From assembly GCA_905480285.1 (NCBI GenBank), contig CAJQPT010000204.1, positions 1-36,266 on the forward strand: a stretch of DNA of 36,266 bases, read 5' to 3'. Below are positions 1-36,266 of the stretch, one piece after another. The stretch is from an uncultured bacterium (GTDB lineage: Bacteria > Planctomycetota > UBA1135 > GCA-002686595). Position 1 is the stretch's first letter; each line of letters begins with the position of its first letter. A program made the position numbers and the translations under genes. The notes under the pieces are model-generated. The model did not search any database. It was not told the DNA's origin and was given only the letters and a program-made list of their open reading frames with translations.

Positions 1-1568
1 TGGGACTCGGTGTAGACGACCCGCTCGAAGGCGTCCGAGTTGTAGCGGGCGTAGAGCACGTCGCGCACGGACCACATATCACGGTCCGCGTCGTTCGGGG
101 TGATGACGGCCGCCCGGATCGGGTGGACGAAGCCAGCGTCCCACTGGGAGTCGAAGCCCGCCCCGCCCGCGCCGGTGGTCTTGGTGACCCACTCGTTGAG
201 CCGCATGTCCTCGGCGATGATGAGCTTCCAGGGCTGCACCGCGTCGATCTCGTTGTTGATCCACTGCATCAGGGACCAGCCGTCCGGCAGGTCCCCCCCC
301 GGGCCCTCGCGGATGTACGCCGTCGCGTCGAAGCGGAGCCCGTCCATGCGGAACTCCTCGAGCCACATCAGCGCGTTGTCGCGGATGTACTGACGGACCT
401 CGCCGCGGCCATAGTCGGGGCGCGTGTTGCCCCAGGGCGTCTGGGCGTTGAAGTCGTCGTAGAAATAGTTGCCGCCGCTTCGACCCGGGAACGATCCGTC
501 GAACTGCCAGTGCGGGATGTCGTTGGGCCCCAGGTGGTTGTAGAGCACGTCGAGGGTCACCCCGATCCCCCGGTCGTGGGCCGCCTGGACGAAGCGCTTC
601 ACGTCCTCGACGTCCCCGTAGGCGGTCTCGGGCGCGAAGGGGTGCGCCGGGTTGTAGCCCCAGGAGAACTCCCCGGGGAACTCGTTGATGGGCATGAGCG
701 CGATCATGTTCACGCCGAGGCTCTGGAGGTGGTCGAGGCGCTGCAGCGCGGAGCCAAACGACCCCGGCGCTCCGCCGGGCAGATCGTTGAACGTCCCGAT
801 GTGCAGCTCGTAGTGCACGGTGTCATTCCACTGAGGCGTGAAGAACTGCCCGGTCCACGCGAAGGCATCGGGATCCACGATCACGCTGTCTCCGACGCTG
901 TTCGTGACCTCCCGCGAGCGCGGGTCGGCGCGCCAGTTGAGCTGTGTTCCCGTGTCGACCACGTACTTGTAGCGGTCCCCGGGCCCGAGTCCCCGGACGT
1001 CCAGCGACCAGTTCCCGTCCCCCTCCGCCGTGAGCGGCGCTGAGCTGGGTGACCACGCGTTGAACGGTCCTGCGACGTGCACCGCGTCGGCGTCCGGCGC
1101 CCAGACGCGGAAGGTGGTCCCCTCGGCGTAGGGCATCGCTCCCATGCCCGGCCGCGATGAGGCCTTGGACCCGCGCTCGATGCCCAGGTCGTAGACCGTG
1201 CCCGCAGGCCTGTGAACGCCGACGTACCAGATACCCGACTCAAGGGCGGGGACCGAGCCGGCGTCGAGGACGATGACCTCGTTCGAGGTGCCGCTCGTCC
1301 GGGAACGCGCGTCCCAGTCGGTGAGCGTCGGAGGTGCGCCCTTGCGGAGGTAGAGGTCCGCGCCGGTCCCGATCTGCTCGGTGAGCACCACCCGCAGCTC
1401 CGCGTGCCAGTTGGAGACCACGAACAGCTGCTGGACGAAGGTCGAAGGGCCCGCAGGCGTCGCAGCCCGCGTGCGCGCCATGGGGACCGCGCGCGCGTTC
1501 TGGCCCAGGGCTGGGTTCGCGGGCGCCGCGAGGGCGAGACCGACGATGATGGGAAGCGATCGAATCAT
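1..1568 (-). CDS. Secreted GH13 alpha-amylase/branching-enzyme-like glycosidase (3' end cut by window)
   Basis: This is a glycoside hydrolase family 13 enzyme that should cleave or transfer alpha-1,4/1,6-glucan chains, probably outside the inner membrane. The ATG at 1568 opens a signal peptide (MIRSLPIIVGLALAAP). A CBM48/early-set-type segment follows (about residues 145-230, 'FRVWAPDADAVHVAGPFNAW'), then the TIM barrel. Catalytic regions are visible: region I DVLYNH (D340-H345), region II GLRFDATAYI with nucleophile D414, and region III IIAEDM with acid/base E453. The reading frame leaves the window at 'VVYTES', where the region IV His-Asp pair would be expected next, so at least 522 residues are present and the C-terminus is missing. 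Its start lies 267 bp from the end of the phytase-like gene on the same strand. Family membership is firm; the exact specificity (amylase, branching or maltooligosyltrehalose-type) is not resolved. Confidence 0.88.
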   Translation of the reverse strand, partial: MIRSLPIIVGLALAAPANPALGQNARAVPMARTRAATPAGPSTFVQQLFVVSNWHAELRVVLTEQIGTGADLYLRKGAPPTLTDWDARSRTSGTSNEVIVLDAGSVPALESGIWYVGVHRPAGTVYDLGIERGSKASSRPGMGAMPYAEGTTFRVWAPDADAVHVAGPFNAWSPSSAPLTAEGDGNWSLDVRGLGPGDRYKYVVDTGTQLNWRADPRSREVTNSVGDSVIVDPDAFAWTGQFFTPQWNDTVHYELHIGTFNDLPGGAPGSFGSALQRLDHLQSLGVNMIALMPINEFPGEFSWGYNPAHPFAPETAYGDVEDVKRFVQAAHDRGIGVTLDVLYNHLGPNDIPHWQFDGSFPGRSGGNYFYDDFNAQTPWGNTRPDYGRGEVRQYIRDNALMWLEEFRMDGLRFDATAYIREGPGGDLPDGWSLMQWINNEIDAVQPWKLIIAEDMRLNEWVTKTTGAGGAGFDSQWDAGFVHPIRAAVITPNDADRDMWSVRDVLYARYNSDAFERVVYTES

Positions 1569-1834
1569 GGAACGTGGGGCGCCGGGTCTCTTGGGTCCTC
1601 CGGCACCTCCCCTATTGTCCCTCAGCATCTCAGCCCTGCAACCCCCTCCAAGGCGCTCCAACGCCCTGGGAGTGCTCCCGGGGGCCATGCCCCCATGTCG
1701 TCGCACCCCGAGTCTCCATCGGAGCCACATGGGGGCGCCGCGCCCCCTCCTACGGAAGCGGGCGCGGCGCAAAGCACTCGGGACCCTCCACTACAGCCGG
1801 AGGGTCCCCTTCCTATCCCTGGGCGGGGGGCAGC
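1569..1834. other. Intergenic region rich in inverted repeats
   Basis: This non-coding gap separates two minus-strand genes. It holds several short perfect inverted repeats: GGGGGC-CAT-GCCCCC at 1680-1694; GCCCCCATGT (1689-1698) pairing with ACATGGGGGC (1727-1736); GGGGGCG-CCG-CGCCCCC at 1731-1747; and the hairpin at 1780-1808 listed separately. The first three are mutually exclusive in part. The region should contain the 3' end of the phytase-like transcript and the promoter of the GH13 gene. I see no convincing -35/-10 pair. Confidence 0.5.
1780..1808 (-). terminator. Hairpin terminator after the phytase-like gene
   Basis: Ten-base perfect arms GGGACCCTCC (1780-1789) and GGAGGGTCCC (1799-1808) enclose a nine-base loop. 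The hairpin starts 26 bases beyond the stop codon of the upstream minus-strand gene. On the minus strand it is followed only by a short T run (GAGTGCTTTG), so it is a weak intrinsic terminator, or an RNA 3'-end stabiliser. Confidence 0.6.
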
Positions 1835-4369
1835 TCAGTCGAAGAGCCCGTAGATCGGGAAGACACAGGTCTCACCGCTGTTGTCGTCCACACCATCGTT
1901 GTCGTTGGCGATCCAGACGTCGCCGTTCGGCGCGATGACCATGCTCTCGAGCTTCTCGAGCGGGGGCACGCTGACGGCCTCGAAGAGGCCAGAGGTGAGC
2001 ACGTCGAACTCCATGGTCTTCGCCAGCGTGTGCGGCGTCACCGACGGGTCAGCCGTGAAGGTCACCGAGGCGGGGTCGAAGGAGTAGATTCGCTTGATCG
2101 CGGCGTCCACGTTGCCCTGGTTGTCACGCTCGATGACCGCGAGGCGGCCGTCTCCGACGTTGGCAATCTCGGAGAGGCCCACCCAGCCGCCGTTCGCGGA
2201 CGCGGGCGCCTCGAGCGGGTAGTAGGCGAAGCCCCACTGGCCCGTCGAGAGGTCGAACCGGCCGATCCGTGCGCGGTCAGCGGGGTCACCGAAGCCCTGC
2301 CACGCCCGCTGGAAGCAGACGTAGAGGGCTCCGTCGTTGCCGACGCACACGCCCTCGAGACCGAAGCGGAGCTGCTCCGCGAGCAGCGCGAAGGGGAGGC
2401 TGATCACCCGGGTGATCTCCAGCGTGGCGTTGATCGGACCGCCGCCGCCGCCGAGGGGCGTCGACGCGATCTTCAGCTCGAGGATGACGTTCGGGCGCTC
2501 GAAGGGCCGATCGTTGGGATCGCTCACGCCGCCGGAGAGGTTGCCGGTCCCCTCGGACACGACGTAGAAGACCGGATCACCGCTGCCGTCGACGGTCGCG
2601 CCGATGCCCTCGAGGTCGAGGTTCACCGTTCCGTCTGCATTGATGATGTCGCCGATCTGGAACTCGGGCGTGTTCGGCAGCGCGAACTTCACGCGCTGCA
2701 GCGCGTTCTCGAGTCGGCCGTAGGTGTCCTCGATCGGCCAGACGCCGCCGAGGCCGTAGGCGACGGAGACGTTGTTCTGGATGAAGGGCCCACCGAAGTA
2801 GACGCTCGAGCGGCCGTAGAAGCTGTCGTGCACACCGAAGACCGCCTCATCTCCGCCAGGGGCGAAGGGCGACGCGGTCATGCCAGAGAGAGCCCCGATG
2901 GAGGCCAGCGGTGCGCCGCCGGTCGTCGGGTCCCAGGTCGCGTCACCGAACTGCGGATAGAGGGCCGAGTCAGCGTCCGCGAAGCCGTACTCGTAGATCA
3001 TGAGCGACGAACGGAGCTTGTCCCCGCGGTCGTCCTTCTCGTTGGCGACGATGAAGAGGTCACGGGACGGGATGGCCAGCAGGCCCTCCGGACCCACGCC
3101 AGCGGGCATCACGTCCCAGAGTTCCATCCCGAGGCCGAGCCCCGAGGCGCTCGAGCGATCGAGGAGGTAGGCCGACACCAAGCCAGCGCGCTCCGAACCG
3201 ACGAAGAGAAAGTCGAAGCCGCCGTAGGATGCGTACTCGACGCCCTCGGGCTCGTTGCCCTTGTTCTCCGAGCGCTCCTCGGGGTAATGGCCGAGGGCCG
3301 CGGTCATGTGCTCGAGGAAGTTACCGGTCTCGATCTCGGTCCGACCGAAGATGGACCAGACGGTGAAGCCGCGGCTCCCGCCGTTGAGGTCGCCCTCGTC
3401 CGCCGTCGCGAGGGTGAAGGGCGAGATCCAGGTGATGGCGTCCGGCTCACGCGGCACGGCGCTCAGGGAGGTGTTCTGCTCGATGAGACCGTTCTCGTTG
3501 GTGTCGATGTCGACGAGGTCCACCGTCCCGCACGAGAAGTCCCACACGACCGCGCCCGAGTGGAGCTCCACCAGCACGATGTGGTTGTTCTCCTGCAGGG
3601 TCACGGCGCAGATGTTCAGGGCGCTGATGTCGACGAACTCGGGCTCGGGGTCCTCGGGGTAGAGGTCCGCGATCCCGGTCATGTCGACCGTCCGGAGCGT
3701 CCAGTTGTTCGGGTCGTGCCCGATCAGGTCGATGATGACGAGGTAGCCAGCGGGCAGCTGCGGGGGCGCTCCGCCGGTCGCGGGGTCGTCCTCATCTCGC
3801 TCGTTCTCGATGGCGATGGCGCAGAACTGCCCGTCGGGGCTGACCGCCACGCTGTCCGGCTGGCCGCCGAGCGGCATGGTGCGAACGATGGTCTGGGAGG
3901 CGATGTCGACGACGAGGAGATCCCCGGAGGTGTCGACGAAGTTGGCGCTCGTGTTGATCGCGCAGAGCGCGTAGTCACCGGAGACCGAGACCGCGGTCGG
4001 CTCCCCGGGGAGCTGGACGAAGCCCATGCCGTGAGGATCGGCGGGGTCCGTGATGTCGACGAAGCCGAGGCGCTCCATCTCGCTGTCCGAGTAGATCAGC
4101 GTCATACCGTCCTCGGACGCGGCGACGATCTCGCAGACCGTCTCCTCATCGATCGACTCCCCCGCGGCGAGGTTTTCCAGGATGGGGTAGTTGCCGATCC
4201 GGTAGAAGCCGCCGGGGTCGGTGCCGTCAACAGTGCCGGCGCGGCGGGCGACGAAGGAGTCCTGGATACCCTCGAGGAACCCGTCCCAGGGGGCGGGGGA
4301 GGAGTCCTGAGCGATGGCCTGTGGCGCGAGCGCGGCCACGAGGAGAGATGCGAGGTGCGGGGTCTTCAT
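1835..4369 (-). CDS. Secreted beta-propeller protein with C-terminal esterase-like phytase domain
   Basis: The ATG at 4369 opens a clean signal peptide (MKTPHLASLLVAALAPQAIAQ); the frame is open further upstream, but that part looks like a shadow. The mature part of this 844-residue protein is built from propeller-like repeats. The first half resembles 'choice-of-anchor I' propellers: 'DLLVVDIASQTIVRT', 'GQPDSVAVSPDGQF' and 'NKGNEPEGVEY' followed by 'FLFVGSERAG'. The last third resembles the esterase-like phytase domain (PF13449): 'RFGLEGVCVGNDGALYVC', 'GWVGLSEIANVGDGRLAVI'. Proteins of this kind are exported and are thought to act on phosphate esters, but I cannot identify catalytic or calcium-binding residues with certainty. 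An AGAGG lies about 11 bases before the start. Confidence 0.75.
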   Translation of the reverse strand: MKTPHLASLLVAALAPQAIAQDSSPAPWDGFLEGIQDSFVARRAGTVDGTDPGGFYRIGNYPILENLAAGESIDEETVCEIVAASEDGMTLIYSDSEMERLGFVDITDPADPHGMGFVQLPGEPTAVSVSGDYALCAINTSANFVDTSGDLLVVDIASQTIVRTMPLGGQPDSVAVSPDGQFCAIAIENERDEDDPATGGAPPQLPAGYLVIIDLIGHDPNNWTLRTVDMTGIADLYPEDPEPEFVDISALNICAVTLQENNHIVLVELHSGAVVWDFSCGTVDLVDIDTNENGLIEQNTSLSAVPREPDAITWISPFTLATADEGDLNGGSRGFTVWSIFGRTEIETGNFLEHMTAALGHYPEERSENKGNEPEGVEYASYGGFDFLFVGSERAGLVSAYLLDRSSASGLGLGMELWDVMPAGVGPEGLLAIPSRDLFIVANEKDDRGDKLRSSLMIYEYGFADADSALYPQFGDATWDPTTGGAPLASIGALSGMTASPFAPGGDEAVFGVHDSFYGRSSVYFGGPFIQNNVSVAYGLGGVWPIEDTYGRLENALQRVKFALPNTPEFQIGDIINADGTVNLDLEGIGATVDGSGDPVFYVVSEGTGNLSGGVSDPNDRPFERPNVILELKIASTPLGGGGGPINATLEITRVISLPFALLAEQLRFGLEGVCVGNDGALYVCFQRAWQGFGDPADRARIGRFDLSTGQWGFAYYPLEAPASANGGWVGLSEIANVGDGRLAVIERDNQGNVDAAIKRIYSFDPASVTFTADPSVTPHTLAKTMEFDVLTSGLFEAVSVPPLEKLESMVIAPNGDVWIANDNDGVDDNSGETCVFPIYGLFD

Positions 4370-4910
4370 GTCGAGAATGCCTCTTGGAGTTCGTTGTGAT
4401 TCACCGCCGCCCTGTGCGTGGGTGGCGGCGCGAGGATTGGGCGGTCCGCGGGTCAATCGCATGCTCATTGCTCTTGAAGTCGAGGCGAAGGCATGAGCCC
4501 CTTTGTGAAGCAAGATGCGCCGTCCTTCGACGCCTCAGCGGCAGCATCGACCTCTCCCTCGCGTGGGCTCCGAAGCCGCCCAATCCCTCTCCAAACAGGG
4601 GTTCTGCGACGGCTCGCGACTCGCGTTGCCGCTCTCGCCGTCGTCCCCGAGGTCCCGGCGAATCGGCCCGTCGAATCGTCAAGGGCTTGAGCGTCCCTTG
4701 ACCGGCGACGTCACCTCGGGCGGCTGGTTTCTCCCCGCCCAGGTCGAGTCAGCTCCCGCACGCCGCTGACCCTTGGGCAGAGAAATCGCCCCGAGACGAA
4801 GTCGGCCCGAAGGCCCCCGGTGGAGGAGTTTTCAATGCCCGACACCAGTTGGAAATCCCCCGGACCTCCTTCGGGGCAGGACGACATTGCCAACCAGAGG
4901 AATAGACCTC
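4370..4910. promoter_or_regulatory. 541-bp divergent intergenic region between phytase-like and mscS genes
   Basis: The two flanking genes diverge, so promoters for both should lie here. I see no confident sigma-70 -35/-10 pair. Inverted repeats are visible: CGACGGC (4607-4613) with GCCGTCG (4637-4643), and CCCGAAGG (4806-4813) with CCTTCGGG (4868-4875). The second would fold the last part of the mscS leader. A Shine-Dalgarno-like GGAGGAG at 4822-4828 sits six bases before an ATG at 4835 in a different frame from mscS (see the small overlapping ORF). Confidence 0.45.
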
Positions 4911-5107
4911 ATGGTCTCCGCCATGACCATTCAAGCCCACATGTGGAGAGCTCTCGGGGCCCTCGCCCTCGGCCTCAGCCTCCTCTTCTCGCTCGGCTCG
5001 CCCGCCCTGGCAGGCGCCCCCAACCCCCAGCCAATCACCAGCTTCGCTCAGTCCTCTCCCGAGGACTCCGCCGCTGCCGGAGAGGATTCCGAGGCAGGAG
5101 AGAATAA
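4835..5107 (+). other. Possible upstream ORF overlapping mscS
   Basis: An ORF of 90 codons begins MPDTSWKSPGPPSG at 4835, six bases after GGAGGAG, the best ribosome-binding site in this leader. It overlaps the first 197 bases of the mscS gene in another frame. Its second half is Arg/Pro-rich, as expected for a shadow of the mscS signal peptide in a GC-rich genome. If it is translated at all, it is more likely a regulatory upstream ORF than a protein with its own function. It resembles nothing I know. Confidence 0.2.
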
Positions 5108-5987
5108 AGAGGAGGGCATCGGTGACCAGATGGACTCTCTCTTCAAGCGCCTGAAGGAGGAGCCCGACGTCGTCCTGAAGGAGTGGGTCGTCGAAGACGG
5201 ACCCCGCCTCATCGGCAACCTGCTCCTCTTCTTCCTGATCCTCTTCGTCTCGAAGATCATCGGGCGGTGGCTCGCCCGCCTGACCCGCGGAGGCCTCGAG
5301 CGCTCGAAGCTCAACGCGAGTGAGCTCTTCAAGAACTTCGTGGAGAACACGGTCACCAAGGTGATCTTCTTCGTCGGCCTCATCATCGCCCTGCAGACCA
5401 TCGGCGTGAACGTCGCGCCGCTCCTCGCCGGCGTCGGCGTGATGGGCTTCGTGGTCGGCTTTGCGCTCCAAGACACCCTGGGCAACTTCGCCGCGGGCGT
5501 GATGCTCCTGCTCTACCGCCCCTATGACATCGGTGACGTGGTCACCGTGACCGGCGAGACCGGCTCGGTCGAGGCCATGACCCTGGTCTCCACGACCCTC
5601 CTCACCCCGGACAACCAGCGCCTGACGATCCCGAACGGGTCCATCTGGGGCAGCACGATCCGAAACATCACCGCCAACGAGACACGCCGCATCGATCAGA
5701 TCTTCGGCATCGCCTACGACGACGACATCGAGAAGGCCGAGGCCGTGATGCTGGACGTCGTGAACAGCATGGAGCACGTCAAGAGCGACCCCGGAGCGCA
5801 GGTGATGCTGATGGAGCTCGCGGACTCCTCGGTGAACTTCAACGTGCGGGCCTGGGTCCCCACCAGCCAGTACTTCGGGACCGTCTGCGAGCTGCGCCGC
5901 CAGATGAAGCTGCGCTTCGACAAGGAGGGGATCTCCTTCCCCTTCCCGCAGCAGGATGTCCACATGCACCAGGTGGACCCCAGCTGA
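4911..5987 (+). CDS. mscS: Small-conductance mechanosensitive channel, MscS family
   Basis: MscS channels open under membrane tension and release solutes during osmotic downshock. This 358-residue protein has an N-terminal signal or anchor segment (about residues 12-34), then a linker rich in acidic residues and a helix near 104-122 ('LLLFFLILFVSKIIGRWLA'). A further helix lies near 150-166, followed by the glycine/alanine-rich pore helix near 172-205 ('GVMGFVVGFALQDTLGNFAAG'). The cytoplasmic beta domain follows ('YRPYDIGDVVTVTGETGSV', 'LTIPNGSIWGSTIRN'), with the vestibule at the C-terminus. The ATG at 4911 is chosen because AGAGG precedes it by ten bases and the signal peptide follows; an ATG at 4923 is possible. 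The next gene overlaps its end. A larger paralogue lies at 24818. Confidence 0.9.
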   Translation: MVSAMTIQAHMWRALGALALGLSLLFSLGSPALAGAPNPQPITSFAQSSPEDSAAAGEDSEAGENKEEGIGDQMDSLFKRLKEEPDVVLKEWVVEDGPRLIGNLLLFFLILFVSKIIGRWLARLTRGGLERSKLNASELFKNFVENTVTKVIFFVGLIIALQTIGVNVAPLLAGVGVMGFVVGFALQDTLGNFAAGVMLLLYRPYDIGDVVTVTGETGSVEAMTLVSTTLLTPDNQRLTIPNGSIWGSTIRNITANETRRIDQIFGIAYDDDIEKAEAVMLDVVNSMEHVKSDPGAQVMLMELADSSVNFNVRAWVPTSQYFGTVCELRRQMKLRFDKEGISFPFPQQDVHMHQVDPS

Positions 5988-6549
5988 GCCCAGGCCGTTG
6001 ACTCCTCGACGCGGTCAACCTCGCTCGGAGCGCGCCCAGGCGCTCCGGGACGCCCGGCGGGTCCAGCGGACCGCGGCGACCAACGCAGCCGCCGTGCTGG
6101 CGCTGGTCGCCGCGGCGCTGGGTCCGCTCCTGACCGTCTGGAGCGTCAACGAGGTGAACCGCGAGTTCGGCGTGCTCGCGGTTCGCTCTCCCCTGACGGG
6201 CTCGCTGCACCCGTTCCTCCTGACCTATCTAGCTGCGGGCACCGCGGCCCTCGGCGCCATCGGGCTCCTGACCCGTCAGCCCTGGGGTTGGTGGGCCGCG
6301 GCCGGGGGCGCGATTCTCGGGCTCGCGGACCTCGCTCGCCTCTACGTCGGGCTGTTCGGCTCGATCAACCCCGACCACCCCAGGGCAGCCGAGGTCACCC
6401 TGGAGCTGCTGGGCATCGTGGCCCTCCCCGGGGCGCTGTTCACCGCGGTCATCGTGCTCCTCGCCCTCCGCCCGGTGCGCGTGGCGTGCCGCGTCTCGAG
6501 CAGCGGGAGGCGACCCAAGACCGACGCAGAGGTGGGCGAAGAGGGCTAG
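5956..6549 (+). CDS. Four-helix membrane protein, unrecognised
   Basis: I do not recognise this 197-residue protein. It has four hydrophobic helices, roughly residues 45-64, 86-105, 108-132 and 150-172, separated by short loops. Its N-terminus is Arg-rich and its tail is polar. The ATG at 5956 overlaps the end of mscS by 32 bases; a TTG at 5998, just after the mscS stop, is an alternative start that would give 183 residues. The close spacing suggests co-transcription with mscS, and with imuA 32 bases downstream. Whether it assists the channel cannot be told from the sequence. Confidence 0.6.
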   Translation: MSTCTRWTPAEPRPLTPRRGQPRSERAQALRDARRVQRTAATNAAAVLALVAAALGPLLTVWSVNEVNREFGVLAVRSPLTGSLHPFLLTYLAAGTAALGAIGLLTRQPWGWWAAAGGAILGLADLARLYVGLFGSINPDHPRAAEVTLELLGIVALPGALFTAVIVLLALRPVRVACRVSSSGRRPKTDAEVGEEG

Positions 6550-6581
6550 GCAGCAACCTAACAAAACCCTACCCTCGCGCC

Positions 6582-7535
6582 ATGCGATCGCCCCAAGGCA
6601 TCGAGGCGCTGCTCGAGCAGCTGCGAACCGGACCTCTGACCAGCGCTCCGGAGCCTGACCCCGAGGTCTTCGGGCGGCCTTCCCGCGCGGTCTCCAGCGG
6701 CTGGCCCTCGATCGACCGTGTCACGGGCTCCACAAGCGGCGCCGCCGGCCTCGTCCGCGGGTGCGTCCACGAGTGGTTTGGCGTCGGCGGTGCAGACCCC
6801 GCTCTCGCGGACCGCAGCACGCGGGAGTGGAGCCCTCCCCTGCTCCTCCTCACGCACCTCGCCCGCCGAGCCGCCTCCGACGCCGCCGCCCGCAGCGCCC
6901 CCGCCTCGGTCGTCTGGATCGGACGTCGGGTCTGGCCTTACCCGGGCGCCGTCGCGCGACGACCCGCTGTGGTCGAAGGGCAGCAGGCGCCCGACGCGGA
7001 GCGCTCCGCCGGAGAGTTCGAGGTCCACCTGGAGCCCGGGGACGACGCCCTCTCTGAAGGCTCCGGAGAGGAGGCCGGCGCCAAGTCCGGCGCAGAACCC
7101 GGCGCTGAACCTCGCGCTGAACCTCACGCAGAACCTCACGACCGAGCCCCCACAGAAGTGGGACTCATCGAGCGGTCCATCTTCGCCGCCCCCAAGGACG
7201 CCAGCCTGCGCCTCTGGACCATCGACACGGCCCTGCGGTGCCCCGGCGTCACCGCCGTGATCGCCGATGGCTCGGGGCTCGGGATGGCGGCCACTCGCAG
7301 GCTCCAGCTCGCGGCCACATCTTCCGAGGCCCTCGTGCTACTCGCGCGGCCACCGGGAGAGGAACGCGAGGTCTCGGCCGCCACCACCCGCTGGCGGATC
7401 AGCCGGCGGGAGAGCGCCGGCGACGGCCCGGCCTGGAGCGCGACCCTCCTGCGCGCCAAGGGAGCCCAGCAGCTCCACCGGAGCCAGATCCTCGCCCTCC
7501 GAACCGCACACGAGCGGAGGCGAGGCGCCGGCTAG
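6582..7535 (+). CDS. imuA: ImuA-like RecA-superfamily protein of the mutasome
   Basis: ImuA proteins are RecA-like accessory factors of ImuB/DnaE2 translesion synthesis. The ATG at 6582 opens a 317-residue protein. It has the family's N-terminal 'VSSGWPSIDRVTG' and 'VRGCVHEWFG' segments, a core strand 'ASVVWIGRRVWPYPGA', and a C-terminal RecA-like half ('LRLWTIDTALRCPGVTAVIAD', 'ATRRLQLAATSSEALVLLAR', 'TTRWRISRR'). After HEWFG there is no GxxxxGKT, so the Walker A motif is lost, as is frequent in ImuA. Between the halves is a low-complexity insert with the repeat GAEP/RAEP/HAEP. It stands 97 bases before imuB, and that neighbour is the strongest support for the assignment. Confidence 0.75.
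   Translation: MRSPQGIEALLEQLRTGPLTSAPEPDPEVFGRPSRAVSSGWPSIDRVTGSTSGAAGLVRGCVHEWFGVGGADPALADRSTREWSPPLLLLTHLARRAASDAAARSAPASVVWIGRRVWPYPGAVARRPAVVEGQQAPDAERSAGEFEVHLEPGDDALSEGSGEEAGAKSGAEPGAEPRAEPHAEPHDRAPTEVGLIERSIFAAPKDASLRLWTIDTALRCPGVTAVIADGSGLGMAATRRLQLAATSSEALVLLARPPGEEREVSAATTRWRISRRESAGDGPAWSATLLRAKGAQQLHRSQILALRTAHERRRGAG
7077..7136 (+). repeat. In-frame 12-bp tandem repeat inside imuA
   Basis: Five adjacent 12-base units start at 7077, 7089, 7101, 7113 and 7125. The first is diverged and the rest follow the pattern GGCGCTGAACCT. They encode GAKS-GAEP-GAEP-RAEP-HAEP, a linker between the two halves of ImuA. The unit length keeps the reading frame if copy number changes. Confidence 0.85.
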
Positions 7536-7632
7536 CGGCCGCCCGCACCGCCCCCGACACGGAGGGGCGTGAATCGAACGAGGGAGAACTGCCCATGAGG
7601 AGGGCCTGACACCTGAAGACCGAGCAAGGCCC

Positions 7633-9219
7633 ATGAGGCGCGTACTCGCCATCCACCTGCGTTCCCTGTCCATTGATCTGGCCCAGCGCCGCCGTCGCCG
7701 CGCGGCCCGGCGCCCCGGGGCTCCCAAGACCTCCTGTATCCTGCTCGCCCGCTCGAGCAACGGCCGGTCCCTCGTGGCCGCCCGCTGCAACGAGGCGGCC
7801 CGGCGCGGTGTACGCCTCGGGCTCTCCCTCGCCGAGGCCCAGGCGCTGATCGACCCCCAGGTCCGCGCACGCCACGGGGACCCCTGGGTCGAGGAGCTCT
7901 CGGAGGAGCGCGACCTGCGCGCGCTCCACGCCCTCGGGCAGTGGCTCATGGCCCGCTTCTCACCGCTCGTCGCCCTCGAGCCCCCCGACGGCCTGTTCGT
8001 GGACGTCGCTGGCACAGAGCGCCTCTTCGGCGACGAAGAGGAGCTCTGCCGTGCCGTCCTGCGTGCCATGCACCGGCTGGAGATCGGCTCACGCCTGGCG
8101 GTGGCCGACACCGTCGGCGCTGCGTCCGCCATCGCGCGGTTCGGACGCACGCCCCGCCAGATCGTCCCCGGCGGCGATGAGGCCCTGGCCCTGGGTCCGC
8201 TGCCCATCGCCGCGCTTCGGCTCCCCGGGGCCACCTGCGAGGCCCTCGCCGAGCTCGGCGTGGAGTCGGTCCAGGAACTCCTGAGGCTCGACCGTGACCG
8301 CGTGGCGGCGCGGTTCGGGGGCGACGTCGCCATGCGCCTCGACCAGGCCCTCGGCCGCGCGTTCGAATCGGTCACGCCCCTCGCCTTCGAGAGCCCTCCC
8401 CAGGCCGAGCGCGTGTTCGAGGGCCCGGTCCGACAAGCCGAGACCATCAGCCTGGTCGCCGAGGAACTCGTGGGCGAACTCTGTGGCGAGCTCCAACGGG
8501 CGCGCCAAGGCGTCCTGGAGGCAACCCTCGTGCTCGAGCCGTCCGACCTACCGCCGCGACGACTGCCGATCTCCCTCTCCCGGCCCAGCGCTGACCCGCG
8601 GCACCTCTGGACCATGCTCCGGCCCGGCGTCGAGTCCGTGCACCTCGGCTTCGGCATCGAGCGGATCCGCTTCGTCGCGGTCCGGACCGGGCGCCTCCCT
8701 GCCCAACAGGTCGGAGCCTGGGAGCCTCCGGAGGCGGCCAGCACCCCCGCGACTCAACCCCTCGACCGGCACGTGGGCGAGCTCGTGGACGTCCTCGCCG
8801 CTCGCCTCGGGCCGGAGAACGTGCTGGCCGCCCGCGCCGAGCCCTCGCTCCTCCCCGAGCGATCCTACTCATGGATCCGCCCCCAGGAGCACCGGGCCAG
8901 GGGAGCCAGCAAGCCCCGCCACATGCCCCGCCCCTCTCTGCTCTTCTCCCCGCCGGAGCCCGCCACCTTCGAGAACCCCGGCGAGACGGAGGAGCTCCCT
9001 GGTCGCCTGCGTTGGCGCGGGATCGCCTATCGCATTCGCCGGGCGCGGGGCCCCGAGCGGCTCGCGCGACCCTGGTGGGACGACAGCCCCGCCTGGCCCG
9101 ACGGGTCACCTCACACCGTGCGCGACTACTACCGGCTGGAGACCAGCTGCGGACGCTCCCTGTGGGCCTTCCGCGAGCCCAAACACGGGCGCGCCTTCAT
9201 CCAGGGGGAGTGGACCTGA
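7633..9219 (+). CDS. imuB: ImuB-like Y-family DNA polymerase homologue
   Basis: ImuB is a catalytically dead Y-family polymerase that bridges the sliding clamp and a DnaE2-type polymerase during SOS mutagenesis. This 528-residue protein has the N-terminal palm start (MRRVLAIHLRSLSIDLA) and the fingers region 'GVRLGLSLAEAQAL'. The second palm motif 'PDGLFVDVAGTERLFGDE' occupies the place where active enzymes have SIDEAYLD-like sequence. The catalytic Glu is Gly, and the first-motif Asp is not evident, which fits an inactive ImuB. A helix-hairpin-helix-like part ('LPGATCEALAELGVESVQEL') and the little-finger domain follow. The C-terminal part ends with the 'YRLETSCGRSLWAFRE' stretch usual in ImuB. 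No dnaE2 follows within this window. Confidence 0.85.
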   Translation: MRRVLAIHLRSLSIDLAQRRRRRAARRPGAPKTSCILLARSSNGRSLVAARCNEAARRGVRLGLSLAEAQALIDPQVRARHGDPWVEELSEERDLRALHALGQWLMARFSPLVALEPPDGLFVDVAGTERLFGDEEELCRAVLRAMHRLEIGSRLAVADTVGAASAIARFGRTPRQIVPGGDEALALGPLPIAALRLPGATCEALAELGVESVQELLRLDRDRVAARFGGDVAMRLDQALGRAFESVTPLAFESPPQAERVFEGPVRQAETISLVAEELVGELCGELQRARQGVLEATLVLEPSDLPPRRLPISLSRPSADPRHLWTMLRPGVESVHLGFGIERIRFVAVRTGRLPAQQVGAWEPPEAASTPATQPLDRHVGELVDVLAARLGPENVLAARAEPSLLPERSYSWIRPQEHRARGASKPRHMPRPSLLFSPPEPATFENPGETEELPGRLRWRGIAYRIRRARGPERLARPWWDDSPAWPDGSPHTVRDYYRLETSCGRSLWAFREPKHGRAFIQGEWT

Positions 9220-9245
9220 GCTCGCGACGCTGATCCCCCGCGAGC
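9220..9245. terminator. Bidirectional hairpin between convergent genes
   Basis: Perfect seven-base arms GCTCGCG (9220-9226) and CGCGAGC (9239-9245) enclose a 12-base loop. They lie exactly between the imuB stop and the stop of the convergent DUF4097 gene. No T tract follows on either side, so termination would be weak or factor-assisted. Confidence 0.5.
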
Positions 9246-9247
9246 CC

Positions 9248-10141
9248 CTACAGCCGGGGACCGCGGGGGAGTCCCGGCGGGCGAACCTCGACCTCGATCG
9301 AGCCGTTGCCCGTGCGCGCGACAGAGCGAGCTCCGCCAGCGCCCACGGCGAGAATCGACGCCTTGCCCTTCTGGCGCATGCCGTCCTGATCACGGAACCG
9401 CACCTGACCGTTACCGGTCGACGCCTCGATCACCCCGGACCAGCCATCAGCGACGCTCAGGTTGATCGAGCCGTTGCTGGACCGTAGCTGGACGGCGCCC
9501 TTCGCGTCGTCGGACAACGACACATCGACGCCGCCATTCGAGGTCTCCAGGTCCAGCAGTCCATTGAAGTCCGTGACCCGGACCAAACCGTTCCCCGTAC
9601 TGGCCCGTACGGCGCCAGAGCCGCCCGTCAACGAGATGGGACCGTTTCCCGTGGAGAGCCGAACGTCCCCCCGGCAGTCGATGAGCTCGATCGTCCCGTT
9701 CGAGGAGTCCGCCTCCACGCCATCGCTCGCGTCCGACGCCACCAGCGAGCCGTTGTTCGTCTTGAGACGCACCCGGCCGAGGTCCGGAACCCTGACCCTC
9801 AGGTTGATGCGCTCTGACTTCTGCCGGCCGCCCTCGAACGTCGGCGTCACGACGTAGCCGTCGGCGCCGCGCTGGATCGAGGCTCCCAGCTGCTCGAAGC
9901 GCGCCAGCGCGCCCTCCTCGTCGCGACCCGTGAGCCGCACCGTCCCGCGCACCTCGATGCCCTCGAGCGAGGGATCCTCCCCCACCTCGATGGACCCCAC
10001 ATCACAGCCCACCTCCAGCGTGACGGGGCCGTTCAGGGCGAGCTCCTCCGTCACGATGAAGGAGTCCTCGAGCTCGAAGGTCGAGCAGGAGGCAGTGATC
10101 AGGAGCGGGACGACGAGGCAGCGGTGAAGTGCGGAGCGCAT
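9248..10141 (-). CDS. DUF4097-type beta-strand-repeat lipoprotein
   Basis: The ATG at 10141 opens a lipoprotein signal peptide (MRSALHRCLVVPLLITASC, lipidation at C19), giving 297 residues. The mature protein is made of short beta-strand repeats ending in Asn-Gly turns: 'KTNNGSLVA', 'DSSNGTIEL', 'STGNGPISL', 'STGNGLVRV', 'SSNGSINL', 'STGNGQVRF', 'RTGNGSIEV'. This is the pattern of DUF4097/adhesin-like proteins, which are predicted to form a right-handed beta-helix. The function is unknown; a structural or sensing role at the envelope is likely. The open frame extends upstream of 10141 but has no signal peptide there. It diverges from the ybaK-like gene across 133 bp. Confidence 0.8.
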   Translation of the reverse strand: MRSALHRCLVVPLLITASCSTFELEDSFIVTEELALNGPVTLEVGCDVGSIEVGEDPSLEGIEVRGTVRLTGRDEEGALARFEQLGASIQRGADGYVVTPTFEGGRQKSERINLRVRVPDLGRVRLKTNNGSLVASDASDGVEADSSNGTIELIDCRGDVRLSTGNGPISLTGGSGAVRASTGNGLVRVTDFNGLLDLETSNGGVDVSLSDDAKGAVQLRSSNGSINLSVADGWSGVIEASTGNGQVRFRDQDGMRQKGKASILAVGAGGARSVARTGNGSIEVEVRPPGLPRGPRL

Positions 10142-10261
10142 TGCGGTCAGGCTTGTGGCAAGTTGAGGTGCGAGGCGTGGCCGGGATCCGGGTGGTCTGG
10201 GCCGCGCTGGCGAGGATACCGCGCCAACCTGGGATCCAAGCCCCGGACCCACCGCTCGCCG

Positions 10262-10267
10262 AAGGAG
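10262..10267 (+). promoter_or_regulatory. Shine-Dalgarno of the YbaK-like gene
   Basis: AAGGAG lies seven bases before the ATG at 10275. It fixes that start and is one of the few clear ribosome-binding sites in the window. Confidence 0.8.
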
Positions 10268-10274
10268 CGCACCC

Positions 10275-10784
10275 ATGACCGACGAATCCCAGCCCTGCAT
10301 CGGCCCCACGGACACCACGGCCCGTATCCGGACCCTCCTCGACGACGCCGGCGTCGCCTACCGCTACATCGAGCACGGCCCCACGCGCACGAGCAAGGCG
10401 TCCGCGGCGGCCCGCGGAGAGGTCCTCGACGTGGGCGGGAAGTCCATTGTGCTCAAGGTCGGGGACACCTTCCGGGTCTGCGTGCTCTCCGCCGCGCGAC
10501 AGCTCAACTCCAACCGCGTCCGCCGGCACTTCAGCGAGAGCCGCGCCCGCTTCGCCAGCCGCGAGGAGCTCCTGGACCTGACCGGCCTCGTCCCCGGCTG
10601 CGTCCCGCCCTTCGGGCCGCCCATCCTCACGCTGCCCAACTGCCTCGACGAGGCGTTCCTGGAGCACGACCGCATCGCCTTCAACGCGGGCTCGCTCACC
10701 TGCTCCATCGTGATGCCCCTGGAGAGGTACCTCGAGCTCGCCCGCCCCGAGGTGTTCTCATTCTCAAAGTCCCCGAGCCCCTGA
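10275..10784 (+). CDS. YbaK/EbsC-family aminoacyl-tRNA deacylase
   Basis: Members of this family hydrolyse mischarged tRNAs in trans, for example Cys- or Ala-tRNA(Pro). The protein has 169 residues, usual for a free-standing editing domain. Seen in it are the N-terminal 'IRTLLDDAGVAYRYIEHGPTR', the core 'GGKSIVLKVGDTFRVCVLSA' with the conserved lysine region, 'VPGCVPPFGPP' and 'AFNAGSLTCSIVM'. These match the YbaK/ProX fold in order. The substrate cannot be read from the sequence. It converges on the giant helicase gene and shares a divergent promoter gap with the DUF4097 gene. Confidence 0.85.
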   Translation: MTDESQPCIGPTDTTARIRTLLDDAGVAYRYIEHGPTRTSKASAAARGEVLDVGGKSIVLKVGDTFRVCVLSAARQLNSNRVRRHFSESRARFASREELLDLTGLVPGCVPPFGPPILTLPNCLDEAFLEHDRIAFNAGSLTCSIVMPLERYLELARPEVFSFSKSPSP

Positions 10785-10824
10785 GCCGACCCCCCGAGCC
10801 CTCGACCGTCTGAGCCGCCGCCGG

Positions 10825-10856
10825 CCTGAGCCCCAGACAGCCTGAGCCCCAGACAG
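10825..10856. repeat. Two tandem copies of a 16-bp repeat
   Basis: CCTGAGCCCCAGACAG occurs twice without a gap (10825-10840 and 10841-10856) in the 201-bp space between two convergent genes. A partial copy precedes it. Nearby, GGCGC-CGA-GCGCC at 10899-10911 is a short hairpin that may help terminate either gene. Nothing else is visible in the gap. Confidence 0.75.
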
Positions 10857-10985
10857 CCAGGCCGGCCAGCGCGACGCCACCTTGCGCCGCCCTGATGGGG
10901 CGCCGAGCGCCGCTCCTCCGCCGGCGTCCGCCGCTCGATCGACGTCCCGACCTCTCGACAAGGCCCGTGAGTGTCGGCGGGATCC

Positions 10986-13900
10986 CTAGGTCTCGATCGG
11001 ACGGATCGCCGTCCCTGGCCCCGGGTCCGCGGCCAGCCGCTCCCGGAGACATGCATCGAGGCGCTCCACCTCGGCGTCCGGGTCCCGCCACCAGTCCACG
11101 GTCCAGACCCGCAGGAGATCCCAGCCCAGGCCGGTGAGCACCATGGGGCGCAGCCGGTCCCGGTCCCGCGCCGTGGCCGAACGCGCGTAGTTCTCGCCGT
11201 CGGTCTCGATCCCCGCCAGGAATCGTCCGGGACGTGCGGGGTGCACGACGGCGACATCGACCCGGACGCTCGAGGCCCCCACCCCGGTGGACACCTCCCA
11301 CCCCCGCTCCTCGAGGCGCGCCGCGAGGTGCTCCACCAGGCCATCGGAGGACCCCGCGGACGCAGGGCTCGTCGCGCTGACGCTCAGCGTGCCCCGCTCC
11401 GCGTGGCGCAGGAACGCCTGCAGGTCGCGGACAGCCCGCGCGCTCGTCCGGGCGAGATCGATCTGATCGGGCCGCAGGGACGTGAACACCAGGACCTCCT
11501 CACGTGCGCGGGTGACCGCCACATTCAGCCGTCGCTCTCCGCCGTCCTTGTTCAGCGGCCCGAAGTTCATGGACACGTTGCCGCGCTCGTCCGGACCGTA
11601 GCCCACGGAGAACACGATCACGTCCCGCTCGTCGCCCTGGACGTTCTCCAGGTTCTTCACGAACACCGGCTCCTCGGCGCCCTCATCAAAGAAGCGCTCC
11701 AGCTCCGGATGCTCGCGGACCGCGCCATCGAACAGGTCCATGACCAGGGTCTGCTGCGCCTGACTGAACGTCACGACGCCGATGGAGCGTGACCCCTGCG
11801 CGGGATCCTTGAGGCGGCGGACGACCTCCGACACGACCTCCCTGGCCTCGACCGCGTTGGTCCTCGTACGCCCCTTGTCATACACGCCGTCCTCGACGTA
11901 GCGCGAGGAGACCCCGAGCCCCTCCGAGGAGTTCGACGGGAACGTGAGGAGTCCGCCGTCGTAGTAGCGCTCGTTGCTGAACGCGATGAGGCTCTCGTGG
12001 CGGCTGCGGTAGTGCCAGGCCAGGCGCTGGGTGGGCACCTGGGCCCCGATGCACTCCTCGAGGATGCTCTCGAGGTCCTGGATCTCGTCCTCCTCCACGG
12101 CCTCGTCCTCGCTGCGGCTGAAGAAGCTGGTAGGCGGGAGCTGCTTGGGATCGCCGACGATGACGGCCTGATTGCCCCGCGCGATCGCGCCGATGCCGTC
12201 CCAAACGGGGATCTGAGAGGCCTCGTCGAAGACCACCAGGTCAAAGCGCGGGAGGTCCGCCTCGAGGTATTGAGCCACCGACATCGGGCTCATGAGGAAG
12301 CACGGCTTGAGCTCCATCGCCAGCTCACCGAGCTCGGCCAGCAGGCGTCGAATGGCCATGTGGCGGGTCTTCTTGGTGATCTCCCGCTGAAGGACACCCA
12401 GCGCCGTGCCACGGTTCTTTTCGCGCAGGGTCGAGGGCTGGGGGCGCTTGGCCCCGACTCGCTGGCGGACCTCCTCTCGCGCCGCCTCGAGGCGCTCCTC
12501 ATCCAGGCTCTCGAAGCGCTCCACGGCCCGGAGCTGATCGGTGCCGTCGAAGGCCTTGAGCGCTTCGTCGGCGGAGATCTCGTGCAGCGCCCAGGCCTGA
12601 GAATAGGCCTCATCAAAGGCGCCGCGCGCGCGACCACCGCGGACCCGGCCCTCCTCGAGCGCGGCGACCACATCGCCGCGGCCAGCCTCGACCGCCGCGG
12701 CGCGCAGGACCTGCCAGCGAGTCCAACCGCGCAGCTCACCCCAGCGGTCGGTCCAGCGCAGGGTCAGCGCCTGCAGGCCCGCGACCTCGTCCCGGGTCCA
12801 TCCGACAGGCGCGCCCGGGAGCGGCTGCGCAGCTTCCTCGGCCGCCACCTTGCGAGCCTCGAGTTCGAGCAGCGCCGGCCTGAGCTCCCGTACGCCGGCC
12901 GCGAGCGGACCCTCGGGGTCCGTCAGCCCCTGGCCCCAGGAGGCCAACAACGCGTCGCCCGCGGACCGCTGGCTCGAGCCCGCGTCAGGGGCGAACGCGG
13001 CGAGGGCCTCCACGAGCCGCTGAACGCGATCGAGGTGATCCGCACAGGCCGCGAGGTCAGGCGCCTCGCCACCCCAGCCGGAGCCAAGGACCGCGCGCTC
13101 GAGGTCTCCGCAGCTCCCGACGTCGCCCTCGAGCTCCAGGGCCCGCTGGACCTCGTCGAGCCCCCTGACCGCGTCCTCGCTCCCGATCGAGTCTGGCTCA
13201 CGGGCGATGCCGCGGAACGCGTCGCGCAACGTCCGACGCCCCCGCCAGCGAGTCAGCAGTCCGAACAGGCCGCTGGCAAGGGTGTCCCGTCGCGCCCGCT
13301 CCAGCCCGTCGAGGTCGAGCGAGCGGGGCGCGGCGCGATAACGGGCATCGAAGCCTGCCTCCAGCGCCGCCAGGTCCGTCGCGGCCTTCAGGCGCTCGGC
13401 TGCTCCAGCGAGATGCGGCCCATCCTCCAACGTGCCTGCCGCGGCGCCGCCCAGCTCCGGGGCGCCCTCCAGCGCCCCGGCCACGTCGAGCAGCAGGTCC
13501 CACCCCGCGCGCGTGGCGGGGGAGGCCTGCCCGAGGAGCTCGAGGACACCGTCGGCCGCGGCCAGGAACTCGGACGCCGCCCCGTCGAACGCCTTGAGGT
13601 CGGCCAGGGTCTCATCCTCGATGATCGGCGAGTACTCCCTCCGCCCCACCAGCAGGAGGGGATGCTCCGGCGACACCAGCTGCTCGCGGGCCACCGGGTC
13701 CAGGTCCCCGAGGGCGCGGCGCCAGCGGTCGAGCTCCTCTGCGCTCACGGCGGTGGGGTCGCCCAGGTCTAGCTTCAGGGTCGCGTCCGCCGTGCGGGAG
13801 GCCGAGCGATGCTCGGCGATGACCCCGTGGATCGACTCCCCGGAGCGGCGCTCGCGGTGCAGCGCGTCCACGTGGCGGTTGAGCCGGCCCCGCGCGGCAT

Positions 13901-16900
13901 CGACCTCTTCGGCGACCTCCTCCCAGCGCCGACGTCGCGCGCCACGAACCCGCCCCTCTTCGAGGGACTCCTTGAACTGCTCGAGGACGCCCTTCTTGTT
14001 GGCCTTGTTCGAGTGCAGCTCGAGGCACGCGGGCCCGAGCCCCAGGCCGCGGAGCCGTCGGTGCACCACGTCCAGCGCGGCCATCTTCTCCGAGACGAAC
14101 AGGACTCGCTGCCCCTGGGCGATGACGTGTGCGATCAGGTTGGTGATGGTCTGCGACTTGCCCGTTCCCGGAGGGCCCTCGAGGACCATCGTCCGCCCAC
14201 GAGCCGCGGCGAGGATCGCGCTGAGCTGGGTCGAGTCGTAGGAGAGCGGCGCGAAGACCTCGTCCGCTCCGATCTCCGCGTCCAGCTCGCCCGGCGAGAG
14301 CGCAGCACCCGCCTCCTCGAACGGCTCGCGGGGCCGGTCCAGGAGGTGTGCCACCAGGGCGTTCTCCCGCAGGACATCGGAGCGATCCCGCAGGTCGCGC
14401 CAGAGCAGGTACTTCGAGAACGAGTAGAGCCCCACCTGGCCCTCCTCGGTGACCTCCCATCCGTCCTCGTCCTTGATGGCGTCCTTGATGAGCCGGAGCA
14501 CGAGCGCGACGTCGACGCCGTTCTCGTCCTCGGGCAACGGGTCGAGGCCGGCGATGTTCACGTCGTGGTCCCGGCGCAGGTACTCCAGCAGGGTCACGTT
14601 GATGCGTGTCTCATCCCCTCCCTTCACCAGCGAGTAGCCGGCGCGCCCCGACTTGCGCTTGATCTCGAGCGGGACGAGCAGGAGCGGCGCGCGACGCACA
14701 CGGGTGGCCTGGCGAGTCTCTCGATAGGAGAGGAAGCCGACCGCAAGGTAGAGGCTGTTGACCCCGCCCTCCTCGCGCGCCGTGCGGGCCTCCCTGTACA
14801 CGTTCGTCAGGCGGACCTCGAGCTCCGCGGCGTCCAGAGAGGACCGGAGCTGCCCCTCCTCGACGCCCGCTGTCAGCAGGGCATCCAGGCCGCGGATGGC
14901 CTCCTCATCCGGCGCTCCCTTGCCAGGCAGCTCCGACGGGCGCTCGAGGACGGCGAACGTGCGGCCCGCCGCCAGGCGATCCTCCACGGCGTCGAGCTTG
15001 CTCCCGAGCAGCGGGATGACCCGCTTGCTCCCGCTGGAGGAGTTCAAGAGCCGGTTCCGCATGGTCAGGTCGAGGAGCTGACGGAGCCAGCGATCCAGCC
15101 GCGTCTCAGGTGTCTCCTCCGCCTCTCGGCGCAGCCGGTCCGCCTCCAGGTACGCCTTGAGGTCAGCCTCCAGGTCTCGGGCCGAGGCTGTCGGCATGGC
15201 CGCGCTGGGTGCGACGCCAGCGCTGGGCGCTCCCGAGCCATCGGCGGCGAAGGTGGGGAGCGGCAGCATGCCCCCGCGGCGGGCCCTCGCCACGTCCACC
15301 GCGAAGCGGAACGCCGTCCGATCCAGCAGCTCACGCTCCGCCACCTCGCGGGCACCCGCGAAGTCAGGGGAGGGCCGGTGGCAGGCTCCCGTGGGGTCAA
15401 AGACGCAGATCTCGGCCAGCTCGACCCGCTTCGAGAGGCGCAGCGGCTCCTCCACCAGGGGGTTCGAGAAGGTGCGCTCCACCAGCCAGGCGCCCACGAA
15501 GGCGTGACCGCGGATGACGATGACGATGGGGTGGAGGCCCACCTGCTCCATGGCCGCTGCGGCCAGCAGCGAGACGTCCAGGCAGGTGGCCAGTCGCGCC
15601 TGTTCGATGGCGGCGGGAAAGCGCACGCGCTGCCCGTCACTCTCGAAGCTGGCCGGGTGGTTGGCGTAGCTGATCTGTGCGTCCAGCAGGGCCCCGTAGA
15701 TGGCCTCGACCATGTGCAGCGCATGGATCGGATCGCGGGACTGATAGCCGCTGAGCGCCGGCTCGTGGCCCGCCCGCTCGAGCCTTTGGGCCGCCGCTGA
15801 CAGCAGCCACGTCACGAAGGGCGCGTTGGGCAGGACGAAGGCCGCGAGCACCTCCGGGAGGGCCGAGATGCCCGGCCAGGAGTCCGCCGGGTGAAGCTCC
15901 CAGGCGGCCCGCGCGTAGCCGAGCTCGTGCCCCTCGCCCGACAGGGCGCGCGCGACGACCGAGCCCTCTGCGCGCTCGGTCAGCCGGGCCAGGAGCGCCG
16001 GGTCGTAGCGCAGGGGACCTTCCAGCTGGTCGGCGCCGAGCTCCAGCTCCCCTCCCGGCGCGAGCGGCGGGAGCTCGATGACCGCGTCCGGGAAGAACGC
16101 CGGCGTCGCGGTCAGCATCACCCTGGAGGCGGGGAGGCCCGTGGCGGACACGTTGCGGACCTTCAGCGCGTGTACGGGCGCCCGATGGCCGCGGAGCATC
16201 GCCAGGTGGACCCGCGGGAGCAGCTCGAGGCAGATCTCCACCCGCGGCGCGGCGCCCGTCTCCTCGCGCTCCTCCGCCGCCCCACGGAGCGCGGCCTCCA
16301 AGTCGTCCCCGAGGGCTGCTTCCCCGGGGGCTGTCCCCGCCTGGGCCGCTGCCTGCGAGGTGCCCTCCCGCGACTCGGGAGTCGCGAGCTCGATCACGCC
16401 GCCGTCATCCGCGTCGAGGCGCCCAAGGTCTTCCTCGAGCGCGCGGAGGTGCCGCCCGATGACGTCCTGGTCCACTCCCTCGACGCCCTGGGCATCGACC
16501 AGCAGGGTGCGGGCCTCCTCGAGGCGCGCCCGCTGCACCCCCGCCCGCCGCGCCGCGCTCGCGCGCTCGATCAGGCTCGCGGCGGCGTTGATGCGCCACG
16601 CGGTGGGGAAGCGCGCCTCGAGGTCGACCATGAAGGCCTTCAGCTGCGCCTCGATCTCCGGCGGGAGGCCCACCTCGAGCAACTCCGCGTGGCTGGACCG
16701 GGCCAGGTCGTACCGGGCGGATGCGGTCTCGGGCACGCCCGACTCCAGGGCGATCTGGATCGAGTCCCGCAACACCTGGAACAGGCCCATGACGCGCTCG
16801 CGCTCCGCCGCCGCGGATTCCGCTGCCGCCGATTCCACTGCCGCCGATTCCGCTGCCGCGGCCTTTACTGCGGCGGACTCCACCTCCGCGGCCTCTCTCG

Positions 16901-16973
16901 ACGGGTCTCCGCCGACCGGGGTCGGAGCGGCGATGCCTGGTCTCGCGGCGGGCTGATCGGGGTGAGGGTCCAT
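10986..16973 (-). CDS. Giant DUF4011 / SF1 helicase / MTES-Vsr nuclease with transglutaminase-like module
   Basis: This protein of about 1,995 residues resembles single-protein defence candidates with DUF4011, helicase and Vsr-like nuclease domains. Order: Ala-rich repeat linker; helical part; a transglutaminase-like module with C464 (ATCLD), H490 (GHAFVG) and D526 (FDPT); DUF4011 from about residue 624 ('LLDLTMRNRLLN'); SF1 helicase with Walker A GPPGTGKS (K939) and motif II DEAS (D1583-E1584). About 640 mostly helical residues separate these two motifs. 'VAVTRAREEVLVF' lies near 1816. The C-terminal nuclease has D1906 (RVDVAVV), E1923/D1925 (IETDG) and 'TARDRDRLRP'. A GTG at 17000 is an alternative start; neither start has a Shine-Dalgarno. 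It probably recognises and cuts foreign or damaged DNA, which is inference. Confidence 0.85.
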   Translation of the reverse strand: MDPHPDQPAARPGIAAPTPVGGDPSREAAEVESAAVKAAAAESAAVESAAAESAAAERERVMGLFQVLRDSIQIALESGVPETASARYDLARSSHAELLEVGLPPEIEAQLKAFMVDLEARFPTAWRINAAASLIERASAARRAGVQRARLEEARTLLVDAQGVEGVDQDVIGRHLRALEEDLGRLDADDGGVIELATPESREGTSQAAAQAGTAPGEAALGDDLEAALRGAAEEREETGAAPRVEICLELLPRVHLAMLRGHRAPVHALKVRNVSATGLPASRVMLTATPAFFPDAVIELPPLAPGGELELGADQLEGPLRYDPALLARLTERAEGSVVARALSGEGHELGYARAAWELHPADSWPGISALPEVLAAFVLPNAPFVTWLLSAAAQRLERAGHEPALSGYQSRDPIHALHMVEAIYGALLDAQISYANHPASFESDGQRVRFPAAIEQARLATCLDVSLLAAAAMEQVGLHPIVIVIRGHAFVGAWLVERTFSNPLVEEPLRLSKRVELAEICVFDPTGACHRPSPDFAGAREVAERELLDRTAFRFAVDVARARRGGMLPLPTFAADGSGAPSAGVAPSAAMPTASARDLEADLKAYLEADRLRREAEETPETRLDRWLRQLLDLTMRNRLLNSSSGSKRVIPLLGSKLDAVEDRLAAGRTFAVLERPSELPGKGAPDEEAIRGLDALLTAGVEEGQLRSSLDAAELEVRLTNVYREARTAREEGGVNSLYLAVGFLSYRETRQATRVRRAPLLLVPLEIKRKSGRAGYSLVKGGDETRINVTLLEYLRRDHDVNIAGLDPLPEDENGVDVALVLRLIKDAIKDEDGWEVTEEGQVGLYSFSKYLLWRDLRDRSDVLRENALVAHLLDRPREPFEEAGAALSPGELDAEIGADEVFAPLSYDSTQLSAILAAARGRTMVLEGPPGTGKSQTITNLIAHVIAQGQRVLFVSEKMAALDVVHRRLRGLGLGPACLELHSNKANKKGVLEQFKESLEEGRVRGARRRRWEEVAEEVDAARGRLNRHVDALHRERRSGESIHGVIAEHRSASRTADATLKLDLGDPTAVSAEELDRWRRALGDLDPVAREQLVSPEHPLLLVGRREYSPIIEDETLADLKAFDGAASEFLAAADGVLELLGQASPATRAGWDLLLDVAGALEGAPELGGAAAGTLEDGPHLAGAAERLKAATDLAALEAGFDARYRAAPRSLDLDGLERARRDTLASGLFGLLTRWRGRRTLRDAFRGIAREPDSIGSEDAVRGLDEVQRALELEGDVGSCGDLERAVLGSGWGGEAPDLAACADHLDRVQRLVEALAAFAPDAGSSQRSAGDALLASWGQGLTDPEGPLAAGVRELRPALLELEARKVAAEEAAQPLPGAPVGWTRDEVAGLQALTLRWTDRWGELRGWTRWQVLRAAAVEAGRGDVVAALEEGRVRGGRARGAFDEAYSQAWALHEISADEALKAFDGTDQLRAVERFESLDEERLEAAREEVRQRVGAKRPQPSTLREKNRGTALGVLQREITKKTRHMAIRRLLAELGELAMELKPCFLMSPMSVAQYLEADLPRFDLVVFDEASQIPVWDGIGAIARGNQAVIVGDPKQLPPTSFFSRSEDEAVEEDEIQDLESILEECIGAQVPTQRLAWHYRSRHESLIAFSNERYYDGGLLTFPSNSSEGLGVSSRYVEDGVYDKGRTRTNAVEAREVVSEVVRRLKDPAQGSRSIGVVTFSQAQQTLVMDLFDGAVREHPELERFFDEGAEEPVFVKNLENVQGDERDVIVFSVGYGPDERGNVSMNFGPLNKDGGERRLNVAVTRAREEVLVFTSLRPDQIDLARTSARAVRDLQAFLRHAERGTLSVSATSPASAGSSDGLVEHLAARLEERGWEVSTGVGASSVRVDVAVVHPARPGRFLAGIETDGENYARSATARDRDRLRPMVLTGLGWDLLRVWTVDWWRDPDAEVERLDACLRERLAADPGPGTAIRPIET
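16810..16884 (-). repeat. In-frame 15-bp tandem repeat in the helicase N-terminus
   Basis: Five consecutive 15-base units begin at 16810, 16825, 16840, 16855 and 16870. The best copies read GCCGCCGATTCCGCT on the plus strand, and the last two are diverged. On the coding strand they give a five-residue Ala-rich period of the SAAAE/SAAVE kind between residues about 30 and 55. Confidence 0.85.
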
Positions 16974-17045
16974 CGCTGGCGGCTGGCTCGAAGGCGCCAC
17001 GCCGAGTCGAGACTCTAGCAGGGACCGCGCTGCCCGGTCGGCCCC

Positions 17046-19025
17046 TCAGCGGTCTGCTTCCTCGACGTCGAGCGTCCCCGCGATCAGGTCCCGGGCGAGG
17101 TCCAGCTCGCGGTGCTCCCCGCGGACGACCAGGAGGTCCCCCGGCTCCAGCACGAGCTCGGCGCCGGGCCCGTGGATTTCGTCGCCGCCGCGGACGACCG
17201 AGAGCACCGTCGCGCCGGTCCGGACCCGGAACCCCATCTCCCCCAGGGACCGGCCGCAACCCGCGCAGTCCGCGCCGACGAAGAGCGTGTCCACGGCCGT
17301 GCTCGCGAGGATCTCCCCCACCACCGCCAGGTGACGCTCCTCGGCCACCGGCCCACGCAGCAGCTGGTAGCCCTCTCGACGAACGAGCTCGGTCTGCACC
17401 GCGATCGTCCCACGTGGGACGTGGAGCTCTCGCAGGACGCGGCCGAAGATCTCCACCGACGTCTCGAACTCCTCGGGGACCACCTGGTTCGCGCCGAGGC
17501 GCAGGAGCTCCTCCGTATCGCTGAGGAAGCGGGTCCGGACGATGACCTGGACGGACGGCGAGAGCTGTCGCGCGAGCGCCACCGCCCGCCGGGTCGCCCC
17601 GGCGTCGTTGATGGCCACCACGAAGACCTTGGTCCCGGCGATCCCCGCCTGGGCCAGGGCATCGGCGCGGCTCGCGTCCGCCAGCACAATCGGCACCCCC
17701 GCGGCGCGCTCGCGCTTGACCCGGTGGGGGTCGGTGTCGAGCACGCGATGGTCGATCCCGGTGGCGGCGAGCACCCGCGCGAGGTGCTCTCCCGTGAGCC
17801 CATAACCCGCGATCAGGACCTTCGGCGCGTCCTCGAGCCCCCCCTGGGCGCCCCCCATGGCGGTCGAGGGCCGGCCCGCCGCACCGCGCCTCCAGGCGAG
17901 GCGCATCACCACCGGAGTGACGACCATGGAGAGGACGGCCACGGCCAGGAAGCGCTGCTCGTCTGCCCCGCCCAGCACCCCGAGCTCCCTCGCCTGACTC
18001 GCCACGACGAAGGCGAACTCCCCGACCTGGAAGAGGGCCGCCGCGACGATCATCGCGGTGCGCCGCGAGCGGGTCAGATAGAAGCCGACTCCGAAGACCA
18101 CCGCCGCCTTCGTCGCAGCGACGGCGAGGAACAGCGAGAGGGTCTCCACCGGCTCCTCGATGACGATCGAGGCGTCGAAGAGCATCCCGATGGAGACGAA
18201 GAAGAGCGCGCTGAACACGTCCCGGAAGGGCAGGATCTCGTCGACGACTTGGTGGTTGTACTCCGACTCAGAGACGACCAGGCCGGCGATGAAGGCCCCC
18301 AAGGCCAGGGGCAGGTCGAGGCTCTCGGTGAGCCACGCGGCCCCCAGGGCCACCAGCACAGTGAAGAGCGTGAAGAGCTCGCGACCGCCGGCCCGCACGA
18401 CCACCGGGGCCATGCGCGAGAAGCCGTAGCGCGCGGCCAGGAGGACGATGCCGACCGCCATCACGGCCTTGGCCCCCGCGACCCCGAACTCCGAGAGGTC
18501 GCCTCCGCCGCCGCCGCCGAGCAGGGGAACGAAGAGGAGCAAGGGGATGATCGCGAGGTCCTGGAAGAGCAGGATCGCCACGGCGAGCTGGCCGTGGGGC
18601 GTGTCCACCTGGCGCTCGTCGGTCAGCGTCTTCAGCACCACCGCCGTGCTGGAGAGGACGACAAGGAAGGCGAAGAGCACCGAGCCAGACACGTCGCGAC
18701 CGAGGGCGACCCCGCCCAGCCCGACGACCAGGAGGGTCAGCAAGACCTGACCGAAGCCGCCGACCAGGAGAGCCCGCTTGAGGAGCAAGAGCCTGGGGAG
18801 CGAGAACTCCAGCCCGACGGTGAAGAGCAGCAGCGCGACCCCGATCTCGGCCAACGCCTCCACCTCCTCGACCGAGCGGATCCAGCTCAGGGCATGCGGC
18901 CCAAACAGGGCGCCCGCCACGACAAATCCAGCTACCGTCGGCAGCTGAACGCGCCGGAGCAGGATGACGATCGGGATCGACGCTGCGAGGAGCAGCACGA
19001 TGTCCGTGAGGAACGTATGAGGCAT
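17046..19025 (-). CDS. CPA2-family monovalent cation:proton antiporter with RCK/TrkA domains (KefB-like)
   Basis: This 659-residue protein should exchange K+ or Na+ for protons at the inner membrane. Residues 1 to about 385 form a dozen or so transmembrane helices with antiporter signatures ('VEALAEIGVALLLFTVGLEF', 'AILLFQDLAIIPLLLFVPLL', 'LPLALGAFIAGLVVSES', 'VFSALFFVSIGMLFD'). From about residue 400 an RCK-N (TrkA-N) Rossmann domain follows, with 'KVLIAGYGLTGEHLARVL' and D at the end of the second strand. A TrkA-C domain ends the protein ('LVLEPGDLLVVRGEHREL'). This suggests gating by NAD(H) or other ligands. The ATG at 19025 lies 30 bases after the SDR stop, so transcription with the sugar operon is possible. 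Confidence 0.9.
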   Translation of the reverse strand: MPHTFLTDIVLLLAASIPIVILLRRVQLPTVAGFVVAGALFGPHALSWIRSVEEVEALAEIGVALLLFTVGLEFSLPRLLLLKRALLVGGFGQVLLTLLVVGLGGVALGRDVSGSVLFAFLVVLSSTAVVLKTLTDERQVDTPHGQLAVAILLFQDLAIIPLLLFVPLLGGGGGGDLSEFGVAGAKAVMAVGIVLLAARYGFSRMAPVVVRAGGRELFTLFTVLVALGAAWLTESLDLPLALGAFIAGLVVSESEYNHQVVDEILPFRDVFSALFFVSIGMLFDASIVIEEPVETLSLFLAVAATKAAVVFGVGFYLTRSRRTAMIVAAALFQVGEFAFVVASQARELGVLGGADEQRFLAVAVLSMVVTPVVMRLAWRRGAAGRPSTAMGGAQGGLEDAPKVLIAGYGLTGEHLARVLAATGIDHRVLDTDPHRVKRERAAGVPIVLADASRADALAQAGIAGTKVFVVAINDAGATRRAVALARQLSPSVQVIVRTRFLSDTEELLRLGANQVVPEEFETSVEIFGRVLRELHVPRGTIAVQTELVRREGYQLLRGPVAEERHLAVVGEILASTAVDTLFVGADCAGCGRSLGEMGFRVRTGATVLSVVRGGDEIHGPGAELVLEPGDLLVVRGEHRELDLARDLIAGTLDVEEADR

Positions 19026-19055
19026 CAGGAGAGGGACCCGCAGGCCAAAGGCGGA

Positions 19056-19808
19056 TCAGCTGACCGTCATCCCACCGTTGACCACCAGGGTCTGACCGGT
19101 GACGAACCCGGCCTCATCGCTCGCGAAGTAGACGGCCGCGCCGGCGATGTCCTCCGGCTTGCCCCAGCGATTCATGGGGATGAGGGCTCGATAGCCGTCC
19201 TTCATCTCCTGTGGGTCGTTCTCGTGGCGCTCCACGGGGACCCACCCCGGTGAGACCATGTTGACGGTGATCCCAAAGGGCGCGAGCTCCTGGGACATGG
19301 AGCGGGTCCAACCCCGCTGCGCCCCCTTGGCCGCCACGTACGGGCTGAAGTTCGGCACACCGCGGTCAAAGACCTCGGAGCCGATGTTGATGATGCGCCC
19401 GTGCCCGCGCGCCTTCATGCCCGGCAGGACGGCGCGAGTCACCAGGTAGGGGCTCTTGACGAAGAAGTCGAGCATCGACTGATGGAAGGCCCAGTCGTAG
19501 TCCTCGATGGGCATCTGCGGCTGGTCCGGGGTGGCGTTGAACACCACGATGTCCACGGGTCCCAGCTCCGCCTCGATGTCCTTGACCATCCCGTCGACGC
19601 TCTCGGCGTCGACCACACTCGCCTTGAAGAGCGCGCCCTCCAGCCCCTCCTCGCGGAACTCCTCGAGCGTCTTGGCCGCCCGGAGCTCGTTGTTCGCGAA
19701 GTTGATGGCCACCTTGGCGCCCGCCCGTCCGAGGTGGAAGGCCATGGCCTTGCCGAGGCCGGTTGTGGAGCCCGTCACGAGGGCGACACGTCCTTTGAGG
19801 TCAAACAT
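19056..19808 (-). CDS. SDR-family NAD(P)-dependent oxidoreductase
   Basis: A classical short-chain dehydrogenase of 250 residues. The cofactor loop is TGSTTGLG (residues 12-19). The catalytic residues are S144, Y157 and K161 (YVAAK), and N91 of 'FNAT' replaces the usual NNAG. The C-terminal 'SDEAGFVTGQTLVVNGGM' is typical of FabG-like and sugar dehydrogenases. It is the last gene of the sugar ABC operon, 20 bases after the mutarotase, which favours a sugar or sugar-lactone dehydrogenase role. That role rests on context only. AAGGA at 19816-19820 precedes the ATG by seven bases. Confidence 0.88.
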   Translation of the reverse strand: MFDLKGRVALVTGSTTGLGKAMAFHLGRAGAKVAINFANNELRAAKTLEEFREEGLEGALFKASVVDAESVDGMVKDIEAELGPVDIVVFNATPDQPQMPIEDYDWAFHQSMLDFFVKSPYLVTRAVLPGMKARGHGRIINIGSEVFDRGVPNFSPYVAAKGAQRGWTRSMSQELAPFGITVNMVSPGWVPVERHENDPQEMKDGYRALIPMNRWGKPEDIAGAAVYFASDEAGFVTGQTLVVNGGMTVS

Positions 19809-19815
19809 GAGCGAG

Positions 19816-19820
19816 TCCTT
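19816..19820 (-). promoter_or_regulatory. Shine-Dalgarno of the SDR gene
   Basis: AAGGA on the minus strand lies seven bases before the ATG at 19808. It allows independent reinitiation of the SDR gene, the only member of the sugar operon not overlapping its neighbour. Confidence 0.7.
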
Positions 19821-19828
19821 GGGTGCGG

Positions 19829-21001
19829 TCAGTTGGCGAGGAAGCGGTGGACGGTGAACTGGCGGTATTCCTCGCCGGGCATGAGGAGCACCGAGGGGAA
19901 GCCCGGCTCGTTGATGGCGTTGGGGTACCCCTGGGTCTCCAGGCAGCAGCCCGAGCGATGCGCGTAGACCTCGCCGCCCTTGCCGGTGGCGCCATTCAGA
20001 AAGTTGCCCGAGTAAAACTGCAGGCCTGGCTGGTCGGTGAAGAGCTCCAGGGTCCGCCCGCTAGCGGGGTCGGAGAGCACCGCCACCGGCCCGGCAGCCA
20101 TGACCTCCTCCGGGCCGCCCTCGAGCGCGCTGGAGCGCACCGCGTAGTTGTGGTCGTAGCCCAGGGCCGAGGTGTCACTCAGCTCCTCGATCCGCGCGCC
20201 GATGAGCTCGGGGGTCCGGAAGTCCAGGGGCGTGCCCGCCACCGACTCGACCGCGCCCGTGGGGATCAGCGTTTCGTCCGCGGGGGTGTAGCGGTCCGCG
20301 TTGACCTGCAGCTCGTGACCCAGGACCGACGCGCTGCCCGCCCCCGCGAGGTTGAAGTAGCTGTGGTGCGTGAGGTTGAGCGGCGTCGGCTGGTCCGCGG
20401 TGGCGCGATACTCGACGATGAGCTCGTCGGCTTCGGTCAGGGTATAGGTCACCGTCGCATCCACGCGCCCTGGGTAGCCCTCGTCGCCGTCCTCGGAGGT
20501 GAGCCTGAAGGTCACCGAGGCGAGTCCAGGGTGCGGCTCGGCGCGCCACATGAGGTGGCTGTACCCCCGGTCTCCGCCGTGGAGGTGGTTGGGGTCGTTG
20601 TTCGTGGCCAGCTGGTACGTGCGGCCCTCGAGCGTGAACCGGCCGCCGGCGACCCGGTTCGCCACGCGCCCCACGGTGGACCCGAAGTACTGGTTGGCGT
20701 CACTCTCGTAGCCAGAGACGTCGTCGAACCCGAGCACCACATCAGCTCGCTCCCCGTCACGGTCGGCGACGTTCATGGCCACGAGCGTCGCCCCGAAGTC
20801 CGTGAGGTGCGCCTCGGTCCCGCGGCCATTGCGCAGCACAAAGAGGTTCGCCTCGGTGCCGTCGGCCGTCGCACCGAAGGGGCGGACGTCGACCGGCGAG
20901 GCGGCGGGGTCCCCGGTCCCGGTCGCGCGGCATGCGACCAGAGCCACGAGGAGGAGCAGCAGGAGAGGGATTTGAAGCACGGTTCGAGTCATGGTTTCCA
21001 T
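19829..21001 (-). CDS. galM: Lipoprotein aldose 1-epimerase (galactose mutarotase-like)
   Basis: Mutarotases interconvert alpha and beta anomers of free aldoses. This 390-residue protein has family landmarks: 'FGSTVGRVANRVAGGRFTL', 'NHLHGGDRGY' with the first catalytic His, 'LNLTHHSYFNLAG' with the second, and 'LETQGYPNAIN' with the catalytic Glu near the C-terminus. Unlike cytosolic GalM, it begins with a lipoprotein signal peptide ending LVAC (lipidation at C24). It should therefore sit on a membrane facing the periplasm. Its ATG overlaps the permease stop (TGATG), a sign of translational coupling. An ATG at 20992 is a possible second start. The sugar is unknown; galactose, glucose, xylose or arabinose would all fit. 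Confidence 0.9.
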   Translation of the reverse strand: METMTRTVLQIPLLLLLLVALVACRATGTGDPAASPVDVRPFGATADGTEANLFVLRNGRGTEAHLTDFGATLVAMNVADRDGERADVVLGFDDVSGYESDANQYFGSTVGRVANRVAGGRFTLEGRTYQLATNNDPNHLHGGDRGYSHLMWRAEPHPGLASVTFRLTSEDGDEGYPGRVDATVTYTLTEADELIVEYRATADQPTPLNLTHHSYFNLAGAGSASVLGHELQVNADRYTPADETLIPTGAVESVAGTPLDFRTPELIGARIEELSDTSALGYDHNYAVRSSALEGGPEEVMAAGPVAVLSDPASGRTLELFTDQPGLQFYSGNFLNGATGKGGEVYAHRSGCCLETQGYPNAINEPGFPSVLLMPGEEYRQFTVHRFLAN

Positions 21002-22053
21002 CAGGTCGTTCTTTCAGTCCTCGCGCGGGCGCGCTCGCGCGCCCGGCGCGCCTCTGCGAGCCGCCGGACCACCTCATCCGCGACCGCCCCCAGGAGGAGC
21101 ACCCCGCCGACGATGGCGAACTCAAGCTGGCTCGGGATGCCAAGCAGCACGATCGAGTTGTACAGCAACCGCATCACGGCCGCACCGAGGACCACCCCGA
21201 GGATGGACCCTTCTCCACCTCGGAGGCTGCACCCCCCCAGCACGGCCGCTGCGATGGCGTAGAGCTCGTAGAAGTTGCCCATGCTGGCTGGCTGAACGGA
21301 GTTCACGTCGAGGGCGAACAGCACGCCCCCCACTCCGGCCAGCAGCGAGCAGATGACGTAGGCGAGGATGGTGACCCGCTCCACGGGGACGCCGGCGTAG
21401 CGGGCAGCGGTGGCGTTCCGGCCCAGCGCCAGCATCCAGCGGCCCCAGACGCTGCGCCCGAGGAAGACTGCCGCGAGGACCGCCACGGCCACCAGCACCA
21501 GCGCCGGCGCCGGGACGTCGAGGGCGCCGATGGAGAAGGGGCGACCGGTCGCCAGCGAGCGGAGCCCGTCATGGTCGGAGCCAAACCCCATGGTCTGGTC
21601 GTCGACGATGTACCGCGCCACGCCGCGGTAGACCAGCAAGCCGCAGAGGGTGACCACGAAGGGCTGGAGGCCCATGCGCGTGATGAGGAGGCCGTGAATG
21701 ACCCCCAGCCCCGCCGCGAGGAGGAGCACGGCCACCACCGCCGCCCCCGCCGGGACGCCCGCGTCCAGCAGCAGCGGCAGCGACGTCGCCACCAGTGCAA
21801 TGACCGAGCCGATGGAGAGGTCGATCCCCGCCGTGACAATCGGGAACGCCGCGCCGATGCCGATGATCCCGAAGAGCGCGGTGCGCTGGAGGACGTTCTC
21901 GAGGTTCTCGGCCCCGAAGAAGCGCGGGTTCATGGCGCCGGTCGTGACGACAATCGCCACCAGGAGCCCGAAGATCCCGAGCACCTTGCCCCAACCCGCC
22001 AGCCGCGAGCTCCCGTCCACTTGCACCTCGCGGGCGCCGGTTGAATCCGTCAT
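21001..22053 (-). CDS. Sugar ABC transporter permease (RbsC-like)
   Basis: The inner-membrane permease of a carbohydrate importer of the RbsC/MglC type (CUT2), 350 residues with about eight to ten hydrophobic helices. Recognisable parts are 'AENLENVLQRTALFGIIGIG' near residue 50, 'FPIVTAGIDLSIGSVIALVA', 'LLITRMGLQPFVVTLCGLLV', 'VWGRWMLALGRNATAARYAG' (the cytoplasmic coupling loop) and 'AIAAAVLGGCSLRGGEGSI'. The ATG overlaps the ATPase stop as ATGA, and its own stop overlaps the mutarotase start. Confidence 0.92.
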   Translation of the reverse strand: MTDSTGAREVQVDGSSRLAGWGKVLGIFGLLVAIVVTTGAMNPRFFGAENLENVLQRTALFGIIGIGAAFPIVTAGIDLSIGSVIALVATSLPLLLDAGVPAGAAVVAVLLLAAGLGVIHGLLITRMGLQPFVVTLCGLLVYRGVARYIVDDQTMGFGSDHDGLRSLATGRPFSIGALDVPAPALVLVAVAVLAAVFLGRSVWGRWMLALGRNATAARYAGVPVERVTILAYVICSLLAGVGGVLFALDVNSVQPASMGNFYELYAIAAAVLGGCSLRGGEGSILGVVLGAAVMRLLYNSIVLLGIPSQLEFAIVGGVLLLGAVADEVVRRLAEARRARERARARTERTT

Positions 22054-23573
22054 GTCGTCGTCACTCCGTATTCCCGTGAGCCGCCGGTGGCGAGCTCCAT
22101 GACCGCCTCCTCGGTGGCCACGCTTCGATCCAGTGTTCCAGTGACCTGCCCGTCGTGCAGCACGACCACGCGATCGGCGAGGCGCAGGAGCTCCTCCATA
22201 TCACTCGACGCGAAGAGCACCGCCAAGCCGTCGGCCGCGAGGCGCTCGAGGAGCAGATAGAGCTCCTCGCGGGCGCCCACATCCACGCCGCGGGTCGGCT
22301 CATCCATGAGCAGGATCGAGGGCTCGGCTGCGAGCCAGCGGCCCACGACCACCTTCTGCTGGTTGCCCCCCGAGAGGGTCTGCACCACCTGCTCGATCCC
22401 GGCCGTCCGAACACCCAGCCGCTCCACCTGCGCCGCGGCCACCGCGCGCTCGGCAGCCCCGTCCACCAGCCCCCGGCGGCGGCGGCGATCGAGGGTCGCG
22501 AGGGCGGTATTCACCCGCACCCCCTCCTCGAGCAGCAGGCCCTGAAGCTTGCGATCCTCGGGGACGAGCGCGAGGCCCGCCGCCGCGGCGTCGCGGGGCC
22601 CCCTGAAGCGCTCGGGCTGGCCGCTGACCCGGACCTCCCCGGAGACGGACGCCCGCAGGCCAAACACGGTCTCCAGCAGCTCGGTGCGGCCGGCGCCCAC
22701 CAGCCCCGCGAGCCCCACCAGCTCGCCGGGGCGGACGGTGAGGTCGACCGCGGCGGCAGGGAAGGCGTCGGTCACCAGCTCGCGGAGCTCGAGGACGGGC
22801 GCGCTGGAGGCCCGGCCGGCCTCGGGGCGCGCCGCGGGCGGCGCGAGGTCTCGCCCGACCATCATCCGGACCATGGCCTCGCGGGTCAGCTCGTCCCGGG
22901 TGAGGTGCCCCGCGTTCTGGCCGTCCCGCAGCACGAAGGCACGATCCGCCAGCTCCAGGATCTCGGTCAGCCGATGGGAGACGTAGAGCACCGTGATGTC
23001 GTCCGCCCTGAGCTGGTGGACCAGCTCGAACAGTCGCGCAGTCTCCTTCGAGGTCAGGCTGGAGGTCGGCTCGTCGAGGATCAACACGCGCGCGTCCTGG
23101 TCGATCCCCTTGGCGATCTCCACCAGCTGCCGCTGGCCCGCCGCGAGGCGCTCCACCTTCACGTCCGGGCCGAAGGTCGCGCCGACTCGCTCGAGGGCGT
23201 GGGCCGCGCGCTCCCGCAGCGCCTGGCGATCCACGAGCGGCATCCACCCGCGGCGCGGCTCACGGCCGAGACCGATGTTCTCCGCTGCGGAGAGGTTCTC
23301 CGCGAGGCAGAGCTCCTGATGTACCAGGGCCACGCCGCCGCTGGCGGCCTCGGCCGTGGAGCGCGGCGCCCAGACGCCGCCCTCGTACGTCATCGACCCT
23401 CCGTCCGGCCGCTCCAGCCCGGCCAGGCACTTGAGCAGGGTGCTCTTCCCCGCCCCGTTCTCTCCCACGAGCGCCACCACCTCGCCCGGCCCGGCGTCGA
23501 GGTCGACGCCACCGAGGGCGAGCACCCCGGGGAAGCGGCGGACCACGCCCCTGGCAGAGAGGCGCGTCGTCAC
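22050..23573 (-). CDS. Sugar ABC transporter double ATP-binding protein (RbsA-like)
   Basis: The ATPase of a CUT2 sugar importer, 507 residues with two fused nucleotide-binding domains. The first has Walker A GENGAGKST (K43), an ABC signature region 'LAAGQRQLVEIAKG' and Walker B 'VLILDEPTSSLT'. The second has a degenerate Walker A (GLVGAGRTE), signature 'LSGGNQQKVVVGRWL' and Walker B 'ILLMDEPTRGVDVGA'. This asymmetry is normal in RbsA/MglA/XylG. It starts with GTG at 23573, overlapping the stop of the binding-protein gene (GTGA), and ends in an ATGA overlap with the permease. Confidence 0.93.
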   Translation of the reverse strand: MTTRLSARGVVRRFPGVLALGGVDLDAGPGEVVALVGENGAGKSTLLKCLAGLERPDGGSMTYEGGVWAPRSTAEAASGGVALVHQELCLAENLSAAENIGLGREPRRGWMPLVDRQALRERAAHALERVGATFGPDVKVERLAAGQRQLVEIAKGIDQDARVLILDEPTSSLTSKETARLFELVHQLRADDITVLYVSHRLTEILELADRAFVLRDGQNAGHLTRDELTREAMVRMMVGRDLAPPAARPEAGRASSAPVLELRELVTDAFPAAAVDLTVRPGELVGLAGLVGAGRTELLETVFGLRASVSGEVRVSGQPERFRGPRDAAAAGLALVPEDRKLQGLLLEEGVRVNTALATLDRRRRRGLVDGAAERAVAAAQVERLGVRTAGIEQVVQTLSGGNQQKVVVGRWLAAEPSILLMDEPTRGVDVGAREELYLLLERLAADGLAVLFASSDMEELLRLADRVVVLHDGQVTGTLDRSVATEEAVMELATGGSREYGVTTT

Positions 23574-24592
23574 TTGCCTGAGCCTGCGGCGATGTCCGCC
23601 TTCAGCTTGGCGCGGAAGACCTCAAGGTTGTCCTTCTTGACGACGGTGGGGGGCGTCGAGAGGGTCCCGCCCTCGGGCAGAACGGACTCGTCACCCTCGC
23701 ACAGGGCCTTCAGGATCCGAACCGACTCGTAGCCGTACTGGAACGGGTTCTGGCTCACCGTGCCGAGCACGTGCCCGGCCTCGATCCCGTCCAGCGTCGC
23801 GTCCTGCTCGTCGAAGGAGGCGATCGCCACCTCGCCGAGCCGCCCGGCGCCCTTGAGCGCCTCGACGCACGCCGGCGCGTTGTAAGCGAAGAGGCCCGCC
23901 ACGCCGGCGAGCTCGGGGTACTTGACGAGGGTGTCCTCGACGTTGGACTTGGCCCGCGCGGCGTCAAAGTCGTCGGTCCGCGTGGCGACGATCGTGAAGC
24001 CGTTGCCCGCGAGCGCCGCGTCCACCGCGTCGCTACGGGTGGCGTCCGGTGTGCGCCCCAGCAACGCGTCGATCACGCCCTGGCGCCGAAGGCGGGCGTT
24101 GTCTTGCTCCAGACGACCGACGAAGATCGCCACCTCGCCGCCGTCCGGGAGCGCCTCCACGAGCAGCTCGCCGCAGGCCCGACCGGCCTCGTAGTTGTCC
24201 ACGCCGATGAAGCACCGGCGCTTGGACTTGGGAGCGTCGGAGTCCTGAGTGATGAGGTGAACGCGTTCGGTCAGCGTGTCCAGGAACGGCGTCATGTTCT
24301 CCGCATCCACCGGGCTGATGGCCACGGCGTCGATGCCTCGCACCAACAGATCCTGGACCTTCTGTTGCTGGACCTCTGCCGTCGCCGGGGACGGAAAGAC
24401 CACCTCGACGTCCACCCCGAATTCGGCCTCCGCGGCTCGAGCTCCCGCAGCAGCCACATCCCAGAAGGGATCCACACCGTTGGAGACGTAGGCGATACGG
24501 ACTTCCCCTGACTGGCTGGGCTTGCAGGCCGCAGCGGAGAGTGCAACGCCCAGTGAGAGGACGGCGAGGAGCGGGCGGGCTGAGTGATGCAT
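23570..24592 (-). CDS. Sugar-binding lipoprotein of ABC transporter (RbsB-like)
   Basis: A type I periplasmic binding protein that captures a sugar for the adjoining ABC importer. The ATG at 24592 opens a lipoprotein signal ending SAAAC (lipidation at C23), giving 340 residues. The body matches Peripla_BP_4: 'VRIAYVSNGVDPFWDVAAAG', 'VQDLLVRGIDAVAISPVDA', 'CFIGVDNYEAGRACGELLVE', 'LFAYNAPACVEALKGAG', 'EVAIASFDEQDATLDGIEAG' and 'GTVSQNPFQYGYESVRILKA'. The ligand cannot be named from this. It is the first gene of the operon. No Shine-Dalgarno is visible before it. Confidence 0.92.
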   Translation of the reverse strand: MHHSARPLLAVLSLGVALSAAACKPSQSGEVRIAYVSNGVDPFWDVAAAGARAAEAEFGVDVEVVFPSPATAEVQQQKVQDLLVRGIDAVAISPVDAENMTPFLDTLTERVHLITQDSDAPKSKRRCFIGVDNYEAGRACGELLVEALPDGGEVAIFVGRLEQDNARLRRQGVIDALLGRTPDATRSDAVDAALAGNGFTIVATRTDDFDAARAKSNVEDTLVKYPELAGVAGLFAYNAPACVEALKGAGRLGEVAIASFDEQDATLDGIEAGHVLGTVSQNPFQYGYESVRILKALCEGDESVLPEGGTLSTPPTVVKKDNLEVFRAKLKADIAAGSGK

Positions 24593-24658
24593 GGCGGTCA
24601 AACCGGCGCGGGAAAGATGGTGCGGAGCGGGCAGCTGCGCTCGGTCGGGGGGCGAGCA

Positions 24659-24712
24659 TACGGGAAGGCCCGTAGGGCTGCCGACCTGTGGTCTACCCGA
24701 GGGCTTCTCGGG
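24659..24712. promoter_or_regulatory. Two palindromes in the divergent gap upstream of the sugar operon
   Basis: TACGGG-AAGG-CCCGTA (24659-24674) and CCCGAG-GGCTT-CTCGGG (24696-24712) are perfect inverted repeats. They lie in the 225-bp space between the sugar operon (minus) and the second mscS gene (plus). They lie 67-120 bases upstream of the binding-protein start and could be operator sites. No regulator gene is adjacent, so this is only a suggestion. Confidence 0.35.
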
Positions 24713-24817
24713 GGATCGACACCGCCGCGCGGCGTCCCCTGCGGGACTCACCCGACGATGCAGGATCTGCACTCAGAGGGTTCACGCTTCAGAGCGGCTG
24801 GACTAGTCTCGCGCCCC

Positions 24818-26638
24818 ATGAAGATCCCCTTCTTCCGCGCTGCGATCTCCATGCGCCTGCTGTTCCCCTTCGTCTTCCTGAGCCTCGCCATCCCGTCTGC
24901 GGCGCAGGAGACTGCGAGTGGAGCGGTCGCTGCGAGCGCGGAGGGTCCCAACACGGAGACCCTGACCCAGGAAGACTCGACCCAGGGAGACCCGGCTCAG
25001 GGAGACCCAGCTCAGGGAGACCGGGCCGAGCCCGAGATTGCGGACGAACAGGAGCTGGCTGCCCCCGAGGAGCCCGAGAAGGAGGTCGCGCCGTCACCGC
25101 CCGCCACCTTGGCCGAAGCGGTGGAGCGCGCGGGCAAGCTCTCCGGGGAGCTCGAGGCGCAGCCGATCGCCGTGGTGCAGGGGTTCCTCGACAGCTATGT
25201 CTCGATGATCGAGACCGAGTTGACCGAGCTCGAGAGCATCGAGGCCACGCCGGCAAGCAGCCCGGAGCGCGAGCGCGAGTCCGAGGTCCGCGCGGACGTC
25301 CAGACGCTGATCTCAGCGGCTGACGACCTCGTCAATTCGCTCTCCAAGGCAGGTGCAGACGTGGAGGCGACTCGGATCCGCCTCAATGCAGCCCGCGAGG
25401 CCACGGCGAAGATATCCACGACCGAGGCGGGCACCCTGACTCGCTCGAGCGCCATCGCACTGGAGAAGGAGGTCCTCAAGGCCCGCCTGCGGCCGATGAA
25501 CCTCGAGCTCGTTCAGGAGGAGCTGGACGTCTGGTTGGCACTCCTGGAGGCCACCTGCGCCGAGATCTCGGCCAAGGAGATCGCAGGTCTCCAGAGCTCC
25601 GACGACGGCCAGGCCCGCTTCAACGAGCAGGCGGTCCTGCTCCGCGGCCAACGCGGCCGGCTCATCGAGCGAGTGAACATCGTGATCTCCGCGCTGGAGA
25701 AGAAGGGCGGGGACGGGGCCTCCTCGAAGGCCTACGTGAGCTCTGTGGTCGCCACCCCGCCCATCACCGGCGTGAACGCGGCGATCACCAGCTTCACCGC
25801 CTGGCTCAGCAGCCCGGACGGCGGGGTCGCCATCGGCCTCCGGCTGCTCCGAGCGCTAGCGACGATCCTGGTCGCGTTCGTGCTCTCCAGGATCGCCGGC
25901 AAGATCACAAAGCGGGCCATGAACCGCGTCGGAGGGTCCTCCGCGCTGCTCCGACAGTTCGTCATCTCGACGGTGGAGAAGGGCCTGGTCCTGATCGGCC
26001 TCCTCGTGGCGCTCTCGGTCCTGGGCGTCAACATGGCGCCGATGGTCGCCGCCATCGGCGCCGCTGGCCTCGTGCTTGGCCTCGCGCTTCAAGGCACCCT
26101 CGGCAACCTCGCCAGCGGCCTGATGATCATGGTCTTCCGCCCGTTTGACGTGGAGGACATCGTCGACACCGCCGGGGCCTTCGGCCGTGTGATGGGCATG
26201 ACACTCATGACGACCACCATCCGCACCATGGACAACCGGACCATCCACGTGCCGAACGGCATGGTCTGGGGGGACGTGATCACCAACGTCACCGCCAACC
26301 AGACCCGCCGCGTCGACATGGTCTTCGGCATCGGCTACGGCTGCGACTTCGCCCGCGCCCGGGAGGTCCTGATCGAGATACTGAATGCCCACGACAAGGT
26401 CCTCGACGACCCCGAGCCCAACGTCCGCGTGCATGAGCTCGGCGACTCCTCCGTCAACCTCATCACGAGGCCCTGGGTCAAGACCACCGACTATTGGGAC
26501 GTCTTCTGGGATGTCACCGAGACCGTCAAGCGCCGCTTTGACGAGGAGGGGATCCAGATCCCGTTCCCGCAGCGCGACGTCCACCTCTTCAGCGAGGGGG
26601 CCATCGCCCCGCCGCTGGGGAGCGCCGAGACCACCTAG
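24818..26638 (+). CDS. Large MscS-family mechanosensitive channel with exported N-terminal domain
   Basis: A 606-residue channel-type protein. The ATG at 24818 opens a signal peptide (about residues 12-30, ending AIPSAAQ). A 20-residue repeat segment rich in Gln, Gly, Asp and Pro follows, then a helical, acidic periplasmic region up to about residue 320 that should form coiled coils. Membrane helices lie near 336-358 and 389-408. The pore helix 'AAIGAAGLVLGLALQGTLGNLASG' is near 411-435, followed by the beta domain ('FRPFDVEDIVDTAGAFGRV', 'IHVPNGMVWGDVITN') and vestibule. The C-terminal half is paralogous to the protein at 4911 ('FPQRDVHL' versus 'FPQQDVHM'). The layout recalls MscK/MscM-type channels with large periplasmic domains. 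Confidence 0.88.
   Translation: MKIPFFRAAISMRLLFPFVFLSLAIPSAAQETASGAVAASAEGPNTETLTQEDSTQGDPAQGDPAQGDRAEPEIADEQELAAPEEPEKEVAPSPPATLAEAVERAGKLSGELEAQPIAVVQGFLDSYVSMIETELTELESIEATPASSPERERESEVRADVQTLISAADDLVNSLSKAGADVEATRIRLNAAREATAKISTTEAGTLTRSSAIALEKEVLKARLRPMNLELVQEELDVWLALLEATCAEISAKEIAGLQSSDDGQARFNEQAVLLRGQRGRLIERVNIVISALEKKGGDGASSKAYVSSVVATPPITGVNAAITSFTAWLSSPDGGVAIGLRLLRALATILVAFVLSRIAGKITKRAMNRVGGSSALLRQFVISTVEKGLVLIGLLVALSVLGVNMAPMVAAIGAAGLVLGLALQGTLGNLASGLMIMVFRPFDVEDIVDTAGAFGRVMGMTLMTTTIRTMDNRTIHVPNGMVWGDVITNVTANQTRRVDMVFGIGYGCDFARAREVLIEILNAHDKVLDDPEPNVRVHELGDSSVNLITRPWVKTTDYWDVFWDVTETVKRRFDEEGIQIPFPQRDVHLFSEGAIAPPLGSAETT
24968..25027 (+). repeat. In-frame 15-bp tandem repeat in the large mscS gene
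   Basis: Four consecutive 15-base units start at 24968, 24983, 24998 and 25013, of the form CAGGGAGACCCAGCT. The first is the most diverged. They encode a five-residue period (QGDPA) just after the signal peptide. Confidence 0.88.
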
Positions 26639-26699
26639 TGGTTTCTTGAGCTCCACACCCTCCCCTGTTCCACTCTCTATCTCTATCCCCCCCCACAAC

Positions 26700-27230
26700 A
26701 TGAAGCTCGCTATCTTCGCCCTTCCCGCACTCCTCCTCGCCTCTTGCCAGTCCATGTCCGAGGGCACCCTCGCCTTCGAGGCTCGCGCTGTCGTCATCGA
26801 CGACGCCGACATCGACGAGGTCGAGAGCGGCTCTGCATTCGATGAAGAGAACATTGAACTCTCCGGCTACGGCATCCACGCCGCGCTGAAGACGCCCGTG
26901 GTGGACTTCCTCGTCGGCGTTGATGACCGCGAGTTCGGCAGAGAAGACTCTGCGGAGCTGGTCCTTGGCGTCCGCCGTCGCTTCCTCGAGATCTGGAAGC
27001 TGCACCCCTACGTGGAGGCGGACTACCGCCACGGCTTCAACCTCGACAACGGCGTCGAGGAGGAGACCTACGACGGCTGGGCGGCCGGCGGAGGCGCACT
27101 CCTCAACCTCACCGACTCTTTGTTCCTGAACTTCCGCCTCATGTACGAGTCGACGTCGATCGATCTCCCGACGACGTCCGCCACCGTGGACGGCGTCACC
27201 GGCACGGTCGGCATCGGCTTCAGCCTCTGA
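26700..27230 (+). CDS. Lipoprotein of unrecognised family, paralogue 1
   Basis: I do not recognise the family. The ATG at 26700 begins a textbook lipoprotein signal (MKLAIFALPALLLASC, lipidation at C16), giving 176 residues. The mature part has alternating hydrophobic strands, for example 'IHAALKTPVVDFLVGVDDRE', 'RRRFLEIWKLHPYVEADYR', 'AAGGGALLNLTDSLFLNFRL', and ends in 'TVGIGFSL'. This suggests a small beta-barrel or porin-like fold with a hydrophobic C-terminal residue. The next gene is a clear paralogue. No purine-rich ribosome site exists: the leader is a long pyrimidine tract including eight C's. A strong hairpin terminator follows. Confidence 0.8.
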   Translation: MKLAIFALPALLLASCQSMSEGTLAFEARAVVIDDADIDEVESGSAFDEENIELSGYGIHAALKTPVVDFLVGVDDREFGREDSAELVLGVRRRFLEIWKLHPYVEADYRHGFNLDNGVEEETYDGWAAGGGALLNLTDSLFLNFRLMYESTSIDLPTTSATVDGVTGTVGIGFSL

Positions 27231-27276
27231 GACTTGCTGCGGAAGGGACACCCGCCCGACCTCCGCTGAGTCCGCG

Positions 27277-27313
27277 TGCGCCCTGGTCGCCCCCGAGGGG
27301 AGACCAGGGCGCA
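27277..27313 (+). terminator. Strong hairpin terminator between the lipoprotein paralogues
   Basis: Twelve-base perfect arms TGCGCCCTGGTC (27277-27288) and GACCAGGGCGCA (27302-27313) enclose a loop that itself pairs (CCCC with GGGG). CCCTTTCG follows. It lies 46 bases after the first paralogue's stop, so the two paralogues are probably separate transcription units. The remaining 176 bases up to the second paralogue show no other clear signal. Confidence 0.75.
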
Positions 27314-27489
27314 CCCTTTCGATGCGGGGTCCCTGACCGCCGACCCAGGATCGAAGTCTCCAAGGGTCCATCCGACAGATCAGCCCGCCGACTCGGAGGG
27401 GGGGCGACCGATACGCTCCCCCACGATGCCACTGGAGGCTCTCCCTCCACCGACCGCCCTGCGGGTCTCATCCCTCAGCCATCCCCGTC

Positions 27490-27966
27490 ATGAAGCCCCT
27501 CCTCCTCGCCCTCACCGCCGCCCTCTTCGCCTCCTGCCAATCCATGTCCGAGGGCGTGCTCTCTTTCGAGGCGCGCGCGCTCGCGCTGGAGGACGCTGAT
27601 GAGGACCTCGGTGGCTACGGCGGCCACCTCGCCCTCAACACTCCGATCGTGGACATCCTGGTCGGCATGGACGAGCGGGAGATCGGCACCTTGGACTCCA
27701 CCGAGGCCACCCTCGGCCTCCGGCGGCGGTTCCTCGAGATCTGGAAGCTCCGACCGTTCGTCGAGGCGAACCAGCTGATCGGCTTGGACCTCTTCGATGA
27801 CGTCAGCGGGTGGAGCGCGGGCGGCGGCGCGCTCCTGCACCTCAACGACCACCTCTTCATGAACTTCCGCGTGATGTACGAGGAGCGCTCCACGAGCGGG
27901 CTGTTCGTTGATGCCGCTCAGGTAGACGGCGTCGTGGGCACCGTCGGCATCGGCCTCAGCCTCTAG
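27490..27966 (+). CDS. Lipoprotein of unrecognised family, paralogue 2
   Basis: This is a 158-residue copy of the preceding lipoprotein. The signal peptide is MKPLLLALTAALFASC with lipidation again at C16, followed by the same 'QSMSEG' start of the mature protein. The motif RRRFLEIWKL, the stretch 'AGGGALLHLNDHLFMNFRV' and the end 'GTVGIGLSL' are shared. It lacks about a dozen acidic residues near position 45 and a few in the middle, compared with its sister. The many substitutions indicate an old duplication rather than a recent one. The function is unknown; an outer-membrane or periplasmic structural role fits the strand-rich pattern. Confidence 0.8.
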   Translation: MKPLLLALTAALFASCQSMSEGVLSFEARALALEDADEDLGGYGGHLALNTPIVDILVGMDEREIGTLDSTEATLGLRRRFLEIWKLRPFVEANQLIGLDLFDDVSGWSAGGGALLHLNDHLFMNFRVMYEERSTSGLFVDAAQVDGVVGTVGIGLSL

Positions 27967-28071
27967 GCGCGAGCGGCGTAGGTGCGCCCGACCCCGACGC
28001 GCAGTCCCGCCCTGCCCCGCAGGGTTGCCCCCCATAGATGCCCCGCAGAGTTCCCTCTCAGGGCCGCCAAT

Positions 28072-28097
28072 CAGAGTTGCCCTTCAGAGTTGCCCTT
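28072..28097. repeat. 13-bp tandem repeat spanning the PLD stop codon
   Basis: CAGAGTTGCCCTT occurs twice back to back (28072-28084 and 28085-28097). The stop codon of the PLD-like gene (28084-28086) lies at the junction, so the gene's last codons and its 3' flank are copies. Looser relatives (CGCAGAGTTCCCTC near 28044 and CGCAGGGTTGCCC near 28018) lie further downstream of the gene. Confidence 0.8.
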
Positions 28098-29649
28098 CGA
28101 TGGGAAGCCACCCGACGAGACCGCACTTGAACCGCTGCCACAAGGTGGTCCGGGGCTCCTTGCGGTGGGACACGGGCTCATCTCCCTCGATCCCCGTCCA
28201 CAGAAGTCCCTCATCGTCCACCGTCACTCGCCAGCTCCCCTCCGGCGCCATCACCTCTTCGATCCCGCTGATCAGCGTCTCCGCGAGCTCCGGGCTGTCG
28301 ATCACGAAGCCCAGCTCCGTGTTGAGCTGGACCGAGCGCGGGTCGAGGTTCATGGAGCCCACGAACAGGTACCGGCGGTCCGAGATGAAGGTCTTGGCGT
28401 GCAGGCTCGCGTTCTTCGAGCCGAACAGGCCCTCGTCGTAGAGGGCGTCGGTGAAGTCGCTGCTGGGCTGGACCTCGTAGACCTGGACCCCGCCCTCCAC
28501 GAGCTTGCGGCGGTACTTGCGATAGCCGGCGTGCACCGCTCCCACGTCCGTCGAGGCCAGCGAGTTGGTGAGGATCCGGACCTCCACGCCACGGGCCGCG
28601 TCAGCCACGAGGGCGCGCGTCCCCGCCTTTCCAGGGATGAAGTAGGGGGAGACGATCAGGAGCTCCTCCTGCACGGTGGGGATGTCACTCCGCAGGCGCT
28701 CGATCAGCAGCAGCTCGGCGAGATCGTCCCCGCTCGCGACGATCTTCCTGGGCCGATCGCTGTGAGCGTGGGTCACCGCCCAGGTCAGCGGGAGCTCATC
28801 GTCGGCCGCCTCCTTGATGAAGTCCGCCCCGTCCAGCCTCCGCGCGTACGACGAGTCTCGGTTCTCTGCCGCGACGTCCAGGAGCGCAGACCGCAGGGCG
28901 TCGAGGTCGGCCGCGTCCCTCTTGAAGGAGCTCCACCCGTTGAGCTGCTCAGTGAACTCGGAGTTCCAGTATTCGTCGAAGGACTCCCCGAGCTCCGAGA
29001 GCACCGGGCCGAATGCGAGCACGTCGAGGTCACCGAAGTTGACGTCCTCCGCGGCGTCGAAGTACTCATCCCCCACGTTCCGCCCGCCGACGATCCCCGC
29101 GAGCCCGTCGACGGTGAGCATCTTGTTGTGCATCCGATGGTTGATCCGGAAGGGCCGGCCCATGAGGTCCAGGGTCTTCGCCATCCAGTTCCAAGGCCCC
29201 CGCGCCCGCGGGTTGAAGAGCCGCACCTCGAGGTGCTCATGCACGTTCGCCGCGGCGAGCCGATCATCGATGCCATCTGACCCCAGGTCGTCGATCAGGA
29301 GCCGCACCCGTACGCCGCGGTCCGCCGCCTCAAGCAGCAGCTTGAGCAGGATCGATCCCGTGATGTCATCGTGGAAGATGTAGTACTGCACGTCGACGGC
29401 GTGCTCCGCGCGCTTGATCATCGCGGCGCGGGAAGCGAAGGCGTCCAGCCCGTCCCCGAGCAGATACAGCCCCGTCTCCCCAGGGTGGCGATCCAGGATC
29501 TCGCTGATCTTGGCGCCGATCTTCGACTCCACCGGGCCGTCGAAGGCGAAGCTTGGGGTCGCGGCGCCGTCCAGCCGGGGATAGACGCAGGAGGGGAGCG
29601 TCGCAAGCAGCAGGACGTTGAGGGCATGACAGCTCTTCATCAATTCCAT
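28084..29649 (-). CDS. PLD-family lipoprotein, cardiolipin-synthase-like (ClsC/YmdC type)
   Basis: Phospholipase D superfamily enzyme of 521 residues, likely to transfer or hydrolyse phosphatidyl groups at the envelope. Both HKD motifs are present: HNKMLTVD (H174, K176, D181) followed by 'GRN', and HAKTFISD (H417, K419, D424) followed by 'GSMN'. The N-terminus is a lipoprotein signal ending ATLPSC (C21). The C-terminus 'WQRFKCGLVGWLPIEGQL' matches the ending typical of ClsC/YmdC-like proteins. Start choice is the ATG at 29649; the ATG at 29640 is equally possible. It diverges from the DUF4136 gene across 83 bp. Cardiolipin or another phospholipid headgroup exchange is likely; the partner substrate is unknown. 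Confidence 0.88.
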   Translation of the reverse strand: MELMKSCHALNVLLLATLPSCVYPRLDGAATPSFAFDGPVESKIGAKISEILDRHPGETGLYLLGDGLDAFASRAAMIKRAEHAVDVQYYIFHDDITGSILLKLLLEAADRGVRVRLLIDDLGSDGIDDRLAAANVHEHLEVRLFNPRARGPWNWMAKTLDLMGRPFRINHRMHNKMLTVDGLAGIVGGRNVGDEYFDAAEDVNFGDLDVLAFGPVLSELGESFDEYWNSEFTEQLNGWSSFKRDAADLDALRSALLDVAAENRDSSYARRLDGADFIKEAADDELPLTWAVTHAHSDRPRKIVASGDDLAELLLIERLRSDIPTVQEELLIVSPYFIPGKAGTRALVADAARGVEVRILTNSLASTDVGAVHAGYRKYRRKLVEGGVQVYEVQPSSDFTDALYDEGLFGSKNASLHAKTFISDRRYLFVGSMNLDPRSVQLNTELGFVIDSPELAETLISGIEEVMAPEGSWRVTVDDEGLLWTGIEGDEPVSHRKEPRTTLWQRFKCGLVGWLPIEGQL

Positions 29650-29732
29650 CGTAGCCCTGGACCTGCGCCTCTGGTGAACCTGGGGGTGAATGGGCTCACG
29701 CTCGCGCCCCAGGTGGGTAAGGTCAGTCCGCC

Positions 29733-30380
29733 ATGCTCAACCGCTCCTTGCTGCTCCTCTCGCTTGCGCTCACCGCCAGCTGCGTCGCCCCCCCCGTCTA
29801 TACCGACCTTGACCCGTCGGTGGACTTCGAGGCCTACGAGACATTCACCTTCCTCAAGCCCTCCTCCGTCGCCGCGGGACCGGAGGGGATGAACCCCATG
29901 CTCGCGGGGCACCTCGAACGCGCCGCCGCTGAGGACCTCATCGCGCGGGGCTACCGCGCGAGCCCAGAGGGGCAGGCGCCGGACCTCGTGGTCTCCTTCA
30001 CCCTTGGCGCGCGCGACCGCGTCGTGGAGACCGAGTATCCGAGCTTCTACGGCCGAGGAATGTACGAGTGGGGCGGGCCGTACTACCAGCAGACCGACGT
30101 CCGACGCTACACCGAGGGCACCCTCTGCATCGACTTCTTCGATCCCGCGCGTGACGCGCCTGTGTGGCACGGCAAGACCGCCCGGACCGTCACCAAGAAG
30201 CTGCGCGAAGATCCGGCCAAGGCAGCGAGTGCCGTGGTCAGCGCGATCCTCGAGCGCTTCCCGAGGAGGCCCGTCACCGCCGCAGGGTCTGCCGCCGCAG
30301 GTTCCGCCGCCGCAGGGTCCGCCGCCGCAGGGTCCGCCGCCGCAGGGTCCGCCGCCGCAGGCGACGGGCGCGACGCATGA
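29733..30380 (+). CDS. DUF4136-type lipoprotein with C-terminal GSAAA repeats
   Basis: A 215-residue lipoprotein with signal MLNRSLLLLSLALTASC (C17). The domain matches DUF4136: 'VDFEAYETFTFL', 'AAAEDLIARGYRASPEGQAP', 'DLVVSFTLGARD', 'GTLCIDFFDPARDAPVWHGK' and 'AVVSAILERFP'. Such proteins are small envelope lipoproteins of unknown role. After the domain comes a tail of five GSAAA-type repeats, which is unusual. The last stop base pair overlaps the start of the potassium channel gene (ATGA), so the two are translated together. Confidence 0.82.
   Translation: MLNRSLLLLSLALTASCVAPPVYTDLDPSVDFEAYETFTFLKPSSVAAGPEGMNPMLAGHLERAAAEDLIARGYRASPEGQAPDLVVSFTLGARDRVVETEYPSFYGRGMYEWGGPYYQQTDVRRYTEGTLCIDFFDPARDAPVWHGKTARTVTKKLREDPAKAASAVVSAILERFPRRPVTAAGSAAAGSAAAGSAAAGSAAAGSAAAGDGRDA
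30285..30359 (+). repeat. In-frame 15-bp tandem repeat at the end of the DUF4136 gene
   Basis: Five units of GGGTCCGCCGCCGCA start at 30285, 30300, 30315, 30330 and 30345; the last three are identical. They encode GSAAA five times and end 17 bases before the channel start codon. Near-identity of copies suggests recent expansion. Confidence 0.92.
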
Positions 30381-31090
30381 TTAACGCCGACCACCGCAGC
30401 CGGCAGGCGCCGTTCGGCACCCTGCTCATCGCGCTGGTGCTGTTCATCGTCCTGATCCCCATCATGGGCAGCTCGTCGCTGGGCATCCCCACGCTTCGGG
30501 TCGGCTTCACCGGAATCCTCGTCGCCGGCCTCTGGGTCGCGAATAACGCGAACGAGGGGCGCAAGATCCTCGCGCTGGCGGGGGTCCTCGTCCTCTTCAA
30601 CCTCTGCGCCCAGTGGTTCGCGACGTGGATCCTGGACGAGGCGCTCGACAAGGCCCTGCTGAAGTCCGCGCTCAGCGCGATCTACCTCGGCGTACTCGCG
30701 GTCACCCTGATGCGCACGCTGACCCGAGAGCGCTCACCATCGAGCGATACGCTCCTGGGCGGGATCAACGTGTACCTCCTCATGGCGCTCATGTTCGCGG
30801 AGCTTCACATCGTCACCGAGTGCGTCTCACCTGGCTCCTACCAGGAGGGTGGCGTGGCCCTCATCGACAGGTCCAGCGCCGCCGCGAGCTGCTTGCATAC
30901 GCCCTTTGTCTACTTCAGCTTTGTGACCATCACGACGCTGGGCTACGGCGACGTGATCCCGGTCACCCCCGGGGCCCAGTTCCTGTGCGCCGCCGAGGCC
31001 GTCGTCGGGCAGCTCTACGTGGCCATCCTCATCGGCGGGCTCGTGGCCCTCTGGATCAGCAACCGCACGGTCGAAGAACCGGCAGCCTGA
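30377..31090 (+). CDS. Six-helix potassium channel (Ion_trans_2 type)
   Basis: A 237-residue channel. Hydrophobic helices lie near residues 13-32, 41-57, 62-83, 97-115 and 130-148. A pore loop follows with the selectivity filter TTLGYGD (GYGD at 189-192), then the last helix ('AVVGQLYVAILIGGLVALWI'). The filter is canonical for K+. There is no RCK or cyclic-nucleotide domain and no arginine-rich voltage sensor, so gating is not evident. The ATG at 30377 overlaps the DUF4136 stop by four bases. The frame continues upstream but in a repeat-rich shadow. The coupling suggests that lipoprotein and channel are made in fixed proportion, though an interaction is unproven. Confidence 0.88.
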   Translation: MINADHRSRQAPFGTLLIALVLFIVLIPIMGSSSLGIPTLRVGFTGILVAGLWVANNANEGRKILALAGVLVLFNLCAQWFATWILDEALDKALLKSALSAIYLGVLAVTLMRTLTRERSPSSDTLLGGINVYLLMALMFAELHIVTECVSPGSYQEGGVALIDRSSAAASCLHTPFVYFSFVTITTLGYGDVIPVTPGAQFLCAAEAVVGQLYVAILIGGLVALWISNRTVEEPAA

Positions 31091-31118
31091 CCCCGACGAG
31101 CCCCTCGGTCGTCCGGGG
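31091..31118. terminator. Hairpin between convergent channel and FGE genes
   Basis: CCCCG-ACGA (31091-31099) pairs with TCGT (31109-31112) and CGGGG (31114-31118) with one bulged C. It starts directly at the channel stop codon and lies 12 bases from the end of the convergent gene. It can serve both strands; there is no T tract. Confidence 0.5.
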
Positions 31119-31130
31119 ACGCTCGCACGG

Positions 31131-32261
31131 TCAGTCCGCGCCCTTCTTCGGCGGCTCTGACGATGCGCTGCCATGGGCACGGGCACGCTCAAGGTGTTCC
31201 GCCCAGAGGAGGGGAGTCGTGACGCACCGGAAGCCCAGGTGGTTCATCCCGCTGTCGGGCGGCGTGGCCATGCGGGCGCTCGGGCGGTAGCTCGAGCAGT
31301 AGTCCGCGTGGCAGAGGAAGGACCCCCCCTTCTGGACGTAGGAATCCCGGGAGTAAGGGTTCCGAGGGTCAGCTGCGCGCTTGGGCCCGGTGGGGTTCTC
31401 GATCACGGCGCCCGGCTCGCCGGCGCCCACTCGCTGCTCGTAGAGGTCTGGCTGAAACTGATCCGAGGTCCACTCCCAGACGTTGCCGCTCATGTCAAAG
31501 AGCCCCAGTGGGTTCGGCGGGTAGCTCCCGACCGGGGCGGCCACCTCGAAGCCATCGGCGAGCTTGTTCTCGAAGGGAAACTGACCCTGCCAGATGTTGG
31601 CCTGGTGGACCCCTTCAGGGACCAGCTCTGCGCCCCACATGTAGCGCGCTCCGTCAGCGCCAGCGCGCGCCGCACGCTCCCACTCGGCCTCCGTGGGCAG
31701 CCGCTTACCGGCCCACGCGGCGTAGGCCGTTGCGTCGTACCACGACACGTGGACCACCGGATAGGCCCCCAATCCATCGATGGAGCTCCCCGGCCCCTTG
31801 GGGTGACGCCAGTCCGCGCCCGGGGTCCACGCCCACCACTGTGAGTAGTCTCGCAGGTCGACCCGCCCGCGGGTCTTGGTGAAGATCAGCGAGCCCGCCA
31901 CGAGCGTGCCCGGCGGCGGCTCGGGAGTGCCCGGCGGCAGCTGGGCGGCGAGGTCCTCCCAGCTCGGCACGACCTCCGCGGTGGTCTTGTAGCCCGTGGC
32001 CTCCACGAAGCGCGCGAACTGCGCGTTGGTGACCTCGGTCAAGTCCATCCAGAAGCCGTCGACCCGAACCTTGTGCGCCGGGCGCTCATCCAGCCGGCCG
32101 TCCTCGCCGTCCCACCCCATCGTGAAGACACCGGGCTCGACCCACACCGTGCCGGGGGGCGCCTTCAGTGCCTGATTCGGGGCCTGCTTCGGAGCCACGG
32201 GGGCGGGCGAGTCCACCTGGGTCAGAGCAGGCGCAAGCAGAGCGAGGGCGAGGGAGATCAT
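31131..32261 (-). CDS. Formylglycine-generating enzyme (SUMF1-type) with N-terminal signal peptide
   Basis: Formylglycine-generating enzymes oxidise a Cys in sulfatases to the catalytic formylglycine, using copper and O2. This 376-residue protein follows the family along its length: 'VWVEPGVFTMG', 'VTNAQFARFVEATGYKT', 'WRHPKGPGSSI', 'PVVHVSWYDATAYAAWAGKR', 'LPTEAEWERAARAG', 'ANIWQGQFP', 'SGNVWEWTSD' and 'KGGSFLCHADYC'. C317 and C322 have the spacing of the two catalytic cysteines of human FGE (336/341), and most family relatives lack them. So it is probably a true FGE. The ATG at 32261 opens a probable signal peptide (MISLALALLAPALTQ); a GTG at 32285 is possible. No sulfatase gene is in the window. 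Confidence 0.88.
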   Translation of the reverse strand: MISLALALLAPALTQVDSPAPVAPKQAPNQALKAPPGTVWVEPGVFTMGWDGEDGRLDERPAHKVRVDGFWMDLTEVTNAQFARFVEATGYKTTAEVVPSWEDLAAQLPPGTPEPPPGTLVAGSLIFTKTRGRVDLRDYSQWWAWTPGADWRHPKGPGSSIDGLGAYPVVHVSWYDATAYAAWAGKRLPTEAEWERAARAGADGARYMWGAELVPEGVHQANIWQGQFPFENKLADGFEVAAPVGSYPPNPLGLFDMSGNVWEWTSDQFQPDLYEQRVGAGEPGAVIENPTGPKRAADPRNPYSRDSYVQKGGSFLCHADYCSSYRPSARMATPPDSGMNHLGFRCVTTPLLWAEHLERARAHGSASSEPPKKGAD

Positions 32262-32309
32262 CTCGCCCAGTGTAGGCCGAATCACCGCCCAGGGGACGCT
32301 CTCACCGGC

Positions 32310-32657
32310 CTAGAGCTGAGCGCCGAGGACGATGGCGTGGAAGCCGAATTCGGTCAGCGCGTTGTCCTCGAAGTGGAGCTTGAGAGCCTTGGAGGGGATC
32401 AGGATCGCCGAGCGCTCCGGGAGATACACCCAGACATCGCCCCGCTCGCCCTTCTCCGCGGGGGAGCCCACCGTGGACAGCACCTGGAGCTTGGTCATGC
32501 CCAGCTTCAGGTCCTTGGCGTACTCCTTCACCGTCGCGAACTTGTAGCGCTGATCACCCCTGGGGATGACCTCGTTGGTGTCGGCATCCACGGTGACGCA
32601 ACCCGGTCCAATGGAGAGAACCGCGAGGAACGCGACGGCGAGCAGCTGGAGCTTCAT
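32310..32657 (-). CDS. Small BamE/SmpA-like lipoprotein
   Basis: A 115-residue protein starting at the ATG at 32657 with a signal MKLQLLAVAFLAVLSIGPGC (C20; the residue before the usual Gly is an atypical Pro). The mature part has the compact alpha-alpha-beta pattern of the SmpA/BamE superfamily: 'LKLGMTKLQVLSTVGSPAEK', then 'DVWVYLPER' and 'LKLHFEDNALTEFGF'. BamE helps assemble outer-membrane proteins, but many relatives have other envelope roles. It lies 48 bases before the FGE gene on the same strand and may share its transcript. Similarity is short, so function is tentative. Confidence 0.65.
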   Translation of the reverse strand: MKLQLLAVAFLAVLSIGPGCVTVDADTNEVIPRGDQRYKFATVKEYAKDLKLGMTKLQVLSTVGSPAEKGERGDVWVYLPERSAILIPSKALKLHFEDNALTEFGFHAIVLGAQL

Positions 32658-32709
32658 GGAGGCAGGGGCGCGTGAGGGGACGAGGTGAGCGGGAAGTCTA
32701 GCGGGCTCT

Positions 32710-33435
32710 TCAGTACGACTGCGAGAGCGTGAGTCCGAACTGTATGCCCTCGACGATGAGGTCGTTGAAGTCAGGGCCGAGGTAGGCGTAGGAGTCGACC
32801 CAGCGCACACCAAGACCCAGCAGCACCGGCCCACCCAGCTCGAGCTCGACGCCTGCTCGGGCGTACCAGCCGCCGCCGACGCCATCCACCGAGTCGCGCT
32901 CCGAACCCGCAGGTTGATCCACGCTGAGCGTCTTGACGCTGGCGTACTGGAGCAAGGGGCCCGCCCCGCCGTAGACACGCCACCCGCCCTCGAGCGGGAT
33001 CGTGGCGTAGGCACCGACGAACCCATCGAGCAGCAGCACCTCGTTGTCGCGCTGGGTCACGATCGCCCCGTTCCCAAGGGCCAGGACGGTGCGGGTGGAC
33101 TGCCAGCTACCCGAGATCCCGCCCTCCAGCCCCAGGCGGACGTCTCCGTCCGTCATCGAGTGCTGGAAGCTCCCGCCCAGCATCGGGAACGTCTGGCTGC
33201 CGTCGTTGACCACGTTCGTCCCCGGGGCCGAGATCGTCGTCCCCGGCGAGAACTGGGTGATCCCCACGGTGCCCTGGACATGGTCCCGGGCGGCCGAAGC
33301 ACGCCTGGGAAGGTAGGGCTCCCAGGCTGCCGGCGAATGGGCGTCGGGGCCTGCGCAGGAGGCCGTGACCATCGCGACGAACGCGAAGAGGCCAGCCGGG
33401 AGGCGCGGCGAGGAGCGTGGAGCGGCTGGGTGCAT
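32710..33435 (-). CDS. Outer-membrane beta-barrel-like lipoprotein, unrecognised
   Basis: A 241-residue protein from the ATG at 33435. It has a long signal ending MVTASC (C27). The mature part alternates hydrophobic and polar residues in strand-like segments: 'VRLGLEGGISGSWQSTR', 'VLLLDGFVGAYATIPL', 'WRVYGGAGPLLQYASV', 'GWYARAGVELELGGPVLLGL' and the ending 'GIQFGLTLSQSY' with a terminal aromatic. This is the pattern of small eight-stranded outer-membrane barrels (OmpA/OmpW-like size). A barrel that is also lipidated would be odd; the Cys may instead be part of a type I signal region. No specific family is recognised. Confidence 0.65.
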   Translation of the reverse strand: MHPAAPRSSPRLPAGLFAFVAMVTASCAGPDAHSPAAWEPYLPRRASAARDHVQGTVGITQFSPGTTISAPGTNVVNDGSQTFPMLGGSFQHSMTDGDVRLGLEGGISGSWQSTRTVLALGNGAIVTQRDNEVLLLDGFVGAYATIPLEGGWRVYGGAGPLLQYASVKTLSVDQPAGSERDSVDGVGGGWYARAGVELELGGPVLLGLGVRWVDSYAYLGPDFNDLIVEGIQFGLTLSQSY

Positions 33436-33487
33436 CGCTGACCAGCTTATCCGCTCCTCGGCGAGCCATCCGAGACCGCCATCCCCC

Positions 33488-33503
33488 GTGGGGCCGACCC
33501 CAC
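33488..33503. promoter_or_regulatory. Palindrome in the divergent gap between barrel-like and LolA-like genes
   Basis: GTGGGG-CCGA-CCCCAC is a perfect inverted repeat in the middle of the 121-bp space between two divergent envelope genes. It could be a shared operator. The plus-strand TAGGAT about 20 bases further on is a -10-like hexamer without a matching -35. Confidence 0.3.
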
Positions 33504-33556
33504 ACGCCGCCTGGCTCCGTAGGATCTGCACCCCGCCCTCCCCCGCCTGGACCCCC

Positions 33557-34306
33557 ATGCTCCACCTCAGCCCCACCAAGGCCCTGTTCCAATCGCTGCT
33601 GCCCGCCGCGATCCTCGTCACCACCCTCGTCACGGGAGGGTGCGCCAGCGCCGACCGGGTCACCGAACCCGTGACCTTTGGTGGCGACCCCGCCATCGTC
33701 GCCGCCGCGCTCGCGGTCATGGGCCCCAGGTCCGAGGCGTTGGCCGAAGTCGAGGTGCTGGAGACCCTCTGCGTCCGCCAGGAGATCATCTCCTCCTCGG
33801 GGGCCAAGCACGTCTCCGAGGGGCCCCTCTCCGTGCGTCGCAGCCCCGCAACTCTGCTCTACCGCCCCGGGGGCTCCAGGGCCCGGCAGGTCCTGGAGAC
33901 TCCGACCGAACGCCTCGTGCTGACCGTCAACCGCAAGCACGCGAGCCGCTGGCGCTACGACCGCAATGGGCGAGCGATCGTCGGTGTCGCCTCCCTGATG
34001 CTCGACTTGGACAGCCTGGCGAGGGCCATGGAGATCACCGCCGTGGAGACCTCCCCCGAGGACCCGCGGCAGACGAACATTTCCATGGCGCCCGCGCCCG
34101 GGGTCAAGATCGTTGGGCTCCAGCGACTGGAGCTGACGTTCGCAGACGGCAGGGACGTCCCGGTTCGCGTGCGCGTGACCGGTGAGGGCGAGGACGTGCT
34201 CGAGTTCGAGATCCTGCGGGCGGCCCGTGACCCCTTCCACAGGAGCATCGACGCCCACTTCCGCCTGGTGGTCCCCGAGGGGTTCACCCTCGCCGAGAAC
34301 TCCTAG
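33557..34306 (+). CDS. LolA-like outer-membrane lipoprotein (tentative)
   Basis: A 249-residue lipoprotein starting at the ATG at 33557, with signal MLHLSPTKALFQSLLPAAIL and lipobox VTGGC (C29). The mature part resembles the half-barrel of LolA/LolB-like proteins: 'VEVLETLCVRQEIISSSG', 'SPATLLYRPGGSRARQVLET', 'RLVLTVNRKHASRWRYDR' and 'LTFADGRDVPVRVRVTGEG', ending 'FRLVVPEGFTLAENS'. LolA ferries lipoproteins across the periplasm, but a lipid-anchored relative could be a sensor or a substrate-specific carrier. The assignment rests on strand pattern and a few phrases only. Its last 23 bases overlap the end of the convergent decarboxylase gene. Confidence 0.6.
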   Translation: MLHLSPTKALFQSLLPAAILVTTLVTGGCASADRVTEPVTFGGDPAIVAAALAVMGPRSEALAEVEVLETLCVRQEIISSSGAKHVSEGPLSVRRSPATLLYRPGGSRARQVLETPTERLVLTVNRKHASRWRYDRNGRAIVGVASLMLDLDSLARAMEITAVETSPEDPRQTNISMAPAPGVKIVGLQRLELTFADGRDVPVRVRVTGEGEDVLEFEILRAARDPFHRSIDAHFRLVVPEGFTLAENS

Positions 34307-35732
34307 GCACGACCTCGTCCCCCTCGAGCAGCTTGGCGCCCAGCTCCCGCACCACGCTGACGAGCCGCTCCACGTCCTCAGGGCGCGTTCGCCAGTTGGC
34401 GATCGCGGGCCTCATGCAGACCACGCTGCGGTAGCGCGTCGTCCCCACAAAGACCCGGCCGTCCTCAAGGACTCGCTGCCCGAGGGCGCGGTTGAGCGGG
34501 TCCAGATCGCGCCGCCGAACGCCCCGCGGGGCGAAGCGAAAGGGGACGACGTTGAGCCGGGTCTCGTCGACCAGCTCGAGGTCCGGAGCGGCCGCCACAA
34601 GACCCCGCAGCTGGTCCGCGAGAAGAACGTGCCCCTCCACCATGGCCCGGATCCCCGCCCGCCCCTCGCTCAGCAGCGCCGCGAAGATGGGCAGGGCCCG
34701 CGCGCGGCGACTGCACTCCGGCCCCAGGTTGGCCGGCACCCGCGGCGGCGCTCCATCACCGGCGCTCGGTGGCAGGTAGGCGGCCACCATGCGGAACGTC
34801 TTGGCCAGGAGCGACCGCTGGCGCACCAGGGCGAAGCCGCTGTCGTAGGGCACATTGAGCCACTTGTGGGCGTCCGCCGCGATGGAGTCGGCCCGCTCGA
34901 TCCCGTCCGCGAGGTCCGCCACGCCGGGCGCGACGCGGGCGAAGAGCCCGAAGGCGGCGTCCACGTGGAGCCACGCGCCGTATTGCTCGCATCGATCTGC
35001 CACGGCGCCCAGGGGGTCGAAGCGCCCCGAGTTCACCTCTCCTGCGGTAGCGACGACGATGGCCGGCTCGTCCCCCATGGACGCGAGCCGGCGCTCGAGC
35101 GCCTCGACGTCGAGGGTCCCGCGGTTGTCCACGGAGAGCCGCTCGCAGCACGCCCGCCCGATCCCGAGCATGGCGAGGCACTTGATCACGCTGGCGTGCA
35201 CAAAGCCGCTGGTGAGCACCACGGGCCGGGGGAGCCCCGCGATCCCCTCCTCGGCCACGTCGACGCCGAGCCGCTCCCCCCACCACTGCCGCGCGGCGCC
35301 GAGCCCCACCAGGCTCGCCGTCGTGGCCCCCGTGGTGCAGACCCCGGTCCAGGCCTCGGGATCCAGGTCGAAGAGCTCCGCCAGCCAGCGAGTGGCCGCC
35401 TCCTCCACGTCCACCGCCAGGGGCGAACCTGTGGACGAGGAGGCCACCTGATCAAGGGCCGACGCAAACCAGTCCGCGGCCAGGCTGGCCCCGGTGACCC
35501 CACCGACGACGTAGTGAAAGTAGCGCGGCCCCGCGCTGGCGGCCGCGCGGCCCTCAGCTCGACGCACGAGCTCGGCGAGGGCGCTGGCAGCGCCCACCCC
35601 CGAGTCCGGCAGGGGCACCAGCGGCGGGGGCCCCGCGCAAGCGCCCACCCGCGCCGTGTCGAGGCCCTCCTGGAACGCGAGGGAGGCCTCGAGCGCCGCC
35701 CTCAGGGCCGGCTCGATCTCTTCACGCTGCAC
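34284..35732 (-). CDS. PLP-dependent group II decarboxylase (aromatic-L-amino-acid decarboxylase-like)
   Basis: This 482-residue enzyme belongs to the pyridoxal-phosphate decarboxylases of the AADC/GAD group. Visible parts are 'RYFHYVVGGVTGASLAADWF', 'SSSTGSPLAVDVEEAATRWL', 'GVCTTGATTASLVGLGAAR', 'AWLHVDAAFGLFARVAPG' (D of HVDAA contacts the pyridine N) and 'ADAHKWLNVPYD', with K290 forming the Schiff base. The C-terminal 'VCMRPAIANWRTRPEDVERL' is usual for the family. The substrate is undetermined: aromatic amino acids, glutamate or 2,4-diaminobutyrate are possible. The start is a GTG at 35732, seven bases after AGGAG. It overlaps the LolA-like gene tail to tail and diverges from the DUF1801 gene. 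Confidence 0.88.
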   Translation of the reverse strand: MQREEIEPALRAALEASLAFQEGLDTARVGACAGPPPLVPLPDSGVGAASALAELVRRAEGRAAASAGPRYFHYVVGGVTGASLAADWFASALDQVASSSTGSPLAVDVEEAATRWLAELFDLDPEAWTGVCTTGATTASLVGLGAARQWWGERLGVDVAEEGIAGLPRPVVLTSGFVHASVIKCLAMLGIGRACCERLSVDNRGTLDVEALERRLASMGDEPAIVVATAGEVNSGRFDPLGAVADRCEQYGAWLHVDAAFGLFARVAPGVADLADGIERADSIAADAHKWLNVPYDSGFALVRQRSLLAKTFRMVAAYLPPSAGDGAPPRVPANLGPECSRRARALPIFAALLSEGRAGIRAMVEGHVLLADQLRGLVAAAPDLELVDETRLNVVPFRFAPRGVRRRDLDPLNRALGQRVLEDGRVFVGTTRYRSVVCMRPAIANWRTRPEDVERLVSVVRELGAKLLEGDEVVPRSSRRG

Positions 35733-35739
35733 GGGAACT

Positions 35740-35744
35740 CTCCT
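35740..35744 (-). promoter_or_regulatory. Shine-Dalgarno deciding the GTG start of the decarboxylase
   Basis: AGGAG on the minus strand lies seven bases before the GTG at 35732 and supports this non-ATG start. Confidence 0.75.
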
Positions 35745-35849
35745 GGAATGCTCGTTCAGAGGGCGTGCTCTGCATGCCCAGCATCATGCGCGCCGCGAGC
35801 GCCCGACCGGAGCCCTTCCCTTCATTCAGCGAGCACGTACCCTGGTCCC

Positions 35850-36266
35850 ATGAGCCAAAAGCCTGCCACCGTGACCCAGTACCTCGCCGCCCTGGAGCCC
35901 GAACGCAAGAAGGCCCTGCAGGCCCTCCGCAAGGTCATCAAGGCCAACCTCGACCCCAAGGTCAAGGAGGGCATCCAGTACGGGATGATCGGCTACTTCA
36001 TCCCGCACTCGGTCTATCCCGACGGCTACCACTGCAGCCCGGACCAGCCGCTGCCCTTCATGAGCATCGCCAGCCAGAAGAACCACATGGCGGTCTACCT
36101 CTTCTGCATCTACGGCGACGAGGCGGAGGCCGCGCGCTTCGAGAAGCAGTGGGCGAAGTCCGGCAAGAAGCTCGACATGGGCAAGTCCTGCGTGCGGTTC
36201 AAGAAGCTCGAGGACGTGTGCCTCACGTCCCTCGGCGCCGCCGTCAAGCGCATGACCGCCGCGAAG
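35850..36266 (+). CDS. DUF1801-domain protein (3' end cut by window)
   Basis: From the ATG at 35850, 139 codons are seen and no stop is reached. The sequence matches DUF1801/YdhG-like proteins: 'TVTQYLAALEPERKKALQAL', 'VKEGIQYGMIGYFIPHS', 'LPFMSIASQKNHMAVYLFCI', 'KSGKKLDMGKSCVRFKKLED'. These are small soluble proteins with a YjbR/CyaY-like fold and no settled biochemical role; some are proposed metal or ligand carriers. Typical length is about 120-145 residues, so only a few residues should be missing. It diverges from the decarboxylase across 117 bp, which holds nothing else I can name. Confidence 0.8.
   Translation, partial: MSQKPATVTQYLAALEPERKKALQALRKVIKANLDPKVKEGIQYGMIGYFIPHSVYPDGYHCSPDQPLPFMSIASQKNHMAVYLFCIYGDEAEAARFEKQWAKSGKKLDMGKSCVRFKKLEDVCLTSLGAAVKRMTAAK

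What the first reader, a model, noticed from the sequence alone, without database searches (positions are those of the whole stretch)
10986..16973. Single giant DUF4011-helicase-nuclease, a candidate stand-alone defence system
One gene encodes DUF4011, an SF1 helicase with intact Walker A (K939) and DEAS (D1583-E1584), and a C-terminal MTES/Vsr-like nuclease with D1906, E1923 and D1925. About 640 residues separate the two helicase motifs. Similar DUF4011-helicase-Vsr proteins have been reported as antiphage candidates. Here no other defence gene or mobile element is adjacent, so it may work alone and be a resident chromosomal gene.
Basis: partly seen in the sequence, partly recalled or inferred. 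Interest (0 to 1): 0.6.

Follow-up and report, generated by a model that had tools for sequence, protein, structure and literature searches.

The report
Resident copy of known antiphage protein ProA

Summary
One intact minus-strand gene (16973 to 10986, 1995 aa) carries DUF4011, an SF1 helicase and an MTES_1575/Vsr-like nuclease. The quoted residues (K939, D1583-E1584, D1906, E1923, D1925) are exact with the ATG at 16973. It is not a new system: NCBIfam's curated 'anti-phage protein ProA' model matches at 1808.5 bits (cut-off 1500), PADLOC PDC-S37 at 1174 bits; Hhe is a more distant cousin, below its cut-off. DUF4011 plus helicase model as one Upf1-like SF1B unit; the 640-residue gap between motifs is largely a helical insertion in it. 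The C-terminal DUF3320 of typical ProA is absent here and not encoded nearby. The gene is under purifying selection (omega about 0.15), lies at the same site in five close species and forms one clade in 8 of 9 genus members, but is patchy in family and phylum. Best reading: a resident, probably stand-alone, antiphage ATP-driven nuclease. Function in this host is untested.

The parts
10986..16973 (-). ProA-family gene, 1995 aa, ATG at 16973
   Evidence: Open frame, invariant start Met in relatives, NCBIfam NF058533 1808.5 bits over 1500; omega about 0.15
16410..16904 (-). N-terminal helical region, residues 24-188, mainly conserved within the genus
   Evidence: AlphaFold2 model; conserved in the genus, little aligned outside
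15885..16256 (-). Ig-like beta-sandwich, residues 240-363
   Evidence: Model pLDDT above 90; VIA-align Z up to 10.0, including the C-terminal beta domains of factor XIII and transglutaminase 3
15276..15869 (-). Transglutaminase/cysteine-peptidase-like domain, residues 369-566; C464 (15582-15584), H490 (15504-15506), D526 (15396-15398)
   Evidence: Pfam DUF553 over cut-off in the G001 orthologue; Transglut_core in 10 and DUF553 in 4 of 54 relatives; match to 3kd4 Z 9.1; C/H kept or lost together
14577..15080 (-). DUF4011, residues 632-799
   Evidence: Pfam PF13195 3.9e-41; falls within the range aligned to Upf1-like helicases
13875..14240 (-). SF1 helicase RecA1, AAA_11; Walker A K939
   Evidence: Pfam PF13086
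12426..13874 (-). Long all-helical insertion between motifs I/Ia and II
   Evidence: AlphaFold2 secondary structure; fastest-changing part of the core
12216..12227 (-). Walker B DEAS, residues 1583-1586
   Evidence: DE present in all 102 aligned relatives
11481..12068 (-). SF1 helicase RecA2, AAA_12
   Evidence: Pfam PF13087 1.9e-16
11052..11330 (-). MTES_1575 (Vsr/PD-(D/E)xK-like) nuclease; D1906, E1923, D1925
   Evidence: Pfam PF18741 2.6e-27; alignment
17046..19025 (-). Upstream neighbour: Na+/H+ exchanger with TrkA domains (context, not part of the system)
   Evidence: Pfam; same neighbour in four sister species
10275..10784 (+). Downstream convergent neighbour: aminoacyl-tRNA editing-domain protein (context)
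   Evidence: Pfam PF04073 5.2e-21

Best explanation
A chromosomally resident member of the ProA antiphage family. Most likely the single protein patrols nucleic acid: the DUF4011/Upf1-like SF1B motor binds a free or single-stranded end exposed during phage replication and translocates with ATP; the C-terminal MTES/Vsr-like nuclease then cuts that DNA. The N-terminal Ig plus transglutaminase-like (Cys-His-Asp) domain probably switches the machine on or off by acting on a protein (a phage protein or ProA itself). Shown: family membership, domain content, intact motifs, purifying selection, vertical inheritance in the genus. Inferred: defence in this host, DNA as target, direction of translocation, role of the peptidase-like part.
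For: NCBIfam equivalog antiphage_ProA 1808.5 bits over cut-off 1500, model positions 3-1708; PADLOC PDC-S37 1174 bits. Intact helicase and nuclease residues. Profile and fold matches of the helicase to SMUBP-2, Sen1, Upf1 and DNA2. TG-like domain. omega about 0.15 overall and 0.02-0.1 in DUF4011, helicase and nuclease domains. Same site in five species and one clade for the genus. Family spread patchily across Bacteria and Archaea with mixed phyla, as defence genes usually are; retron-type RT genes lie directly after ProA in Dysgonomonas and Apibacter.
Against: No phage data in this host. No defence gene nearby, and fixation in the sister species could equally mean a maintenance role. The C-terminal DUF3320 part (about 195 model positions) is missing, so activity cannot be assumed from full-length ProA. 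Papers describing ProA experiments were not found in the held library; its antiphage label rests on the NCBIfam name.
Confidence: 0.72

Rival explanations
1. A domesticated housekeeping or genome-maintenance helicase-nuclease (repair of blocked ends or R-loops), no longer mainly antiphage.
For: Fixed at one locus in five species and present in 8 of 9 genus members; no defence island; strong purifying selection; a DUF4011 gene is a core gene in every P. aeruginosa isolate studied (PMC10250203).
Against: Only 33 of 294 phylum genomes pass the ProA cut-off; not found in G004, 90% complete, which holds both flanking landmarks; family relatives carry ProA of other clades.
Confidence: 0.18
2. The transglutaminase-like domain is the effector: a protease, deamidase or cross-linker unleashed when the helicase senses phage nucleic acid, causing abortive infection, with the nuclease secondary.
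For: Cys/His kept or lost together in 71 of 72 relatives, so it looks like a catalytic pair in most; nuclease E1923 is replaced in about a third of the family.
Against: About two dozen relatives, some scattered inside the TG-bearing clade, lack the domain and none was seen to have it encoded nearby (a few of these are cut by contig ends); several have a dead pair; D1906/D1925 are more widely kept.
Confidence: 0.15
3. A truncated, partly inactive remnant of ProA (loss of DUF3320).
For: C-terminus ends after the nuclease; no DUF3320-type tail in any frame downstream.
Against: Truncated forms recur in several lineages of the tree (some rows end at contig edges) and this one is under purifying selection across five species, omega about 0.15.
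Confidence: 0.06

Closest known systems
ProA, NCBIfam NF058533 'anti-phage protein ProA' (probably the DefenseFinder system 'Prometheus'; that link is inferred from the name only)
   Same: Same order of domains from the Ig/TG-like part to the nuclease; 1808.5 bits over the 1500 cut-off
   Different: Lacks the C-terminal DUF3320 part; carries an extra N-terminal helical region conserved within its genus
PDC-S37 (PADLOC phage defence candidate)
   Same: DUF4011-helicase-nuclease core, 1174 bits
   Different: Its profile starts at DUF4011, so the TG-like module is not part of it
Hhe (Gao Hhe; NCBIfam NF042953)
   Same: DUF4011 domain-containing antiphage protein with related helicase and C-terminal part
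   Different: 764 bits against a cut-off of 2000; best match over residues 1409-1972
Hna (single-protein helicase-nuclease, PMC13381803)
   Same: Works-like model: one protein with ATPase and nuclease sites, held in check and released by a phage factor
   Different: Homology to ProA not tested here; a DUF4011 or TG-like part is not mentioned in the abstract read
Upf1/IGHMBP2/Sen1/DNA2 helicases (SF1B)
   Same: Helicase core and fold
   Different: Cellular RNA/DNA helicases; no Vsr-like nuclease or TG-like domain

Membership tests
ProA (NF058533) | Whole-protein score above curated cut-off (1500 bits) | tested here: met
   1808.5 bits, residues 258-1981 in ATG numbering
ProA (NF058533) | Ig/TG-like N-terminal part included in the model | tested here: met
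   Match starts at model position 3; structure model and Pfam hits in relatives
ProA (NF058533) | C-terminal part with DUF3320 (model 1709-1903); a usual part of the family, not required by the curated cut-off | tested here: not met
   Absent in the window, its four sisters and G001; present in G006 and G007
ProA (NF058533) | Protects against phage | not testable with these tools
   Needs phage challenge
Hhe (NF042953) | Whole-protein score above curated cut-off (2000 bits) | tested here: not met
   764.5 bits
PDC-S37 | Profile match over the DUF4011-helicase-nuclease core | tested here: met
   1173.8 bits, positions 7-1340 of 1550
Transglutaminase-like superfamily | Profile or fold match | tested here: met
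   DUF553 21.8 bits over 20.5 in an orthologue; Transglut_core in 10 of 54 relatives; 3kd4 Z 9.1, rmsd 3.3, 134 aligned. The window protein by itself has no Pfam TG hit
Transglutaminase-like superfamily | Catalytic Cys at a helix N-terminus, His and Asp on following strands, close in space | tested here: inconclusive
SF1B Upf1-like helicase | Helicase motifs and fold | tested here: met
   (Z 20.1 to Upf1, 408 aligned, rmsd 5.2)
MTES_1575 nuclease | Pfam match and acidic residues | tested here: met
   95.1 bits over 38.2; D1906, E1923, D1925
Defence island gene | Other defence or mobile genes adjacent in the window | tested here: not met
   PADLOC and PHROGs scans of neighbours, no meaningful hit

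The most novel reading that the evidence does not exclude
A helicase-nuclease defence protein carries a built-in papain/transglutaminase-like enzyme that senses or processes a protein during infection and gates the nuclease; in this genus the whole has become a fixed resident immune gene after shedding DUF3320.
Probability: 0.3. Interest if true: 0.5.

Novelty: new member of a known kind. Interest (0 to 1): 0.25.

Why it matters
It shows a catalogued single-gene antiphage protein kept as a resident, vertically inherited gene rather than an island passenger, and points to a conserved Cys-His pair in its N-terminal domain as a concrete, testable switch or effector. It also suggests that DUF4011, a domain of unknown function, is part of a Upf1-like helicase body.

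Tried and rejected
The + strand reading of the coordinates has stops: the gene is on the minus strand. Detached C-terminal DUF3320 downstream: rejected, no profile hit in six frames, and the conserved stretch at 10275-10784 is a + strand tRNA-editing gene. TG domain supplied in trans beside TG-less relatives: none found; two apparent cases (L092, L094) are ProA genes split into two frames, with the TG part in the first. PDB sequence search with the N-terminal alignment: no hit. PLD protein at 28084-29649 matching DrmC: generic PLD motif, over 10 kb away, not taken as DISARM. Literature searches for DUF4011-Vsr and ProA gave no primary description in the held library. P. aeruginosa core DUF4011 gene as the same protein: cannot be said; papers list Prometheus as non-universal there.

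Full report
Observation. The gene is on the minus strand, 16973 to 10986, 1995 aa. The alternative GTG at 17000 adds nine residues, but the ATG at 16973 aligns with the start Met of the relatives. Pfam finds DUF4011, AAA_11, AAA_12 and MTES_1575 well above their cut-offs.

Identity. NCBIfam's equivalog 'anti-phage protein ProA' (NF058533) matches at 1808.5 bits against a cut-off of 1500; Hhe scores 764.5 against 2000. PADLOC gives PDC-S37 at 1174 bits and Hhe at 548. So it is a member of a named antiphage family. 'Prometheus', a DefenseFinder system met in several papers, is probably the same thing, judging from the name ProA only; I could not verify it.

Residues 240-363 model as an Ig-like sandwich and 369-566 as a transglutaminase/cysteine-peptidase-like domain (AlphaFold2 mean pLDDT 84.5, above 90 over this part). 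The best fold matches are beta domains including those of factor XIII and transglutaminase 3, and for the second domain a putative protease, 3kd4, Z 9.1 over 134 residues. Pfam supports it in relatives: DUF553 over its cut-off in the G001 orthologue, Transglut_core in 10 and DUF553 in 4 of 54 relatives. C464 sits at the start of a helix, H490 and D526 on or after the next strands. Among 72 relatives with the domain, 63 keep both Cys and His, 8 have neither, 1 has only His (Fisher p 7.5e-10, not corrected for relatedness). This is what a catalytic pair should look like.

Helicase. The second model (DUF4011 to the end of RecA2) aligns with Upf1, IGHMBP2 and DNA2 (Z about 19-20), with the aligned range starting in DUF4011. 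I infer that DUF4011 is the stalk/1B part of a Upf1-like helicase; the aligned ranges are only end points, so this is a lead. The 640 residues between Walker A and Walker B are mostly a long helical insertion, in the place where Upf1-like helicases carry domain 1C (general knowledge). It is the fastest-changing part of the core.

C-terminus. Typical ProA continues into DUF3320. It is absent here, in four sister species and in G001, present in G006 and G007, and not found downstream. Truncated forms appear several times in the tree; some rows end at contig edges, so the count is a maximum.

Resident or mobile. The host is a member of Planctomycetota (a sister contig is labelled so). Four sister species have the gene at the same site between the Na+/H+ exchanger and the DUF4097 gene. 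In the three larger genomes of the genus it lies in other surroundings but, as in the window, on the same contig as the PLP decarboxylase orthologue (about 0.1, 5 and 45 kb away; 17 kb in the window). G004 has the decarboxylase and the sugar-transport/SDR stretch but no ProA was found. All eight copies form one clade (support 100), apart from ProA of other family members. Omega to the four sisters is about 0.15. So: gained once before or early in the genus, then inherited vertically. In the phylum only 33 of 294 genomes pass the cut-off.

Defence context. None in the window. In twelve distant loci, 101 neighbouring proteins gave two retron-type reverse transcriptases directly after ProA (Dysgonomonas, Apibacter) and some other PADLOC hits not followed up. 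This is modest support without a control set.

Mechanism. By analogy with single-protein helicase-nucleases such as Hna (3'-5' ssDNA exonuclease, auto-inhibited, stimulated by a phage SSB; PMC13381803), the motor probably finds exposed phage DNA and the nuclease cuts it. The TG-like module is most simply a regulator, because about two dozen relatives do without it. The nuclease Glu is not universal, so nuclease chemistry may differ between branches.

Verdict. Ordinary in kind: a new member of a known antiphage family, with a well-supported extra domain and a resident lifestyle. Interest 0.25.

Noticed in passing
window 10275-10784 (+): Aminoacyl-tRNA editing-domain (tRNA_edit) gene converging on the ProA 3' end.
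   Followed up: partly
window 6288-9219 (+): Weak Y-family polymerase (IMS) match at 7633-9219, preceded by a conserved gene without Pfam hit (6288-7535): possibly an ImuA-ImuB-like mutagenesis pair.
   Followed up: no
window 16804-16863: 15-bp tandem repeats coding an Ala/Glu/Ser-rich linker near the ProA N-terminus.
   Followed up: no
window 28084-29649 (-): PLD-family protein; matches DrmC profiles only over the PLD motif.
   Followed up: partly
window 11205-11207 and relatives: Nuclease residue E1923 is Leu or another residue in about a third of ProA relatives, mostly Bacteroidota and Bacillota.
   Followed up: partly
L086:15806-16966, L095:15759-16838: Retron-type reverse transcriptase genes directly after ProA in Dysgonomonas and Apibacter.
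   Followed up: partly
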